Shown here one piece after another: positions 1-64,000 of a stretch of DNA of 64,000 nt (the stretch's first letter is position 1; the number at the start of each line of letters is the position of its first letter). Origin of the DNA: Cecembia rubra. Its GTDB lineage: Bacteria > Bacteroidota > Bacteroidia > Cytophagales > Cyclobacteriaceae. The notes below the pieces were generated by a model that worked only from the letters and a program-made list of their open reading frames with translations, searched no databases and was not told the origin of the DNA. The stretch lies in contig NZ_PYGF01000002.1 of assembly GCF_003014575.1 (NCBI RefSeq), positions 1 through 64,000 on the forward strand. Reading direction: 5' to 3'. The position numbers and the translations under genes were made by a program.

Positions 1-248
1 CCTGGGAGCCGGTATGAAGGGGAAAGTGGGGGTAGGATGTAACGTGGGATAAAAAGGTAAAAGGGGGATGTCGAAAGGGGGATTTCGGAAGGATAGGTCA
101 GATGGACTTACTTTTGTTTCCTTTTGTCATTGTTGTGGTTCAAAAAATCATTTTCCTGTATTTTGTTTCAGATCAAGGCGAAAGGTGAGGATAATTGAAC
201 GGTGGAAGTTTGGCAATTTCGGAAGTAGGAAGGCGGATTGAAGGATAA
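1..248. other. Intergenic DNA, no gene seen
   Basis: No convincing reading frame is seen. The stretch is rich in G and A on the + strand. It holds the 10-mer ATTTCGGAAG twice (82-91 and 216-225); the same 10-mer recurs at 59771-59780 beside the repeat cluster between lepA and folD. This suggests low-grade dispersed repeat debris rather than coding sequence. Confidence 0.5.
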
Positions 249-283
249 GACCCTATCCCGAAAAGTGTGTAAATTTTTAATTA
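249..283. mobile_element. Probable terminal inverted-repeat end of an IS256-family remnant
   Basis: The sequence directly beyond the stop of the decayed transposase (295-501, minus strand) has the make-up of an IS256-type end: a CCC-rich tip followed by AAAAGTGTGTAAA. The other end of the element is not recognisable, so the insertion is incomplete. The family of the end is inferred from the adjacent transposase fragment; no second copy is available in the window for comparison. Confidence 0.4.
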
Positions 284-294
284 TGAATTTATGG

Positions 295-501
295 TTAGGT
301 TTCAAGAAGCCAGACCCAATCACCAAATATCATCAGGAAACCGATAAGAATAGTGCCCCGGTCTCGAATGGGCATAGTCCATTTTTTCGATGCTACTCTA
401 GCAGCGAGGAAAACAGACTTCATAACCGCATTATCTGTTGGGACAGAAAGCTTGTTTTTAGTGTATTTTCTGATCTTGTTTCAAATTCTATGGGGGAGAA
501 A
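295..501 (-). pseudogene. Decayed 3' end of an IS256-family transposase
   Basis: Read on the minus strand, one frame gives a clear IS256/Transposase_mut C-terminus: an [10 protein letters not shown]-type stretch, then [15 protein letters not shown], then SKKWTMPIR, ending at a stop codon at 297-295. The family's typical ending is a NAIES...RKxTK block, then a FxxD block, then [12 protein letters not shown]. Here the NAIES block is replaced by unrelated residues and a stop codon (near 481), and the rest of the roughly 400-residue protein is missing, so this is a remnant. The canonical RNW tripeptide after TMPI has become RDR. Small + strand reading frames across the same DNA are artefacts. Confidence 0.72.
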
Positions 502-575
502 TCATTCAAACTCTTGTTTGGACGGTGATTATTTTAATCATCCATCCAGTCTTTTAAGTGGGGAAAAATTTAACA

Positions 576-606
576 ATAAAAAAAAACGCCTGATATTATC
601 AGACGC
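576..606 (-). terminator. Intrinsic terminator of nrdA
   Basis: About 30 bases downstream of the nrdA stop, 587-605 form a short hairpin (CGCC-TGATA against TATCA-GACG, one mismatch). On the minus strand it is followed by a run of T residues (586-577). It closes the nrdB-nrdA transcription unit. Confidence 0.7.
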
Positions 607-636
607 TTTTTCCATAAACGAACTCTAAAATAATCT

Positions 637-3036
637 TTAACTGCCGCACATCTCGCAGCCTTCAGGATTATCCAAAGAACAAGCAATGGCATCTTGCTTT
701 TGTGTCTTTGAAATATCAGAAGCAGTGATTGGGGCACTTTTTTCTGTTTCTAGGGCTGATTTATCTACTGTAAATTGGATTGCACTTGCTGCTGCCTGTG
801 ACCTGAGATAATACATACCTGTTTTCAATCCTTTTTTCCAAGCATAAAAGTGCATGGATGTCAACTTACCAAAGTTTGGATCCTGCATAAACACGTTCAT
901 GCTCTGGGACTGACAAATATAAGCACCTCTGTCCGCAGCCATATCAATAATTACTCTTTGGGAAATTTCCCAAACCGTCTTGTAGATATCCTTGATATTC
1001 TGAGGAATAGAAGGGATGTTTTGAACCGATCCATTTGCAGCCACCAACCTATTTTTCATGCTGTCATTCCATAAGCCTAGGTCTATCAGGTCTTTCATCA
1101 AGTGCTTGTTTACCACAATAAACTCACCTGAAAGCGTTCTTCTGGTATAAATATTTGAGGTGTAAGGCTCAAAACATTCATTGTTACCCAAAATTTGAGA
1201 AGTAGAAGCAGTTGGCATTGGGGCAACCAATAAGGAGTTTCTCATGCCATATTTTTTCACTTTCTCTTTCAACTCGTTCCATGCCCATCTACCGGATTTA
1301 GGAGTGACGCCCCACATATCAAATTGTAATATGCCTTTAGAAGCTGGGGAACCTTCATAAGTTTCATATGTCCCCTGCACTTTTGCCAACTCCATGGAAG
1401 TTTCAACTGCCGCAAAGTATATGGTTTCGAAGATGTCCTCATTAAGTCCCTTTGCTTCTTCAGACTCGAAAGGCATTCTTAGCATGATAAAGGCATCAGC
1501 CAAGCCCTGTACCCCAAGCCCAATTGGTCTATGTCTAAAGTTGGATCTCCTTGCTTCTTCGACTGGATAATAGTTTACATCGATTACCTTGTTGAGATTA
1601 CGGGTAGCTACCTTGGTTACTTCATATAGCTTTTGATGGTCAAAGTACATCTTGCCATCTACTCCCTTCATTACAAATTTAGGAAGTGCAATTGAAGCAA
1701 GATTACAAACCGCCACCTCATCTGGGGCAGTGTATTCAATAATTTCTGTGCAAAGGTTGGAAGATTTGATAGTTCCCAAGTTTTGCTGATTAGACTTCTT
1801 ATTTGCTGAATCTTTGTAAAGCATATAAGGAGTTCCTGTTTCAATTTGGGATTCTAAAATTTCAAACCATAATTCCTGGGCTTTGACAACCTCTCTTGCT
1901 CTACCTTCTCTTTCATATTTTTCATAAAGCTTCTCGAACTCCTCGCTATGGCAATCTGCCAAACCAGGCGCTTCATTTGGACAGAATAAAGACCACTCAT
2001 CATTTTGCTCCACCCGCTTCATGAACAGATCTGGAATCCACATGGCATAGAAAAGATCCCTAGCTCTCATTTCCTCTTTACCATGGTTTCTTTTCAATTC
2101 GAGGAATTCTTTAACATCAGCATGCCAAGGCTCTAAGTAAATCGCAAAGCTCCCCTTTCTTTTTCCGCCACCTTGATCCACATATCTTGCGGTCATATCA
2201 AAGTTTCTCAGCATAGGAACAATACCATTGGACATTCCGTTGGTTCCTCTGATATAGCTGCCTTTAGCTCTGATGTTGTGGATCGAAAGTCCTATTCCAC
2301 CCGCTGATTGGGAAATTTTGGCGCACTGCTTCAAAGTATCATAGATCCCATCAATGCTGTCGTCTTTCATGGTCAAAAGAAAACAGGAGGACAACTGTGG
2401 TTTTGGCGTGCCAGCATTGAAAAGGGTAGGAGTGGCATGAGTAAACCACTTTTGTGAAAGCAAGTGATAAGTCTCGATGGCAGCATCAATATCTTCCTTG
2501 TGAATACCTACAGCTACCCTCATCAACATATGTTGAGGTCTTTCTACCACTTTCCCGTCCAACTTAATCAGGTAACTTCTTTCCAGCGTTTTGAAACCGA
2601 AATAGTCGTAATCGAAATCTCTTTGGTAATCAATTACTTCATCTAACCTTGCTGCATGGTTTTTGATGATCCCATACACATCAGGAGCGATCAAAGCAGC
2701 ATTTTCACCTGTTTTTGGATTTATGTAGGTATACAGCCTTTTCATGGTATTTGAAAATGACTGGCTTGTTGTTTTATGTAGGTTTGAAATAGCAATTCTC
2801 GCCGCTAAAATTGCATAATCAGGATGTTTCACAGTTAACGAAGCACAAACTTCAGCTGCTAAGTTGTCCAACTCTGTGGTGGTAACTCCATCGTAAAGCC
2901 CATCAATTACTTTTTTGGCCACTTCTATCGGATGGATATATCTTCCATCCAAACCATTGCAGAGGTTTTCAATCCTCGTTGTAATCTTGTCGAATCTTAC
3001 CGATTCCCTACGTCCGTCTCTTTTTATTACTAACAT
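637..3036 (-). CDS. nrdA: Ribonucleoside-diphosphate reductase class Ia, alpha subunit
   Basis: Catalytic large subunit of aerobic ribonucleotide reductase, which reduces ribonucleoside diphosphates to deoxyribonucleotides with the NrdB radical subunit. The 799-residue protein begins with an ATP-cone (about 1-90), the usual allosteric activity site. Cys218 (SSCFLL) and Cys444 (CNLASI) correspond to the active-site redox pair. Asn427, Cys429 and Glu431 in NLCTE are the radical and substrate residues. A C-terminal Cys794-x-x-Cys797 matches the thioredoxin-reducible tail. [11 protein letters not shown] and LEPWHADV are family signatures. The gene follows nrdB with a 35-nt gap, so the two are probably cotranscribed. 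The start is the ATG at 3036, directly before the cone. Confidence 0.97.
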
Positions 3037-3071
3037 GGTGCTCGAAAATTTGGGTTGGTGGTATAAGTATT

Positions 3072-4052
3072 TTAGAAGTCTTCTTCGATTGAAAACTTAG
3101 GTGCATCCGAAATTTCTTTGGATTTCATGACTCCGGCTTTTTGGTAATCACCTACCCTCTTTTCGAAGAAGTTTGTTTTACCTTGTAGGGATATCATGTC
3201 CATAAAGTCAAATGGATTGGTACTGTTCCAAACTTTGTCACAACCCAGTTCGACTAAAAGTCTGTCCGCAACAAATTCAATATATTGGCACATCAGGTCA
3301 GAATTCATTCCGATTAATTTAACCGGCAATGCATCAGTAACAAATTCTTTTTCTATTGTAACCGCATCTGTAATGATTCTGGTAACCGTTTCTTTAGGAA
3401 GTTTATTAACGACGTGTTTGGTGTACAAATGACAAGCGAAATCACAATGCAATCCTTCATCTCTTGAGATCAATTCATTAGAAAAAGATAAACCAGGCAT
3501 TAGGCCTCTTTTTTTCAACCAAAAGATAGAACAGAATGAACCGGAGAAAAAGATTCCCTCTACAGCGGCAAATGCAATAAGCCTTTCCTGGAAGCTGCCA
3601 TTATCAATCCAACGTAAGGCCCATTCTGCTTTCCTTTTGACACAATCAATATGCTCAATCGCATTTAATAGACGGTCCCTTTCTACAGGATTCTTAATAT
3701 ATGTATCAATTAACAGGCTGTAAGTCTCAGAGTGAATGTTTTCCATAGCTATCTGAAAACCATAGAAAAATTTAGCTTCCGTATATTGAACCTCAGCAAC
3801 AAAATGTTCAGCTAAATTCTCGTTTACAATTCCGTCACTCGCCGCAAAAAAAGCCAGTACATGAGAAATAAAATGTCTCTCGCCATCATTCAAATCTTTC
3901 CAATCTTTAAGATCTTGACTTAGGTCAATCTCCTCGGCTGTCCAGAAACTAGCTTCTGCCTTTTTATAAAATTGCCAGATATCATCATGCTGGATGGGGA
4001 AGAGGACAAATCTGTTACTGTTTTCTTGAAGAATTGGTTCTATCTGTTGCAT
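3072..4052 (-). CDS. nrdB: Ribonucleoside-diphosphate reductase class Ia, beta subunit
   Basis: Small subunit that houses the di-iron/tyrosyl radical cofactor needed by NrdA. In the 326 residues, EIDLSQD (about 41-47) supplies the first carboxylate ligand. [11 protein letters not shown] gives Glu104, His107 and Tyr111, whose spacing (E-x2-H-x3-Y) matches Glu115, His118 and radical Tyr122 of the E. coli enzyme. The radical tyrosine is therefore present, unlike in the manganese/iron or metal-free variants. It is the first gene of the nrdB-nrdA unit. Its leader contains a terminator-like hairpin (4122-4146) and, further up, two palindromes (4209-4223, 4363-4377), either of which could carry regulation. 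Confidence 0.97.
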
Positions 4053-4121
4053 CGCACTTTTGTTTTTAAGGTTATCTAATCACAAGCCAGGCTTCTCATT
4101 TTCAACCATAGACTGGAACAA

Positions 4122-4146
4122 AAAGGCTGTCTTGGGAACAGCCTTT
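4122..4146 (-). promoter_or_regulatory. Terminator-like hairpin in the nrdB leader
   Basis: AAAGGCTGT pairs perfectly with ACAGCCTTT around a 7-nt loop. On the minus strand the stem is followed directly by five T residues, the layout of an intrinsic terminator, yet it lies about 70 nt upstream of the nrdB start and no minus-strand gene lies upstream of it. It may attenuate nrdB-nrdA transcription, or it may be the terminator of a lost gene. The structure is seen directly; its function is inference. Confidence 0.5.
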
Positions 4147-4208
4147 AAACAAATATGCTAATCATTATTCAAAAATAAAACCGACAAAACCCCTAATCGG
4201 ATAGTTTT

Positions 4209-4223
4209 TTGACTATTGGTCAA
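4209..4223. promoter_or_regulatory. Palindromic operator-like site, copy 1
   Basis: TTGACTATTGGTCAA has inverted arms TTGAC/GTCAA around five bases. It lies 154 bp from a near-identical palindrome at 4363-4377. An 11-base piece (TGACTATTGGT on the minus strand) recurs at 5396-5406. The odd spacing and sequence suggest a dimeric repressor of TetR or MarR type, but no such regulator gene is present in the window. Confidence 0.45.
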
Positions 4224-4362
4224 AGTAATTTAAATTGTTGATTTTCAATAATAAATATTTATTTGATTAAATTTATACTTTAATCATAATCCACCTTTCG
4301 TCGGCATGAAACTTTTTTTAAGAAAGTGAAAAAAAATTTTTTGAGTATATTTTAGATATTTT

Positions 4363-4377
4363 TTGACCAATGGTCAA
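4363..4377. promoter_or_regulatory. Palindromic operator-like site, copy 2
   Basis: TTGACCAATGGTCAA is a perfect inverted repeat (TTGACC/GGTCAA with a 3-nt centre). It is the stronger member of a pair with 4209-4223. Both sit between nrdB (start 4052) and rplU (start 4714), about 300 bp before the rplU promoter, so nrdB or a vanished gene is the more likely target. Confidence 0.5.
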
Positions 4378-4672
4378 GTATAAAAATGATTAGATTGCTG
4401 CAAAACAAAATTTCCAAAGTGCTGTAATTCTGTATTTTGAACCATTGAATATTTTTCAGTTTTACTATAAAGCTGATGATTCTTAGGTTTTTCAAACAGT
4501 TCTGAGCAAATTGGAATGAGAATTAGAATTTGATAAAAATGATTTATTCTAAAGCTTATAATAATTATTGGAAAGGGATTGTAAAGTCATGAACCAAGAG
4601 TTGAAACCGGGGGAGAAAAAACTCCTTTTACAAAATATCCTTAAGCCTGTTTTTTTCTATTAATGAATTGTT

Positions 4673-4680
4673 TATATTTG
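4673..4680 (+). promoter_or_regulatory. rplU -7 promoter element
   Basis: TATATTTG fits the Bacteroidota -7 consensus TAnnTTTG and lies 33 nt before the rplU start codon, implying a leader of roughly 25 nt. No clear -33 TTTG is seen at the usual distance. Confidence 0.6.
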
Positions 4681-4713
4681 CACTCCAATTTCCTAAAGCA
4701 ATAAATATCATTT

Positions 4714-5025
4714 ATGTACGCAATTGTAAACATCGCAGGAAAGCAGTTCAAAGTAACAAAAGATCAGCAGGTCTATGCACCAAAAATGCAGGGCGAAGCT
4801 GGCGCTTCCGTGGAATTTGATCAAGTATTGTTGGCAGAAGACAACGGTACAGTATCAATCGGCGCTCCAATCATAGCTGGCGCTAAGGTATCAGGAAAAA
4901 TTCTTGACCATGTAAAAGGTGATAAAGTAATCGTCTTCAAAAAGAAAAGAAGAAAAGGTTATAAAAAGAAAAACGGTCACAGACAGGATTTCACTAAAAT
5001 TTTGATTGAAAACATCACATTGTAA
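4714..5025 (+). CDS. rplU: 50S ribosomal protein L21
   Basis: Component of the large ribosomal subunit that binds 23S rRNA. The 103 residues match the family length and show the typical start MYAIVNIAGKQFKV, the basic FKKKRRKGYKKKNGHRQ loop that contacts rRNA, and an ending of the TKILIENI type. It is followed after 32 nt by rpmA in the order conserved in nearly all bacteria. Transcription probably starts from the -7 element at 4673-4680. Confidence 0.97.
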   Translation: MYAIVNIAGKQFKVTKDQQVYAPKMQGEAGASVEFDQVLLAEDNGTVSIGAPIIAGAKVSGKILDHVKGDKVIVFKKKRRKGYKKKNGHRQDFTKILIENITL

Positions 5026-5057
5026 GATTTCTCTGGAAATCATAAACGTATAAAATT

Positions 5058-5318
5058 ATGGCTCACAAGAAAGGTGTCGGTAGTTCCAAAAACGGTAGAG
5101 AATCCCATAGCAAACGTCTAGGGGTTAAAAAGTTTGGAGGAGAGGCAGTAATTGCCGGAAACATCCTCGTAAGACAAAGAGGTACTAAACATCATGCAGG
5201 TTTGAACGTAGGTGTTGGCAAAGACCACACTTTGTTTGCACTCGTTGATGGAAAAGTAGAATTCAAGAAGAAATTTGACGGCAAATCTTATGTCAGCGTA
5301 GTTCCTGCTGAAGCTTAA
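5058..5318 (+). CDS. rpmA: 50S ribosomal protein L27
   Basis: Large-subunit protein whose N-terminus reaches the peptidyl-transferase centre. The 86 residues contain the family core [21 protein letters not shown] and [13 protein letters not shown]. The chain begins [10 protein letters not shown] directly, without the cleavable N-terminal extension found in Firmicutes. It is cotranscribed with rplU and closed by a strong terminator 20 nt after the stop. Confidence 0.97.
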
Positions 5319-5337
5319 GATTTATCTATAACTCTTC

Positions 5338-5371
5338 AAAAGCTTCCTCAGTAAGAGGAAGCTTTTTTTTT
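5338..5371 (+). terminator. Intrinsic terminator of rplU-rpmA
   Basis: A 12-bp stem (AAAAGCTTCCTC against GAGGAAGCTTTT, loop AGTAA) runs straight into a T tract (5364-5371). It ends the ribosomal protein unit before the secreted propeller gene. Confidence 0.88.
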
Positions 5372-5470
5372 GCCCAATATTTATATCTTTTTTCTACCAA
5401 TAGTCATTTTTTCTTCCTCTTTTTTAGGATTTACCCCTAAATTCCCAAACACTAAACTAACCTTCATGCT

Positions 5471-8400
5471 ATGAATAAAATATTACGGATTATTTTGGTC
5501 TTTGCACTGCTGTTTTCTTTTGGTCATCAGAACCAAAGTGAGGCACAGACCTTTGACGAAAAACTGTATGATGCTGTACAATGGCGCTTGGTAGGGCCAC
5601 ACAGAGGTGGACGCTCTGCTACCGTGTCAGGAGTGGCATCTGATCGGAACACCTTTTACTTCGGTGCTACCGGAGGAGGGGTCTGGAAAACTACTGATGG
5701 AGGAAGGACCTGGGGGAATATTTCTGATGGTTATTTTGGTGGATCCATAGGAGCAGTGAGTGTTGCCCCTTCTGATTCCAATGTAATTTATGTAGGGGGA
5801 GGTGAGAAAACTGTTCGGGGAAATGTTTCTTATGGGTATGGATTTTGGAAAAGTTCTGATGCAGGTAAATCCTGGGAGTACCTGGGCATGGAGGAGACCA
5901 GGTTTATTTCAAGGATAAAGATTCATCCCAATAACCCAGATGTAGTGTATGCAGCAGTACTGGGTGACATTTTTAAGCCCACAGAAATGCGAGGGGTTTA
6001 CAAATCAGTAGATGGTGGGAAAACCTGGAGCAGAAAATTATTTGTCAATGCACAGTCTGGAGCAGTAGATTTGATATTAGACCCCACAAATCCTGAAGTG
6101 ATTTATGCTACAACTTGGGAAGTTAAAAGGACTCCATTTAGTTTGGAAAGCGGAGGCCCAGGATCAAAAATGTTTAAAAGTACAGACGGGGGCGAAAATT
6201 GGAAAGAAATTTCCAGGAATAAAGGTCTTCCTTCAGGCATGTTGGGCATAATGGGAATAACCGTTTCCCCTTTGAACTCCAACAGGCTTTGGGCGATTGT
6301 TGAAAACCTGGATGGAGGAGTGTTCCGCTCTGATGACGGGGGAGAAACATGGGAAAAAACCAATGATGACAGAAATCTAAGACAAAGAGCTTGGTACTAT
6401 ACAAGGATTTATGCTGATACCCAAGATGAAAATACAGTATATGTTTTAAATGTAAGCTACCATAAGTCTACTGATGGTGGTAAAACCTTTAAAGGCTCAA
6501 ATGCCCCGCACGGAGATCACCATGACCTTTGGATAGATCCTTCTGATAGCAAGAGGATGGTCATAGCAGACGATGGAGGTGCCCAGGTTTCATATGATGG
6601 AGGTGAGAGTTGGTCAACTTATATGAACCAGCCAACAGCCCAGTTTTACAGAGTGACCACAGATAATCATTTTCCTTACCGAATTTATGGAGCCCAGCAG
6701 GACAATAGCACGATGAGGATTGCTCACAGAAATGAAGGCTCAGGAATTTCAGAAGAAGACTGGGAGGAAAGCGCAGGATCGGAATCCGGCTGGTTGGCTG
6801 TTGACCCGATGGACAATGACGTAGTATATGGAGGAAATTACGGAGGACTTCTCCAATACCTTAACCATAGAACCGGAGCTGCAAGGAATGTCAATGTTTA
6901 TCCGGACAACCCAATGGGTCATGGTGCAGAAGGAATGAAATACAGGTTCCAGTGGAACTTCCCTATTTTCTTTTCTCCTCATGATCCAAAAGTGTTGTAC
7001 ACCACGTCCAATCATTTTCACCGCTCCACGAATGGAGGCCAATCTTGGGAGACTTTTAGTCCTGATCTGACCAGAAATGCCAAAGAAAAACTTGGCCCTT
7101 CTGGAGGTCCTATCACAAAAGACAATACGTCTGTAGAGTATTATTCTACCATTTTTGCGGCAGCTGAATCCCCATTGAAAAAAGGAGTGCTATGGGCGGG
7201 TTCTGACGATGGCCTGGTGCATGTGTCAAAGGATAATGGAAAAACTTGGGAGAATGTTACACCAAAAGATTTACCTGAATGGATACAGATCAACAGTATG
7301 GAAGGGCATCCTTTCGAAGAAGGAGGTTTGTACTTTGCAGCGACTGCTTATAAAAATGGGGATTTTGCTCCCTATTTGTACAAAACCACCGACTACGGCA
7401 AGACTTGGACAAAAATCGTGAATGGTATCGATGCCCAGCATTTCACAAGGGTAGTCAGGGCAGATCCAGTTAAAAAAGGGATACTGTATGCTGGTACAGA
7501 AACTGGAATGTATATTTCTTTTAATGATGGCGGTATATGGCAGCCATTCCAATTGAACTTACCAATTGTTCCGATCACTGATCTGGCTATCAAAGAAAAT
7601 AATCTCATTGCGGCCACACAGGGAAGAAGCTTTTGGATTATTGATGACCTGACTGTACTGCATCAATTGGCCAATGATGTAGCTAATAAACCTTTCTATC
7701 TTTTTAAACCACAAGATAGCTATACTTTAGATGGTGTGAGAAGAGAGTCAAAAACTGAAGGGACAAATAGACCCGGAGGTGTATTGGTTTATTTTCACTT
7801 AAAAGATGAACCCAAAGAGGAGGTAAGGTTAGAGTTTTATGATAAAAACAAGCAACTCCTCAGGGAATTTTCATCAAAAGGAATTGAAGGTGATACATTG
7901 AAATACAAATTGGGTTCCAATGAATTCAACTGGAATCTTAGGGTTTCAAATGCTAAAGGTTTCGAAGGGATGATCATGTGGTCTGGTCCACTTAGAGGTC
8001 CTAAGGTGGTCCCGGGTGAATATACTGTTTTATTAATGGTAGATGGCCAGATTCAGGAACAGGGATTTATGGTTTTACCGGATCCGCGTTATCCTTCTTC
8101 CCAGGAAGACAGACAGGCTCAGTTTGATTTCTTGCTAAAGGTAAGAGATAAACTCACCGAAACCCATGAGACTATTATCTTGATTAGGAAATACAGAGAT
8201 GAGCTTAATGCCCTTATGGAGAAGAATCCAAAGCAAAAACGAAGTATTGAGCCGATTATAAAAACAATTTCAGATATTGAAAAGGAACTGTATCAGACTC
8301 AGAATAGGAGTGGCCAGGATCCTTTGAACTATCCAATACGCCTGAATAACAAATTGGCCCACCTTAATGTCATTGTCGGTACAGGTGAATGGAGACCTAC

Positions 8401-8539
8401 AGATGGAGCTGAAGAGGTTAGGGCCGAAATTACCCGTCAGATAGATGTGCAATTGGCCAAATTCAGGGAAATTGAACGAATAAGGATTTCCAATATCCTC
8501 AATGTAGAAGAACTGAAAACAGAACTAAAGTTAAATTAA
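5471..8539 (+). CDS. Secreted VPS10/sortilin-type Asp-box beta-propeller protein
   Basis: Large exported protein of 1022 residues. Residues 1-25 are a signal peptide ending near SEAQ. From about residue 74 to 690 there are some eleven Asp-box turns (S/T-x-D-x-G-x-T/S-W, for example TTDGGRTWGN, SVDGGKTWSR, SKDNGKTWEN), which fold into one or two WD/BNR-like propellers. The C-terminal 130 residues are largely helical and charged, with no recognisable C-terminal sorting domain. Relatives are widespread in Bacteroidota and Acidobacteriota and are annotated as glycosyl hydrolase or VPS10 proteins, but no catalytic residues can be assigned, so the substrate is unknown. It appears monocistronic. A TGACTATTGGT element (minus strand, 5396-5406) lies upstream. 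Confidence 0.85.
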   Translation: MNKILRIILVFALLFSFGHQNQSEAQTFDEKLYDAVQWRLVGPHRGGRSATVSGVASDRNTFYFGATGGGVWKTTDGGRTWGNISDGYFGGSIGAVSVAPSDSNVIYVGGGEKTVRGNVSYGYGFWKSSDAGKSWEYLGMEETRFISRIKIHPNNPDVVYAAVLGDIFKPTEMRGVYKSVDGGKTWSRKLFVNAQSGAVDLILDPTNPEVIYATTWEVKRTPFSLESGGPGSKMFKSTDGGENWKEISRNKGLPSGMLGIMGITVSPLNSNRLWAIVENLDGGVFRSDDGGETWEKTNDDRNLRQRAWYYTRIYADTQDENTVYVLNVSYHKSTDGGKTFKGSNAPHGDHHDLWIDPSDSKRMVIADDGGAQVSYDGGESWSTYMNQPTAQFYRVTTDNHFPYRIYGAQQDNSTMRIAHRNEGSGISEEDWEESAGSESGWLAVDPMDNDVVYGGNYGGLLQYLNHRTGAARNVNVYPDNPMGHGAEGMKYRFQWNFPIFFSPHDPKVLYTTSNHFHRSTNGGQSWETFSPDLTRNAKEKLGPSGGPITKDNTSVEYYSTIFAAAESPLKKGVLWAGSDDGLVHVSKDNGKTWENVTPKDLPEWIQINSMEGHPFEEGGLYFAATAYKNGDFAPYLYKTTDYGKTWTKIVNGIDAQHFTRVVRADPVKKGILYAGTETGMYISFNDGGIWQPFQLNLPIVPITDLAIKENNLIAATQGRSFWIIDDLTVLHQLANDVANKPFYLFKPQDSYTLDGVRRESKTEGTNRPGGVLVYFHLKDEPKEEVRLEFYDKNKQLLREFSSKGIEGDTLKYKLGSNEFNWNLRVSNAKGFEGMIMWSGPLRGPKVVPGEYTVLLMVDGQIQEQGFMVLPDPRYPSSQEDRQAQFDFLLKVRDKLTETHETIILIRKYRDELNALMEKNPKQKRSIEPIIKTISDIEKELYQTQNRSGQDPLNYPIRLNNKLAHLNVIVGTGEWRPTDGAEEVRAEITRQIDVQLAKFREIERIRISNILNVEELKTELKLN

Positions 8540-8558
8540 TTTATTTATTCTGCTTAAA

Positions 8559-8588
8559 ATTGAGAGGCTTTTAATTTAAGCCTCTCAA
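8559..8588 (+). terminator. Probable terminator of the propeller gene
   Basis: ATTGAGAGGCTT and AAGCCTCTCAAT can pair as a stem of about 11-12 bp with an AT-rich loop, 20 nt after the stop. No strong T run follows, so the call rests mainly on the stem and its position. Confidence 0.55.
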
Positions 8589-8734
8589 TTCATTCCATTA
8601 ATAGCAGCAAAATATGGATGTTGGATTTTTAAGCGTTAATTTATTTAGCCCCAAATTTGAATGGGTAGTATAAAAAATTAAATTTTTAATTTTTTTACTT
8701 CATTTTGGATAACTACATGGAAAAAAACACGTCC

Positions 8735-8756
8735 TTATATGATAAAGGTCATATAA
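8735..8756. promoter_or_regulatory. Perfect 22-bp CRP/FNR-type palindrome before the hibernation factor gene
   Basis: TTATATGA-N6-TCATATAA has perfect 8-bp arms and a 6-bp spacer, the architecture of CRP-family sites (TGTGA-N6-TCACA). Its centre (8745.5) lies about 41 bp before the transcription start predicted from the -7 element at 8775-8782. This is the classical position for a class II activator that contacts RNA polymerase. Regulation by a CRP/FNR-like protein is inferred. Confidence 0.6.
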
Positions 8757-8774
8757 ATTGGACTATGATCCTTT

Positions 8775-8782
8775 TAATTTTG
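8775..8782 (+). promoter_or_regulatory. -7 promoter element of the hibernation factor gene
   Basis: TAATTTTG matches the Bacteroidota TAnnTTTG box. No TTTG -33 box lies at the normal distance, which fits an activator-dependent promoter using the palindrome at 8735-8756. Confidence 0.5.
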
Positions 8783-8805
8783 ATTAACTATTAAACTTTA
8801 ATCGT

Positions 8806-9120
8806 ATGAACTATACAGAGAATTACAGAGGTATTAAAATTGATGTTCAAGCCCCTCAAGTGGACGTTCCAGAAGGTTTGCAGGCCTCAATAAGAAAAGC
8901 CATCGATAAATTATTAAGATTTACCCCGGTAATTAATGCTGTTGACATTTATTTGAATGTTTCTGGACAAGGTAAATCAGCTGAAAGAATTCTGGGGATG
9001 CGTGTTGGAATTCCAGGTCCTGATGTGTTTTCGGAAGAAAAAGCTAAGGATAGATGGAATACAATGCTCAGAACAGTAACCGATAAAAATATCCGCCAAT
9101 TGCAAAAAGGGAAAGGTTAA
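8806..9120 (+). CDS. Ribosome hibernation factor, HPF/RaiA (YfiA) family
   Basis: Short 104-residue protein with the layout of the sigma-54 modulation/S30AE family: an N-terminal strand (GIKIDVQAPQVDVPEG), a helix (ASIRKAIDKLLRFTP), a strand (INAVDIYLNV), and a basic final helix (WNTMLRTVTDKNIRQLQKGKG). Members bind the decoding region of the 30S subunit and hold ribosomes inactive under stress or starvation. The central strands are more diverged than in E. coli HPF, so the exact subtype is uncertain. The gene stands alone, with an activator-like palindrome upstream and a strong terminator downstream, which suggests conditional expression. Confidence 0.72.
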   Translation: MNYTENYRGIKIDVQAPQVDVPEGLQASIRKAIDKLLRFTPVINAVDIYLNVSGQGKSAERILGMRVGIPGPDVFSEEKAKDRWNTMLRTVTDKNIRQLQKGKG

Positions 9121-9144
9121 TTTTTGTAATAACACTAAACCCAA

Positions 9145-9179
9145 AAAAAGCTTCAGGTCAGAAAGGCCTGAAGCTTTTT
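9145..9179. terminator. Bidirectional terminator between the hibernation factor and rhomboid genes
   Basis: AAAAAGCTTCAGG pairs with CCTGAAGCTTTTT around a 9-nt loop, with T-rich flanks on both strands. The hairpin overlaps the last codons and stop of the convergent rhomboid gene (stop at 9158), so it serves both genes. Confidence 0.85.
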
Positions 9180-9787
9180 ATTTGCTCTAAGAAGTGAATA
9201 CCGCTCTGCGGAGACATGATCAGAATAAAGGCTATTCCGAACAATGCCCCATATAGGTGTGCATCGTGATTGATGCCATCGTTCCCTTTTTTGGCCTGCA
9301 CGATGGTGTAAATCAGGAAAAGAAGTCCAAGGACAAATCCAGGCAAACATATCAGTCCAAAAAGGCAGATATCTGAAAGCGGCATGATGATAATGCTTGC
9401 AAAGACAGCAGCTGCCACCCCTCCGGACGCTCCCAAAGCCCTATAATGGTAATTCTCTTTATGCTTTAAGTAAGTCGGTAAATCAGATATTACTATGGCT
9501 CCAATGTAAAAGAGGAGAAAAGCAGCCAGTCCTATTGATTTTCCCAAGCGGTACAACAGAAACATTTCCACTACCCTCCCGAAAAAATAAAAGGTGAACA
9601 TATTGAACAGGAGATGCATTTGGTCTTTGTGGATGAGACCAGATAGGACAAACCTATCCCATTGATTGTGCTTTTTGATCAAAAAGGGAGTAAACATCCA
9701 TCTGTCGAGCAAGTCTGGTTTTTTCCAAGCCTGATAAGAAGTCAGTGCAGTTATCCCGATCAGAATAACAGTTAAAGATAAATCCAT
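9158..9787 (-). CDS. Rhomboid-family intramembrane serine protease
   Basis: Polytopic membrane protease of 209 residues that cleaves substrates within the membrane. The catalytic dyad is visible: Ser121 in GASGG (119-123) and His177 in NHDAHLYG. The HLLFN motif (58-62) supplies the oxyanion asparagine. About six hydrophobic segments span the chain, matching the basic six-helix rhomboid core without the extra domains of GlpG. It starts 9 nt downstream of the polyprenyl synthase stop, so it probably ends an rnr-prenyl synthase-rhomboid unit. Its natural substrates cannot be inferred. Confidence 0.92.
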   Translation of the reverse strand: MDLSLTVILIGITALTSYQAWKKPDLLDRWMFTPFLIKKHNQWDRFVLSGLIHKDQMHLLFNMFTFYFFGRVVEMFLLYRLGKSIGLAAFLLFYIGAIVISDLPTYLKHKENYHYRALGASGGVAAAVFASIIIMPLSDICLFGLICLPGFVLGLLFLIYTIVQAKKGNDGINHDAHLYGALFGIAFILIMSPQSGIHFLEQIKSFRPF

Positions 9788-9796
9788 AGTGATTTC

Positions 9797-10786
9797 TTAT
9801 TTTTCTCTATTGACCAGATCTTGTGTCAATTTCAATAATACCTGATAGGCATACTGATTAGGTACATTGATGGAAGCATATTGAGCAAAACCTTTGTCAA
9901 AATATTCCTTCATTTTGGATTCAGTCAGGTTTTTGATACCAATTTGATCATAAATTTCGGTAACCGCCTGTACCTTTTGCTCTTTATCAAATTCCTTCGC
10001 ATTGATCCAGTTTTCCAAGGCTGTATTTTGATCACCAGTAGCAAGTTCCTTGGCTTTTAGCAGGAGAAAGGTTTTTTTGTTGGAAATGATGTCTCCTCCA
10101 ACCTGTTTTCCGAATTTTTCCTTGTCTGCATATACATCCAAAAGATCATCTTTTAATTGAAAGCCAATGCCGATATTCACCCCAAATTCATACAGTTTTT
10201 TGGCGTCTGTTGGAGGTGCGCCTGCAAGGATAGCTCCAAACTCAAGGGCAAAACCCAGTAAAACAGCTGTTTTTTGTCGGATCATGTCAATGTAAGCTGC
10301 TTCACTTACAGTTCCCATATTTTCGAAGTTCATATCATGCTGCTGCCCCTCACAAACTTCAGCTGCGGTTTGGTTAAAGAGCGCCATGCAGATTGGAAGA
10401 AGCTTAGGTTCAATATCCAATAGCATGTCATAGGCCCTTACCAACATCACATCTCCTGACAAAATTGCTGTATTGGCATTCCACTTTTCATGGACAGTGG
10501 CTTTACCTCTCCTCAAAGGAGCATTGTCCATGATATCATCATGCATCAAAGTGAAATTATGGAATACTTCCACTGCCATGGCAGGGGTTAAGATTTCCTG
10601 ATAATCTTCTCTGTACAAAGAGTAAGCAAGTAACGTCAAAAGTGGGCGGATTCTTTTTCCTCCCAAGCTCATGATATAGGAAATGGGTTCGTAAAGTTCT
10701 TTGGGTGATGTACCGTAGGAAAAACCTTGGATATGGTTTTCTAAGTCCTCTAAAATCTTATTTACGTCGTTTTTGTATTGGCTCAT
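9797..10786 (-). CDS. Trans-polyprenyl diphosphate synthase
   Basis: Elongates allylic diphosphates with isopentenyl diphosphate to make the isoprenoid chain for menaquinone or related lipids. The first aspartate-rich motif is DDIMD in LMHDDIMDNAPLRRG, and the second is DDLLD in FQLKDDLLDVYADKEKFGKQ. GGKRIRPLL is the N-terminal IPP-binding signature. The second motif is followed by GGDIISNKKTFLLLKA, as in the Bacteroidota members. An ATG start at 10786 (MSQYKND) is preferred over the TTG three codons earlier; it overlaps the rnr stop by 29 nt, indicating coupling. Chain length (geranylgeranyl or longer) cannot be fixed from the sequence alone. Confidence 0.93.
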   Translation of the reverse strand: MSQYKNDVNKILEDLENHIQGFSYGTSPKELYEPISYIMSLGGKRIRPLLTLLAYSLYREDYQEILTPAMAVEVFHNFTLMHDDIMDNAPLRRGKATVHEKWNANTAILSGDVMLVRAYDMLLDIEPKLLPICMALFNQTAAEVCEGQQHDMNFENMGTVSEAAYIDMIRQKTAVLLGFALEFGAILAGAPPTDAKKLYEFGVNIGIGFQLKDDLLDVYADKEKFGKQVGGDIISNKKTFLLLKAKELATGDQNTALENWINAKEFDKEQKVQAVTEIYDQIGIKNLTESKMKEYFDKGFAQYASINVPNQYAYQVLLKLTQDLVNREK

Positions 10787-12953
10787 TATCTGCAAATTCC
10801 AGGTCTATGGTTCTTCTGTCTATATCTGTAGCAACTACTCTTACCATCACTTTGTCACCTAAAGTGATGATTTTTTTATTACGGCTACCGATAAGTCGCA
10901 TGTTGTTTTTGTCAAAATCGTAATAATCATCTTTCATTTCCGACACTTTCACCAAGCCTTCACATTTGGTTTCAGTGATTTCCACATATACCCCCCATTC
11001 TGTAACACCTGTAATGATGCCCTCGTAATCTTTTTCCTCAGCTAAGGACATATATTCCACCTGCTTGTATTTGATGGAAGCCCTTTCTGAATCAGCCGCT
11101 CTTTTTTCCCTTTCTGAAGAATGAATACATTTTTCTTCCCAAGCTTCCGGATCAGGTGCTTTTCCACCATCCAGGTAATGCTGTAATAGCCTATGCACCA
11201 TCATATCAGGATACCTTCGGATAGGAGAGGTAAAGTGGGTATAATGTTTAAATGCAAGACCGAAATGTCCTTTTGCTTCGGTAGTATATTTTGCCTTGGC
11301 CATACTCCTTATGGCCAATTGTTCCAAAACATTTTGCTCAGGTTTCCCGGCAATTTCATCCATGAGGTTATTCAGGACTTTTGAAATCTTGGTACCTTCT
11401 GAGATTTTTATGTCATGTCCGAATTTTTTAGCAAAACTGGAAAATGTTTCCAATTTTTCAATATCAGGAAAGTCGTGAATCCTATATACAAAAGTATCAT
11501 TCCCTTTGTTTCGATTATAGATAAATTCTGCCACGGTCCTATTGGCCAGCAACATGAATTCTTCGATCAATTTGTGGATGTCTTTCCTCTCTTTGACCAT
11601 TAAGCCTAGAGGAGTTCCCTTTTCATCCAATTTGAATTTTACCTCCACAGTTTCAAAATTGATTGCTCCTTTGTCAAACCTTCTTTTTCTAAGCTTCTTG
11701 GCAAGTTCATTGAGGAAGGTAAGTTCTTGATAGAAATCCCCTGCTTGGTTGTCAATGTTTTCTTGTGCTTCTTCGTAGGCAAACCTTCTATTAGAGTGGG
11801 TTATGGTCCTGCCTATCCAATGATTGAGTACATCCGCGTTTTCATCCATTTCGAAGACGCAAGAGAAGGTAAGTTTATCTTCGTTGGGCCTTAGGGAACA
11901 AAGTCCGTTACTCAATCTTTCCGGAAGCATAGGTATAGTTCTGTCCACCAGGTAGACAGAAGTGGCCCTCTCATAAGCTTCACGCTCCAATTGGGTCTTA
12001 GGCTTTACATAATGAGTCACGTCAGCAATGTGTACGCCGATTTCATAATTGCCATTGTCCAGCTTGCGGTAAGAAATGGCATCATCAAAATCCTTGGCAT
12101 CGATCGGGTCAATGGTGAAGGTTGGCACATCCCGCATGTCTTTTCTGCTTTTAATTTCCTCATGAGGGATTTGATCTGGGATTTCTTCTGCTTCTTTAAC
12201 TGCATCTTCCGGGTATTCAAAGGGTAATCCGAATTCTGCCATGATAGAGTGGATTTCCACCTCATGCTCGCCTGCTTTTCCTAGGACACGGACTATCTTT
12301 CCTGTAGGGTTTTTGTCTTCCTCCCTCCATTCACTGATCTTAACGACCACCTTTTGGTTGTGCTCTGCTCCTTTGAGGTCCCCTTTGTGGACAAATACAT
12401 CTTGGTGCATTTTGCGGAAATCTGGCACTACAAATGCAAACCTTGGAGATATTTCAACCCTTCCAACAAATTCATCCCTGATTCTTTTTGTGATTTCCAG
12501 AACTTTCCCTTCTAACCTTCCGGTACTGCCCTTAGCTGGATATACCATGACTCTTACTTTATCCCCGTCCAAGGCATGTTTAAGATCTGCTTCTTTGACT
12601 AGAATGTCTTCTTCCATTTCATATTTGGCATCGGGACGGATGTAGGCAAATCTAGGGTTTACATAATCCACTTCCCCTTCAATGAATTCAGGTTCTTTTA
12701 TGGATGCAAAATAATTTCTTGGACTTTTTGATATGGAGCCAGCGGCTGCTAATTTGTGCATGACAGGCTCTACAGCACCTTTGGTGAGAGAGTCCCTGAT
12801 TTCAAGTTTTTTGATGATCTGTTTGGCATTGAATTCCATGCCATAATTGTTGTCCAAAAAATTGAGGATTTTTCTTGCCAACTGGGCAGAGTCCATGATC
12901 TTTCCTCCTTTTTTCTTTCCCTGTTGGCCTCTGTTGTTCGATTTTCTTCCCAT
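10758..12953 (-). CDS. rnr: Ribonuclease R (3'-5' exoribonuclease)
   Basis: Processive 3'-5' exoribonuclease that degrades structured RNA and takes part in rRNA and mRNA quality control. In the 731 residues, a basic N-terminus (GRKSNNRGQQGKKKGGK) is followed by a winged-helix region and two cold-shock domains. The RNB catalytic domain then contains DPIDAKDFDDAIS with the metal-binding aspartates, and an S1 domain lies near the C-terminus (YEGIITGVTEWGVYVEI). The C-terminal basic tail is short (QKRRK). It is first in a likely operon with the polyprenyl synthase and the rhomboid gene. Confidence 0.96.
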   Translation of the reverse strand: MGRKSNNRGQQGKKKGGKIMDSAQLARKILNFLDNNYGMEFNAKQIIKKLEIRDSLTKGAVEPVMHKLAAAGSISKSPRNYFASIKEPEFIEGEVDYVNPRFAYIRPDAKYEMEEDILVKEADLKHALDGDKVRVMVYPAKGSTGRLEGKVLEITKRIRDEFVGRVEISPRFAFVVPDFRKMHQDVFVHKGDLKGAEHNQKVVVKISEWREEDKNPTGKIVRVLGKAGEHEVEIHSIMAEFGLPFEYPEDAVKEAEEIPDQIPHEEIKSRKDMRDVPTFTIDPIDAKDFDDAISYRKLDNGNYEIGVHIADVTHYVKPKTQLEREAYERATSVYLVDRTIPMLPERLSNGLCSLRPNEDKLTFSCVFEMDENADVLNHWIGRTITHSNRRFAYEEAQENIDNQAGDFYQELTFLNELAKKLRKRRFDKGAINFETVEVKFKLDEKGTPLGLMVKERKDIHKLIEEFMLLANRTVAEFIYNRNKGNDTFVYRIHDFPDIEKLETFSSFAKKFGHDIKISEGTKISKVLNNLMDEIAGKPEQNVLEQLAIRSMAKAKYTTEAKGHFGLAFKHYTHFTSPIRRYPDMMVHRLLQHYLDGGKAPDPEAWEEKCIHSSEREKRAADSERASIKYKQVEYMSLAEEKDYEGIITGVTEWGVYVEITETKCEGLVKVSEMKDDYYDFDKNNMRLIGSRNKKIITLGDKVMVRVVATDIDRRTIDLEFADNEPIQKRRK

Positions 12954-13239
12954 AAAAATGGTTATTTGTTTTTTTCTTTTAATATAATGATTGTTTTTGC
13001 CTCAAGGGTAAAAAATCCGACTGACTTTTGTAATTCTTGGTGATTATTTGTTTTTGAGTATTCACTTAATTGGGAGCGTCTCGGATTAAACAATCATTCA
13101 ATTTTTCTATTCACCCCAAAGTTGAAAAACTTTATCCTAAAATCTAAAAGGAAGACAGAAAGAAAATAGTTCCATAAAATTGTGAAAAGTAACTGGTAAA
13201 CTAATAATCATTATGTATTTTTAGAGAAATGCTGATTTC
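12954..13239. other. Divergent intergenic spacer between rnr and the gene at 13240
   Basis: No gene or RNA is recognised. A TATTTTTA element at 13216-13223 could be the -7 box for the secreted protein gene that starts at 13240. No clear rnr promoter could be picked out. Confidence 0.35.
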
Positions 13240-14013
13240 ATGACTCGATTTTTAACCTGTTGTTTGTTTGTTTTTTTTGTCCATTTAGGTTTGGCTCAAA
13301 ATATTGAAGGAGTTTTTTTCGGTAGCTTAGATGGGAATACCTATGCCCTGAAAATTAGAGAGCAAGGAGAGCTTCTGATGGGAGAGTGGTTTGATGAGTC
13401 TCTTTCCCAAAGGGATTTTATTGGGAAAAGGCAGGAAAAAGGCTTTAAAGGTGTTCTTGATATGGATGGAGAGGAACAGGAAGTTGAGGCAACCCTGCAT
13501 AAGAAAAAATTGCAGATGGTTTTTGTGGAGAGCGGGAAAAGCATCAAAATGGAAAGGATGTCCAAAAGATTGGATTATGATTTTTCAAAAATTTTCCCAG
13601 AAGCCCATAAATCATTACGATACCAAATCATAGGTGTATGGATCCTTAAAGAGCGTTTCAGGCTTGAAAATGGAGAGAAAATATTTTCTGAAGAGACTGG
13701 AAAAGATTACCTCACAAGCATAAACCCCGACGGAAAATATGTTTTGGATATCAGAGGGTTTAGGGACGTAGATGAGAAAATGGCAAAAGAGTTGAATATT
13801 CCGGCCCAACACCGTCTGAAGGCCGCTGACCTTTTTGAGATGTCGCAGATGTTTTCCTGGAAATTGATTGGAAGCAATCTTAAAGTATTTCCAACCCAGC
13901 CTATTTCAGGCAGTGATATTGAAATAATAAAAATTATTGAATTTTTAGATGAAAAACTGTTTTTGACTGAGCTTATCAGCGGATGGGTAGAAGTTTACGA
14001 AAGAAAAAAATAA
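13240..14013 (+). CDS. Exported protein of unknown function
   Basis: I do not recognise this 257-residue protein. A signal peptide (MTRFLTCCLFVFFVHLGLAQ) is clear, with cleavage probably after LAQ. The N-terminal 90 residues after cleavage read as short beta strands with glycine turns (GVFFGSLDGNTYALKI, LLMGEWFD), like small lipocalin- or calycin-type sheets. The second half contains a further strand-rich section around GVWILKERFRLENGEK. No cysteine pair or catalytic motif is evident. It stands alone, between a divergent rnr and a 310-bp spacer. Its role is unknown; an envelope location is likely. Confidence 0.6.
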   Translation: MTRFLTCCLFVFFVHLGLAQNIEGVFFGSLDGNTYALKIREQGELLMGEWFDESLSQRDFIGKRQEKGFKGVLDMDGEEQEVEATLHKKKLQMVFVESGKSIKMERMSKRLDYDFSKIFPEAHKSLRYQIIGVWILKERFRLENGEKIFSEETGKDYLTSINPDGKYVLDIRGFRDVDEKMAKELNIPAQHRLKAADLFEMSQMFSWKLIGSNLKVFPTQPISGSDIEIIKIIEFLDEKLFLTELISGWVEVYERKK

Positions 14014-14323
14014 ATATTGTATCAGAAATAAGTACATGTTTTATGGACTTTAACCAGTTGGAAGTATTTTCCAAAAAAGGGTTTTTTATTTAGTTGTTAT
14101 ACCTTCCTCTTTTAAGAAAATTTGTATTAACCGTCTTGATACCAGTAATCATTAAAAACTCGGCATTTAACCATACTGATATTGATTGATACTGGATCCG
14201 CCTCGGCAGACAAGGTATTCATTGATATTGGTTTGAAATCGTAGGTTTATTCTATTGTGATGATTCTATTGGCAAGTAAGCGGACAATCATGTTTTGAAA
14301 TTTAATCAATTCACTGGTCAATT
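14014..14323. other. 310-bp intergenic spacer with a small GC-rich hairpin
   Basis: No gene is seen. The only structured element is TCCGCC-TC-GGCAGA at 14197-14210, a short GC-rich near-palindrome in AT-rich surroundings. It resembles a decayed intergenic repeat unit. No further copy was noticed in this window, so its nature is open. Confidence 0.35.
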
Positions 14324-15064
14324 TTAACCAGAAGTTTCTGCATCCTTATTGATTACCTGCACTTCCATGTCGGGTGGGAGTCCCTGAAAAGCAAGGTAAA
14401 CCTGGGCAGTTACCCATACGTCCCTGAGGCAGTATTCCCGGATTCCCTGAAGATTACCCTGAAGGTAATAAGCTTCATTGACCTGTGAGCCATCAATACT
14501 TTCTTTCGAGGTGGGGATATCAAAAATGGCCGCCAATAGTTCCAGTCTTGTGTAATGCTTATAATCACCAAACTTCCACAACTCCAAAGTATCCAAGTGG
14601 CGCAATTCCCATGGTTTTTTGCCTGATATTTGCAAGGGCTCTGGCAGTGGTAAACGATTGACTAAAATTCTTCGGCTTAAATAAGGAAAATCAAATTCTT
14701 TGCCATTATGGGCACAGAGAATCCAGGACTTTTTTTCCAGAAGTTGGACAAAACCTTCTAGGGTATCATATTCATTTTCTGCGCAAAAGCTTTTGGTGCG
14801 GAATTCCAGTTTTCCACTTTCTTCCATAAAATGAAAGTATCCTACCCCGATGCAGATTACTTTTCCGAATTCGGCATAGATGCCTGCTCTTTGGAAAAAC
14901 AGCGACCCTGCTTCAATTTCTTCCTCTTTGGGCTTGATATGGATTTCTTTTTTAAGCCACTCAGATTTTAACCGATCGGGAAGTAAAGAGAATTCCGACT
15001 CCAAAGAGGCAGTTTCTATATCTAAAAAAAGGATGTTTTCCAGTCCGTTAAAAAAAGCCGACAT
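14324..15064 (-). CDS. Predicted 3'-5' exonuclease, PolB/RNase H-like fold
   Basis: DnaQ-like nuclease of 246 residues. Exo I is FLDIET with Asp15 and Glu17, Exo II is AHNGKEFDFPYL with Asp125, and Exo III is YCLRDVWVT with Tyr211 and Asp215. These four acidic residues are the metal-binding set of DEDD exonucleases, with a Y-x3-D arrangement (DEDDy). The lack of a polymerase or helicase domain and the LDTLELWKFGDYKH segment match the stand-alone proteins described as related to the PolB exonuclease domain. The substrate is unknown; DNA repair or RNA processing is possible. Confidence 0.85.
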   Translation of the reverse strand: MSAFFNGLENILFLDIETASLESEFSLLPDRLKSEWLKKEIHIKPKEEEIEAGSLFFQRAGIYAEFGKVICIGVGYFHFMEESGKLEFRTKSFCAENEYDTLEGFVQLLEKKSWILCAHNGKEFDFPYLSRRILVNRLPLPEPLQISGKKPWELRHLDTLELWKFGDYKHYTRLELLAAIFDIPTSKESIDGSQVNEAYYLQGNLQGIREYCLRDVWVTAQVYLAFQGLPPDMEVQVINKDAETSG

Positions 15065-15215
15065 AATATTGATGTTAGTTAAAAGCTGAATTGACCTTAA
15101 GAATCATTTCAATGAATGTTATTCCCAATCGTCTTTTACAGCATTTATTTTCCTCCTTAATATAAGCTCCCTAATCCACAATCTCCAATTTGGGTATGCT
15201 TTTTAATCGGATAAT

Positions 15216-15617
15216 TCAGGGATGGATGATGCCTTCCAAACCCAATTCAGGAATGTACTGTATGTTTTTTTGGTTAACAGTGTTGGCTTTGAAGACAAAC
15301 TTCTTGTCAAAAATCTGATCCAAAATATAGTAACTTAACCAATATTCATTGTTCAATACGAAAAGTTCAGGATCTATGGGTTCAATTTTGGCAATAGATT
15401 CAGCACCCAATTCCTTGATCATGTGTCGAAGGACCGAGGTTTTCTTTTCTTCCCCTTCTATAGTCCCATATCCCTTTGAGGTAATCATCACTGTATTGAG
15501 TTCAATCAAATTCAGATTGATGATATAAACAGCCCATTCTTCAATGCCATTGACTTCTTCTTTTGCTATGGCCAGTTTGATTCCTGTAACAGGGTGAAAA
15601 TCTATATCCTTTTTCAT
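15216..15617 (-). CDS. Conserved Bacteroidota protein of unknown function
   Basis: Small soluble protein of 133 residues if read from the ATG at 15617 (MKKDIDFHPVTG); another possible start lies seven codons upstream. It has alternating strands (GIKLAIAKEE, EWAVYIINLNLI, NTVMITSKGYG) followed by a TSVLRHMIKELGAESIAKIEPIDPELFVLNNEYWLSYYI-type section read in two parts. Homologues in Bacteroidota have been mislabelled as a phenylalanyl-tRNA synthetase subunit, but no synthetase motif is present. It lies downstream of lipB on the same strand with a 138-nt gap. Confidence 0.65.
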   Translation of the reverse strand: MKKDIDFHPVTGIKLAIAKEEVNGIEEWAVYIINLNLIELNTVMITSKGYGTIEGEEKKTSVLRHMIKELGAESIAKIEPIDPELFVLNNEYWLSYYILDQIFDKKFVFKANTVNQKNIQYIPELGLEGIIHP

Positions 15618-15755
15618 GATTTTAGTTACTTGATTCAAGGTGTATGACCCAAGACTTAGGACCCAAGACGCAATATGCGAAATGAAACATCAGCCATTAC
15701 ATCTTGTTATTTTTCAACTTTATTTCGCAAAGCTTATTTCAAAGTAATTCTAACT

Positions 15756-16472
15756 TCAAATCAGCTCCATTTCAAACAGATCGGCTACATGTTTTTTCAC
15801 CTTTTCCTTAACTTCCCTTTCATCAATAGGTCTTCCTAGTTCCAAATGCATGGAAGTCACAGCCTTATCTGGAATTCCGCAAGGTACTATGTTGTTGAAG
15901 TAATCAATATTGGCATTGATATTAAATGCGAAACCATGCATGGTTACCCACCTACTCGATTTGACCCCCATTGCACAAATTTTTCTTGGATTTTTTTGTT
16001 CTTTCGAATCAAGCCAAACACCTGTAAGCCCATCAATTCTTCCTGCTTCAATTCCATATTCTGCCAAAGTAAGAATGATGGCTTCTTCCAAAAGTCTAAG
16101 GTATTTATGGATATCTGTAAAAAAATTTTCCAGATCAAGAATTGGATAACCCACCAATTGACCTGGACCATGATAAGTAATATCTCCTCCCCGGTTTATT
16201 TTGTAGAAAGTAGCCTGCTTGTCTGCTAAACCTTCCTCATCGAGTAAAAGATGGGACAATTCACCGCTTTTTCCCAAGGTATATACATGAGGATGTTCTA
16301 CAAAGAGGAGGTAATTTTCAGTTACTATCTGTTCTTCAGCAGAAAGCTTCCTGTTTTGGATTTTTTTATTGACGGTTTGGGCGAAAATTTCCTCCTGAAA
16401 ATCCCAGGTTTCTTTGTAGTCTTTTGTTCCCAGGTCTAGAAATTTTACTTTTTTATTGATAACTTGATTCAC
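15756..16472 (-). CDS. lipB: Lipoyl(octanoyl) transferase
   Basis: Transfers octanoate from acyl carrier protein to the lipoyl domains of 2-oxoacid dehydrogenases and the glycine cleavage system, the first step of lipoate assembly. In the 238 residues, RGGDITYHGPGQLVGYP (94-110) is the family signature. Lys164 (RKICAMGV) and Cys198 (VPCGIPD) correspond to the catalytic Lys/Cys dyad. The most plausible start is a GTG at 16472, since no ATG occurs before Met168; the N-terminus then matches family length. It is divergent from yraN, separated by 112 bp. Confidence 0.95.
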   Translation of the reverse strand: MNQVINKKVKFLDLGTKDYKETWDFQEEIFAQTVNKKIQNRKLSAEEQIVTENYLLFVEHPHVYTLGKSGELSHLLLDEEGLADKQATFYKINRGGDITYHGPGQLVGYPILDLENFFTDIHKYLRLLEEAIILTLAEYGIEAGRIDGLTGVWLDSKEQKNPRKICAMGVKSSRWVTMHGFAFNINANIDYFNNIVPCGIPDKAVTSMHLELGRPIDEREVKEKVKKHVADLFEMELI

Positions 16473-16584
16473 AGTTTTTCCTTGATGTAGTGAAAAAACG
16501 CCTTTTTTAGCTATTTGGTTCTATAAGCAGGGAAAGACATCGGGTTCTGATCTTTTGATTTTTCAAAATTAAACAATTATTGTT

Positions 16585-16941
16585 ATGGCAGTGCACAATG
16601 AAATAGGAAAGCTGGCTGAGGGACTGGCAAAAGTTTGGTTGATGGGAAGAGGATATGAATTTTTAGAGGCCAATTATCGGTATAGACATGCCGAAATTGA
16701 CCTTATTTTTAAGCATAAAGGTATTTTGGTGTTTGTGGAAGTAAAGTTCCGGACAGGTACAGGTTATGGCTATGCTGAAGAATTTGTGGATTATAGTAAA
16801 CGGAAACTAATAGTTAAAGCTGCCGACCAATTCATCCATGAAAAAGATTGGCGCAATGATATCCGTTTTGACATTGTAGGCGTTTACAAAGACAAAAATG
16901 GGAATTTCCATTTCAAACAGTTTGAAGATGCTTTTTATTAA
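16585..16941 (+). CDS. YraN family (UPF0102) putative endonuclease-fold protein
   Basis: Small protein of 118 residues with the restriction-endonuclease-like core of UPF0102: GKLAEGLAKVWLMGRGYEFLEANYR, then AEIDLIF, then LVFVEVKFR, that is Glu-x(n)-Asp...Glu-x-Lys, the PD-(D/E)xK metal-site arrangement. The biological role of the family is still unclear, although some members show nuclease activity. The gene is single and followed directly by a strong terminator shared with the convergent cytochrome gene. Confidence 0.88.
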   Translation: MAVHNEIGKLAEGLAKVWLMGRGYEFLEANYRYRHAEIDLIFKHKGILVFVEVKFRTGTGYGYAEEFVDYSKRKLIVKAADQFIHEKDWRNDIRFDIVGVYKDKNGNFHFKQFEDAFY

Positions 16942-16977
16942 ATTAAGTTAGGCGGCATTTGTACCGCCTAACTTAAT
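16942..16977. terminator. Bidirectional terminator between yraN and the cytochrome gene
   Basis: A 14-bp perfect stem (ATTAAGTTAGGCGG against CCGCCTAACTTAAT) with an 8-nt loop fills the entire gap between two convergent genes. AT-rich arms give U-rich 3' ends in both directions. Confidence 0.82.
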
Positions 16978-16980
16978 ATT

Positions 16981-17952
16981 TCAGCTCCTGGGCTTGAACT
17001 TTTCAACATAATTCTCTACCGGAGGGAGGGATTGAAGATATGCGAATATTGCTTCAAGATCCGCTTCTTTCATTCCGGCATACATCATCCAAGGCATTAT
17101 AGTCTGGAAATCATTTGGGTTTACTTTCTCAGGGACATAATGTTCTCCGTACATTTTGAACCTCTGTACAAACATTTCAGAAGTCCAATTTCCTAAGCCA
17201 CTTGCATGGGGTGTAAGGTTAGGTGTTGTAAGTGTACCTCCGGGAAGTTCAAAAGAACGTCCTCCTGCAAAAGGTTCTCCTACAAAACTGCCATTTTCAA
17301 AACGGGTATGACAATCAGCGCAAGCAGAAGCATTGGCCATATATTTACCATAAGCGACTTGGTCGGATGGGGAAGGCTTCTTGGTAAAGCTGGCTTCTTT
17401 GGGCATGGTTCTAAGAATTAAATTAAAAGGGAAGTCCGGCTTGGATTTAGGATGCGCTGTTTCTACAGGTTCCAGTGTTCTGAGATATGCAATCACATCT
17501 TTGACATCTTCGGGATCAATCAACCCATAACTATGATAGGGCATTACTGGAAAAATAGGGGATCCATCTTTCCGAACACCGGTAGTGATCAAACGAAAAA
17601 TTTCTCCATCAGTCCATTCACCAATTCCAAAGGGAGTAAGGTTAGGCGAAATAAATACCCCAGGAAAACCCATTGTTTGATCAAACCTCTCGCCTCCTGT
17701 TGTTTCTGTGCCTGGTACCGGAGGTCCGGAAAATAAGCTGAAATCTCTAACAGAATGGCAATCCACGCACATCATAACATGGTATGCCATGTATTTTCCA
17801 TGTTCAACTTTTTCCGGAGTAATTTCAACTTTGAGGTCTTCAGACGCTGGACCCACATTGGGAAGTGCAAAATTAATATAGGTAACCGCAATTATGATCA
17901 AAACGATTAACCCACTAGCCAAATAGGCCAAAATTTTTAAAAACTTTTTCAT
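16981..17952 (-). CDS. Membrane-anchored di-haem cytochrome c
   Basis: Envelope electron-transfer protein of 323 residues. Residues 4-28 form an uncleaved membrane anchor. Two haem c sites are present, Cys62-x-x-Cys65-His66 (CVDCH) and Cys211-x-x-Cys214-His215 (CADCH), each within its own cytochrome domain. Each domain has a likely axial methionine downstream, MPYHSYG near 137 and MPWMMYAG near 290. Both domains carry the PNLTP motif common to gluconate and alcohol dehydrogenase cytochrome subunits and related proteins. No dehydrogenase subunit lies nearby, so the electron donor is unknown. The gene is monocistronic, with the luxR terminator just upstream. Confidence 0.9.
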   Translation of the reverse strand: MKKFLKILAYLASGLIVLIIIAVTYINFALPNVGPASEDLKVEITPEKVEHGKYMAYHVMMCVDCHSVRDFSLFSGPPVPGTETTGGERFDQTMGFPGVFISPNLTPFGIGEWTDGEIFRLITTGVRKDGSPIFPVMPYHSYGLIDPEDVKDVIAYLRTLEPVETAHPKSKPDFPFNLILRTMPKEASFTKKPSPSDQVAYGKYMANASACADCHTRFENGSFVGEPFAGGRSFELPGGTLTTPNLTPHASGLGNWTSEMFVQRFKMYGEHYVPEKVNPNDFQTIMPWMMYAGMKEADLEAIFAYLQSLPPVENYVEKFKPRS

Positions 17953-18009
17953 ATAGTATGTAGGTTTGTTGGTTTTTTATAGAAACAAAGGTCCGTATTT
18001 AGGAAATAA

Positions 18010-18037
18010 AAAAAATCACCTGTTTGGGTGATTTTTT
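18010..18037 (-). terminator. Intrinsic terminator of the luxR-type gene
   Basis: AAAAAATCACC pairs with GGTGATTTTTT around a 6-nt loop. On the minus strand it follows the luxR stop by 17 nt and ends in a T run. It isolates the cytochrome gene from its upstream neighbour. Confidence 0.82.
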
Positions 18038-18054
18038 CTGGAACGATCTAATTA

Positions 18055-18750
18055 TCAGAATCTTCTCAATTTATGGATCAGGTCTGTTCTATTTATGGCA
18101 TTGGTTTTTATAAAAATATTCTTTAAATGGGTTTTTACCGTGTTTTCACTAACAAATAATTTTGAAGCAATTTCATGATTGGTCAATCCTTCTTCCACCA
18201 AGGTTACTATTTCACTTTCCCTATTGGTAAGAGGACTAAGAAGTTTGGAGTTGATTTTCTTAAAGTCTAAATCATTGTTTAGAAAAATGGGTTGGCTGTT
18301 TTGGAAAGGGCTGATTTCTTTTTTTTGAAGCCGAAAACGGTGAAAGTACAGCATAATGCCCAATAAAGAAAAAAGTAAAATTGTAAATAAGTTAAAAATT
18401 AACTTGTCATGAACTATATGTTCATATGGTAATTTAATTTCCTGAAATTGATTAGGATTATCTTTTTCTATTACCTTATGCCCTTTCAGTATTTCACCAT
18501 AACCTGAACTCAATTGATCGTAATTCAGATTGTCATATTTTAAATCATTTAATTTGGCTCCTAGGTATTCTTGTAATTTTATATTGTTGGTTTTAAATGG
18601 GATATCCTTTAAAATTATGGTTAGATTTCGTGTATCTGCCTGTCCAAAACCCAATTGAGAAAATAGGATAATCATAATCAGGACAAGAAAATTCCTTGCA
18701 CTTAAAGAGTTTAAAATTTTCATTTTCCTAAGTGAATTATCTTTTGTCAT
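18055..18750 (-). CDS. Membrane-tethered LuxR/GerE-type transcription regulator
   Basis: Unusual 231-residue regulator. Residues 20-36 form a signal-anchor or signal peptide (FLVLIMIILFSQLGFGQ). About 80 residues (38-115) would lie in the periplasm, a second transmembrane helix spans 117-137, and a LuxR-type helix-turn-helix occupies 172-231 (LTNRESEIVTLVEEGLTN...SENTVKTHLKNIF). This gives an envelope sensor joined directly to a DNA-binding domain, without a receiver or kinase. An alternative ATG nine codons in (18723) is possible. A perfect 17-bp palindrome lies just before the start, a candidate autoregulatory site. The ligand or signal is unknown. Confidence 0.8.
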   Translation of the reverse strand: MTKDNSLRKMKILNSLSARNFLVLIMIILFSQLGFGQADTRNLTIILKDIPFKTNNIKLQEYLGAKLNDLKYDNLNYDQLSSGYGEILKGHKVIEKDNPNQFQEIKLPYEHIVHDKLIFNLFTILLFSLLGIMLYFHRFRLQKKEISPFQNSQPIFLNNDLDFKKINSKLLSPLTNRESEIVTLVEEGLTNHEIASKLFVSENTVKTHLKNIFIKTNAINRTDLIHKLRRF

Positions 18751-18751
18751 A

Positions 18752-18768
18752 ATTATTCACTGAATAAT
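18752..18768. promoter_or_regulatory. Perfect palindrome upstream of the luxR-type gene
   Basis: ATTATTCA-C-TGAATAAT is a perfect inverted repeat with 8-bp arms, one base upstream of the assigned start codon (28 bases upstream of the alternative start). It could be an operator for autoregulation, or a hairpin that affects translation of the leader. Confidence 0.45.
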
Positions 18769-18883
18769 TTTTTTAAAAAAATGAGATGGTTTACAGAAAG
18801 AAAAATTCTGTTATCATGGAAATCAAGGAAAATTTAGTGAAAAATTTTCTTTTTATCCAAGGTTTATTCAGATTCTTTGGTTT

Positions 18884-19885
18884 TTACGTTTTGTGTAATT
18901 GTAAAAAATCAACCAAACTTTCGATGTTTTGAAAGGTATTAGTTCCTTCTTTTTCTTTTAGAAAGATGGAAAAAGGTTCCCCTACAACCTCAATTTCCAT
19001 ATTCTGAAGATTCTGTGAAAATCCTTTTTTAGCCAAGGCTGCTTTTACCCATTTGACTTGTATTTGAGGGCCACTTACAGGAATATTACATTTTTTATCC
19101 TTTTGGACAATTTTTCCTGAAATTGGATCAAAAACAAGACCTTTACCCGGAATTAAAAGGTCCATTTGTTGATTGATAATTAGATCTTCGGGCATTCCTA
19201 TTACCAAAGGCATACCGCATTGCATCAGCCAAAAGATGTCTGCAGTTTCAATGGCTACTTCCAGATCATGGGTTGTGATCAGGATAGCCTTATTTTCTGA
19301 TTCAGCTAATCCCCTTAAAAGGTGCATGATTTCCAATCTATTGACCAAATCAAGATGAGCAGTGGGTTCATCCAGGATAAGAATTTCTCCATCTTGGGCC
19401 AAAGCTCTGGCAATCATTGCTTTCTGAAGCTGCCCATCGCTTAATTCATTTAACCTGATTTCGGTAAGGTATTGAATGTTTGTCGCATCAATTGCTTTAT
19501 CAATAATTTCTAAGTCATATTTGGATAGCCTTCCTAGTAATCCTGTATGTGGGATCCTTCCCAGTTCAACCAACTGCCTTACCGTAAGTATTCCTGTAAT
19601 AATCTTTTCTGTTAGTACAACAGAGGTTATTTTTGATAATTCTTGAAGATTAAAGCTAGTTAGGGGTTTTTCTTCCAACAAAATATCTCCATGTAGAGTC
19701 GGAATTTGTCCCATAATGGTTTTGATCAGGGTCGATTTTCCTACACCATTGGGACCCAAAAGACAGGTAAGTTTACCTTTGGTTAATTGAAAACTTAAGT
19801 TTTCTGCAACAACTTTTTTTTTGTTTCCTTTGCGGTAGCCAATGCTGATTTTTTCAGCTTTCAATATAGACTTTGTTTTTTCCAT
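18884..19885 (-). CDS. ABC transporter ATPase, cobalamin uptake (BtuD type), with C-terminal extension
   Basis: ATP-binding subunit of the importer. Walker A is GPNGVGKST (44-52), the signature is LSDGQ (148-152, variant of LSGGQ), and Walker B plus D-loop is LILDEPTAHLD (169-179). The ATG at 19885 overlaps the permease stop in a TAATG arrangement; an upstream ATG 13 codons earlier would run deep into the permease gene and is not needed. The ATPase core ends near residue 250, and about 80 further residues (roughly 252-333, containing VSGPQIQVKWVKAALAKKG) form an extension of unknown role. Cobalamin specificity is inferred from the divergent riboswitch locus; a siderophore or haem role is the alternative. 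Confidence 0.82.
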   Translation of the reverse strand: MEKTKSILKAEKISIGYRKGNKKKVVAENLSFQLTKGKLTCLLGPNGVGKSTLIKTIMGQIPTLHGDILLEEKPLTSFNLQELSKITSVVLTEKIITGILTVRQLVELGRIPHTGLLGRLSKYDLEIIDKAIDATNIQYLTEIRLNELSDGQLQKAMIARALAQDGEILILDEPTAHLDLVNRLEIMHLLRGLAESENKAILITTHDLEVAIETADIFWLMQCGMPLVIGMPEDLIINQQMDLLIPGKGLVFDPISGKIVQKDKKCNIPVSGPQIQVKWVKAALAKKGFSQNLQNMEIEVVGEPFSIFLKEKEGTNTFQNIESLVDFLQLHKT

Positions 19886-20916
19886 TAAAATTCCCTTGAA
19901 AAATTCCGTCTTAATATCAGCCATATGACCATTGGAGCCCCTATCAATGAAGTTACGGCATTAATGGGCAAAGTTTGGGCACTTCCAGGCAATTGACTTA
20001 CTGCATCACAGAATAGTAATACGATTGCTCCCGCGATTGCAGAACCGGGAAGCAAAATTCTGTGATCGCCTGTTTTAAATACCAATCTAGCCATATGAGG
20101 GACTGCAATTCCTATAAATGCAATCGGTCCGCAAATAGCAGTAGTGCCGCCAGCAAGGATTCCTGTACTCAGGATCATCCCCCAACGGAGTCTTTTTATA
20201 TTTATTCCCATACTTTCAGCATAAGCCTCCCCCAACAGCATGGCATTGTAAGATTTTTGCATGAGAATAACTGGGAAAATCCCCAAAATGGAAGCTGCCA
20301 AAAATCCCCATAATTGAAGATAAGAAGTGCCACCTAAGCTTCCCATTGACCAAACGGTAAAAAGTTTCAACTGTTCGGCCCCGGAAAAGTATGACAACAC
20401 AGCTATTATGGCAGATACTGCTGAGCCAAACATTAGACCTACGATCAACAAGGTCATGCTGTCACGGACTCTCCATGCAGTAAGACTAATGAGCAATAAT
20501 ACTAAAATGGCTCCTAATATTGCTGAGATAATGATGGACCAGACACCAAGTTCTCCGAAATAAATGCCCCATCCGAATGCAGAGCTTGCCATTAGCATAA
20601 TTGCCACTCCCAAACCTGCCCCTGAACTGATCCCTAGCACATAGGGTCCTGCAAGAGGATTTCGGAAAAATGTCTGCATTTGTAAGCCACTGATAGATAG
20701 GTTGATACCGGCTAAAATGGCGGTAATTGCTTTTGGTAATCGGAATTCCATTATGATGGTTTCCCAAGAAGTTTTCAAAAGTGGTTTTCCACTTAATCGT
20801 GCCAAAATATCATGGAATGGAATCTCCACTGAACCAATAGATAGATTCAAAATAAACAAGGTCAGGCAAATGATAAACCCAAGGAAAAAAGTGATATATA
20901 GGGAGTTATTTCTCAT
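19885..20916 (-). CDS. ABC transporter permease, FecCD/BtuC family
   Basis: Inner-membrane channel subunit of 343 residues, with about ten hydrophobic segments and the FecCD signatures RLPKAITAILAGINLSISGLQMQ, NPLAGPYVLGISSGAGLG and FIGIAVPHMARL. It overlaps the substrate-binding protein gene by 11 nt and abuts the ATPase gene by one base, so the three subunits are translated together. Import of vitamin B12 is inferred from the locus. The family as a whole also carries iron siderophores and haem. Confidence 0.87.
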   Translation of the reverse strand: MRNNSLYITFFLGFIICLTLFILNLSIGSVEIPFHDILARLSGKPLLKTSWETIIMEFRLPKAITAILAGINLSISGLQMQTFFRNPLAGPYVLGISSGAGLGVAIMLMASSAFGWGIYFGELGVWSIIISAILGAILVLLLISLTAWRVRDSMTLLIVGLMFGSAVSAIIAVLSYFSGAEQLKLFTVWSMGSLGGTSYLQLWGFLAASILGIFPVILMQKSYNAMLLGEAYAESMGINIKRLRWGMILSTGILAGGTTAICGPIAFIGIAVPHMARLVFKTGDHRILLPGSAIAGAIVLLFCDAVSQLPGSAQTLPINAVTSLIGAPMVIWLILRRNFSREF

Positions 20917-22060
20917 CCAATCGGCTGTAAAAATAAGGGGAATAATCCGGCAATTTTTCAGGATACATAACTTTGATCAGGTCTTGGAGTATCAGGTCAG
21001 GTCTCAAATACCCCAATTCAAAATACTCTAATCCACCGGTAGCACCTTTTTTCTTGGTGTAGGTATAAACTTGGCCTTTCTGAAAAGCATTGAAGTGGGT
21101 GTATCTTGGATCAAATTTACCCATTTCTTTCAGGTTATTGAAATCTGCTGCTCCAATCCAGTATTCAGCTTCTTGGGCATTTTCGAGTACATATTCATAA
21201 CTTAGTTGAATACTTCCTGTTCCGGAATGTTCCTTGAAAAGGTAATCCCCACCGGCAGCCAAGATGAGTTTTGCTCCCCAACTGTCTGCTCCTGGAACAT
21301 ACCAAATATCTTTATACATTACTCCGGCCATTATTTTTGGCCGACTTGATTGATCAATAGTACTTGCCAATTCTTCAGCAGATTCATAGGCCATTTTAAT
21401 GGTTTCAAATTCAGCTTCTGCTTCTTCCCATTTCCCAAGGAGTGCACCTGTGAACTTGATCCACTCTGCTCTACCTAAAGGATGCTCTTCTAAATATTCC
21501 CCGTTCAATAGGGCTGGAATACCAGATTTTTGAAAAAGGCCAAGATTTTTTAAATCTTCTCCCAAAGTAGATATCATTATCCAATCAGGTTCCAGGTCAA
21601 GCACCATTTCATAATTGGTCTGGGCACTGAGACCCAAATCTGTAACTTTTCCAAGACTTATCCTTTGCCTAACTATTTCTGAGGAAATTAGATCGAGGTT
21701 TGGAAACCCAATCAAAGTAGAAGATTCACCCAAATATTCCAAATGGGGGATTTGTGTGGTGGAAGTAAGGATCACTTTGTTCACTGGCAACCTTATTACT
21801 GCATCAAATTTACCCTCAGGAAGGATGGCCTGATTTTCATCTAGAACCAAATACCTGAAAGGTTGATGCTTACCTGGATAAGCTTTTAAGACATCAATGA
21901 TTTTGAATCCTTCACCTTGGTAAACTTTAAAGCCTTCTGCATAATCCATGGTCAAAACCTTGAGGTTGAGATCATTTTTTTCCTGAGAACTTTGACAAGA
22001 AATCAGGGCAAGGAAAAGAGGGAAAAAGAAAAATTGGATATTTAAAAAGGCTTGTCTCAT
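20906..22060 (-). CDS. ABC transporter substrate-binding lipoprotein, BtuF type
   Basis: Periplasmic binding component, read from the ATG at 22060. This gives a proper lipoprotein signal peptide (MRQAFLNIQ...LFLALISC) with Cys22 as the lipidated residue. A longer frame begins 29 codons earlier but would bury the signal peptide. The mature part has the two-lobed type III binding-protein pattern (ALLNGEYLEEHPLGRAEWIKF, GVMYKDIWYVPGADSWGAK, YWIGAADFNNLKE). The likely promoter is a TATATTTG box at 22090-22083 on the minus strand. The gene heads btuF-btuC-btuD, and its leader lacks a riboswitch. Confidence 0.83.
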   Translation of the reverse strand: MRQAFLNIQFFFFPLFLALISCQSSQEKNDLNLKVLTMDYAEGFKVYQGEGFKIIDVLKAYPGKHQPFRYLVLDENQAILPEGKFDAVIRLPVNKVILTSTTQIPHLEYLGESSTLIGFPNLDLISSEIVRQRISLGKVTDLGLSAQTNYEMVLDLEPDWIMISTLGEDLKNLGLFQKSGIPALLNGEYLEEHPLGRAEWIKFTGALLGKWEEAEAEFETIKMAYESAEELASTIDQSSRPKIMAGVMYKDIWYVPGADSWGAKLILAAGGDYLFKEHSGTGSIQLSYEYVLENAQEAEYWIGAADFNNLKEMGKFDPRYTHFNAFQKGQVYTYTKKKGATGGLEYFELGYLRPDLILQDLIKVMYPEKLPDYSPYFYSRLDEK

Positions 22061-22082
22061 CCGAAATGAATTGATTATAGCC

Positions 22083-22090
22083 CAAATATA
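22083..22090 (-). promoter_or_regulatory. -7 element of the btuF operon
   Basis: On the minus strand this reads TATATTTG, a full match to TAnnTTTG, 23 nt before the btuF start at 22060. It implies a leader of about 15-20 nt, far too short to hold a riboswitch. Confidence 0.5.
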
Positions 22091-22157
22091 AGGTAGTCTT
22101 ATTGAAAAGCGAGGATGGGAAAAATGAATCATGGAATGCCTATTCAAAAAAAATTAA

Positions 22158-22165
22158 TATGTTTG
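22158..22165 (+). promoter_or_regulatory. -7 element of the btuB operon
   Basis: TATGTTTG matches TAnnTTTG and lies directly before the cobalamin aptamer, so transcription would start at about 22172 and the aptamer would open the transcript. A -33 TTTG is not evident. Confidence 0.5.
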
Positions 22166-22171
22166 CAATAG

Positions 22172-22362
22172 GAAAACGGTTCCCAGACCTATCATTGATC
22201 TCGGGATTAAAAGGGAATCCGGTGTGAAACCGGAGCTGTCCCCGCAACTGTAACCCCATCTCGGTCCAATCCGGGATAGAGATTTGCCTCTACAGGGCCA
22301 TTGTTCGCGGAAGCGAATGAGAAGGCGTGCAAATCCAGGGAAGCCAGGAGACCTGCCATTTT
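22172..22362 (+). ncRNA. Cobalamin (adenosylcobalamin-type) riboswitch
   Basis: The conserved core is unmistakable: AAAGGGAATCCGGTG, then a paired CCGGAGCTG, then CCCCGCAACTGTAA, then a variable stem region, and finally the B12 box AAGCCAGGAGACCTGCC at 22341-22357. Such riboswitches repress B12 uptake or synthesis genes when cobalamin is plentiful. It is on the + strand and precedes the TonB-dependent receptor gene by about 175 nt, leaving space for an expression platform; a hairpin around AGCTTTCGGGTGAAAGGCT (22376-22394) follows the box. It does not lie in the leader of the divergent btuF operon. Confidence 0.95.
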
Positions 22363-22538
22363 TCTTTATATTCAAAGCTTTCGGGTGAAAGGCTGAGGTA
22401 AAATCTTTTGATATGTCATCCTACTTTGAATTATCTTAAGTACAATAAGGATACATATTCACTTCATTCTATCTCAATTATTTACACGGTTTGGCTTTGG
22501 ATTAAATAGGTGTTTCACTTCATTTAATTCTAAAGGCA

Positions 22539-24467
22539 TTGGTTGTTTGGTTGTTTATTCTTGTTCATGGATTCCTTCCTGATGTTGCTTTGGCAGGAAG
22601 AGTTGGCTTAAAGTCCCAAAGTCTTTATCCTTCATTATATATTGAGTTAGAAGGAGATACCCTAAAACTTGAACAAGTAGAGGTTTTTTCCAATCCTCTG
22701 AATAAATATACCTTTGGGCAACAGGTAAAAAACATCAATAGGGAACATTTAAGTTTTTTCCAAGGCTTAGGTCTCTCTGAGTTATTGCAGCAACGCACAG
22801 GTCTTTTTCTTAGACAATATGGTCCAGGCATGTTGGCATCCTTGACCATGCGTGGTACTTCTGCTGGCCATAATGCAGTTTTTTGGAACGGACTTCCCAT
22901 CAATAGCCCTTCATTAGGGCAAACTGATTTTTCCATTCTTCCTGTTGGAGCTTTCGATGATGTTCAATTGCATTTTGGAAGTGGAGGTGCGCTTTTTGGG
23001 ACGGATGCAATTGGTGGTGCTGTTCATTTGAATACCAAACTTAAATTTGGGCAGGGCCACGCTTTCCAATCAGATAGCAATTTGGGAAGTTTTGGGCGGT
23101 GGAATCAACAGCTGCAATATGGTTATTCGGACAAATTTGTTTCGGTAAGGACAAGAGTTTACAGAAATATAGCAGAAAATGACTTTCCTTTCCGAAACCT
23201 GGCTAAACCTGGCACTCCAATAGAAAGGCAGGAGCATGCAGCCTTCCTACAGGAGGGATTTACCCAAGACTTTGCTTTTCAGATCAAATCAAAACAGCTG
23301 ATAAGTAGTTCACTTTGGTACAATCAAACAGTAAGAGAAATCCAACCTGTGATTGGTTCCAATACACGGGATTTGCAGCAGGACAGAAATGTACGCTGGG
23401 TGCTGGATTATTTCAATTTTGCAGGCAAGAGGATATGGAACATTAAAACCGGTATGGTCAAGGACCAATTGGTATTTAATGCCAGCGAAAACAATACAAG
23501 TCAGTTTTTTCTTATTGGCGACTTAGACTGGGATATTAATCCAATCATTTCAAGTAAATCCGGGATACGATATGCACATGTCCAAGGCAAGCTTAGCACC
23601 TATTTCGCACAAGAAAATAGAATTGAGCTTTACCAAAGTGCCAACTTTAAATTAAAAGAGGAGGAACTCAATTTTTCATTAAACCTCCGTCAATTTATTT
23701 ACGATGGGGTCATGGCGCCATTCACACCAAGTGTTGGTGCAGATTGGAGGATTTTTCCTCAAATGAAAAAAGAGATCAAAGTTCATGCAAATGGAGCAAG
23801 AAGCTTCAAAGTCCCTACTTTAAATGATAGGTTCTGGGAGCCTGGAGGAAATAGGGAACTATTGCCTGAGTCTTCATGGAGCGGAGAATTGGGGATTTCT
23901 TATGAGTACAAATTGGGGGATTTTCTATTAAACCAACAGCTTACCCATTACCGTATGTGGGTGGACGATTGGATCATTTGGTTACCCAAAGGGAACCTTT
24001 GGTCCCCAGAAAATATAAGGGAAGTTATGAATAAGGGACTGGAATATTCGTTAGATGCCCATTATCAGAAGGGAAGTTGGGACTTCAAATTTCAAAGCAA
24101 CTACAATTGGGTGAGAGCAACCAATCTGACCAATATTTCTGAAAATGATAAGAGTTCCGGTATGCAATTACCTTATACACCCATGCATAAATTTCAATCA
24201 TTTTTTAGTGTAGGACACGGTCAGTTTGAAAGCTATGTCAATTATCATCTCATTGGTTCTAGGTTTGAGACAATAGACAATATTGCTCAACTACCTCCTT
24301 ATGGGCTTTGGGATTTAGGACTTAAGATAAAAAGATTTAAAGTAGGTGTAGTTAATGCAAGATTGGGATTTCAGGTAAACAATGTCCTGAATACATCCTA
24401 TCAGGTGCTGCGCCTCAGACCAATGCCAGGAAGAAATTATCAATTAAATATTCAGTTTTCACTATGA
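22539..24467 (+). CDS. btuB: TonB-dependent outer-membrane receptor, BtuB type
   Basis: Outer-membrane barrel that would bring cobalamin across with TonB energy. A TonB-box-like DTLKLEQVEV follows the signal peptide. The plug domain includes LSELLQQRTGLFLRQYGPGM and SLTMRGTSAGHNAVFWNGLPIN, and the barrel ends in aromatic QLNIQFSL. The start is problematic: the frame is closed by a stop at 22503 and has no ATG before the plug. TTG at 22539 gives MVVWLFILVHGF without the usual positive charge. ATT at 22527 would give MLKALVVWLFILV, a better signal peptide. The gene overlaps the next by 4 nt (ATGA). Cobalamin specificity follows from the riboswitch. Confidence 0.88.
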   Translation: MVVWLFILVHGFLPDVALAGRVGLKSQSLYPSLYIELEGDTLKLEQVEVFSNPLNKYTFGQQVKNINREHLSFFQGLGLSELLQQRTGLFLRQYGPGMLASLTMRGTSAGHNAVFWNGLPINSPSLGQTDFSILPVGAFDDVQLHFGSGGALFGTDAIGGAVHLNTKLKFGQGHAFQSDSNLGSFGRWNQQLQYGYSDKFVSVRTRVYRNIAENDFPFRNLAKPGTPIERQEHAAFLQEGFTQDFAFQIKSKQLISSSLWYNQTVREIQPVIGSNTRDLQQDRNVRWVLDYFNFAGKRIWNIKTGMVKDQLVFNASENNTSQFFLIGDLDWDINPIISSKSGIRYAHVQGKLSTYFAQENRIELYQSANFKLKEEELNFSLNLRQFIYDGVMAPFTPSVGADWRIFPQMKKEIKVHANGARSFKVPTLNDRFWEPGGNRELLPESSWSGELGISYEYKLGDFLLNQQLTHYRMWVDDWIIWLPKGNLWSPENIREVMNKGLEYSLDAHYQKGSWDFKFQSNYNWVRATNLTNISENDKSSGMQLPYTPMHKFQSFFSVGHGQFESYVNYHLIGSRFETIDNIAQLPPYGLWDLGLKIKRFKVGVVNARLGFQVNNVLNTSYQVLRLRPMPGRNYQLNIQFSL

Positions 24468-25522
24468 AAAAAATTAGCAATCTAGGAACAGCAATTATTT
24501 TGTTATTGTCCCTTTTTTCTTGCATGGAAGAAGGGAGTCAGATGCCCGCAGGGGAATTTGAAAGAGGTATTTTGATTTTGAATGAAGGGGCTTTTGGAGC
24601 TAATGATGGAGAAGTTTACCATTATGACCCTAACTTGGGTACTATCAAAACCAATATTTTTGAAAGCAAAAATGGAAGGCCTTTTGCCGGATTATTACAG
24701 GATTTGGTTGCATCAGAAGGTAGGTTATATCTGATAGCCAATACTGGAAAAGTCGAAGTTGTAGACCCAAAAGATTTTGCAAATAGGGGGGCAGTTACTT
24801 CTGGATTGGATATCAGCCGATCTTTGGTAACTGCAAACCAAAAAATATATATCTCAGACTGGGGGCCTTATGATGCCAATTTCAATAGCCCGAATTCTTA
24901 CATAGCAGTTGTAAACCAATTGGATGGTGGATCCGTCAATAAAAAAATTGCTGTGTCTTCCCGTCCCGAAGGGATGTTTGTGGAAGGAAATCAGCTACTG
25001 ATAGCTTGTTCGGCCGCCAAGAAGTTGGATGTTGTTTCACTGAACACAGAACAACTGCTTAAATCTGTTGACATACTGGGGAGGCCTAGTCGGTTTTTTG
25101 AGTCAGGAGGAAGATTGTATTTATATGCAAGAGATGGGGGGAATGTTTATTTTCATGAAATCAATAGGTCCAGCGGGGATATCGCAAAAACTGTAAAGGT
25201 TAATTTACCGCTATCAACTTCAAATTTTGCTCTGACTGATAATGGTGAAGTGCTGATCATAACTTCCACAGGATGGCCTGATTATAACGATGCCGTTGCA
25301 AGGGTTGACATAAATGACGGTCAGGTTTTGAATTCCTCTGTTTATACTGGTTCTGGGCTTTATGGTATTGGATTCCATAAAGAGAGGAGTGAAATTTATT
25401 TGACGGATAATAACGGTTTTCAGGGGAATGGCACTGTGATTATCCTTGATAGGGAAGGTATTCAGAAAAAAACCTTTGTAGCGGGTAGGGGTCCTTCAGG
25501 TTTTAAATTTAATTTAAATTGA
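24464..25522 (+). CDS. Surface beta-propeller lipoprotein, BtuG type
   Basis: Lipoprotein of 352 residues with a signal peptide ending at Cys20 (LLLSLFSC). The rest is made of repeated four-strand units (LYLIANTGKVEVVDPKDF, IYISDWG, LLIACSAAKKLDVVS, EVLIITSTGWPDYNDAVARVD, IYLTDNNGFQGNGTVIILD), the pattern of a YncE/DUF5074-like seven-bladed propeller. In Bacteroides, BtuG is such a surface propeller lipoprotein that binds B12 very tightly and passes it to BtuB. The position here, overlapping the btuB stop by 4 nt behind a cobalamin riboswitch, supports the same role. The family call is by pattern and context rather than alignment. Confidence 0.8.
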   Translation: MKKISNLGTAIILLLSLFSCMEEGSQMPAGEFERGILILNEGAFGANDGEVYHYDPNLGTIKTNIFESKNGRPFAGLLQDLVASEGRLYLIANTGKVEVVDPKDFANRGAVTSGLDISRSLVTANQKIYISDWGPYDANFNSPNSYIAVVNQLDGGSVNKKIAVSSRPEGMFVEGNQLLIACSAAKKLDVVSLNTEQLLKSVDILGRPSRFFESGGRLYLYARDGGNVYFHEINRSSGDIAKTVKVNLPLSTSNFALTDNGEVLIITSTGWPDYNDAVARVDINDGQVLNSSVYTGSGLYGIGFHKERSEIYLTDNNGFQGNGTVIILDREGIQKKTFVAGRGPSGFKFNLN

Positions 25523-25535
25523 AATCATAAGAAAT

Positions 25536-26249
25536 ATGATTAAAAAAATCCCCATATCATTGGCTTGGTCAGGAGGGAAAGATTCAGCCTATTCTTTATA
25601 TGTGCTCAATAAAACATCTGAATTTCAGGTCGTCCGTTTGCATACCACACTTGTTGAAGGGACAAAAAGGGTAGGGCTTCATGGAATTCAGGAGTCGCTG
25701 ATTCATAAACAGGCAAGTTTGATCGGACTTCCATTGGATACTATATACTATCCGGAGAGCGGGGACAATCAAGCTTATGAAAAAGCCATGACAGGATATT
25801 TAAGGCAACTCAAGCAAGAAGGGATTTTTCATGTTGCATATGGAGATATATATCTAGAAGACCTCAAACAATACCGCGAAGCGCAATTGGAAAAAGCTGG
25901 AATACAACCTATTTTCCCACTTTGGGGAAGGAATACCAGACAAATAGTAAATAAAATCCTTCACTCTGGGTTTTTGACAGCCATTTGTGCAGCAGATGCT
26001 GATAAAATCGACAAATGTTGGCTAGGCAAGGTTTTAAATCAAGAGTTTTTGGATGCTTTAGCGCCTTCAGTAGATCCCTGCGGTGAAAACGGCGAGTTCC
26101 ATACTTTTTGTTTTGGTGGACCCATATTTTCCGAAAAAATATCCATTCTACTGGGCGAAACTATAGCGAGAAGTTATTCCTATGAAGATAGCCAGGGTGA
26201 AGTTCTCAAAAAACAATTTTGGTTTAAAAACATTAAGCTTATAGATTAG
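25536..26249 (+). CDS. DUF71/COG2102 PP-loop ATPase, predicted B12 salvage enzyme
   Basis: N-type ATP pyrophosphatase of 237 residues. The PP-loop is SGGKDS (12-17), and the C-terminal block DPCGENGEFHTFCFGGP (180-196) is the DUF71 signature. Eukaryotic and archaeal members are diphthine-ammonia ligases (Dph6). Bacteria lack diphthamide, and comparative genomics has predicted that the bacterial branch acts in B12 salvage, probably as an amide-forming or amide-handling enzyme. Here the gene lies 13 nt behind the propeller lipoprotein gene in a riboswitch-led operon, which agrees with that prediction. The exact reaction is not established. Confidence 0.85.
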   Translation: MIKKIPISLAWSGGKDSAYSLYVLNKTSEFQVVRLHTTLVEGTKRVGLHGIQESLIHKQASLIGLPLDTIYYPESGDNQAYEKAMTGYLRQLKQEGIFHVAYGDIYLEDLKQYREAQLEKAGIQPIFPLWGRNTRQIVNKILHSGFLTAICAADADKIDKCWLGKVLNQEFLDALAPSVDPCGENGEFHTFCFGGPIFSEKISILLGETIARSYSYEDSQGEVLKKQFWFKNIKLID

Positions 26250-26297
26250 TGCTTTATAGTTTCTCTTTCTGACTCTCAAAACCTGGTGGATAATTAT

Positions 26298-27038
26298 ATG
26301 TCATCAAAATCAGCTTTATACATTGTTACAGGCTCAAGTAAGGGAATTGGCGAGGCTTTGGTGAAGAAGCTCCTTGAAGAACCAAATAATCGGGTCATAG
26401 GAATGGCAAGGTCTCAGATGGAGTTATTTCACCCAAACTTCAAATTCATCCAAATTGACCTTTCCAATTTTCAGGAAATATTGGAACACATTGATGACAT
26501 ATTTCCTGAAGAGAGTTTTGCTAAGGTAGTACTCGTTAACAACGCAGGCTGGATTGGTGAGATTGTGCACTTAGGCAATATGACACCTGTTGGTATTTAT
26601 AAGACTTTTGTCCTGAATACCATAGCGCCCACTGTCCTGATGAATGCCTTTATTAAAAAATACGGAAACCAAATGGAGGTTGAAAGATTGATTGTCAACA
26701 TCAGTTCTGGAGCTGCCAAAAAAGCTATAGATGGTTGGGCATGTTACTCTGCCTCTAAAGCAGCCATCAATATGCTAAGTGAAGCAGTTGCTATCGAGGC
26801 TAGTTTGGATAATACTGGAATACGTGTTTTTTCGGTAGCTCCTGGAGTTGTAGATACCGATATGCAATCTGAAATACGTAAAGCTGAGGTAGAGTCTTTT
26901 TCTTCACTCTTAAAATTTGTAGGATTAAAAGAAAACCAACTTCTAAGTACTCCCGATCATGCCGCCAAAAAGCTTTTAGAATTAATCCAAAATCCTGGGA
27001 ATTTTGAGGAGGTCCTTCAAGATGTAAGGGAATTTTGA
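26298..27038 (+). CDS. Short-chain dehydrogenase/reductase
   Basis: Classical SDR of 246 residues from the ATG at 26298 (a GTG four codons earlier is less likely). The cofactor motif is VTGSSKGIGEA, followed by NNAGW, a catalytic serine in ISSGAA, and YSASKAA with the catalytic Tyr and Lys. The VAPGVVDTDMQ loop is typical of sepiapterin reductase/benzil reductase-like members. It starts 48 nt after the DUF71 gene on the same strand with no terminator between, so it may belong to the B12 riboswitch operon, although a housekeeping carbonyl reductase is equally possible. The substrate is unknown. Confidence 0.85.
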   Translation: MSSKSALYIVTGSSKGIGEALVKKLLEEPNNRVIGMARSQMELFHPNFKFIQIDLSNFQEILEHIDDIFPEESFAKVVLVNNAGWIGEIVHLGNMTPVGIYKTFVLNTIAPTVLMNAFIKKYGNQMEVERLIVNISSGAAKKAIDGWACYSASKAAINMLSEAVAIEASLDNTGIRVFSVAPGVVDTDMQSEIRKAEVESFSSLLKFVGLKENQLLSTPDHAAKKLLELIQNPGNFEEVLQDVREF

Positions 27039-27060
27039 AATTCCAACTTAAACAAGGTTT

Positions 27061-27555
27061 CTAGTCTTCCTTTCGCTTTGGGTAGTCAAAAAACCAGAAT
27101 TTAGCATTTTTCTTGCTGATTTCCTCCCAGTCAGCTACTTCAAATTTAAATCCAAACAGTCCTGTTGTAGGAAGGTTATCAATATCCTCTCCCATTTTTT
27201 CAATAAATTCATTGAAACCTGGGTTATGGCCGAAAACGAAAAGGATTTTGATGTTATTTTTCGTTTTTTTTATTTCGTTGAGAATGGTATTAGAGGAAGC
27301 CATATAGAGGGATTCATTGAATTTTACCTTTTCTTTTGGAAAATGCAGGTTTTCAGCAAAAATAAGTGCAGTCGATTTTGCTCTTACAGCATCAGAAGAA
27401 ATAATGGCGTCAGGATAGATGTCTTTTTTCTTCAATCGCTGCGCCATACGTGGTGCATCCCTGTATCCCCTTTCAGCTAAAGGACGTTCATGGTCATTCA
27501 AAAAAGGGTCATCCCAGGATGATTTGGCATGCCTTATAAGTACTAGCTTTTTCAT
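27061..27555 (-). CDS. SixA-like histidine phosphatase
   Basis: Small phosphatase of the histidine phosphatase superfamily, 164 residues. The catalytic RHG-type motif is LIRHAKSSW near the N-terminus, and the second conserved histidine is in FGHNPGFNEF. ERPLAERGYRDA is typical of SixA proteins, which remove phosphate from phosphohistidine on signalling proteins in E. coli. The target here is unknown. A TAATTTTG promoter box lies at 27576-27569 on the minus strand. It is convergent with the SDR gene, with a 22-nt gap. Confidence 0.88.
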   Translation of the reverse strand: MKKLVLIRHAKSSWDDPFLNDHERPLAERGYRDAPRMAQRLKKKDIYPDAIISSDAVRAKSTALIFAENLHFPKEKVKFNESLYMASSNTILNEIKKTKNNIKILFVFGHNPGFNEFIEKMGEDIDNLPTTGLFGFKFEVADWEEISKKNAKFWFFDYPKRKED

Positions 27556-27644
27556 TTTGGTAATTTAGCAAAATTAATTTTTGTTTTTTAACTATGCTTG
27601 TTTACATTTATGTTCCATTTAACCACATAATTCTTAAATTTATC

Positions 27645-27839
27645 ATGCTTACCGGAACAGTAAAATTCTACAATGATGCCAAAGGCTTTGGATTTATCAT
27701 TGATGACGAGTCACAAAGTGATATTTTTGTCCATGCCACAGGCTTGGTAGACAAAGTTGCTCAAAATGACAAAGTTACTTATGATGTTAAAGACGGCAAA
27801 AAAGGTCCTAATGCTATAAATGTTAAAAAAGTGCAGTAA
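27645..27839 (+). CDS. Cold-shock domain protein, CspA family
   Basis: RNA/DNA-binding protein of 64 residues. RNP1 is KGFGFI and RNP2 is DIFVHA, within the usual MLTGTVKFYNDAKGFGFI opening. The start is the ATG at 27645; upstream in-frame codons add a 17-residue stretch not found in the family. The upstream leader (about 27585-27644) is AT-rich and could carry the temperature-responsive features typical of csp messages, but none is provable here. A strong terminator follows 27 nt after the stop. Confidence 0.96.
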   Translation: MLTGTVKFYNDAKGFGFIIDDESQSDIFVHATGLVDKVAQNDKVTYDVKDGKKGPNAINVKKVQ

Positions 27840-27866
27840 TAGTATCGGTTAGGTCAAGAAATTGAG

Positions 27867-27895
27867 AACGCCCTCCTAAGAGGGCGTTTTTATTT
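27867..27895 (+). terminator. Intrinsic terminator of the cold-shock gene
   Basis: AACGCCCT pairs with AGGGCGTT around a 6-nt loop and is followed by TTTTATTTT. The tail overlaps the last codon of the convergent amidohydrolase gene. Confidence 0.88.
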
Positions 27896-29269
27896 TCGAA
27901 TGTTTTTTTCTTCTATTCTTTTTAGTTCTGAAGTCAGTTTTTCTTGGCTGATCCATTGTCCGCGAAGCATCAAGCCTCTGACTTTTTTTAATTCTCCCAG
28001 GTCAGACAAGGGGTTTCCTGAAAGAAGTACAAAATCTGCATCCGCTCCTATAGAAATTTCACCAAACTCACCTTCTCTTTCAAAATATACAGCAACATTT
28101 TTAGAACCCGTTTTTAATATATCCAAAGGACTTAGACCAGCTTCATACATGGATTTGATTTCATTATGGATAGAAAAACCGGGGACATTAAAAACTTGAG
28201 GGGAGTCAGAACTTAATAGTATTGGAACACCTGCCTCATAAAGGGTCTTTAATAATTTTTGTCTGAATTCCAGGTAAGGTTTGACATTATCTTCTTTTAA
28301 TACTCCTTGATTCTCCAGTAATTTTTTCTGGTTTACCCATTGCTGAACCTGAATGCCCGGCATATATTTCATTTCATCTTCTAATCTGAATTCATCAGCT
28401 GGAATATATCCAAAAAACCTTTCAAACAGTGTTAATGTAGGTGCAATCCAGGCTTTTTTCTCTAAGGTAAGTTGAACCAAAGAAGGCAACTTGCTCATAT
28501 CCACTTCTTTTACAAGCAGCATGCTGAAAGGTCCAGCTATTTGAGGATCCAGCTTTGACTTATCTTCAATCAAAGCCTCGATATACCCATCCATGTGTTC
28601 CACGGACTTGTAACCATTTTGAAGAGAATTTTCCAGGCCAACGTCCAGTGACACATGCCCACCGAATTTTATATCCACTTCTTTGGCTGTTTTAGCAATG
28701 GTCAAAAAGCGGGTCATATCAAGACCTGGGTGCAATTTCAAGTGATCAAAACCTGCAGCATGCTGATCTCTAACCATTCTTTCGCCCATTTCAGGGGATT
28801 CCACAGAAGCTCCATTGAGGGATTGTCCTGCTGCAAAAATTCTAGGTCCAATGATTTCTCCTTTCTCGATTTTCTTTTTTAGCTCTAAATGGGACGAATG
28901 GCCTATCATGCCTCTCACATTAAGGATGCCATTGGCCAAGTAAAGCCACATTACATCTTGGATATATGAGAAATCTCCTGTTTCTGTAATAGGAATATGG
29001 GAATGCATTTCTGCTAGTCCCGGAAAAGCAAAAGTACCTTTTCCATCAATTTGTTGGATTCGTTTTAACCCTGATGGAATTCCGGAAACTGGATAAATAT
29101 TAAAGATTTTCCCATCCTTAACATGGATTGTATGATTGTCCAGGACCTTTTCATTGTTCAATGTCAGAATATGAACATTTTTTACCAGATATTCTTGGGC
29201 CATAGCAGGCACATGGGGATATAATATGCCATAAACGGAGATGAGGAAAACTAGAATTAAGGGCTTCAT
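27890..29269 (-). CDS. Exported amidohydrolase-family metal hydrolase
   Basis: Enzyme of 459 residues with a signal peptide (residues 1-24, ending PAMAQ). The amidohydrolase metal site is complete: His-x-His in LAEMHSHIP, a lysine in DHLKLHPG that could be carboxylated, His in GGHVSLD, His in SVEHMDGY, and Asp in LLSSDSPQ. The C-terminal SIGADADFVLLSGNPL returns to the small beta domain, as in imidazolonepropionase- and prolidase-like members. The substrate cannot be read from the sequence. The gene starts 6 nt after the gluconokinase fusion stop and so may be cotranscribed with it. Confidence 0.85.
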   Translation of the reverse strand: MKPLILVFLISVYGILYPHVPAMAQEYLVKNVHILTLNNEKVLDNHTIHVKDGKIFNIYPVSGIPSGLKRIQQIDGKGTFAFPGLAEMHSHIPITETGDFSYIQDVMWLYLANGILNVRGMIGHSSHLELKKKIEKGEIIGPRIFAAGQSLNGASVESPEMGERMVRDQHAAGFDHLKLHPGLDMTRFLTIAKTAKEVDIKFGGHVSLDVGLENSLQNGYKSVEHMDGYIEALIEDKSKLDPQIAGPFSMLLVKEVDMSKLPSLVQLTLEKKAWIAPTLTLFERFFGYIPADEFRLEDEMKYMPGIQVQQWVNQKKLLENQGVLKEDNVKPYLEFRQKLLKTLYEAGVPILLSSDSPQVFNVPGFSIHNEIKSMYEAGLSPLDILKTGSKNVAVYFEREGEFGEISIGADADFVLLSGNPLSDLGELKKVRGLMLRGQWISQEKLTSELKRIEEKNIRK

Positions 29270-29275
29270 GTTGGG

Positions 29276-31195
29276 TTATTTTGAATGTTTTTGTTTTAGG
29301 GCAATCCAATCAGTATGCCTTGGGATACTATCTGGATCATCTATTCTTAAATAGGTATGAGCGCCGAAGTAATCTCTTTGTGCCTGAATCAGATTGGCAG
29401 AGGAGTCATCAGTTATCCGACCTAATAGGTAATTTAAGGAGGCGGACATAACGGGTAAGGCAAAATCATGTTGAAGGCCCATTCCAACTATATATGCCAG
29501 GTCAGGTTTCCATTCTTTAATTTTTCCTTTCAGGTTATTGTTATGGAAAATTGAAGGCCCGGATTTAAATAATTCTACTAAATCTTCCATTAGCGTTGAT
29601 CTGATGATACAGCCATTTGTCCATATTCGAGCTATTTCTGAGAAATTCAGGTTCCAGTTCATGGAATCGGAGACACGTTGCATCAGGTTAAAACCAGTTT
29701 CATGATTGATGATACGGGCAAGAGCAAAGGAATTCTTCAGGTGTTCTAAAACAAGCACCTTATCTTCAGCAAATGCCCTGAATCTATGATTGTAAATACT
29801 GGAAAGTGCTGTTCTGTCTTTTTTATTGGCAGAAAGTTGACGGGCAGAGACAGCTTCAAATAGTGAGCTGTAAGGACTATTGAAGTTAAGAGCAGTCTGT
29901 ATAGACCATCCTCCGGTGCCTTTTTGCTCTGCCTGATCGAGGATCTTATCCAGTAAGAAGTCCTGATTTTCTTTAATTTCCAGAATATCAGCTGTAATTT
30001 CAAGTAAATAACTTTTCAATCCGCCCCCCATCCAATTTCTAAGCACTTTGGCTGATTCAGGAAGACTTAACTTAAGTCCATGCCGAAGCAAATGAACGGT
30101 TTCTGCGATTACCTGCATTTCACCGTATTCGATACTGTTGTGTACCATTTTTATAAAATGGCCAGCACCCTCAGGACCTACATATGTGACACATGCAATT
30201 CCCTTTTTATCATTAGCTGCTATTTTTTCTAAATAGGGAGATAGGAGATCGTATGCAGCCGGGCTTCCACTTGGCATAAGGGAGGGACCTTTTCTGGCAC
30301 CTTCCTCACCTCCAGAGACCCCCATCGGTAAAAAATGGATTCCTCTTTCAGAAAGATATTTACTTCTTCTGTTAGAGTCTTCAAAAAAAGAATTGCCCCC
30401 ATCTATTAGTACATCGCCCTTTTTGAGTTGGGGAAGTAATTGCTCAATTTGTTGATCAATAGCTGAACCTGCCGGGATCATTAGCAGTATTTTTCGGGGG
30501 CTTGCCAGACTGTTGACAAAGGATTCAAGGCTGTCATAGCCTTGAAGCAATGGGAATTGATTGTTCTTGGCAACAAAATCAGTAGCAATATTTTCTTCCT
30601 TTCCAGGAACATGTCTATTATAAACAGCCACTGGAATTCCGTTTTCGGCCATATTGAGCGCAAGGCTTTTACCCATTACCCCCATGCCAATTACTCCAAT
30701 ATGAGATTTTGGCCTTTCATCAAGAATGTGCTCCAGGATTTCCTGCACTATTACTTCAGGGGTGTTTTTTATATCCAGGTGAAGACCATATGCAGGCTGC
30801 TCCCAAGTATCCAATTGAGATGTCAGTAAACCAGGAGGCATGTAATGGTTTTTCCTGTTTTTTAACCTTTCTTCCAGTAAGAGTCTTTCCCCTTGGAGGT
30901 GGATCCAAAAAATATCCGGAACATATTGAAGGATTGACCTGTAAGATTCTTTAAGTGCAGAACAAGCCAAAATAGCTCCACCAGATTTTTCCCAGTCTTG
31001 AATTTTCTCAGCTAAATGGTTCAGCCATGGCATTCGGTCCTTATCTGTCAAGGGAATCCCCTGTGACATTTTTTCTACATTGGAGCTGGGATGAAAATCA
31101 TCTGCATCAAAAAATGGCAGAAAGGATTTTTGGGAAAGAAGGGTGCCGATGGTGGTTTTTCCACTTCCTGAGACACCTGTAACGATACAAATCAT
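29276..31195 (-). CDS. Gluconokinase / 6-phosphogluconate dehydrogenase fusion
   Basis: Two consecutive steps of gluconate use in one 639-residue chain. Residues 1-160 are a GntK-type gluconokinase: P-loop GVSGSGKTT (7-15), DADDFHP, and an ACSALKESYR substrate segment. From about 163 to 639 is 6-phosphogluconate dehydrogenase: GVIGMGVMGKSLALN dinucleotide motif, GVSGGEEGARKGPSLMPSG, catalytic region GHFIKMVHNSIEYGEMQ, and C-terminal YFGAHTYLRID with HTDW. The usual HNGIEYG reads HNSIEYG here. The product gluconate 6-phosphate could pass directly to the second domain and yield ribulose 5-phosphate, CO2 and NADPH or NADH. The reading frame is open across the joint. Confidence 0.93.
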   Translation of the reverse strand: MICIVTGVSGSGKTTIGTLLSQKSFLPFFDADDFHPSSNVEKMSQGIPLTDKDRMPWLNHLAEKIQDWEKSGGAILACSALKESYRSILQYVPDIFWIHLQGERLLLEERLKNRKNHYMPPGLLTSQLDTWEQPAYGLHLDIKNTPEVIVQEILEHILDERPKSHIGVIGMGVMGKSLALNMAENGIPVAVYNRHVPGKEENIATDFVAKNNQFPLLQGYDSLESFVNSLASPRKILLMIPAGSAIDQQIEQLLPQLKKGDVLIDGGNSFFEDSNRRSKYLSERGIHFLPMGVSGGEEGARKGPSLMPSGSPAAYDLLSPYLEKIAANDKKGIACVTYVGPEGAGHFIKMVHNSIEYGEMQVIAETVHLLRHGLKLSLPESAKVLRNWMGGGLKSYLLEITADILEIKENQDFLLDKILDQAEQKGTGGWSIQTALNFNSPYSSLFEAVSARQLSANKKDRTALSSIYNHRFRAFAEDKVLVLEHLKNSFALARIINHETGFNLMQRVSDSMNWNLNFSEIARIWTNGCIIRSTLMEDLVELFKSGPSIFHNNNLKGKIKEWKPDLAYIVGMGLQHDFALPVMSASLNYLLGRITDDSSANLIQAQRDYFGAHTYLRIDDPDSIPRHTDWIALKQKHSK

Positions 31196-31470
31196 GGTAC
31201 AATTTAAGAAATTTAATTTTAAAGGGAGATTTTTTGAGTAAAGGAAAAACCGTCAATCCACTGCAGATGCAATAGGTTCAATTTTTTTTCAAACTAGGGT
31301 ATAAAAGGCCATCTTTCCAAGAAATAGGGTTTATTGCCTGAGAAATGGCAATTTTTTCTCTGGATATATTTTAAGTAATCAAAAATACTTTTTTAAAAAA
31401 TTTATTAAAGTTTGCTATTTTAAGCAAAAGTTTTTTATTTTGTATCATAGTAAACCATAAAACTCGTCAT
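31196..31470. other. Divergent intergenic region between the gntK-gnd fusion and nagB
   Basis: This 275-bp spacer is strongly AT-rich. A TATTTTG element near 31437 with TTTG at 31409-31412 may be the nagB promoter. No RNA, operator-grade palindrome or coding remnant is evident. Confidence 0.35.
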
Positions 31471-33798
31471 ATGCTCAGCAATTATCCGCTTTCAGAAGTA
31501 GAAAAGGCCTTCCAGGCTGAGTCTGGAATTACTTCCATCAGAACAAAGATCCCCTACCTCACTGTTGAAAACTTTCCAAAACTTGGATTGATTACGGCAT
31601 GTAGATTTCTGGAATGGGCTGCCGAAAATCCAGAAGGGGTGATCAGTTTACCAACTGGAAAAACACCAGAGTATTTTATCAAATGGACACAGTACCTTTT
31701 GGAGAATTGGGATTCAAAAAAGGGGAAAGAGATTAGGGAAAAGTATAACCTAGGTAAAACAAAGAAGCCGGTTTTGAAGGATTTGACCTTTGTGCAGATT
31801 GATGAGTTTTATCCTATTTCTTCAGGACAGAATAATAGTTTTTTTCATTACGTCAACAAATTTTACCTGGAAGGATTTGGTTTGAGTAAGGAAAAGGCCA
31901 TTTTGATCAATTCAGATGAGATTCCATTGGCACAGGGCAAACATTTTAACGAAGTTTTTCCGGATTTGAAGGTGGATCTTTCCTTAAGATTCAGGGATCC
32001 TGCTACTTCACTTGAAAAAATTCAGCAGGAATCCATATACATGATTGATCAATGGTGTGGAGATTATGAGCAAAGAATAAGGGATTTGGGCGGTATTGGC
32101 TTCTTTTTGGGAGGAATAGGTCCTGATGGCCACATTGCTTTTAATACCAGAGGTTCTCATTTGTTTTCTCCAACACGATTAACTGAGACTAACTTTGAAA
32201 CCCAGGCAGTTGCGGCAGGAGATTTAGGTGGTATTGAGGTTTCAGCAAATAGATTGGTAATCACAATCGGATTGGAAACCATCACTTATAATAAGGATGC
32301 AGTTGCCATTATAATTGCTGCCGGTGAGGCAAAAGCCCAAATAGTGAAAGATTCACTTGAGAACAGTCTCAACAACAAATTTCCTGCTACAGTACTTCAA
32401 AAACTCAAAAACGGTAGATTTTACCTCACCAAAGGTGCTGCTGTTCGCTTAACTGATTCTGTGGACAGTTATTATAGAACAGGGGAATGGACTTGGGAAA
32501 AAACAGAAAGGGCTGTCATTGAACTGTGTAAAAAGTTAGGAAAGTACGGGCACAGGTTGAAATTGGAAGATCTTAAAAGTGATAAATATACTTCTTTGAT
32601 ACCAAATCTTTCAGAAGATACTGTAAGCCAGGTTATGAAAAGTACTGTAGAAAAACTAAACCGCGGTACAACTAAAGAAAAGAACCAAGTAATCCTCCAT
32701 ACAGGCCCGCATCATGATGATATTTCTTTAGGGATTTTGCCTCATATCACTAATCAGCTTCAGGAAAACAGTAATGAGGCTCATTTCTCTGTGCTTACTT
32801 CAGGCTTTACAGCTGTAACCAACACATTTGTCATTGATACACTTCTTCATACCAGAAAACTTTTGGATGAAGGTCAGATACAAATGGTGAATTATGACGA
32901 TTTCTTTGAAATTGGATATAAACTGAAAACTGATAAGGATGTCTACCATTACCTGACCAAAGTTGCTGCAGAGGATACTGAGGGACGTATGAGAGGGCTA
33001 AGCCATAGGGTGATCAGGGCATTAGTTGAGATTTTTGAAATTAAAAGCAAACATAAACTCAGGGAAACTATCAATGATGTGATCAGTATTTTGAGAAACA
33101 GCTATGATGGTGAAAAGAATCCGGTAAAAATCCAGAAGCTTAAAGGAATGATCCGTGAGTTTGAGGAAGAACTTGTTTGGGCCCATTTTGGAGTACAGGT
33201 TAAAAATGTACATCACCTCAGGTTAGGTTTTTATACCGGCGATATTTTTACAGAGCAACCTGATAAAAAACGGGATGTAGAACCCATTGTTGAGATGTTC
33301 CGTAAGATCAATCCGACAAAAATAAGCTTAACTTTGGATCCTGAAGGTTCAGGACCCGATACCCACTACAAAGTTTTACAGGCTACAGCAGAAGCAGTAA
33401 GACAATGGGGGGAAGAGAAGGATTTGAGTGAATTAAGAATTATTGGTTATAGAAATGTCTGGTTTAAATTTGAACCTCACGAGGCCAATATTATTGTGCC
33501 TGTTTCATTAGGTGACATGGCAGTCATGGAAGATTCATTTGCCAATTGTTACCTCAGTCAGGTGAATGCATCCTTTCCAAGTTATTCCCATAATGGCAAA
33601 TTCAGTACAGTTGCCAAAAGAATTTGGGTAAGCCAACTTAATGACATTCAGCTATTACTTGGCAAGAACTACTTCTACCTACATGATACCGCCAAAGTAA
33701 GGTCCAGCCATGGTTTGATCTTCTTTAAGGATATGGATGTGGAAGAATTTTTGGCTCATGCCAGAGAATTAGAGAAGTCTATAGAGGGGATGATCTAA
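31471..33798 (+). CDS. nagB: Glucosamine-6-phosphate deaminase fused to a PIG-L/LmbE-like domain
   Basis: Protein of 775 residues, about three times the size of E. coli NagB. The N-terminal half (to about 370) has the deaminase motifs SLPTGKTPE, FVQIDEFYP and GGIGPDGHIAFN (215-226) with the catalytic Asp and His. This part converts glucosamine 6-phosphate to fructose 6-phosphate and ammonia. From about 405 onward, HTGPHHDDISLGILP resembles the metal-binding (H/P)-x-D-D motif of PIG-L/LmbE N-deacetylases, followed by the long C-terminal part. Such two-domain proteins are known in Bacteroidota, and the second domain may remove the N-acetyl group or act on related sugars. A ROK kinase gene follows 89 nt downstream. 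Confidence 0.9.
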   Translation: MLSNYPLSEVEKAFQAESGITSIRTKIPYLTVENFPKLGLITACRFLEWAAENPEGVISLPTGKTPEYFIKWTQYLLENWDSKKGKEIREKYNLGKTKKPVLKDLTFVQIDEFYPISSGQNNSFFHYVNKFYLEGFGLSKEKAILINSDEIPLAQGKHFNEVFPDLKVDLSLRFRDPATSLEKIQQESIYMIDQWCGDYEQRIRDLGGIGFFLGGIGPDGHIAFNTRGSHLFSPTRLTETNFETQAVAAGDLGGIEVSANRLVITIGLETITYNKDAVAIIIAAGEAKAQIVKDSLENSLNNKFPATVLQKLKNGRFYLTKGAAVRLTDSVDSYYRTGEWTWEKTERAVIELCKKLGKYGHRLKLEDLKSDKYTSLIPNLSEDTVSQVMKSTVEKLNRGTTKEKNQVILHTGPHHDDISLGILPHITNQLQENSNEAHFSVLTSGFTAVTNTFVIDTLLHTRKLLDEGQIQMVNYDDFFEIGYKLKTDKDVYHYLTKVAAEDTEGRMRGLSHRVIRALVEIFEIKSKHKLRETINDVISILRNSYDGEKNPVKIQKLKGMIREFEEELVWAHFGVQVKNVHHLRLGFYTGDIFTEQPDKKRDVEPIVEMFRKINPTKISLTLDPEGSGPDTHYKVLQATAEAVRQWGEEKDLSELRIIGYRNVWFKFEPHEANIIVPVSLGDMAVMEDSFANCYLSQVNASFPSYSHNGKFSTVAKRIWVSQLNDIQLLLGKNYFYLHDTAKVRSSHGLIFFKDMDVEEFLAHARELEKSIEGMI

Positions 33799-33887
33799 TT
33801 ACAAAAAAGAACTTAAAACGAAAGGAAAGGAGTTTGGTTATGCCATTCTTCTTTTTCCTTTTTTAATTCGCTATTAACTCCAGCAAT

Positions 33888-34760
33888 ATGTTTAAACACT
33901 TTCAGGCTATTCTAGGATTGGATATTGGCGGAACGTCTATCAAAGCAGGTGTGATGGTTCAGGGGAAATTACATGATGTTCGAAGCATCGATACTCCCTA
34001 CCTTGAAAGCCAAGAAGTTATTTTGGAGGCAATAGCCGATTTCATTAGTACTTATCAGGATTTTGATTTTGCTGCTATTGGGATTGGGATACCTGGATTG
34101 ATTGATACGGACAATGGAATTGTTCTTAACCTGGGCAATATCCCTTCTTTTACCAAAGTTTATTTAAGGGATTATCTACAACGTAAATTTGAAAAACCGG
34201 TTTTCATCAATAATGATGCAAATTGTTTTGCATTAGGTGAATATAAATTTGGTGCTGCCAAAATTTATAGACATGTAGTTGGGATTACCCTTGGGACAGG
34301 TGTTGGTACAGGGATTATTGTCAATGGCCATCTTTACTGCGGTTTTAACTGTGCTGCAGGGGAGTGGTGTTCTGCACCTTATCTAGATAAGGATTTCGAA
34401 TTTTATTGCAGCAGCAAATTTTTCATTTCCAATTATGGAAAGAAGCCAAAATCCTTGTATAAAAAGGCCTTAGAAGGAGATGCTGAAGCATTGAAAGCTT
34501 TCAACGAATTTGGATATCATTTAGGAGAACTCATCAAGAATATTTTGTTTGCTTTGGCTCCGGAAGCCATCGTCCTAGGGGGGTCTATCCGTAAGGCTTA
34601 TCCTTTTTTCAAGGAGAGTATGATGGATAATATTGCAACCTTTAAGTATCCTTCTATAAGTTCCAATCTTAAAATACTTATATCTGAATTAGATGAGACT
34701 GCAATTCACGGAGCAGTAGCATTGGTAGACGAGTATGCTGTTTCTGTTGATTCCATCTGA
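33888..34760 (+). CDS. ROK-family sugar kinase
   Basis: Sugar kinase of 290 residues. The ATP phosphate site is GLDIGGTSIKAG near the N-terminus, the sugar-binding and catalytic segment is FINNDANCFALGE, and the adenosine site is GITLGTGVGTGIIVNG. The usual zinc-binding CxCGxxGCxE motif is absent: after GEWCSAP only single, widely spaced cysteines occur. No helix-turn-helix domain is present, so this is a kinase rather than a repressor. The gene follows the NagB fusion on the same strand, which suggests N-acetylglucosamine, glucosamine or glucose as substrate. Confidence 0.87.
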   Translation: MFKHFQAILGLDIGGTSIKAGVMVQGKLHDVRSIDTPYLESQEVILEAIADFISTYQDFDFAAIGIGIPGLIDTDNGIVLNLGNIPSFTKVYLRDYLQRKFEKPVFINNDANCFALGEYKFGAAKIYRHVVGITLGTGVGTGIIVNGHLYCGFNCAAGEWCSAPYLDKDFEFYCSSKFFISNYGKKPKSLYKKALEGDAEALKAFNEFGYHLGELIKNILFALAPEAIVLGGSIRKAYPFFKESMMDNIATFKYPSISSNLKILISELDETAIHGAVALVDEYAVSVDSI

Positions 34761-34898
34761 TTTATGAAAAGGTTTTACAGAATTATTTGCTCCATTCAAG
34801 TATCACCTGAATCAAAATAAAATTTGGATTTAAATTGGTGTCAGTAATCACCTTTGAAATTATTCGTAACTTGCGGTGAAATTGAACGCATAGAAGTT

Positions 34899-36269
34899 AT
34901 GATTTATAATTCCATCATTGAGACCATTGGCAATACTCCGCTCCTACGCTTGAATAAGGTCAATAAAGGTATCAAGGGAGAAATTCTGGTAAAAGTTGAG
35001 TATTTCAACCCCGGAAATTCCATGAAAGACAGGATGGCTGTCAAAATGGTAGAGGATGCAGAGAAGGCAGGAATATTGAAACCTGGGGGTACCATAATTG
35101 AGGGTACGAGTGGTAATACAGGAATGGGGTTGGCACTTGCTGCCATCGCCAAAGGTTATAAGTGTATTTTTACTATGGCTGACAAACAGTCCAAAGAGAA
35201 AATTGACATACTTAAGGCTGTTGGTGCTGAAGTCATTGTATGTCCTACTAATGTAGCGCCAGAAGATCCTAGATCCTATTATTCTGTAGCCAAGCGATTG
35301 AATCAAGAAATACCAAATTCTTTTTATCCAAACCAATATGATAATCTTTCCAATTCCCTGGCTCATTATGAAACCACGGGGCCAGAAATTTGGAAAGACA
35401 CTGAAGGAAAAATTACCCACTTTGCTGCCGGGGTAGGTACAGGGGGGTCTATGTGTGGCACGGCCAAGTACCTCAAAGAAATGAATCCTGATATTGTGAC
35501 TGTTGGTATTGATACCTATGGTTCGGTTTTTAAGAAATACAAGGAGACTGGAGTTTTTGATGAAGATGAGATCTATCCATACCTTACCGAAGGTATTGGA
35601 GAAGATATTCTACCCAAAAATGTTGATTTTGACTTAATTGACCATTTCATCAAAGTAACGGATAAGGATGCAGCCGTAATGACTAGGAGGCTTTCTAGAG
35701 AAGAGGGGCTATTTGTAGGATGGTCATGTGGATCTGCTGTTCATGGAGCATTGGAATATGCTAAGGAGAATTTGAATGAGGGTGACAGAATGGTTATCAT
35801 TCTTCCTGACCATGGAACAAGATACCTTGGTAAGATCTATAATGATGATTGGATGCGGAATCATGGTTTTTTGGAAGACAAAACCTTTGGTACTGCCAGG
35901 GATATTATAGCTTCAAGAAATGGGTCCTACCGTTTGGTGGTTTCCTACAAGTCAGATAAGGTAAAGGATGCTATTGCTTTGATGAATAGTAAAAGCGTGT
36001 CCCAAATTCCAGTAATGGAAGATGGCCAAGTGGTAGGTAGTATCACGGATAACAAACTATTAAGCAAAATTATTGAAAACCCAGAGCTTAAAGATGCATC
36101 CGTAGCTGAAGTCATGGAGTCTTCTATTAAGTTTGTGGCGCTTGACAGTACCTTAGATGTACTTTCTTCAATGGTAGATAAGGAAAAAGCTGTTTTGGTT
36201 AGGGATGACAATCATCAGATCCATATCATAACCAAGCACGATATTCTGGAAGCCATCACCAAGTCCTAA
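34899..36269 (+). CDS. Cystathionine beta-synthase
   Basis: PLP enzyme joining serine (or O-acetylserine) and homocysteine in transsulfuration, 456 residues from the ATG at 34899; the TTG 15 codons earlier is not needed. GNTPLLRLN opens the fold, the PLP lysine is in NPGNSMKDRMA, GTSGNTGMGLA is the phosphate loop, and GVGTGGSMCG follows. Two CBS domains fill the C-terminus (about 335-455), which in this family sense adenosyl ligands. The N-terminal haem domain of animal enzymes is absent. Cysteine synthase activity is an alternative, but the CBS pair favours cystathionine beta-synthase. Confidence 0.88.
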   Translation: MIYNSIIETIGNTPLLRLNKVNKGIKGEILVKVEYFNPGNSMKDRMAVKMVEDAEKAGILKPGGTIIEGTSGNTGMGLALAAIAKGYKCIFTMADKQSKEKIDILKAVGAEVIVCPTNVAPEDPRSYYSVAKRLNQEIPNSFYPNQYDNLSNSLAHYETTGPEIWKDTEGKITHFAAGVGTGGSMCGTAKYLKEMNPDIVTVGIDTYGSVFKKYKETGVFDEDEIYPYLTEGIGEDILPKNVDFDLIDHFIKVTDKDAAVMTRRLSREEGLFVGWSCGSAVHGALEYAKENLNEGDRMVIILPDHGTRYLGKIYNDDWMRNHGFLEDKTFGTARDIIASRNGSYRLVVSYKSDKVKDAIALMNSKSVSQIPVMEDGQVVGSITDNKLLSKIIENPELKDASVAEVMESSIKFVALDSTLDVLSSMVDKEKAVLVRDDNHQIHIITKHDILEAITKS

Positions 36270-36286
36270 GGAACAAAACAAAGTAA

Positions 36287-36916
36287 ATGAGTAGAGATAA
36301 GTTGTCCCAGCTCAGAGAGCAGGGTTATGATTTTAATATTGAGAATATTCTACAAAGGGGATTTAGAATGTTTATGGCCCAGCCCATATTGAGCATTTCT
36401 TACACCCTTTTGATCATTACCCTGCAGCTCTTATTTGCGTTATATTTAAGTGAAGTGACTTTCCTTTATGCTCTTTTTTTAGCTCCGCCCTTATTTTCCG
36501 GATTTTACTTTGTTGCCAATAAAATCAGTCTTGGAGAAAGGGTTGTATATTCTGATTTCTTCAAAGGATTTGGGGTGGCATGGGCGGTAATCTCTATATG
36601 GCTTATCGGTCAGATCCTTACAGCATTAGGGATATTTGCTCTTGTGATACCAGGTATTTATCTGGCCGTGGCTTATAGTTTTTCTGTTCTAATGTCCATC
36701 TTTGGCGGCTTTGACTTTTGGACGGCCTTAGAAGAAAGCAGAAAGTTAATAACAGTTAAATGGTGGAAATTTTTTGCATTTTCGCTGATTTTGCTCGCAA
36801 TAAATTTAATTGGACTGTTTCCATTAGGCTTATTGCTCCCAGTTAGCATTCCGGTCACTTTTTATTCGACTTATGTTTTGTTTGAGGACCTTACCAGGGA
36901 TATATTTTCAGAATAA
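36287..36916 (+). CDS. Integral membrane protein of unknown function
   Basis: Hydrophobic 209-residue protein with a soluble N-terminal 40 residues (LSQLREQGYDFNIENILQRG) and then about five transmembrane segments (around 40-60, 65-85, 100-125, 128-145, 170-200). A glycine/proline turn GIFALVIPGIYLAVAYSF is typical of the YciC/DUF975-like membrane proteins, often mis-named as carotenoid oxygenases. It starts 17 nt after the cystathionine beta-synthase gene, so may be cotranscribed. Its stop is one base from the stop of the convergent batA gene. The function is not known. Confidence 0.7.
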   Translation: MSRDKLSQLREQGYDFNIENILQRGFRMFMAQPILSISYTLLIITLQLLFALYLSEVTFLYALFLAPPLFSGFYFVANKISLGERVVYSDFFKGFGVAWAVISIWLIGQILTALGIFALVIPGIYLAVAYSFSVLMSIFGGFDFWTALEESRKLITVKWWKFFAFSLILLAINLIGLFPLGLLLPVSIPVTFYSTYVLFEDLTRDIFSE

Positions 36917-36917
36917 A

Positions 36918-37964
36918 TCAGTCTAATAGGAAGTTATTGAAGAAAGTGCTCTTCAAACCCAACCAGCTTAAGAAAAGTAAGATGCCCCAGAATAAGTAGG
37001 AACGGTAATAATCTACTGTTTCTTTATATCGGGATTCAATTATTTCGGCCTTTTCCAGATTGTCGATTTCATCAAAAATTTTCTCCAGGGCGTTGTCATC
37101 CGAAGCCCTATAAAATCTACCCCCTCCAATTTCTGCGATTTCACGAAGGGTGCTTTCATCCAAATAGCTTTCTATCATTTGAGGTCTTCCAAAGAAATCA
37201 ACTCCATAAGGGACCATTCCATCCTTTCCAACTGCTATTGTGTAAATCTTAATATCCAAAGCAGCAGCAAGTTGGGCAGCAAAAATTGGGTCAACATTTC
37301 CTGCATTGTTTTCTCCATCACTCAACAAAATCATCACTTTTGATTTGGATTCTGATTCCCGCATCCTGTTGGTACCAGCAGCCAAAGCGCTTCCTATTGC
37401 CGTTCCTTTGGCGTCCATCATGTTGAAACTGATGTCTTTAACCAAATCTGTAAGGAGAGCATAGTCCGTGGTCAATGGAGCCAAGGAGTAAGCTTCACCG
37501 GAAAAAATCACCATTCCTATCCTATCTCCAAAACGCCCGTTGATAAAATCAATGGCCGTTTCTTTAGCTGCTTCCAATCTATTGGGTTCGAAATCCTGTA
37601 AATCCATGGATTCTGAAATGTCCAAGACAATCATTATATCAATACCTTCTGTATATTGTTCTACCCTTTCATTGGTCCTTTGAGGCCTTGCGAGTGCTAT
37701 AATAAGCATCAAGGTACCCAATAAAAAAAACAAGCCCGGTATCAACCTCAGGTAGGTCCAAGGATTGCTTTGGGATATACTCCCAGGGAGGGAAAGTTCA
37801 AGGACTGGGTTTTTTAAAAACTTAATGAACTTCCGTAAAGTGAACAGTAAAGGTACAAACCATAACAAGTGTAATGCCCACAAATTTTCCCATTCAAAGG
37901 ACCTGAATGTGTCCGGGGAAAACCAATAAAAAGAAAAAAAATCAGCTACATTATTGGCGTTCAT
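36918..37964 (-). CDS. BatA-type von Willebrand factor A membrane protein
   Basis: Inner-membrane VWA protein of 348 residues from the ATG at 37964 (MNANNVADFF); the longer frame has a hydrophilic 31-residue prefix that overlaps the upstream gene. Two transmembrane helices precede the domain (LWALHLLWFVPLLF and LIPGLFFLLGTLMLIIAL). The MIDAS motif DISESMD starts the VWA fold, ending in a C-terminal helix (FWGILLFLSWLGLK). BatA is linked to aerotolerance in Bacteroides. It overlaps the preceding gene by 14 nt in a DUF58-membrane protein-batA cluster. Confidence 0.88.
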   Translation of the reverse strand: MNANNVADFFSFYWFSPDTFRSFEWENLWALHLLWFVPLLFTLRKFIKFLKNPVLELSLPGSISQSNPWTYLRLIPGLFFLLGTLMLIIALARPQRTNERVEQYTEGIDIMIVLDISESMDLQDFEPNRLEAAKETAIDFINGRFGDRIGMVIFSGEAYSLAPLTTDYALLTDLVKDISFNMMDAKGTAIGSALAAGTNRMRESESKSKVMILLSDGENNAGNVDPIFAAQLAAALDIKIYTIAVGKDGMVPYGVDFFGRPQMIESYLDESTLREIAEIGGGRFYRASDDNALEKIFDEIDNLEKAEIIESRYKETVDYYRSYLFWGILLFLSWLGLKSTFFNNFLLD

Positions 37965-38856
37965 CAGTAGTGGTGATTTTTTGTTGGTAAGACTGGGAAC
38001 AAATGGACCAAAGATTCTGGCAGGCCTGAGGAAGATCTTTTCCCGATTTACCGGCATATATAATCATTTCAATCTCTCTTAAATCTTTAATTATCTCTTT
38101 ATTTTCAAGGAAATCGGCAATTTCCATCGTAGTCCATTCACGGAATGGCCTGGATTTAAGGTGTTCCATATAAGTCTTCCAAAGTCCTAATAACTCATCT
38201 GCATGTTCCATGCTTGGCTCTGAGGTAAATGACGCTTCGGCTTTTTTCCATTTTTGAACAAACCTTTTGTATTTCCTTTTTTCCATCCAGATATCCCATC
38301 TCTTTGATATTTGTTTTCCAAAGAAAAAGAATAGAATACTTCCTATTAAAATCAAAGCCAGGATTAATCCAATCATTAGTGGATAATTGAAGCTTGTATC
38401 AATGGCTTGGTAAACATTGTTGTCCTTAAAAATCAACTCGTCGGGTATTTCTTCAATGGTCAGTTTCAGTGCCAAAGAGGATTCCAGTGGTTTGTACTTA
38501 AGACTGTCATATTTGAATACTTCAAAAACCGGGATTGAAAAATCTACCACGGGCTCCAATGAAAAGTTGGAGATATAGTATATGGCGCTATCCAGGGTAT
38601 TTCCTTCTGAAGAAGCACTTATAAAGGTTTTCTTTTCCAAAAGGACAAAAGGAGAGAAGTCGAATGTGGAATCTGGAAATACGATATTCTGACCTTTTCC
38701 ATATTTGGCTTTTAAGACATAGCCCACCCTTTCTCCTAGTTTGGCGGAATCCTGAAGGAAATAGCCTTCAACTTCCACCTGTTGTTGGGCCCATGCACCC
38801 ATGGAAAAAAAGGGCAAGAAGGTTATTAATGCGATATATTTAATTATTTTATCCAC
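37951..38856 (-). CDS. Membrane protein of the Bat cluster, unknown function
   Basis: Exported 301-residue protein: a signal peptide (residues 1-23, ending AWAQ), a roughly 130-residue periplasmic beta-rich part (VEVEGYFLQDSAKLGERVGYVL), one transmembrane helix (LMIGLILALILIGSILFFFFG), and a cytoplasmic helical tail. It occupies the place between the DUF58 and batA genes where Bacteroidota often carry a DUF4381- or BatD-like helper. It overlaps both neighbours (8 nt and 14 nt). A structural role in a MoxR/VWA chaperone complex is plausible but not shown. Confidence 0.75.
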   Translation of the reverse strand: MDKIIKYIALITFLPFFSMGAWAQQQVEVEGYFLQDSAKLGERVGYVLKAKYGKGQNIVFPDSTFDFSPFVLLEKKTFISASSEGNTLDSAIYYISNFSLEPVVDFSIPVFEVFKYDSLKYKPLESSLALKLTIEEIPDELIFKDNNVYQAIDTSFNYPLMIGLILALILIGSILFFFFGKQISKRWDIWMEKRKYKRFVQKWKKAEASFTSEPSMEHADELLGLWKTYMEHLKSRPFREWTTMEIADFLENKEIIKDLREIEMIIYAGKSGKDLPQACQNLWSICSQSYQQKITTTDERQ

Positions 38857-39727
38857 GCTTCATGGTACGGTTTCTACGCTTGAATAGTTCAATCAAAGGA
38901 AGTACTATGTCCTCTTTGGTGTTGATGTTCAGGTAATTGATCTGGTTTTTTTTACAGATGTCCTGCAAGTGGATTCTTTCAGAAGTAAAGGTGTTACCGA
39001 TTTTCTTTGAGAATGATCCAAATGCAGTATTTACCCATGTGGTTTTTCCCTCTTCTTTGTCATAGATGGGAATGATTCCAAGGGAAGGCAGTGCAGATTC
39101 TCTTGGGTCAGTTACCTGAATGGCTACAAGGTCATGCTTTTCTGCCAGCGCCTTAAAAGGGCGCTCATATCCTTCATCAATGAAGTCTGAGATTACAATG
39201 ATAATACTTCTTTTTTTGATATGATTAAGGGCAAAATTGAACATTTCCTTGAGGTTTGTCTTCAAGGATTTGTTCTGATGTTTGAAAATAGCCTGAATGA
39301 TTTTCACACCTTGTTTTGGTCCTTTTCCTGGCAGGATGATTTTCTCTTTTTGGTCAGAATAAGAAATCAAACCTGCCTGACTTCCTTCAAATATGGCGGC
39401 TAAAGTCAAAACTCCTGCGATTTCCTTGCCGAGGTCGATTTTTTTTCTGCCTTTTTCTCCAATGTCTTGGGAACCTGAAATATCCAAAAGGAAAAAAACC
39501 GACTGGTCTTTATCCTCTTTAAAGGTTTTCACAAAAGTACCGTGTCCTTTCGCAGATACTTTCCATTCAATGGTCCTTACATCATCTCCATATTGATAAG
39601 GACGGAGGTCATCAAATTCAAGACCTGCTCCTTTGAAAATAGAACGGTAGTCCCCCTGAAGATGGTTGTTGGCCACCTTACGGATCATGATTTCATATTT
39701 TCTAAGTTTTTTTAGGAGTTGGTTCAT
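38849..39727 (-). CDS. DUF58 domain protein of the Bat cluster
   Basis: Soluble protein of 292 residues with the DUF58 signature FDDLRPYQYGDDVRTIEWKVSAK and a following VWA-like fold (FFLLDISGSQDIG, IIVISDFIDEGYERP). Members usually form an operon with a MoxR AAA ATPase, which is not present upstream here; the 173-bp spacer contains no such gene. It is first in a three-gene unit with strong translational overlap. It probably assists assembly of envelope or metalloprotein complexes, as proposed for MoxR systems. Confidence 0.87.
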   Translation of the reverse strand: MNQLLKKLRKYEIMIRKVANNHLQGDYRSIFKGAGLEFDDLRPYQYGDDVRTIEWKVSAKGHGTFVKTFKEDKDQSVFFLLDISGSQDIGEKGRKKIDLGKEIAGVLTLAAIFEGSQAGLISYSDQKEKIILPGKGPKQGVKIIQAIFKHQNKSLKTNLKEMFNFALNHIKKRSIIIVISDFIDEGYERPFKALAEKHDLVAIQVTDPRESALPSLGIIPIYDKEEGKTTWVNTAFGSFSKKIGNTFTSERIHLQDICKKNQINYLNINTKEDIVLPLIELFKRRNRTMKRG

Positions 39728-39900
39728 GCAGATTGTATTCGGGTGACTAATTTAAGGCTATGTGCTGAATAATAAAAAGTCAAAGTGGAATGCGTGCATT
39801 TTCTTTTCAAAAATCGAATTCTATTTAAGATAATTTAAGGTTTGGATTCCCTTCTGACCAACATTATCCAAAATCAATTTTTAAGTCTTATTTTTACAGT

Positions 39901-40239
39901 GTGAAAAATGTGATCTTACGTGGCGCTTTATTTCTAGTGCTTCTTTCCTGCAATAAAAACAAAATTCCTGAAGGCATTTTGGATGAAGACAAAATGGTGG
40001 AATTACTTGTGGAAATTCACTTTGTTGAAGGATTGGTCAGCACCTTTCCTGTCCACTACGATTCTTCCAGAGTGCTTTACCCTTTGTTTGAAAAGGAGAT
40101 ATTTGAAAAACACCAAATCCCGGATTCTGTTTTTAGAAGAAGTTTGGAATATTACATGAGAGATGCCAAAACTATGGATCGCTTGTATGCAAGGACCATA
40201 GATTCTTTACATGTAATTGAAAAGTCCGGAAACCAATAA
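39901..40239 (+). CDS. DUF4296 lipoprotein
   Basis: Small lipoprotein of 112 residues. The start is a GTG at 39901; the signal peptide MKNVILRGALFLVLLSC then ends at Cys17. The mature part (PEGILDEDKMVELLVEIHFVEGLV, FEKHQIPDSVFRRSLEYYM) matches DUF4296, a helical Bacteroidota-specific family of unknown role. A TATTTTTA box at 39889-39896 would put the transcription start almost at the start codon, which may mean a leaderless message. It is followed 5 nt later by mutS2. Confidence 0.85.
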   Translation: MKNVILRGALFLVLLSCNKNKIPEGILDEDKMVELLVEIHFVEGLVSTFPVHYDSSRVLYPLFEKEIFEKHQIPDSVFRRSLEYYMRDAKTMDRLYARTIDSLHVIEKSGNQ

Positions 40240-40244
40240 TACCC

Positions 40245-42632
40245 ATGTTATATCCGAAAAATCTCGAGGAAAAGATCAACTTTCAAAAGATTAGGGAACT
40301 ACTCAAAGAGGAGTGTACCAGTATTTTAGGAATGGATTTTGTCGATAAGATGTCCTTTTCTAAAGACCTGAAACTGGTTAACAGACTTTTGGATCAGACT
40401 GATGAGTTTAAAAAAATTATAGAATCAGGTGAGTTCTTTCCATCTTCCAATTTCACCAATATTTATCCCTATCTGGAAAGGGCTAAGGTTCCGGGTACTT
40501 TTTTGTATGAAGAGGATTTTCATGAAATCAAACTGGCCTTATTTACCCTGAGCAGGTGTATTGAGTTCTTTTTGGATCATGAAGAGGTCTACCCACAGCT
40601 TTTTGAACTTCTGGGACTTGTAAATCTCAACAATGATTTATTAAGGGAAATCGAAAGGATAATTGATGAAAAGGGGAAGATAAGAAATAATGCATCCAGA
40701 GAGCTATCCTTGATCAGGTCCCAGATTCTCTATGAGGAAAACAGGCTTCGGAAAGTCTTAGAGAGAATTTTTAAAGATGCCAGATCCAAAGGTTACACTC
40801 CGGAAGATGCCTCTATTACTATTAGGGGCGGGAGAATGGTCATACCTGTTTTGGCGGAAAATAAGCGCAAAATTAAAGGATTTATCCATGATGAATCTGC
40901 CACTGGACAGACTGTCTTTTTGGAGCCTGCAGAGGTATTGGATATCAACAATGAGCTGAAAGACCTTGAATACATGGAGCGAAGGGAAATTCAGAGAATC
41001 CTTACCACGCTTACAGATGTCCTTAGACCTTATATTCCCGAACTCAGGAAAGCATTTCATTTTCTTGGTATGGTTGATTTCATTCGAGCCAAGGCTAAGT
41101 TTGCGATCAAGACAGCCTCTAATAGGCCTATTCTTGAAAAGACCAGGCATATCAATTGGTCCAATGCCCGGCATCCTTTGTTGGAAATTGCTTTGAAGCA
41201 ACAAGGGAAGAGTATAGTGCCTTTGAATATTCAACTGGATCATAATAGGAGGTTATTGGTCATTTCAGGCCCCAACGCAGGAGGGAAATCTGTGTCTTTA
41301 AAGACAGTGGCAATGATCCAATACATGCTACAGAGCGGGTTATTGGTTCCTTTGGACGGACATTCTGTCTGTTGTCTGTTTGATAATTTTTTCATCGATA
41401 TCGGTGATGAGCAGAATATTGAAAATGATCTGAGTACCTATAGTTCCCACCTGTTGAGCATGAAGTACTTTGCTCAATTCTCTGATAAAAAGACGATACT
41501 TTTTATAGACGAATTTGGTACTGGTACAGAGCCTCAATTTGGAGGGGCAATAGCTGAAGGCATACTTTTGGCTTTGAATAAAACAGGGGCTTATGGGGTT
41601 ATCACCACCCATTATGGCAACCTGAAGCAAGTGGCTTCCAAAAGTCAGGGTTTGGTAAACGGGGCCATGAGGTATGATGTAGATAAGTTAGAACCCATGT
41701 ATCAATTGGAAATAGGAAAACCCGGAAGTTCCTTCGCATTGGAGATTGCTTCAAAAATCGGAATATCAAAGGAAATCATTGCCTATGCAAAAGAGCATAT
41801 AGGGGAAGAAAGGGTGAAATATGACAGGCTTTTGACAAAGTTGGAAAATGAAAAGGTGAAATTTGAGCAGTTGATTTCCGAGACTCAAAAAAAAGAGAGG
41901 TTGCTGGAGCAAAGACTGAAAGAATACAATCAGCTTAAGGAAACAATTGAAAACAATAAAAAACAGTACATCCAGGAAGCAAAAGCTGAAGCCAAGGCAC
42001 TTTTGGATCAGGTAAATAAAAAAATAGAAGCATCCATTAAGGAAATAAAAGAAAGCAGAGCTGATACAGCCATTTCTAAACGGGTAAGGGAGGAGATAGA
42101 AACCCTAAAACAGGAAGTGAAGCCTGAAAAACGGATTTCATTAGCTCCAGAAATTAAAGTTATTGGTGGCGAAATTCAGGAAGGGGACTATGTAAGGTTA
42201 AAGGATAATGGCGCAATTGCCCAGGTTCTAAGTATAAAGAAAAAGGAAGCCGAAATCAGCATAGGAGACCTTAAATCTACCGTCAAACTCAACCGTTTGG
42301 AGAAAATTTCGCATGCTGAAATGAAGAAGGAGAAAAAGTCCTTTATCAAAAAATCAGGTTATGATGCCAATGCCAAGATGATGGAATTTTCACCGAATCT
42401 TGATATCAGAGGGAAAAGGGCAGAAGAAATTTTAAGTATGGTGCAAAACTTTGTCGATGATGGATATATGTTAGGATTGAAGGATTTAAGGATAGTTCAT
42501 GGAAAAGGAGATGGGGTCTTACGTGAAGTTACAAGAAATATTCTTAGGAGTATGAAATCGGTTTCTAAATTGGAAGATGAACATGCTGACCGCGGAGGTG
42601 CGGGCGTTACTTTGATTACCTTAAAGTCATAA
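40245..42632 (+). CDS. mutS2: Endonuclease MutS2
   Basis: MutS2 protein of 795 residues. The ATPase Walker A is SGPNAGGKSVSLKT near 340, Walker B is ILFIDEFGTGTEP, and a long coiled-coil (about 520-620) follows. The C-terminal Smr domain contains LDIRGKRAEEIL and LRIVHGKGDGVLRE with the His-Gly-Lys-Gly nuclease-type motif. The mismatch-recognition domain of MutS1 is absent. MutS2 acts against recombination intermediates and, in Bacillus, in rescue of collided ribosomes. It is followed by a very strong hairpin terminator. Confidence 0.96.
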   Translation: MLYPKNLEEKINFQKIRELLKEECTSILGMDFVDKMSFSKDLKLVNRLLDQTDEFKKIIESGEFFPSSNFTNIYPYLERAKVPGTFLYEEDFHEIKLALFTLSRCIEFFLDHEEVYPQLFELLGLVNLNNDLLREIERIIDEKGKIRNNASRELSLIRSQILYEENRLRKVLERIFKDARSKGYTPEDASITIRGGRMVIPVLAENKRKIKGFIHDESATGQTVFLEPAEVLDINNELKDLEYMERREIQRILTTLTDVLRPYIPELRKAFHFLGMVDFIRAKAKFAIKTASNRPILEKTRHINWSNARHPLLEIALKQQGKSIVPLNIQLDHNRRLLVISGPNAGGKSVSLKTVAMIQYMLQSGLLVPLDGHSVCCLFDNFFIDIGDEQNIENDLSTYSSHLLSMKYFAQFSDKKTILFIDEFGTGTEPQFGGAIAEGILLALNKTGAYGVITTHYGNLKQVASKSQGLVNGAMRYDVDKLEPMYQLEIGKPGSSFALEIASKIGISKEIIAYAKEHIGEERVKYDRLLTKLENEKVKFEQLISETQKKERLLEQRLKEYNQLKETIENNKKQYIQEAKAEAKALLDQVNKKIEASIKEIKESRADTAISKRVREEIETLKQEVKPEKRISLAPEIKVIGGEIQEGDYVRLKDNGAIAQVLSIKKKEAEISIGDLKSTVKLNRLEKISHAEMKKEKKSFIKKSGYDANAKMMEFSPNLDIRGKRAEEILSMVQNFVDDGYMLGLKDLRIVHGKGDGVLREVTRNILRSMKSVSKLEDEHADRGGAGVTLITLKS

Positions 42633-42633
42633 A

Positions 42634-42675
42634 ATAAACAAAGTCCAACAGTTCATGCTGTTGGACTTTGTTTAT
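42634..42675. terminator. Bidirectional terminator between mutS2 and a lipoprotein gene
   Basis: A perfect 18-bp stem (left arm 42634-42651, right arm 42658-42675, core AAAGTCCAACAG) with a 6-nt loop lies in the 59-bp gap between convergent genes, with T-rich ends on both strands. Confidence 0.9.
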
Positions 42676-42691
42676 CTAAGTTAGAGTACGA

Positions 42692-43171
42692 TTATTGCCT
42701 TCTCCTCAAATTGAATACATAACCTCCTGCTACAGCTTCAATACGGGCATTTGGTACTGGGATATTAAACTGGAGCCTCAGATCATTACCGGTTCTGTTA
42801 AAAGAAATTTCCTGGCCTGATGCAGGTGCAGTGCCTGATAACCTGATCCTGTCCACCCGACCACTTACAAACTCCCAATTTCCATTAGCTGCGAAAAGGC
42901 TATTGTTATTGAAGGTTTGGTAGGTTTTACTGCTGTTGTTTGCTGAAAAGGTGATTTCAAAATTCTGATAAATATTGGTCTCAGACCTTCCGTCCCGTTG
43001 AACAGACCCCCCTCCCGATACAGTCCATGTTTGGGATGTGCCTCCCGTGAGGTCTTCGATGGCTAACTCCTCAGGAGTTTTTTGAGGTACGGGATCTGTT
43101 TTTTTTTCACCACATGAAGTAGAAAAAACTGTCCAGCTGATAAGGATCAGGCTAAAAAAGATTTTTTTCAT
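42692..43171 (-). CDS. Lipoprotein of unknown function
   Basis: Lipoprotein of 159 residues from the ATG at 43171, giving the signal peptide MKKIFFSLILISWTVFSTSC with Cys20 lipidated; the longer upstream frame has no signal. A short linker rich in Pro, Lys and Thr follows, and then a beta-rich domain (QTWTVSGGGSVQRDGRSETNIYQNFEITF). No family could be named with confidence. It lies 49 nt downstream of the ABC ATPase gene on the same strand, at the end of the lipid A gene run, which could be chance. Confidence 0.7.
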   Translation of the reverse strand: MKKIFFSLILISWTVFSTSCGEKKTDPVPQKTPEELAIEDLTGGTSQTWTVSGGGSVQRDGRSETNIYQNFEITFSANNSSKTYQTFNNNSLFAANGNWEFVSGRVDRIRLSGTAPASGQEISFNRTGNDLRLQFNIPVPNARIEAVAGGYVFNLRRRQ

Positions 43172-43220
43172 TGAAAATTTAATTTTTAATCGTCGTAAAA
43201 TTATAAAAAAGAATGAAAAT

Positions 43221-43856
43221 TCAAAGATTATGCTTAAGCTTAAAATCTTCCACATGGATTTTATGTTGACAAAAACCGTACTCTTTAGGTTCATTGGAGC
43301 AGATTAAAATAGTTTTGTTTTGTCCATATTCACCAATCAGCTCTAAATACCAATGTAAACCTTTTTCATCTAAATTAGAGCTTGGTTCATCCAATAGAAT
43401 CAATGGGACATCCGAATAAAAACAAAGGCCCAGTTTTAGTCTTTGTTTCATTCCCGAACTGAATTGATTGATAGGTTTATATCTATGCTCGATCAGATAC
43501 ATTTTCTCCATCATTTCTTCATGTTCCATTTGATTGATGGGTTTTTTAAAAGAGAAATGAAAACGGAGGAGCTCTAACAATGTAAATTCCTCCGGTAATT
43601 CCATATAAGGGGCTGAAATTGATAAAAAATTAAAAATTTCTGTATCAGAGATGTTTTGACCTTCCGATGTGTATTCTATTTTACCTTCTGTTAACGGGGT
43701 TAGCCCGGCAATGCATTTAACTAAGGTTGATTTGCCTGAGCCGTTACTTCCGGTAATTGCACAAAAGGAACCTTTAGGGATTTCTAAACTAAGGTTTTTA
43801 AAGATCCAGTCATATTGGAAGCGTTTTCCAATGGAATTTAACCTAATATCCAACAT
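43221..43856 (-). CDS. Orphan ABC transporter ATP-binding protein
   Basis: Small ATPase subunit of 211 residues. Walker A is GSNGSGKST, the signature is SSGMKQRLKLG, and Walker B is LILLDEPSSNLD. No permease gene lies next to it, but it begins two bases after the lpxA stop, so it is translated with the lipid A genes. Its size and the lack of a permease recall CcmA- or NatA-type ATPases. A role in lipid or haem export is possible; neither partner nor substrate can be named here. Confidence 0.82.
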   Translation of the reverse strand: MLDIRLNSIGKRFQYDWIFKNLSLEIPKGSFCAITGSNGSGKSTLVKCIAGLTPLTEGKIEYTSEGQNISDTEIFNFLSISAPYMELPEEFTLLELLRFHFSFKKPINQMEHEEMMEKMYLIEHRYKPINQFSSGMKQRLKLGLCFYSDVPLILLDEPSSNLDEKGLHWYLELIGEYGQNKTILICSNEPKEYGFCQHKIHVEDFKLKHNL

Positions 43857-43858
43857 CC

Positions 43859-44638
43859 TTAACTGATGTATCCTTTCATAACTCCCCTTTCTGAAGATCG
43901 GATAAAGTTGACAATTTCATCCCTCTCTTTGGTGGCAGGAAGGTTGATTTCTATTTCTTCAAGTGCCCTGCTGTTATTCAAGCTATTTAGAAAGAGGTAC
44001 CTATATACTTCCTGAATATGGCTTATGGACTCTGCTGAGAATCCCCTTCTCCTTAATCCAAGGCTATTTACTCCTGCATAGCTTAAAGGTTCTCTAGCTG
44101 CTTTTGTATAAGGTGGCACATCTTTTCTTACCAATGATCCTCCTGAAATCATCGAGTGCATTCCAATTTTAACAAATTGATGGATGGCACTGCTGCCTCC
44201 GATGATTGCCCAATCATCAATGGTTACATGGCCAGCTACCTGTACGGCGTTAGCGATGATAACATTATTGCCAACAATACAATCGTGGGCGATGTGGACA
44301 TAAGCCATTAAGAGGCAGTTGCTACCTACTTTAGTGGTCATTTTGTCTAAAGTTCCCCTGCTGATGGTCACACATTCCCTAATGGTCGTATTATCTCCGA
44401 TTTCTACGGTAGAATCTTCTCCTTGAAATTTAAGATCCTGAGGGACGGCTGCTAAAACTGCACCGGGAAAAATTTTGCAGTTTTTGCCGATTCTGGCTCC
44501 TGGGTAAATGGTGACATTTGAACCTATCCATGTACCTTCACCTATTTCTACATTACCATGGATCATGGTAAAGGGATCAATGTGAACACCTTGGCCAATC
44601 TTGGCGTCTTGGTCTATATGGGCTAGTTTGCTGATCAT
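43859..44638 (-). CDS. lpxA: UDP-N-acetylglucosamine acyltransferase
   Basis: First acyl transfer of lipid A synthesis, 259 residues. The left-handed beta-helix hexapeptide repeats run from the N-terminus, with VTISRGT and the conserved His in YVHIAHDCIVG, plus the helical C-terminal tail after GVNSLGLRRRGFS. Its ATG overlaps the lpxC-fabZ stop by four bases, so translation is coupled. Confidence 0.96.
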   Translation of the reverse strand: MISKLAHIDQDAKIGQGVHIDPFTMIHGNVEIGEGTWIGSNVTIYPGARIGKNCKIFPGAVLAAVPQDLKFQGEDSTVEIGDNTTIRECVTISRGTLDKMTTKVGSNCLLMAYVHIAHDCIVGNNVIIANAVQVAGHVTIDDWAIIGGSSAIHQFVKIGMHSMISGGSLVRKDVPPYTKAAREPLSYAGVNSLGLRRRGFSAESISHIQEVYRYLFLNSLNNSRALEEIEINLPATKERDEIVNFIRSSERGVMKGYIS

Positions 44639-46029
44639 GATTCTTTTCTTACAATGCTGGCGGTCATTACGGCTTCACAGACCAAGGTATTTCCAACAAA
44701 TGCTTCACCTTTCATTTTGGCTATGCCCCTTCTTATGGGAGCCAGTAATTCACATTTGAATACCAAAGTGTCACCTGGTAAAACCATTTTTCTGAATTTA
44801 CAGCTTTCAATCCCCAGGAAGTATGTCCAGTAGTTTTCTGGGTCTTCAACGGTACTTAATACCAAAATACCACCCGTTTGAGCCATTGCTTCCACCTGCA
44901 ATACACCAGGCATCACCGGGTTATTTGGAAAGTGGCCCATAAAAAAAGGCTCGTTCATGGTGACATTTTTTACCCCGGCTACTACAGTTTCATCCAAATA
45001 GATAACCTTGTCCAATAATTGAAAAGGGTATCTATGGGGAAGAATATTGCTGATTTGGTTAATATCCATTACTGGAGGAAGCTTGGGGTCGTAATATGGA
45101 ATATGTGTAGGTCCAATTTTTTCCCAAGCTCTTTTTAATTTTTTTGCAAAAGCCACATTAGCCGCATGACCCGGTCTAGCAGCTAATATCTGAGCCTTTA
45201 GCGGTCTTCCTACCAGAGCAAGGTCTCCAATAACATCAAGAAGTTTGTGTCGGGCAGGTTCGTTTTTATATCTCAGGTCAACATTGTTAAGGATGCCTTC
45301 CTTACGGACTTCTACCTTTTGTTTGTTGAACATTTTGGCCAGGTGGTCCAATTCAGAGTCTTCCACTATCCGGTCTACCACTACAATTGCGTTGTTGAGG
45401 TCTCCTCCTTTAATCAGATTTTGATTATATAGCGTCTCTAACTCATGTAAAAAACAAAAAGTCCTGCAAGAAGCAATTTCTGATTTAAATTGAGAAATAT
45501 TGGTGATTGAGGCATGTTGACTACCCAATACCGGGGAATTATAATCAACCATCACCGTAACCCTGTAGTCATCTAAAGGAAGGGCGGCCAATTCTACCTC
45601 TCTGGAAGGCTCCCTGTAAGTGATACTTTCTGGAACTTCAAAAAACCTTCTTAAAGCATTTTGCTCTTCGACCCCGGCTGATTCCAGGATTTCAACAAAT
45701 TGAATGGAGGATCCGTCCATAATCGGTGGTTCCGGGCCATCAATTTGCATGAGTACGTTGTCTATTTCAAGGCCAACTAAAGCCGCTAAAACGTGTTCTA
45801 CAGTGAATATTCTAGCTCCACTTTGCTCTAGAGTAGTTCCTCTGGATACATCAACTACATTGTCGACATCTGCATCTATAATAGGCATTCCTTCAAGGTC
45901 AATTCTTTGGAACTTGAAACCATGGTTAGGAGGAGCCGGTAAAAATGTCAAATTGGAAATTACTCCAGTGTGAAGCCCAACACCTGATACAGTGACTTGC
46001 TTCTTAATAGTATGTTGTTTTACCCTCAT
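44635..46029 (-). CDS. LpxC / FabZ bifunctional protein
   Basis: Fusion of 464 residues. Residues 1 to about 305 are UDP-3-O-acyl-N-acetylglucosamine deacetylase Lpx[23 protein letters not shown] with a zinc histidine, and [17 protein letters not shown]. From about 315 it is 3-hydroxyacyl-ACP dehydratase Fab[29 protein letters not shown] with the catalytic histidine, and EAMAQ with the glutamate. The two activities draw on the same 3-hydroxyacyl-ACP pool, one for lipid A and one for fatty acid elongation. The fusion is known in Bacteroidota and is a good marker of that phylum. Confidence 0.96.
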
Positions 46030-46065
46030 CGGATTAAATAGTACTTTGCAAATAAGGCCGTAAAG

Positions 46066-47088
46066 TTATTGTTTTTTTTCCAGTTCTTTGATTCTATCCT
46101 GAAGACTGGGTAGATTTTTGAAAATGGAATAGGATTTCAGGAAGTCTTTGATGTCAAATCCCACGAATCCAAATAGAGTTTTTCCACTTTCATTTATGTT
46201 TCTTGAAATACCTGTTTTTGCCCCTATCGTAGTTTTATCTGCTATTTTGATATGTCCAACTATGCCGACCTGGCCTGCAATTACACAGTTGTTTCCAATT
46301 TCAGTAGAACCTGAAATGCCTGTTTGAGAGGCAATAACGGTGTTTTCTCCAACAATCACATTGTGGGCAATTTGAACCAAATTATCAATTTTGGCCCCTT
46401 TCTTGATCAATGTACTTCCCATTGTAGCACAGTCAATGGTGGCATTGGCGCCAATACTTACATAATCTTCAATTATGACATTGCCAATCTGAGGAATAGT
46501 TTTGTAGGAGCCATCCTCTTGAGGGGCAAATCCAAAACCATCAGATCCAATTACTGCGCCTGGATGGATTTCACAGTGACTTCCTATGACTGTATCACTG
46601 CAGATTTTGGCGCCCGGATGGATTATCGTATGGTCACCGATTTTGACATTGTCCCCTATATAACTGTGGGCATGGATCTTCACCCCATTTCCAAGTTTAC
46701 AATTTTTGCCTACGTATGAAAATGCCCCTCTGTAACCTGCATCACCCTGAACACTTGATTCGTCAAAATAGGATGGCTGTTCCACACCTACTTTTCCCAT
46801 TTTGGTGATATTGGAGTATGCCTCCAAAAGTTGGGAGAAGCCTGTGTAAGCATTTTTTACACGAATCAGATTACATTTGATTGAGCGGGCGGGTTTAAAG
46901 TTTTCAGAAACAATCACTGCTGTTGCCTCTGTTTCATAAATAAACTGCTCGTATTTTTCATTGGAAAGGAATGCTATTCCCCCTGGTTTACCTTCCTGAA
47001 TTTTATCCAAGCGGCTTACCTTAAGGCTTCCATCACCTTCCACTTTGCCGTTAATAAGGGCTGCAATCTGGTCTAAAGTAAATTCCAT
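46066..47088 (-). CDS. lpxD: UDP-3-O-acylglucosamine N-acyltransferase
   Basis: Third acyl step of lipid A synthesis, 340 residues. An N-terminal uridine-binding domain ([21 protein letters not shown]) precedes a hexapeptide beta-helix with [20 protein letters not shown] and the catalytic His in [13 protein letters not shown], and a final helical tail. It follows the HD-domain gene by 18 nt and precedes the lpxC-fabZ fusion by 36 nt. Confidence 0.95.
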
Positions 47089-47106
47089 TTGTAAATTCGA
47101 ATTTGG

Positions 47107-48345
47107 CTACAAAATTAAACTTTTGGCTTGGCATACGTAATGCTTCTTGACAATTTTGCTCATGGCTTTGATATTCGGTAGATCAGCTGCCTGTGCCACA
47201 TCGATAATTTGACCCTTTTTTGTCAAGATGTAAATCCTTTCTTTGGTCAGATAAGCGTAATTGCTGATGGAACCCTGAGTAAAGAAATAATGAAGGTCAT
47301 TCAATGGTATAGATAGCTTATTCTGGGTTTTCTTTTTCATCGCTGCAAGCTCTTCTTCTCCAAACTCTTCATTTCTTAAGGTTATTTTGAACAACTTTCT
47401 CCTTAAAAACATTTCAGAAATATTTCTTAAAATATAATCTGGTTCATTTTTCCACAATTTTACTGCTCCCCAAATATCGTAATCGTCAAGGCCAAGAAAT
47501 ACCTTCAACAATTCCGGAGAATTTTTGAAATCATAAAGCCTAAAATCATTTTCCAGGAAATGTATTAGTTCAGCTGTGGCTTTTAAATTACCCCTGGTTT
47601 GTTGAATTTCTTTCGCACGGGTAATCAGATTGATCAGCATTTTCTCAGCTGAAACGGTGGTTTTATGAAGATAAACCTGCCAGTACATTAATCTTCTGGC
47701 ACTTAGGAAATTCTCTATACTGTACAACCCTTTTTCTTCAACGACCAATTGGTCGTTTTTAATATCCATCATTTTGATGATCCTGTCGGCACCAATTGTG
47801 CCTTCAGAAACTCCGGTGAAAAAGCAGTCTCTTTGAAGGTAATCCAATCTGTCAATATCTAGTTGACTTGAAACCAACTGATGAAAGAACTTTCTTTCAT
47901 ATTGACCTTTAAAAATTTTAATCGCAAGATCCAGTTGTCCGCCAAATTCTTTGTTCAACTCCTCAATGACCAAAAGGGAAATGGATTCATGGGGGATGTT
48001 TTGTAACAAAGAAAATTCAAGGGCATGGGAAAAAGGCCCATGGCCTATGTCATGTAACAAAATAGCTATCAATGCCCCCTCATATTCCTCATCCGAAATT
48101 TCGTTGCCTTTATGGCGTAGATTGTCCAATGTGATGCTCATGAGATGCATGGCACCAATTGCATGGTGGAAGCGTGTATGTAAAGCCCCGGGATAAACGA
48201 AATCAGTTAAACCAAGTTGCTTAATCCGACGTAACCTTTGGAAGTAAGGGTGGTCAATAATCGAAAAAATAAGTTCACTTGGGATAGTTATAAATCCGTA
48301 AACAGGATCATTCAATATTTTCCGGCTTTTCAAAGTCCCAGACAT
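47107..48345 (-). CDS. HD-domain phosphohydrolase (dGTPase/SAMHD1-like family)
   Basis: Metal-dependent phosphohydrolase of 412 residues, read from the ATG at 48345 (MSGTLKSRKI). HTRFHHAIGAMHLM and LLHDIGHGPFSH give the His...His-Asp site of the HD superfamily, and LDIDRLDYLQRDCFFTGV the conserved aspartate. The layout is that of YdhJ-like HD proteins related to dGTPases, but the nucleotide or other substrate is not evident. It heads the run HD-lpxD-lpxC/fabZ-lpxA-ABC. The likely -7 element (TACTTTTG, minus strand 48364-48357) leaves a leader of only a few bases. Confidence 0.87.
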   Translation of the reverse strand: MSGTLKSRKILNDPVYGFITIPSELIFSIIDHPYFQRLRRIKQLGLTDFVYPGALHTRFHHAIGAMHLMSITLDNLRHKGNEISDEEYEGALIAILLHDIGHGPFSHALEFSLLQNIPHESISLLVIEELNKEFGGQLDLAIKIFKGQYERKFFHQLVSSQLDIDRLDYLQRDCFFTGVSEGTIGADRIIKMMDIKNDQLVVEEKGLYSIENFLSARRLMYWQVYLHKTTVSAEKMLINLITRAKEIQQTRGNLKATAELIHFLENDFRLYDFKNSPELLKVFLGLDDYDIWGAVKLWKNEPDYILRNISEMFLRRKLFKITLRNEEFGEEELAAMKKKTQNKLSIPLNDLHYFFTQGSISNYAYLTKERIYILTKKGQIIDVAQAADLPNIKAMSKIVKKHYVCQAKSLIL

Positions 48346-48376
48346 TTGATTGGTTCCAAAAGTAATTATAATTTTA
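48345..48376 (+). promoter_or_regulatory. porX promoter
   Basis: TTTG at 48345-48348 is followed after 20 bp by TAATTTTA at 48369-48376, a good fit to the Bacteroidota pair TTTG/TAnnTTTG except for the last base. The transcription start would be near 48383, 14 nt before the preferred porX ATG. The -33 element overlaps the start codon of the divergent HD gene. Confidence 0.55.
48357..48364 (-). promoter_or_regulatory. -7 element of the HD-lpx operon
   Basis: Read on the minus strand this is TACTTTTG, a match to TAnnTTTG, 12 bases before the start codon at 48345. It implies a message with almost no leader, and it lies inside the porX promoter. Confidence 0.45.
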
Positions 48377-48396
48377 AAAGAAATAAACGGCATTAT

Positions 48397-49956
48397 ATGC
48401 AAAAATCTAAAATCCTTTGGGCAGATGATGAAATAGACCTGCTAAAGCCACATATCATCTTTCTCCAGCAAAGGGGATATGATATTATTACAGTCAATAG
48501 TGGGGTAGATGCCATTGAAATGGTAGAAGATCAAAATTTCGACGTTATCTTTTTAGATGAAATGATGCCCGGAATGACAGGATTAGAGACTTTGCAGCAG
48601 ATCAAAATGATTAAGCCGCAGATTCCAGTGGTCATGATTACAAAAAGCGAAGAAGAGCAGATCATGGATGATGCCATTGGTGGGCAAATAGCAGACTATC
48701 TGATCAAGCCAATCAATCCAAATCAGATCTTATTATCTGTCAAGAAAATCCTTCAAAACAAACAGCTTATCTCGGAACGGACCAATCTTTCTTATCGACA
48801 GGATTTTATGAATATTAGCATGGCCTGTAATGATGCTTCGAGCCATCAGGAATGGACAGATATTTATAAAAGGCTGACCTATTGGGAGCTTGAGATAGAT
48901 AAAACCGAAAATAAAAGCATGCAGGAGGTTTTGGAAACCCAGAAAACTGAAGCCAATTCCCTTTTTTCCAAATTTATCAAATCCAATTACCTGAATTGGT
49001 TGAATGATTCCCGATCTGATGCCCCCATACTTTCTCCCAAACTCATGAAAGAAAAGGTCTTCCCTTTTATAAGTCCCGGAAAACCTTTGTTTTTCGTTGT
49101 GATTGATAACCTGAGATTAGACCAATGGGAGGTGCTAAAGCCATTGATTTCAGCTTACTTCAATGTTCATGATGATAGCACTTATTTCAGTATTTTACCT
49201 ACCACTACCGCTTATGCCAGAAATTCACTTTTCAGCGGATTGATGCCTTCTGAAATGGCAAGATTTCATCCAGAATTGTGGGAAGGAGAGGATTCTGATG
49301 AAGGGAAAAATAATAATGAAGATGAATTCCTGGGAGAAAATCTTCATAGAAACAGGCTAAATATTAAATTCAGTTATAACAAAATACTTCAGGCTCATCA
49401 GGGTAAACTGATATTGGATCAATTTCAGAACCTGATGAGCAATGACCTGAATGTGTTGGTTTATAATTTTGTGGATATGATGTCCCATGCCCGAACCGAT
49501 ATGAAGATGATAAGGGAACTTGCCCCCAATGAATCTGCTTATAGGTCATTGACCAGAAGTTGGTTTGAACATTCCTCTTTATTTGAACTGTTCAAAAAAA
49601 TAAATGATGTTGGAGCTGAGGTGATTGTCACTACAGATCATGGTACAAAAAGGGTACACAAACCCTATAAGATTATCGGAGATAAGACCGTCACCACTAA
49701 CCTGAGGTACAAGCAGGGCAAAAACCTCAATTATGAAAGTGGGAAGGTGTTTGAAATTTTGAAACCAGAAGAAGCCAAGCTTCCAAAATTTAATGTTTCT
49801 ACCAGTTATGTTTTTGCGGTAGAAGATTATTTCTTTGCATATCCAAACAATTACAATTATTATGTAAATTTCTACAAAGATACTTTCCAGCATGGGGGAG
49901 TTTCATTAGAGGAAATGATAATTCCAATAGTTCACCTGGTTCCAAAGAATATATAA
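48397..49956 (+). CDS. porX: PorX, type IX secretion regulator (receiver + PglZ domain)
   Basis: Response regulator of 519 residues from the ATG at 48397 (MQKSKILWADDE); upstream in-frame codons lie in the promoter. Receiver domain: acidic pair Asp10-Asp11, phosphorylated Asp54 in IFLDEMMPG, Lys104 in YLIKP. A helical linker leads to a C-terminal PglZ domain of the alkaline phosphatase superfamily (FFVVIDNLRLDQWE, TTTAYARNSLFSGLMPSEMARFHP, VTTDHGTKR), which in PorX binds zinc and cleaves oligonucleotides. With PorY it controls type IX secretion genes. It is followed closely by tsaE and ald. Confidence 0.94.
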   Translation: MQKSKILWADDEIDLLKPHIIFLQQRGYDIITVNSGVDAIEMVEDQNFDVIFLDEMMPGMTGLETLQQIKMIKPQIPVVMITKSEEEQIMDDAIGGQIADYLIKPINPNQILLSVKKILQNKQLISERTNLSYRQDFMNISMACNDASSHQEWTDIYKRLTYWELEIDKTENKSMQEVLETQKTEANSLFSKFIKSNYLNWLNDSRSDAPILSPKLMKEKVFPFISPGKPLFFVVIDNLRLDQWEVLKPLISAYFNVHDDSTYFSILPTTTAYARNSLFSGLMPSEMARFHPELWEGEDSDEGKNNNEDEFLGENLHRNRLNIKFSYNKILQAHQGKLILDQFQNLMSNDLNVLVYNFVDMMSHARTDMKMIRELAPNESAYRSLTRSWFEHSSLFELFKKINDVGAEVIVTTDHGTKRVHKPYKIIGDKTVTTNLRYKQGKNLNYESGKVFEILKPEEAKLPKFNVSTSYVFAVEDYFFAYPNNYNYYVNFYKDTFQHGGVSLEEMIIPIVHLVPKNI

Positions 49957-49960
49957 AAGA

Positions 49961-50404
49961 TTGAAAATTATCCGTTGTAAAAGCCTGGACGAGTTGGGTA
50001 CAACAGCTGAACAGGTAATCCAATTCTGTGGGGAGGACAAGATTTGGGTATTTAAAGGGCAGATGGGGGCAGGAAAAACTACTTTGATAAAAGCCATCTC
50101 TAAATGGTTTGAAATTGAGGATGTAGTTTCTTCACCTACATTTTCCATTGTGAATGAGTACAGAAATCCAAGAGGTCAAATATTTTATCATTTTGATTTT
50201 TATAGGATTGAAGACCCAAATGAAGTGTTGGAAATAGGAATTGATGAGTATTTCTATAGTGGGAATATCTGCTGGTTGGAATGGGCCGAAAAAATACCTG
50301 CCTTTATTCCTTCAGATTTTGTATTTATTCAGATTGAAACAGCAGAAAATGGAGAACGGATTATCAGTTTGCAAAAGGTATTAAATGGCGAAATAAATGG
50401 TTGA
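49961..50404 (+). CDS. tsaE: tRNA threonylcarbamoyladenosine synthesis ATPase TsaE
   Basis: Small P-loop ATPase of 147 residues that works with TsaB and TsaD to form t6A37 in tRNAs reading ANN codons. Walker A is GQMGAGKTTLIKA, followed by SSPTFSIVNEY, HFDFYRI and CWLEWAEK, all family marks. The start is TTG at 49961, four bases after the porX stop; no in-frame ATG lies near. It overlaps ald by 8 nt. Confidence 0.94.
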   Translation: MKIIRCKSLDELGTTAEQVIQFCGEDKIWVFKGQMGAGKTTLIKAISKWFEIEDVVSSPTFSIVNEYRNPRGQIFYHFDFYRIEDPNEVLEIGIDEYFYSGNICWLEWAEKIPAFIPSDFVFIQIETAENGERIISLQKVLNGEING

Positions 50405-51599
50405 TTTAACAGAGGGTATAGGGATTTATCCAAAAGAAGCACCTGCAAAAGTAAAAACTTCGAAAAATTCCTTGGTAATTGGTCTGCCTAAGGAAACAGC
50501 CGCTCAGGAAAAAAGGGTAGTGTTGACACCCGAGGCAGTTGCTCTTTTGGTCAATAATGGTCAACAGGTAGTTATTGAGACCAATGCTGGTCTACATGCC
50601 AAATTCTCTGATAAAGATTATTCTGATGCTGGTGGCAAGGTGGTCTATTCTGCCAAAGAAGCTTTTGATGCTGAAGTGGTCCTGAAAGTAGAGCCGCCAA
50701 CCACTGAAGAAATTGAATACATGAAAGCTGGTTCATGTCTGATTTCCGCATTACAATTAGGTAAACAGCACCCTGATTTTATTCATGGGCTAAACAGAAA
50801 AAGGATTACAGCTGTTGCCTTTGAGCACTTAGAAGATAAAGTTGGGGGGATGCCTGTGGTCAGGGCAATGAGTGAAATTGCAGGAAGTACGGTCATGCTT
50901 ATCGCTGCTGAATATTTGAGCAGCGTTCATGAGGGTAAGGGTTTAATATTAGGAGGGATAACTGGAGTACCGCCCACAGAAGTAGTAATTGTGGGTGCCG
51001 GGACAGTAGCTGAATATGCGGCCAGGACTGCTTTAGGCTTAGGGGCAAGTATAAAAGTGTTTGATAACCATATCTATAAACTCCGAAGAATCAAGCAGCT
51101 ATTAGGGCAGCAAGTTTACACATCTACGATAGATAATTATACCCTAGGTCAAGCCCTTAAAGAGGCAGATGTAGTCATAGGTGCTCTTAGAGCCGAAAAA
51201 GGAAAAAACAAGATTGTAGTCAGTGAAGAAATGATTTCAGGCATGATGGAGGGAAGTATAATCATCGATGTGAGCATTGACCAAGGTGGCTGTATTGAGA
51301 CAGCAGAAATGACCTCCCATGAAAATCCGACCTATGTGAAACATGGTGTGATCCATTATTGTGTACCCAATATTGCTTCCAGAGTAGCTAGAACTGCCTC
51401 TGCCGCGCTCAGCAATATTTTTACACCTATTTTACTTCAAATGGCAGATCTGAGAGGTGCTGAAGAGATGATTTTTAACTATAAATGGTTCATGAAGGGT
51501 GTTTACACTTACAGAGGCAGTCTTACAAATGCCTATTTAGCCAGGAAATTCTCCATGACGCATAAAGAGCTCCAGTTATTGTTAGCTGCAAGGTATTAA
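50397..51599 (+). CDS. ald: Alanine dehydrogenase
   Basis: NAD-dependent interconversion of alanine with pyruvate and ammonia, 400 residues. IGLPKETAAQEKRVVLTPEAV is the N-terminal AlaDH/PNT signature with the substrate-binding Arg and Lys region. VIVGAGTVAEYAARTALGLGASIKVFD is the dinucleotide fold, and GGMPVVRAMSEIAGS and CVPNIASRVARTAS complete the family pattern. About 20 residues precede the usual start. The start ATG overlaps the tsaE stop by 8 nt, so the three-gene unit porX-tsaE-ald is translated together. Confidence 0.92.
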   Translation: MVDLTEGIGIYPKEAPAKVKTSKNSLVIGLPKETAAQEKRVVLTPEAVALLVNNGQQVVIETNAGLHAKFSDKDYSDAGGKVVYSAKEAFDAEVVLKVEPPTTEEIEYMKAGSCLISALQLGKQHPDFIHGLNRKRITAVAFEHLEDKVGGMPVVRAMSEIAGSTVMLIAAEYLSSVHEGKGLILGGITGVPPTEVVIVGAGTVAEYAARTALGLGASIKVFDNHIYKLRRIKQLLGQQVYTSTIDNYTLGQALKEADVVIGALRAEKGKNKIVVSEEMISGMMEGSIIIDVSIDQGGCIETAEMTSHENPTYVKHGVIHYCVPNIASRVARTASAALSNIFTPILLQMADLRGAEEMIFNYKWFMKGVYTYRGSLTNAYLARKFSMTHKELQLLLAARY

Positions 51600-51609
51600 A
51601 ACACAGGGC

Positions 51610-52068
51610 TTATTTTGAGGGGATTTCAAAGTCCCTTTTTAGATCTAGAATTTCTTTTTGTAGGTTTTTGACTTCTTTCCTCAAACAATAAGTTTCATAG
51701 GCATTACGAATGATGTTTTTGAAGTAAGCTTCATCCCAAGGTTTGGTGAGGTAATGGTAAATGACACCTTCTTGAATGGCTTCCTGAACAAGTTGTATGT
51801 CCGAATATGCACTTAAAAGCAACCTGATCGGTTCTGGGTATTCATTCATGACCGTAGTCAAAAAGTCAAGGCCCGTTTCTGAGGGCATCCTCTGATCAGA
51901 AATGATAATGTCAAATGATTTATTGCTTAATATCTGTAAGGCATCTTTTGAAGAAGCAGCAAGTTGAATTTCGAAATCATGCTTAAAAGTTGTCCTGAAT
52001 GCCTGAAGATTGATTTCTTCGTCATCTACATACAGGATTTTTATTTTTTCTGCTTTGTTATTTGGCAT
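51610..52068 (-). CDS. Single-domain response regulator with C-terminal coiled coil
   Basis: Receiver protein of 152 residues from the ATG at 52068 (MPNNKAEKIK). Acidic pair Asp15-Asp16 in YVDDEE, phosphorylated Asp58 in IISDQRMPSETGLDFL, Thr/Ser in LLLSAYSD, and Lys in YLTKPWDE. The DQRMP and KPWD variants are typical of RpfG- and HnoC-like receivers. After the receiver, a short helix (LRKEVKNLQKEILDLKRDFEI) could dimerise or dock, but there is no output domain. No partner kinase is nearby. Confidence 0.88.
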   Translation of the reverse strand: MPNNKAEKIKILYVDDEEINLQAFRTTFKHDFEIQLAASSKDALQILSNKSFDIIISDQRMPSETGLDFLTTVMNEYPEPIRLLLSAYSDIQLVQEAIQEGVIYHYLTKPWDEAYFKNIIRNAYETYCLRKEVKNLQKEILDLKRDFEIPSK

Positions 52069-52077
52069 TGTGGGCAA

Positions 52078-52462
52078 TAAGCTTTTATGTGACTTGGCCG
52101 AAAATAAAAACCAAACCTATATAGAACTGCTAGGCTTAGGTTTTCCAAATATCGAAATATTTATGGACTTGTTAATTTTTTTTTAGTTTTTAGTTTTTCA
52201 ATTTTTTATTCTCTTAATAAAACAGGTGTTTGGTCGGTTGTACCTTTTCAAAATAATTTATTGTTCAAGGATCTGGTTTTAGTCTTTAATGTGGGGATAG
52301 TATACTCCATTTAGAATAGATTGAAAGGGCCAAAAGTGATATTTCACAATTTCAACTGGGCTTGTTAATTTGAGCTCAGTACGGAAAAAGGCCATGCGCT
52401 CTTTGTTTAAAAGGTATTTGGCAGTAATTTTACATCCCAGATTATATAAAAAGTTTTTCGTT
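52078..52462. other. Intergenic region before the pyrophosphatase gene
   Basis: 385 bp of AT-rich sequence. In-frame codons run from about 52370 into ppa, but the promoter TTTG-N19-TAATTTTA (52402-52432) sits inside that stretch, so it is taken as non-coding. No RNA is recognised. Confidence 0.4.
52402..52432 (+). promoter_or_regulatory. Promoter of the pyrophosphatase gene
   Basis: TTTG at 52402-52405, a 19-bp spacer and TAATTTTA at 52425-52432 fit the Bacteroidota promoter pattern apart from the final base. Transcription would begin near 52439, 24 nt before the ATG at 52463, which supports the shorter start. Confidence 0.55.
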
Positions 52463-53002
52463 ATGATAAATCCATGGCACGATGTGCAAATAGGGGAAGA
52501 TGCTCCTGAGTATGTAATGGGAGTGATAGAAATTCCAAAAGGTAGCAAAGGGAAGTACGAATTGGATAAAAAAACAGGAATGCTGCTGCTGGACAGGGTT
52601 TTGTTTTCTGCTGTTCATTACCCCGCCAACTATGGGTTTATACCCCAGACCTTTTGTGATGATAAGGACCCATTAGATATCCTGATTATTTCTCAGATAG
52701 ATATACCTTCTATGACTTTGGTGAAGGCCAAAGTGATCGGAGTAATGCGAATGGTAGATGGTGGAGAAGCGGATGATAAAATTATCGCAGTCGCTGCAGA
52801 TGACCAATCTGTAAATTATATCAGTGATATTGATGAATTACCACCGCACCTGATGAAAGAAGTACATAGGTTTTTTGAAGATTACAAGAAGCTTGAAAAT
52901 AAAGAAGTTAAGGTAGAGGACTTTTTAGGAAAAGAAGAAGCTTGCCGAATTATCAAAGAAAGCATTGAATTATACGATAAAAACTTCCGTACAAGAAAGT
53001 AG
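52463..53002 (+). CDS. ppa: Inorganic pyrophosphatase (family I)
   Basis: Hydrolyses pyrophosphate, pulling biosynthetic reactions forward; 179 residues from the ATG at 52463 ([11 protein letters not shown]), the standard opening. Catalytic and metal sites are visible: [35 protein letters not shown] with several aspartates, and the [12 protein letters not shown] loop. In-frame codons reach 31 residues further upstream, but the promoter lies within them and they are basic and not family-like. A terminator follows. Confidence 0.94.
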
Positions 53003-53011
53003 CTAAAAGAT

Positions 53012-53039
53012 ACCCGGGTAAGTATATCCGGGTTTTTTT
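53012..53039 (+). terminator. Intrinsic terminator of the pyrophosphatase gene
   Basis: ACCCGG pairs with CCGGGT around a 10-nt loop and is followed by seven T residues (53033-53039), 10 nt after the stop. Confidence 0.8.
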
Positions 53040-53054
53040 CTTTAAATTTCAATT

Positions 53055-54101
53055 ATGAAGTTTTTATTGACCCTCTTTCTTTTTGGTAGCCCGCTGTGGG
53101 TATTTTCCCAAAAGGGTAATTCTAAAAATTTATCAATATCGGGTTATTTGGAGTCCTACTATTCCTATGATTTTAACCAGCCTGATGAAAACAAAAGACC
53201 GGATTTCTTATACAACTTTGCTAGACATAATGAGTTTAGTTTTAATTTGGCTTTGTTGAAAGTCACCTATGAAGAAGGGAACATCCGGTCCAGTTTTGCA
53301 TTAATGACAGGAAATTATGCCCAATATAATCTTCAAAATGAACCTACATGGGCGCAATTTGTCAATGAGGCTTCGGTAGGTGTTAGGATTCACAATAAAT
53401 TATGGTTAGATGTAGGAATAATGCCTTCCCATATTGGATTTGAAAGCTGGTATGGAATGGATTGTTGGCATTTGAGCAGAAGTCTTATGGCAGAAAATTC
53501 TCCTTATTTTCTGACAGGTGCCAGACTTTCTTATGAATTTAACCCTAAATTGGACTTGGTTCTTTGGGCGACTAATGGCTGGCAAAATGTCCAAAGGCAG
53601 GATAGAAGTAGGGGTATAGGTCTGGGGATAGGGATAAATCACAGACCCGTAGAAGGCTTGGTGGTGAACTATTCCAATTATGTAGGGAATGAAGGTCTGG
53701 ACCCAATTCCCGCTTGGAGATTCTTCAATAACTTCTATCTCCAATATGAAAAGGCTGATTGGGGGCTTACCCTAGGTACAGATTACGGGATTCAGGAAGT
53801 GACTTTTATTGGGGTCAAAGAGTGGTATGGATTGACTGCATCCATCAAAAAAACATTTTGGGAAAAGTTGGTAATTGCAGGAAGAGCTGAATATTATTCC
53901 GACCCAAGTGCCATCATATTGAATGAAAGTATGAAAATTTCCGGATTGTCAGCCAATTTGGATTTTCCAGTACGGGATAAGGCGCTGATAAGATTAGAAG
54001 CTAGGCAATTTATTAGTCCCAAAGCTGATTTTTCATTGCCTGGTGCAAGATTCAGTAAGGGTAATACAGCAATTACTGCTTCTTTTGCTGTCCGCTTTTG
54101 A
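53055..54101 (+). CDS. Outer-membrane beta-barrel protein (putative porin, OmpL-like family)
   Basis: Exported barrel of 348 residues. The signal peptide ends near VFSQ (19). The mature chain is a succession of amphipathic strands rich in aromatic residues (LSISGYLESYYSYDF, VGVRIHNKLWLDVGIMPSHIGFESW, FFNNFYLQYEKADWGLTLGTDYG) ending in FAVRF with the terminal Phe expected of barrels. It resembles the 'putative beta-barrel porin-2' proteins of Bacteroidota. The substrate is unknown. Its 3' end overlaps the convergent membrane protein gene by 29 nt. Confidence 0.82.
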   Translation: MKFLLTLFLFGSPLWVFSQKGNSKNLSISGYLESYYSYDFNQPDENKRPDFLYNFARHNEFSFNLALLKVTYEEGNIRSSFALMTGNYAQYNLQNEPTWAQFVNEASVGVRIHNKLWLDVGIMPSHIGFESWYGMDCWHLSRSLMAENSPYFLTGARLSYEFNPKLDLVLWATNGWQNVQRQDRSRGIGLGIGINHRPVEGLVVNYSNYVGNEGLDPIPAWRFFNNFYLQYEKADWGLTLGTDYGIQEVTFIGVKEWYGLTASIKKTFWEKLVIAGRAEYYSDPSAIILNESMKISGLSANLDFPVRDKALIRLEARQFISPKADFSLPGARFSKGNTAITASFAVRF

Positions 54102-54558
54102 TTTTTTTCATGGCGCTTACCTTTTTCTTTGGGATCTTTTTTTGAAGGTATTGAACAAAATCATCATAATTGACATGCTCATGATTGCTTATCATAAATG
54201 AAGTTTTGTCATCAAAAGCTATGGTTAATTGCTTAAACTCTCTTTTGTTGGAAATCATTATTTCTTCATCCCAAATCATCACCTGATTGAGGTCATAGAC
54301 TGTTGTTCGTTTCCTTAATGGAAATGTCGTTATGATTTTTTCTTTACCCGCCGATATAAATTTAAAAGCGGCCATCATTTTGATCAATAATAGCAGGATT
54401 ACTAAGGTCAGAATTACTGATGCGATCAGATAAAAAGATAAACCGAATGTTCTTTGAGTGCTGAAGTGATTCAGGATATAAATTAAGCCACTAAATAAAA
54501 TAAGTAAGACCAAACCTAGGGCTAGATAGGTATTGGTTTTGGGTTTACAGTGTATCAT
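54073..54558 (-). CDS. Small membrane protein, PH-domain-like, unknown function
   Basis: Protein of 161 residues with two transmembrane helices (about 12-30 and 40-62). They are followed by a soluble part (GKEKIITTFPLRKRTTVYDLNQVMIWDEEIMISNKREFKQLTIAF) that has the strand pattern of bacterial PH-like domains. The last 20 residues are very basic. It overlaps the acpH stop by 4 nt (same strand) and the 3' end of the barrel gene by 29 nt on the opposite strand. The function is not known. Confidence 0.7.
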   Translation of the reverse strand: MIHCKPKTNTYLALGLVLLILFSGLIYILNHFSTQRTFGLSFYLIASVILTLVILLLLIKMMAAFKFISAGKEKIITTFPLRKRTTVYDLNQVMIWDEEIMISNKREFKQLTIAFDDKTSFMISNHEHVNYDDFVQYLQKKIPKKKVSAMKKIKSGQQKKQ

Positions 54559-55160
54559 ACTGGGCTCAATTCAGACTTGAGTTCAAAAAGTCTGTTTTTC
54601 GAATGGCTGACAAGATCCTCAAAGAAATCACCAAAATGAACCCTTAGGAATTCATGATGTTCATCTAGGAAAATATGGGCCGTATCCAGATTAGACTGAA
54701 ATTTTGTCTTTTTGGCCATACCCGTCATGGCTCGTCTAATACCGTCCAATTCTCCGTATCCACCAAGCCAATTATAGTAGCGCATATAAGCAAAGGTTTT
54801 CATGAACTTTTCGGGTACTACAGTTCTGAAGCTATCTATGGTTTCATAAACATCCTGCACAAAATCCTGAAGTGGAAGATGATGGTAATTGTTCCAATAC
54901 TTGGCAAGAAAGTAATCAAAGTACATGTCTGTAATAACAGTAGAGTATCGGCCATATTCAGGTTTGAGGATTTCCTGGGCTTCTTTTACTACTGGGTGAT
55001 TGTCTGTAAATTTGTCTATGGACCAATGGAGTTTGACACCTATCACTATTTCTTTTTCGTAGGATTTTTCTATGGATCCTCTAACAAAATCTCCTATAAA
55101 ATTTCCCACCAAAACCTTTGGCTCTCCAAAAGACAAGTATGCATGTGCTAGATAATTCAC
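54555..55160 (-). CDS. acpH: Acyl carrier protein phosphodiesterase
   Basis: Removes the phosphopantetheine arm from acyl carrier protein. The 201 residues show the AcpH pattern: MNYLAHAYLSFGEPKVLVGNFIGDFVRG at the start, GVKLHWSIDKFTDNHP, and FDYFLAKYWNNYH, providing the His/Asp residues of this HD-related metal enzyme. It is followed by the small membrane protein gene with ATGA overlap. Confidence 0.9.
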   Translation of the reverse strand: MNYLAHAYLSFGEPKVLVGNFIGDFVRGSIEKSYEKEIVIGVKLHWSIDKFTDNHPVVKEAQEILKPEYGRYSTVITDMYFDYFLAKYWNNYHHLPLQDFVQDVYETIDSFRTVVPEKFMKTFAYMRYYNWLGGYGELDGIRRAMTGMAKKTKFQSNLDTAHIFLDEHHEFLRVHFGDFFEDLVSHSKNRLFELKSELSPV

Positions 55161-55225
55161 GTTTTTCTAAGCAGTGATAAAATGCTTGGTTTTAAATCTT
55201 AGATTTGTGCTAAATTTAGCCAAAT

Positions 55226-57154
55226 ATGTCAAATATTCAGGAAGAATTAAAAAATTCTTTAAAACTTTTGAAACAGGAATGGGGTGAGGATTTAGAGCAG
55301 TTCAAAAAGAAATTTTTATATACCTCAATATCAGACAAAAAAGAAGAAGGGATTTGCTGGTATCCGGTTCAGTTAAAAAAATCCAAAATCGGATTTGGAG
55401 AACGCTGGATTGTGGAGCTTGAGAGGTTTGATACCAGCCAAAGCCATATGTTCCAGTCGGGAAAATCTGTTTCCATTTTTTCAAACCATCAAAACCATAT
55501 TTCTCCTGATTTAAGAATCAATGGAGTCATCAATCAGGTAAAAAAGGATGTGATGACAGTTACTTTGCAGATAGAGGAATTGCCAGAATGGTTAAATAAA
55601 GGGAAAATTGGAATCGATCTCTTGTTTGATGAGGCGAGTTACAGAGAGATGGAGGCAGCTATGAAGGCTGTTATTAAGGCAGAAAATAGCCGTTTGGCCG
55701 AGCTGAAAAATATTCTCTTGGGAGAAAAAGTGGCTGATTTTGGTGAAATGCAATCCCCCGATATTTCCATGTTGAATGAAAGCCAGTCAGAAGCTTTGGC
55801 ATTGGTTGCAGCTGCTAAGGATATTGCTATTATCCATGGTCCTCCAGGAACAGGTAAAACCACCACCTTGGTCAAAGCAATCCAAAGAAGCTTGGCTACT
55901 TATAAACAGGTTTTAGTCTGTGCCCCAAGTAATGCAGCAGTAGATTTATTGGTGGAAAAGCTTCAGGGCATTGGCGTTTCAACCCTAAGAATAGGCCATC
56001 CGGCAAGGGTGGAGGACCATATTCTCTCGCAGACTTTGGATGCTAAAATTGCCCTTCATGACAATTATAAGGAACTGAAAATGCTCAAAAAGAAGGCTGA
56101 TGAATTTAGGAAATTAGGTCAGAAATATAAAAGAAGCTTTGGGCCAGAAGAAAGATTGCAGCGAAAGAGGCTTTTTGATGAAGTCAATAGGTTGAAGGAT
56201 GAAGCAGAACATCTGGAAGAATACATTGTATATGATGTATTTCAGCAAACCCAAGTTTTTGCATCTACTTTGGTAGGTGCCTCCAATTCAGCACTAAAGG
56301 GAATGAAGTTTCCGATTGTTTTCATAGATGAAGCAGGCCAGGGACTTGAGGCAGCTACCTGGATACCAATTCAAAAGTCAGATAGGGTGGTGATGGCTGG
56401 AGATCATTTCCAACTCCCTCCCACTATAAAGTCCTTTGAAGCGGCAAAAAGTGGCTTGAGTGAAACCTTATTTGAAAAGGTGATCAAGAGGCAAGCCCAG
56501 GCTTCCAAGATGCTTAAACTTCAATACAGGATGCCCAAATTGATTATGGGGTTTTCTAACGGGTTTTTTTATAAGAATGAATTGAAGGCGGCGGAGAAAG
56601 CACAAAGTCATTTTCTATCTGAAGATGAACCAGTATTGGAATTTATAGATACTGCAGGCAGTGGGTTCAGCGAACAAGTGGAGGAGGAATCTTTGAGTAC
56701 TTGCAATACCGAAGAAGCCAAATTTGCCTTAAAATACCTCGAAGAATTGATCAAAAGGGTGGGCATTGCAAAAATTAAATCCCATCAATGGAATATTGGT
56801 TTGGTAGCCCCTTATCGGGCACAGGTGAGGAAATTCAATGAACTGCTTTTTGAATCCTATCAATATCCAAATTTACGTTCTTTTTCAGAATTGTTGACTA
56901 TCGACTCAATCGATGGTTTTCAGGGGCAGGAGAGAGATATTATGTTCATTTCTTTGGTGAGGTCCAATTCCAAGGGGGAGATTGGCTTTCTTTCGGATAC
57001 CAGAAGAATGAATGTGGCTTTGACCCGGGCCAAAAGAAAGCTAGTTGTATTAGGGGACAGCGCCACCTTGAGTCACCATTCATTTTATCAGGCATTCCTG
57101 GATTATATTGAAGAGAAGGGATGTTATAAAAGTATTTATGAATGGTTGTATTGA
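55226..57154 (+). CDS. Superfamily 1 helicase, UPF1/IGHMBP2-like
   Basis: ATP-dependent helicase of 642 residues. Walker A is HGPPGTGKTTTLV near 205, motif II is VFIDEAGQ, motif III is MAGDHFQLPPT, motif IV is LQYRMPKLIMGF, motif V is DSIDGFQGQERDI, and motif VI is MNVALTRAKRKLVVLGD. These place it in the UPF1-like branch (5'-3' polarity in family members). The N-terminal 160 residues include an OB-like region. Bacterial homologues of this type are poorly studied. Its stop is one base from the stop of the convergent DUF4924 gene. Confidence 0.93.
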   Translation: MSNIQEELKNSLKLLKQEWGEDLEQFKKKFLYTSISDKKEEGICWYPVQLKKSKIGFGERWIVELERFDTSQSHMFQSGKSVSIFSNHQNHISPDLRINGVINQVKKDVMTVTLQIEELPEWLNKGKIGIDLLFDEASYREMEAAMKAVIKAENSRLAELKNILLGEKVADFGEMQSPDISMLNESQSEALALVAAAKDIAIIHGPPGTGKTTTLVKAIQRSLATYKQVLVCAPSNAAVDLLVEKLQGIGVSTLRIGHPARVEDHILSQTLDAKIALHDNYKELKMLKKKADEFRKLGQKYKRSFGPEERLQRKRLFDEVNRLKDEAEHLEEYIVYDVFQQTQVFASTLVGASNSALKGMKFPIVFIDEAGQGLEAATWIPIQKSDRVVMAGDHFQLPPTIKSFEAAKSGLSETLFEKVIKRQAQASKMLKLQYRMPKLIMGFSNGFFYKNELKAAEKAQSHFLSEDEPVLEFIDTAGSGFSEQVEEESLSTCNTEEAKFALKYLEELIKRVGIAKIKSHQWNIGLVAPYRAQVRKFNELLFESYQYPNLRSFSELLTIDSIDGFQGQERDIMFISLVRSNSKGEIGFLSDTRRMNVALTRAKRKLVVLGDSATLSHHSFYQAFLDYIEEKGCYKSIYEWLY

Positions 57155-57155
57155 A

Positions 57156-57698
57156 TCAGGAGCTTGCTGAATCTTTTAGTTCATCAAAATAAGCAAAGTT
57201 CAAATAACTCAGTACTGAGCCGAATACTTCTGTAGCATCCAAAATTTCCTGGGGAATTTCCCTGCCATGAAGTCTTGCAAGTAGCCTGCCATACACTGCA
57301 TTTAGGAAGAGCTGCACTTCATTTGTAGGGATTTCATTTTTGGCTTCCATTATCAATTGGATAAGATGGGGTTTGGCCTCCTGGTATATTTCAAAATAAG
57401 ATTTATCTTTTTTAAGTAGCTCCCAGTGGAGCCTTGCTAAAGCATCCACAAAGAATTGGGTCTCTTGTATATGTCCTCCTTTTTCTAAATGCTGAGCAAT
57501 CATCTTATCGGAGAGGTCTTGGAACCAAGAAATTGTTTCTTGTTTTTCTTTAGCTGAAATTGGATAGTGGCTCACTACATATTGGCCAATATCTTCCAAA
57601 TTGAACTGATAAGCCCTAAGAAGGTCTTCCATTTGGTACATATAAATGATGTATTCCGCTATGTTCTGCTTTCTTTTCCTATCTGCAACGGCTTTCAT
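57156..57698 (-). CDS. DUF4924 protein
   Basis: Helical protein of 180 residues read from the ATG at 57698 (MKAVADRKRKQNIAEYI); in-frame TTG codons upstream would add 18 residues not seen in the family. IAEYIIYMYQMEDLLRAYQ and SHYPISAKEKQETISWFQ are the DUF4924 marks. The family is restricted to Bacteroidota and its function is unknown. The gene stands alone. Confidence 0.85.
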   Translation of the reverse strand: MKAVADRKRKQNIAEYIIYMYQMEDLLRAYQFNLEDIGQYVVSHYPISAKEKQETISWFQDLSDKMIAQHLEKGGHIQETQFFVDALARLHWELLKKDKSYFEIYQEAKPHLIQLIMEAKNEIPTNEVQLFLNAVYGRLLARLHGREIPQEILDATEVFGSVLSYLNFAYFDELKDSASS

Positions 57699-57930
57699 AT
57701 GGTTATGATTTTGGGACAAAGAAAACAATTCTGCCTCAGAAATAGTAGCCAAAAAAAGTGATGAACTTGCTTGTATCTTAATATCTTGTCATTTTATCAG
57801 AACAAAATGTTTCCACAATTCCGTTTATGGAGCATCAGGCTTCCTTCAAAAATGTATTATTAAATTTAACTTGATACTGACAGAAGGTATATCAATAATA
57901 CCCACAATTTTATCTATTTTTGCGGCCAGT

Positions 57931-59724
57931 ATGAATATGCAAAGAATTAGAAATTTCTGTATCATCGCCCATATTGATCATGGGAAGAGTACATTGGCAG
58001 ACCGCTTGCTGCAGTTTACCAATACGGTAAGTGAGCGCGAGATGCAGGACCAGTTGTTGGACAATATGGATTTGGAGCGTGAAAGAGGGATTACAATCAA
58101 GTCCCACGCTATCCAGATGAAATATAATTACAAAGGGGAAGAATATGTCCTCAATCTGATTGATACCCCGGGGCACGTAGATTTTTCCTATGAGGTATCC
58201 CGTTCAATCGCCGCTTGTGAAGGGGCATTACTGATTGTGGACGCTTCTCAGGGAATCGAAGCCCAGACCATTTCAAACTTATACCTGGCCATAGGTCATG
58301 ACCTTGAAATCATTCCTGTCTTGAACAAGATTGACCTTCCAGGAGCTGATCCAGAGGTCGTGGCAGACGAAGTAATCGATCTCATAGGTTGTAAAAGAGA
58401 AGATATCATTCTTGCTTCAGGAAAAGAAGGACTCGGTATTGAAGATATTCTGAATGCTGTAGTGGAGAGAATTCCGGCACCTGAAGGTAATCCCGAAGCT
58501 CCGCTTCAGGCCATGATTTTTGACTCTGTTTTCAACTCATTCCGTGGTGTAGAAGTTATTTTCCGGATTTTTAATGGAACTATCAATAAAGGGGATAAGA
58601 TCAAATTCGTCAATACAGGTAGGGAATATGATGCCGATGAAATCGGAATTTTGGGGATAAATCAAATTCCTCAACAAACTTTAGCTGCTGGGAATGTCGG
58701 TTATCTGATTTCAGGTATCAAAGTAGCGAAAGAAGTTAAAGTGGGAGATACCATTACCCATGTCAAAAGACCTTGTGAAACTGCTGTAAAAGGTTTTGAG
58801 AATGTGAAACCCATGGTATTTGCTGGGATCTACCCTGTGGATACTACGGAGTTTGAAGAACTCAGGGCTTCTATGGAAAAGCTTCAACTTAATGATGCTT
58901 CTTTGGTTTGGGAACCTGAAACTTCGGCGGCCCTTGGATTTGGATTCCGTTGCGGATTCTTAGGTATGCTCCATATGGAAATTATCCAGGAGAGATTGGA
59001 ACGTGAGTTTGACATGACAGTGATTACCACCGTTCCTTCGGTACAATTCAGGGCTTTGATGAACAACAATGAGTACGAGGTCATCAATGCGCCATCTGAT
59101 ATGCCCGATCCCAATAAATTCAAGCATATTGAAGAACCTTTTGTGAAGGCTACTATCATAACTGCCTCCGAATATGTGGGGCCAGTGATACAGCTTTGTA
59201 TGGAAAAGAGAGGTCAGATCAAAAACCAAGTATATTTGACATCCGATAGGGTAGAGCTGTCTTTTGATATGCCTTTGGCAGAAATTGTTTTTGATTTCTT
59301 TGATAAGCTAAAAACCATCTCCAGAGGATACGCTTCTTTGGATTATGAACTGATAGGCTTTAAAGAGTCCCATATGGTAAGATTAGATGTGATGTTGAAT
59401 GGGGAAGTAGTAGATGCACTATCTGCCATTGTACATAGGGACAAAGCCTACGAATGGGGCAAGAGACTTTGTGAAAAACTGAAGGAGTTGGTTCCAAGAC
59501 AGATGTTTGAAATTGCAATTCAGGCAGCTATCGGTACCAAAATCATTGCCCGTGAGACCATCAAGGCATTGAGGAAAAACGTTTTGGCCAAGTGTTATGG
59601 TGGTGATATCTCCCGTAAGCGTAAACTCCTCGAAAAGCAGAAGAAGGGTAAGAAGAGAATGAGGCAGGTAGGTAATGTGGAAGTGCCACAGGAAGCGTTT
59701 ATGGCGGTCTTGAAATTGGATTAA
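57931..59724 (+). CDS. lepA: Elongation factor 4 (LepA)
   Basis: Ribosome-binding GTPase that acts on stalled or mispositioned ribosomes. GTPase motifs: [15 protein letters not shown] (G1), [15 protein letters not shown] (G3), NKIDLP (G4). The C-terminal unique domain holds [38 protein letters not shown]. The start is the ATG at 57931 ([12 protein letters not shown]), or the one two codons later; the 20 codons before it are not family-like. Length (597 residues) is normal. Confidence 0.96.
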
Positions 59725-60029
59725 AAGGAGAGGCGGGAGACTAGAAGCGATAAATAAGACGGAATTTCGGATTTCGGAAGCTTCTCTAAATTTGTAATTT
59801 CGTGAAGTGATGAAGCGGATTTGTAATCCGCAAAACCTTAAATTAAACAAAGATTAAAAGTCTTTAGTATCACTCTTCGGGATTACAAATCCCAAAGAGC
59901 CCTGTATCTCAAAATTTGTAATTTCCTGATGCGATATTGCGGATTTATAATCTGATGAACTATTGGTAATTCACAATTAACAGTTAACTAATAACTAATC
60001 AACCAATCTCTATTAACCATTCTACCTTT
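59725..60029. other. Intergenic region between lepA and folD, REPIN-like
   Basis: 305 bp without a gene, dominated by a short repeat cluster at 59788-59954 (described separately) and an ATTTCGGAAG motif at 59771-59780. The last 70 bp are AT-rich and probably hold the folD promoter, though no clear -7 box could be fixed. Confidence 0.55.
59788..59954. repeat. REP/REPIN-like cluster with GGATTTGTAATCC palindromes
   Basis: Two direct copies of a unit of about 43 bp (59788-59830 and 59912-59954; shared AAATTTGTAATTTC, TGA.G.GAT and GCGGATTTxTAATC) lie 124 bp apart. Copy one ends in the palindrome GCGGATT-TGT-AATCCGC (59815-59831). Between the copies is an inverted relative, GGGATT-ACA-AATCCC, inside a longer stem CTCTT...AAGAG (59873-59899). 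This pattern resembles the REP elements moved by RAYT (IS200/IS605-related) transposases. The link to a RAYT elsewhere in the genome is inferred. Confidence 0.65.
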
Positions 60030-60914
60030 ATGCCAATACTTATAGACGGTAAAAAAACCTCGGATCAAATCAAGTCAGAAATTGCTGCAAGGGTAGCAGA
60101 GATCAGGGCTGAAGGCGGGAAAATACCGCATTTGGCAGCTGTGCTTGTAGGAAATGACGGGGCTAGTCAAACGTATGTGGGTGCTAAGGTGAAGGCCTGT
60201 GAACAGGTAGGCTTTGAGTCAACATTGGTGAGATTGGAAGATGAGGTGTCTGAGGAGGAATTGTTGAAAGTGGTTGAGGATATCAATCAGAATCCTGCTA
60301 TTGATGGTTTGATTGTACAGCTTCCTTTACCCAAGCATATTTCTGTTGAAAAAGTTACGAATAAAATCAAACCTGAAAAGGATGTGGATGGCTTCACGCC
60401 TGCAAATGTGGGACGAATGACCTTGGGATGGCCGGCTTATGTGGCCGCTACGCCTTATGGAATAGTGGAATTGTTGAAGCGATATAAAATAGAAACTTCA
60501 GGAAAGCATTGTGTGGTTATTGGAAGGAGTCATATAGTGGGTTCTCCTATGAGTATTCTGATGGCGAGGAATGATTATCCAGGCAATTGCACAGTGACTT
60601 TGACGCACAGCCGTACAAAAAATCTTCCAGAAATTACCAAGGCTGCTGATATTCTAATAGTGGCAATAGGAAAACCTGAATTTGTTACTGCCGACATGGT
60701 AAAAGAGGGCGCAGTGGTGGTTGATGTAGGGATACACCGAATTGATGATTCTACAAAGAAGTCTGGCTTTAGGTTAATCGGTGACGTGAAGTTTGAAGAA
60801 GTGGCTGCAAAAGCTTCAGCAATTACACCTGTTCCAGGTGGGGTTGGGCCGATGACCATAGCCTCTTTATTGTACAATACTTTATTGGCTGCAGAAAGAA
60901 AGGTGTTCCAATAA
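60030..60914 (+). CDS. folD: Bifunctional methylenetetrahydrofolate dehydrogenase/cyclohydrolase
   Basis: Interconverts 5,10-methylene- and 10-formyl-tetrahydrofolate for purine and formyl-methionine synthesis, 294 residues. The folate and catalytic segment is [16 protein letters not shown] with the catalytic Lys, followed by [25 protein letters not shown], the NADP fold [14 protein letters not shown] with HSRTKNL, and [13 protein letters not shown]. No neighbouring folate genes are present. Confidence 0.96.
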
Positions 60915-60985
60915 AATTTTACATGAAAGTTGAAGTTTTGACTTGCAACGAACAGCAAAGCTTTCTACTTTTGCAGACCCCAAAA

Positions 60986-61069
60986 GCGCACGTGGTGAAA
61001 TTGGTAGACACGCTACTTTGAGGGGGTAGTGCCCGTTCGGGCGTGGAAGTTCGACTCTTCTCGTGCGCA
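60986..61069 (+). tRNA. tRNA-Leu(GAG)
   Basis: Cloverleaf of 84 nt: acceptor GCGCACG/CGTGCGC, discriminator A, and an anticodon arm CTACT/GGTAG with a 7-nt loop and anticodon GAG (61020-61022). The D-arm region GTGAAATTGGTAGACAC and the long variable arm GTGCCCGTTCGGGCGT are typical of leucine tRNAs. It reads CUC and CUU codons. The CCA end is not encoded. A strong terminator follows. Confidence 0.93.
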
Positions 61070-61070
61070 C

Positions 61071-61105
61071 AAAGCCTCGGAAATTCCGGGGCTTTATTTT
61101 TTTTT
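61071..61105 (+). terminator. Intrinsic terminator of tRNA-Leu
   Basis: AAAGCCTCGG pairs with CCGGGGCTTT (one G-T pair) around AAATT, followed by a long T run (61097-61105). It begins two bases after the tRNA's mature 3' end. Confidence 0.85.
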
Positions 61106-61156
61106 CGAAAAAGAAGTTTTTAAAACTTGATAACTGATTTTTTCGTATTTTCCGGC

Positions 61157-63952
61157 ATGAGGGAAATAAAAATTTCATTTTATCAGAGAAAGGTATTTTT
61201 AATTTTCCTGAATTGTCTGGTTTTTTCCTTCTTGACAGGTTCCTTATTTGCCCAGACCATTTCGGGTAAAGTTTTGGATGAACGTTCAGGTGAGCCTTTG
61301 CCCTTTTCCAATGTTTTTATCAGCAATACCACCCTAGGTGCTACTACGGATATCAATGGTAATTATTCCATCACCGGCCAGCTTCCCCAAAACTTTGAGC
61401 TTGCGGTTTCCTTTATGGGATATTATACAAAATTCAGGAGTATTGCTGTCAATGGCAGAAGTAATATTACTGTTAATTTTGAACTGGAACCAAAGGTCAA
61501 CCAGCTTGAAGAGGTTCAGCTAAAAGCCAAAAGAGACAAGAAGTGGGAAAGGGATTTAAAAAGATTTGAAAAGGTTTTTTTGGCACTTCCGGATGACCCA
61601 TTTCTTAAGAATAGCAGGATTATGAATCCATGGGTGCTGGACTTTGAAGAAGAAAGGGAAAACGGTATTAAATATTTTGCGGCAAAAGCTGAAGGGCCCG
61701 TCCAAATTGAAAACAATGCATTGGGCTACGATATTGAATATCATTTAGAGAGATTTTTTGAGACCAGGAAGGGATTTCAGTATTATGGTTTGGTAAACTT
61801 CAAGGAGCAAGTCAATACCGAAGATCAAAAGATAAAAAGAAATGCTGCCTTCCAAGGTTCATTGAGACATTTGATTCAGCAATTAGTAGAAAATAAATTG
61901 GATTATTTGGATTATGACCTGTTTGAAGTCATGCCGGAAAGAATTATGGAGCCAAGGACCAATGACTTTTATTATGAAATTGGCAATTCCATACAACCTA
62001 TTACCCGTGATTCATTATATATCTGTGAATTGGTTGAGGGCTATAATGTCATCGTTCTTCCAAAGAAATTAGAGGTTCATTTTAAAAGGAAACCATGGCC
62101 AAATGATTATTACCAGGATGTTTACCATACCATTTCCTGGCTGGAGGCTCCTTTAGGTTATTTTATAGTGGATAAGTATGGTGTGCTTCCTGACCCCACC
62201 CAATTGGTAAGATCAGGCTATATGGGGAGAGAACGGATGGCGAGGTTTCTGCCCCATGATTTCGAACCTGATGAAGAATTGGGGAAGTTGTTGGTGGATT
62301 TTGATTCTGCCATTATTCAGAATACCAAATGGAATAACCTCAGGGAAAAACCCCACCTGACCCTGAATAAATCATTTTATTATCCAGGGGAAGCTATTTG
62401 GTTCAATGCCACCATGCTTTACCAGAATCCAATTTATTCGGACACTTTGAGCAGGTTGTTGCATGTAGAGCTATATGACAAGAACTTCAAGGTCATTGTT
62501 TCTGAAAAATTACCCATTGAGAAAGGAAAAGCCAAAGGGGTTTTGGTGCTGCCAGATCAATTGACGCCCGAAAATTATGTCTTGAGGGCATATACCCAAT
62601 GGATGCGCAATTATGAGGATGATGGTTTTACCTATCTTCCTATCCCCGTGATCCGGAAAAATCAGCTTGCCCATTTAGCACAAAATGAAGGAGGGGAAAG
62701 GGATGAAGAAAGCATTGAGGTGGTCTTAACTCCAAGGTTCGAATCCTCTTCCTGGTCAAAGAAAGTCGAATTAGAGCTTGAAATTCTTGAAGCTGACCTG
62801 GATTTTGTGGGAGGGGAATTCAGCGTTTCAGTTTTGGATGCTGACCTTAATCCTGATGCTGGATTTCACCAAAATATTGGAAGGACAATGAATTGGCTTT
62901 ATGGTCCGGAGAAGTCCATCCGATTTGATGCGCCAAGGTTTCAGATAGAATATGGCAATTCCATATCGGGGTATTTTAAGGACAGGCCAAAAAAACCTTT
63001 GAATGTTCCAATTACCATAGTCCAAGGGCAGCTAGAAGATTATGGAGTGGTCCGTTCAGATACCAGTGGATATTTCTGGGTCACCGGTCTGAATTTCAGG
63101 GATACGTTAGACATTGCAATTGCAGCCTTAAATGATAAGAGGAAGCGTTTTGGTCAGGTCATACTTTCTTCAATTCAATCTCCGGAAGTGGAAACTTTTT
63201 TGCCTCGGGTAAGGTACAATTTAGTAAATGCTCCCAGTGGAGAATTGGAATATGCCTATGCGGATTTGATGTCAGGTGATTACTTTGAATTGGAAGAAGT
63301 CACGGTAAGCAATACAGCGCTTCCAAATTGGGAAGAAAGCGATTACGGCTATGGAAAAGGGGATAGAAGCATAGGATCGGCTTTTTTAGAGGCTAGGCCT
63401 GACTTGTCATTGGATCAAGTGATAGCCATGAATATGCCACCCGGTGGATTTGGCAGGTATAATTTTGGATTGGATGCAGGAGCACCTGTATTGATTATAG
63501 ACGGGGCACGGTTTTTTGGAGATGAAGCAGAAGTATGGAGTTACCTAAAAAGCATAATAGCTGCTGAGGTTGAATCTATCGAGATCTTTACTTTCTCAGC
63601 GAATATTTTTGGCATACAAGGATTTGGGGGTGCCATTGTAGTAAAGACCAAGAAAGGAAGTAGACAATTGAATAGAGATGTGGTTTTTGATGCTGGTCAG
63701 TTTCAATTGTTCAAAGTAAAGGGATATTCCCATGTCCCTAATTTTCCCGTGCTAAAAAACAATGAAGGTGTTATTCCACGTAGGTCAGCGATTTTTTGGA
63801 ATCCCAGGATTGAATGGTCCAGTGAAATGAATAAGCATAAGCTGGATTTTAACCTATCTCATTTGACCAGCCGGATATGGGTAAGAGTGGAAGGGATGAG
63901 CTGGGATGGAGTGCCTTTCCAGCGGGAATTTGAAGTGGAGGTTCCAAAATAG
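61157..63952 (+). CDS. Exported carboxypeptidase-regulatory/TonB-plug multidomain protein
   Basis: Envelope protein of 931 residues from the ATG at 61157 (MREIKISFYQRK); the TTG ten codons earlier is not needed. A signal peptide ends at SLFAQ. Then comes a carboxypeptidase D regulatory-like domain (ISGKVLDERSGEPLPFSNVFI, GATTDINGNYSITG). A middle part has strands of macroglobulin type (LTLNKSFYYPGEAIWFNATML, LVLPDQLTPENYVLRAYTQWMRN). Near the C-terminus is a TonB-receptor plug-like segment (APVLIIDGARFFGD, IEIFTFSANIFGIQGFGGAIVVKTKKG). No outer-membrane barrel follows, and the chain ends in EFEVEVPK. A role in surface polymer handling or as a partner of TonB-dependent systems is possible; no function is known. 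Confidence 0.8.
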   Translation: MREIKISFYQRKVFLIFLNCLVFSFLTGSLFAQTISGKVLDERSGEPLPFSNVFISNTTLGATTDINGNYSITGQLPQNFELAVSFMGYYTKFRSIAVNGRSNITVNFELEPKVNQLEEVQLKAKRDKKWERDLKRFEKVFLALPDDPFLKNSRIMNPWVLDFEEERENGIKYFAAKAEGPVQIENNALGYDIEYHLERFFETRKGFQYYGLVNFKEQVNTEDQKIKRNAAFQGSLRHLIQQLVENKLDYLDYDLFEVMPERIMEPRTNDFYYEIGNSIQPITRDSLYICELVEGYNVIVLPKKLEVHFKRKPWPNDYYQDVYHTISWLEAPLGYFIVDKYGVLPDPTQLVRSGYMGRERMARFLPHDFEPDEELGKLLVDFDSAIIQNTKWNNLREKPHLTLNKSFYYPGEAIWFNATMLYQNPIYSDTLSRLLHVELYDKNFKVIVSEKLPIEKGKAKGVLVLPDQLTPENYVLRAYTQWMRNYEDDGFTYLPIPVIRKNQLAHLAQNEGGERDEESIEVVLTPRFESSSWSKKVELELEILEADLDFVGGEFSVSVLDADLNPDAGFHQNIGRTMNWLYGPEKSIRFDAPRFQIEYGNSISGYFKDRPKKPLNVPITIVQGQLEDYGVVRSDTSGYFWVTGLNFRDTLDIAIAALNDKRKRFGQVILSSIQSPEVETFLPRVRYNLVNAPSGELEYAYADLMSGDYFELEEVTVSNTALPNWEESDYGYGKGDRSIGSAFLEARPDLSLDQVIAMNMPPGGFGRYNFGLDAGAPVLIIDGARFFGDEAEVWSYLKSIIAAEVESIEIFTFSANIFGIQGFGGAIVVKTKKGSRQLNRDVVFDAGQFQLFKVKGYSHVPNFPVLKNNEGVIPRRSAIFWNPRIEWSSEMNKHKLDFNLSHLTSRIWVRVEGMSWDGVPFQREFEVEVPK

Positions 63953-64000
63953 TAGTTCCTTGCATTGGGAATTTTTATTCCATAAGATGCTTATTTCGGC

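Follow-up and report, generated by a model that had tools for sequence, protein, structure and literature searches.

Riboswitch, receptor and uptake genes

The window, meaning the whole analysed stretch of 64,000 nucleotides, contains a locus headed by a cobalamin riboswitch (Table 1), the sole one found with Rfam RF00174 in the whole genome (4.75 Mb, 99.97% complete), which matches the full-length aptamer (model positions 1-189, gathering score 31.5, E 1.7e-24). The sequence-only reading had let a riboswitch-led B12 locus begin at 22172, which falls within this match, and had described a receptor, a propeller lipoprotein, a DUF71 protein and a short-chain dehydrogenase (SDR) in close order; both descriptions are borne out, the four open reading frames lying on the plus strand with intergenic gaps of -4, 13 and 36 bases (the first a 4-base overlap of btuB and the BtuG gene), and the Pfam matches of all four products each being above the curated cut-off. 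A divergent btuFCD set (minus strand, 18884-22147) adjoins the riboswitch, and the true start of btuF is probably the internal Met of MRQAFLNIQ.

Table 1. Features of the B12 locus (positions in the window)
Feature	Position	Strand	Basis and remarks
Cobalamin riboswitch aptamer	22160..22374	+	RF00174, 102.4 bits; genome-wide search
btuB-type TonB-dependent receptor	22539..24467	+	Plug PF07715; TTG start as listed
Putative BtuG-type surface lipoprotein, beta-propeller	24464..25522	+	DUF5074 PF16819
DUF71/COG2102 PP-loop protein, B12 subgroup	25536..26249	+	PF01902 (Diphthami_syn_2), 117.9 bits; SGGKDS, DPCGENGEFHT
SDR oxidoreductase	26286..27038	+	adh_short PF00106; probably positional passenger of the operon
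btuF-type periplasmic binding lipoprotein, divergent	20906..22147	-	PF01497; open reading frame
btuC-type permease	19885..20916	-	PF01032; PRK03784 BtuC best NCBIfam model
btuD-type ATPase with C-terminal extension	18884..19924	-	PF00005

From this arrangement we infer co-transcription from the riboswitch through DUF71 and the SDR, with the operon presumably repressed by B12. No terminator-like site occurs in the gaps 25523-25535 and 26250-26285, and two weak plus-strand sites lie inside btuB (23455-23467) and btuG (25075-25090), the region holding 6 terminator-like sites against a mean of 5.0 in shuffles. The distance from the riboswitch to the DUF71 gene downstream, which shares its strand, is about 3.2 kb, and by our own arithmetic such a placement has a chance of about 3e-4 for one site in the genome. 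The sequence TANNTTTG at 22158-22165, which we take to be a Bacteroidota -7-like box, belongs to a motif whose 74 occurrences in the window do not exceed the 75.9 expected by chance.

The strongest solved relatives of the btuB product are BtuB-type chains (8p97, 8p98, 8bmx and 8blw), and its score of 110.7 bits against the NCBIfam equivalog TIGR01779 does not reach the cut-off of 599.7. The best model for the permease (212.8 bits) is likewise under its cut-off of 334, and the FecE- and BtuD-type models for the ATPase also fall below theirs. That the second gene encodes a BtuG-type propeller, as had been claimed from the sequence, is upheld by profile matches to BtuG chains, among them 8p97 and 8bmx (lowest E 3.6e-71), and by a Foldseek search with the predicted structure (pLDDT 92.3), whose top 16 matches (TMq 0.72-0.75) comprise BtuG chains and 3dsm, a Bacteroides relative. 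Cys20 is furthermore invariant across 24 aligned sequences (alignment A2, the window and 23 of the 25 listed BtuG sequences), and the translation has a lipobox Cys followed by an acidic stretch (LFSC-MEEG), a type of export signal whose meaning in surface lipoproteins is treated in PMC6143338. By propeller homology, btuB adjacency and lipobox the product is thus a predicted BtuG-type surface lipoprotein. Riboswitch-controlled btuB-btuG loci are already known in Bacteroidetes (PMC6143338, PMC10404256), and the window resembles those of Bacteroides in its riboswitch, its BtuB, the adjacent lipoprotein with Cys and acidic residues (MEEG) and the propeller fold; it differs in that the BtuG-type protein is 16-19% identical to BtuG over the fold alignment, that DUF71 follows btuG and that btuFCD is divergent.

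The DUF71 protein and its neighbours in relatives

Judged by its PF01902 match, its ENGEFH motif and its adjacency to B12 transporter genes, the window protein is assigned to the DUF71-B12 subgroup, defined by ENGEF/YH replacing EGGE/DxE (PMC3541065). It has the PP-loop SGGKDS in common with the subgroup, as well as a His (His189) at the Dph6 Glu188 position and B12 transporter genes in the locus, but the window copy stands behind a cobalamin riboswitch, which goes unmentioned in the available text of that paper, and its genome has no CbiZ, CbiB or CobS match, a case outside the functional guess made there. The nearest solved relatives are PF0828 (3rjz/3rk1) and PH1257 (2d13), the only two found by sequence. 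The likeness to the Dph6 diphthine-ammonia ligase (PF0828, 3rk1) extends to the fold (TMq 0.67-0.72) and the ATP-site residues, whereas the catalytic Glu188 is exchanged for His189 and the Dph6 motif is absent; the score against TIGR03679 (84.8) does not reach the cut-off of 197.3. According to PMC3541065, EF-2 diphthamide is absent from bacteria and the exchange of Glu for His argues for some change of chemistry relative to Dph6. The CbiZ domain PF01955 gave no match, PF01902 being the sole Pfam match. Across 92 aligned sequences (alignment A1, the window and 91 of the 113 listed DUF71 sequences) S12, G14, K15, D16, H49, Q59, G103, D104, P128, D180, G183, E184, G186 and H189 are invariant.

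The string ENGE[FY]H is found in 58 of the 62 DUF71 reading frames of the family (three differ at N, in G027, G038 and G077, and G007 contributes one N-terminal half of a split gene) and in 49 of 57 elsewhere in the phylum (four differ at N and four have no such string as read). The idea that unlinked copies form a separate subfamily without the B12 signature was rejected, since most such proteins share it. Of nine cases of a short DUF71 paralog, 8 are in B12 loci and 5 adjoin CobU or sit two genes off; in one comparison of short with long proteins the short rows were picked by motif, and a short-clade member (L071:9836-10501) stands among the long rows.

That DUF71-B12 genes associate with B12 transport is already known, 75 of 102 having been reported beside transporter genes in 2012 (PMC3541065). 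The sequence-only reading had taken the gene order as direct genomic support for a role in B12 salvage; what holds of this is a B12-subgroup DUF71 in a riboswitch-led locus and the arrangement in relative G190, in which the riboswitch lies 96 bases ahead of DUF71 with no gene between and btuF, btuC and btuD follow, while the association itself had been published. In the linkage survey which that reading had proposed, at least 35 of the 58 DUF71 genomes of the family sample have a riboswitch ahead of DUF71 on its strand, scored by strand and order so that some pairs may have opposite-strand genes between them. Elsewhere in the phylum 16 of 60 loci have one, the other 44 having none within the 6.4 kb upstream examined. 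The 60 loci come from 57 of 63 non-family genomes (three with two each); left out of the locus set were G135, G189, G196, G265, G349, G314, the second copy in G341 and, in the family, G308, and the labelling of reading frames was mechanical, L249, L255, L257 and L260 being without a labelled DUF71 though the genome search found one. In the family 43 of 58 copies belong to a riboswitch-led locus or stand beside genes of corrinoid import or assembly, whereas in 13 of 58 genomes no B12 gene is met up to three genes away, two of these copies lying at contig ends. The expectation that DUF71 keeps to B12 loci in relatives thus fails in part, for these 13 and for the 44 loci elsewhere, although most such copies still carry the signature. 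On the DUF71 tree (reading frames below 190 aa left out) the linkage label changes 22 times, at least 6 of these forced by well supported branches, against a shuffled mean of 38, which indicates that the linkage recurs but is often broken. The same-genus genome G053 keeps riboswitch, btuB, btuG and SDR and has no DUF71.

Our literature search found no paper joining 'cobalamin riboswitch' with COG2102; the CbiR paper does not mention DUF71 in its available text (PMC7733943), and PMC5481537, as far as its available text goes, touches it only as a citation. Outside Bacteroidota, plasmid-borne DUF71 genes in Meiothermus and Priestia have no obvious B12 neighbour, one in Allomeiothermus lies beside an ABC substrate-binding protein, and the stretch around one in Aeromonas is unannotated.

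Corrinoid enzymes and the possible reaction of DUF71

The window genome gave no match to CbiZ, CbiB or CobS and does contain a PduO-type adenosyltransferase, these four being the enzymes searched for. The PduO-type enzyme is likewise found in 115 of the 118 family genomes, and the notion that DUF71 is a missing adenosyltransferase was rejected on these grounds. What is new here is a DUF71 gene in a genome with PduO and no match to CbiZ, CbiB or CobS, the published guess needing such partners. The 2012 paper (PMC3541065) did not settle which reaction DUF71-B12 carries out, and our literature search found no later answer. A presumed importer with an adenosylating enzyme and no match to the other three keeps DUF71 behind the sole B12 riboswitch found in its genome, which speaks against the leading published guess for the window's clade and limits the candidate substrates to the corrinoid that is taken up and to whatever lies downstream of it.

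DUF71 occurs in 58 genomes of the family sample, CbiB in 8 and CbiZ in none; the split copy in G007 and a remnant in G045 count among the 58, a match in G005 (E 1.9e-4, 914 aa frame) having been dropped from 59. CbiB is lacking from 54, CbiZ from all and CobS from 37 of the 58. The riboswitch is present in at least 109 of the 118 genomes and DUF71 absent from 60, as from G053, so DUF71 is not required for B12 use. In the phylum sample of 247 genomes DUF71 (66, after two under-cut-off matches in G255 and G345 were dropped from 68 and a 76 aa fragment in G314 was kept) and CbiB (49) never occur together, a count uncorrected for kinship and confounded by it, since one family supplies 43 of the 49 CbiB genomes and CbiB is found in 7 of 122 genera against 38 for DUF71. 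CobS was counted in 75 phylum genomes, an under-cut-off match in G360 having been dropped from 76. Among family genomes with CobS and without CbiB all 17 (14 genera) have DUF71, against 4 of 8 with both CobS and CbiB (uncorrected for kinship); in these four the DUF71 gene is a mere remnant interrupted by an in-frame TGA (G045), the short paralog alone (G010) or, in G002 and G048, a full-length canonical copy alongside CbiB. Genomes with CobS and without CbiB carry DUF71 in 13 of 13 cases in the window's class, 12 of them in one genus, and in 2 of 14 outside it.

The reading we prefer, at roughly one chance in three, is a presumably B12-repressed import operon in which DUF71 would be an ATP-dependent amidoligase acting on imported corrinoids. 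The sequence itself shows the genes, the riboswitch, the family memberships, the adenosyltransferase match and the lack of matches to CbiZ, CbiB and CobS, and the repression by B12, the substrate and the reaction are inferred. With ample B12 the riboswitch would lower expression of the genes; corrinoid caught by BtuG on the cell surface would cross the outer membrane by way of BtuB and enter the cell through the divergent BtuFCD. No CobS or CbiB having been found, the host, probably one of the Cyclobacteriaceae, should use corrinoids as imported, and DUF71 could then be a cytosolic accessory enzyme working on the corrinoid itself, independently of nucleotide-loop assembly. By adenylation followed by ammonia, as in its relative Dph6, it might amidate or re-amidate carboxylated side chains, the amidation substrate being a guess from chemistry and distribution. 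De novo producers could amidate with their own amidoligases CbiA and CbiP, and the wider proposal, in which DUF71-B12 restores amides on environmental carboxylated corrinoids in importers without de novo amidating enzymes and has in Bacteroidota a sister type, the short form, whose substrate motif is different, seems to us quite unlikely as a whole. For the amidoligase we counted, among other points, the 17 of 17 genomes with CobS and without CbiB, the riboswitch-DUF71-btuFCD order of G190 and the mutase neighbour in L209 described below; against it we counted the absence of DUF71 from 60 of 118 family genomes and G053, the 2 of 14 outside the window's class, the 13 of 58 without a B12 neighbour, the joint presence in G002 and G048 and the His for Glu relative to Dph6.

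According to the published guess DUF71-B12 does the job of CbiZ in bacteria, cleaving adenosyl-pseudo-B12 to give adenosylcobyric acid for re-use by CbiB, or serves another pseudo-B12 salvage route; it stems from the 2012 observations that CbiB is co-distributed with CbiZ or DUF71 and that these two exclude each other in bacteria (PMC3541065), and indeed they never occur together in our family or phylum sample. The product would however need CbiB, which was not found in the window genome, in 54 of 58 family DUF71 genomes or in any of the 66 of the phylum sample, so that the idea does not fit here, and a cobyric acid or cobinamide product could not be rebuilt to a cobamide in the window genome by the enzymes searched. 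Furthermore, 42 of 49 CbiB genomes of the phylum and 4 of 8 of the family have neither CbiZ nor DUF71, and a reviewer of PMC3541065 had found the role of a hydrolase odd for a PP-loop ATPase; we consider this reading improbable. No better placed is the notion that DUF71 stands in for CbiB by ATP-dependent ligation of aminopropanol (phosphate) to cobyric acid. Amide formation suits a PP-loop ligase, and the 17 of 17 and 13 of 13 genomes as well as the vicinity of the short paralog to CobU agree with it, but the 37 family DUF71 genomes without a CobS match, the window genome included, could not use the product, and G002 and G048 carry both genes.

An unlikely reading, yet the least so of these rivals, is that DUF71 does not act on corrinoids at all and is merely co-regulated, its target being something needed when B12 is short or a B12-dependent enzyme system such as the mutases. 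In L209 the gene ahead of DUF71 encodes a fused B12-dependent acyl-CoA mutase, as tested with Pfam, and in L210 and L230 it presumably does so, to judge solely from a MeaB-profile label and the length; some other loci have meaB nearby on the opposite strand, and many copies are away from B12 genes. This agrees poorly with the 43 of 58 family copies that belong to a riboswitch-led locus or have genes for the uptake or assembly of corrinoids beside them, and the association with CobS points to corrinoid assembly rather than use.

The SDR gene

The SDR had been suggested as a further B12 step, which its synteny speaks against. In the 79 SDR loci of named genomes the immediate neighbour is sixA 68 times, and in 3 more loci a single gene separates the two, while 77 have none of DUF71, btuB, btuG, btuF, cobU and cobS within three genes and DUF71 lies nearby in only 2; the SDR was on this evidence rejected as a B12 gene, looks like a bystander and is probably a positional passenger of the operon. 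That it is a corrinoid salvage enzyme working with DUF71 is hardly credible to us, even though in the window it follows DUF71 after a gap of 36 bp, adjoins DUF71 in 6 family loci, the window included, and stands beside btuG in G053. In L141, the one SDR locus tested in this respect, the upstream neighbour is a MATE transporter.

Anatomy of the locus and its surface proteins

The close order of riboswitch, receptor, surface propeller, DUF71 gene and SDR gene that the sequence-only reading described is borne out by the open reading frames of the window, since the four genes follow the riboswitch on one strand with spacings of -4, 13 and 36 bases. A genome-wide search found one cobalamin riboswitch and one DUF71 gene in this Cecembia rubra genome. 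A search for terminator-like sites found none in the btuG-DUF71 and DUF71-SDR gaps; btuB and btuG each contain one weak site, and the region as a whole shows no excess of such sites over shuffled sequence.

Features of the window locus, and the short DUF71 paralogs in loci of relatives (L-numbers, with coordinates within each locus)
Feature	Coordinates	Strand	Remark
cobalamin riboswitch	22160-22374	+	upstream of btuB
btuB	22539-24467	+	first gene after riboswitch
BtuG-type gene	24464-25522	+	DUF5074 match
DUF71	25536-26249	+	over PF01902 cut-off
SDR	26286-27038	+	last of the four genes
btuF, btuC, btuD	22147-18884	-	divergent from riboswitch side
short DUF71 paralog	L045:10115-10765; L084:10929-11588; L071:9836-10501; L097:9710-10384		
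short DUF71 paralog (continued)	L050:9127-9798; L046:9290-9931; L211:6401-7042; L212:289-930; L226:6392-7036		

The best solved relatives of the receptor are the BtuB-type chains 8p97, 8p98, 8bmx and 8blw, and it scores far under the TIGR01779 equivalog cut-off. BtuG chains are found by a 24-sequence profile of the BtuG-type protein with E down to 3.6e-71, and BtuG chains take 15 of the first 16 places among the structural matches of its model (pLDDT 92.3), the other being the related 3dsm, all at TMq 0.72-0.75. Its lipobox cysteine, Cys20, is followed by MEEG and is invariant in the 24 aligned sequences. Because riboswitch-controlled btuB-btuG loci like this one are reported for gut Bacteroides (PMC6143338, PMC10404256), this part of the locus is ordinary.

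The btuD-type ATPase extends some 90 residues past the best ATPase model match (C-terminal part, 18884-19156, - strand), and its length is similar in most family relatives. A ribonucleotide reductase small chain is encoded at 3072-4052 on the - strand, and the genome therefore probably has the B12-independent class I enzyme.

Linkage of DUF71 and SDR genes in relatives

The window DUF71 protein carries the motif DPCGENGEFHT and thus shares the ENGEFH signature of the DUF71-B12 subgroup, which the published analysis defines by ENGEF/YH in place of the EGGE/DxE of Dph6, the diphthine-ammonia ligase, and whose genes adjoin B12 transporter genes in 75 of 102 cases (PMC3541065). Fourteen columns are invariant in an alignment of 92 sequences; one is His189, which occupies the place of the Dph6 glutamate when aligned with PF0828, and the rest lie mostly in the PP-loop and the DPCGENGEFHT motif. 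The structure model (pLDDT 96.5) matches PH1257 and PF0828, and tRNA-modifying PP-loop enzymes much more weakly.

Whereas a cobalamin riboswitch is present in at least 109 of the 118 family genomes, DUF71 was found in 58, a count that excludes one spurious match and includes a remnant in G045 and a split copy in G007. A same-strand riboswitch lies at most 7.4 kb upstream of DUF71 in at least 35 of these 58; in eight others genes of B12 import or assembly lie no more than three genes away, and in G008 and G010 a small DUF5522 protein is the sole neighbour of B12-locus type. The remaining 13, two of them at contig ends, are without a B12 neighbour within three genes. In the rest of the phylum, 16 of 60 loci have a riboswitch at most 6.4 kb upstream, on the same strand every time. 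The cleanest case is G190 (L273:1413-5392), where DUF71, the leading gene of a riboswitch-led operon, follows the riboswitch after 96 bases with btuF, btuC and btuD closely spaced behind. Mapping the riboswitch label onto a tree of 114 DUF71 proteins takes 22 changes against a shuffled mean of 38.1 (none of 500 shuffles as low), and well supported branches force at least six; linkage is therefore clustered, yet has been gained or lost several times.

The suggestion that the SDR is a further B12 step did not hold up. Its closest named relatives belong to Cecembia (74 and 70% identity) and Aquiflexum, and among the 79 loci encoding relatives in named genomes sixA adjoins the gene in 68 and is one gene away in three, while B12 genes lie within three genes at the two Cecembia loci only. 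Thus, in a single subclade, the B12 genes probably came to lie next to an SDR-sixA pair. In G053, of the same genus, riboswitch, btuB, btuG and SDR occur without DUF71, the btuG-SDR gap being 82 bases. In L141, the one locus tested, a MATE transporter gene lies upstream of the SDR.

Several other arrangements were seen. In L062 (G045:C15:135534-135893), from a genome with CbiB, riboswitch, btuB and btuG are followed by a DUF71 remnant that an in-frame TGA interrupts. In L209 (2881-6228) a fused mutase of IcmF type, with B12-binding, MeaB and mutase domains, lies upstream of DUF71, and L210 and L230 are likewise arranged, by label and length only. In two genomes (L065:8451-10047 and L093) DUF71 lies between genes for an MTA/SAH nucleosidase and a nitroreductase, the latter resembling BluB only weakly and under the cut-off. 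In two riboswitch loci of relatives, the gene behind btuB encodes a DUF6580 protein of about 200 residues (L084:11585-12184, L215:926-1519), possibly, as a guess, a transport part.

Gene distribution and the function of DUF71-B12

The locus type is already known, both as DUF71 beside B12 transporter genes and as riboswitch-led btuB-btuG; the present one is of value for the genome that carries it, that of a corrinoid importer in which an adenosyltransferase was found while CbiZ, CbiB and CobS gave no match. This setting makes the old question of DUF71 function sharper. Because almost every CbiB genome also had CbiZ or DUF71, it was proposed in 2012 that DUF71-B12 replaces bacterial CbiZ, yielding cobyric acid re-used by CbiB, or alternatively represents another pseudo-B12 salvage route (PMC3541065); the remodelling enzyme CbiR (PMC7733943) is distinct from these. 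Within the family, CbiB occurs in 8, CbiZ in 0, CobS in 25 and a PduO-type adenosyltransferase in 115 of 118 genomes, and 54 of the 58 DUF71 genomes are without CbiB and 37 without CobS. Among 247 genomes of the phylum, counted after removal of sub-cut-off matches, DUF71 is found in 66, CbiB in 49 (43 of them from one family), CbiZ in 7, all with CbiB, and CobS in 75; no genome of this sample combines DUF71 and CbiB, and both CbiZ and DUF71 are missing from 42 of the 49 CbiB genomes. The rule that CbiB is accompanied by CbiZ or DUF71 thus fails in both samples. Furthermore, a search of the window's genome for CbiB, CbiZ, CobS and the PduO-type adenosyltransferase matched the last alone, so the cobyric acid route cannot work there with the enzymes tested for.

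In raw counts that ignore kinship, DUF71 is present in all 17 CobS+CbiB- family genomes (14 genera) versus four of eight CobS+CbiB+ ones, and, among non-family genomes of the window's class, in 13 of 13 (12 from genus g91) versus none of four; elsewhere in the phylum it occurs in only 2 of 14 CobS+CbiB- genomes. Within g91, DUF71 occurs in each of the 12 CobS+CbiB- members and is lacking in the single CbiB+ member, G268. Of the four CbiB+ family genomes with a match, G045 has a copy broken by TGA and G010 the short paralog only, while G002 and G048 combine CbiB with canonical DUF71. These last two genomes, the 2 of 14 elsewhere in the phylum, and the concentration of CbiB genomes in one family and of the class genomes in g91 speak against the pattern. 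We read it as DUF71 being of use to corrinoid importers, whereas de novo makers, which would have other amidating enzymes, CbiA and CbiP, can mostly do without it. Together with Dph6-like chemistry it suggests, as a proposal, that DUF71-B12 is an amidoligase acting on imported corrinoids.

A short DUF71 type and the DUF5522 protein

Nine DUF71 proteins of 214-225 residues form one clade in the tree of 114 (SH-aLRT 100, long stem of 1.67). Eight are encoded in B12 loci, five riboswitch-linked and three beside CobU and a divergent btuF, and CobU is often near; the ninth, in G010, adjoins only the DUF5522 protein. Short and canonical genes share a locus in four genomes. Seven short rows, chosen by a motif, have GDIDLxPHxxWE-like residues in place of GDIFLEDLxxYR and retain both the ATP site and the ENGE[FY]H motif, an exchange that suggests a change of substrate or position. 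One short protein scores 138 bits against Acinetobacter copies versus 90 bits for the window protein, and the Acinetobacter-related group, cluster 3, is called not B12-linked in the published classification (PMC3541065), so the Bacteroidota short type, its membership of cluster 3 being itself putative, may be an exception.

The small DUF5522 protein adjoins DUF71 or CobU in L046 (9931-10296) and eight further family loci, and is also found by profile in L211, L212 and L226. In L046, the one locus run against Pfam, it additionally has a Cys-rich CWC match under its cut-off.
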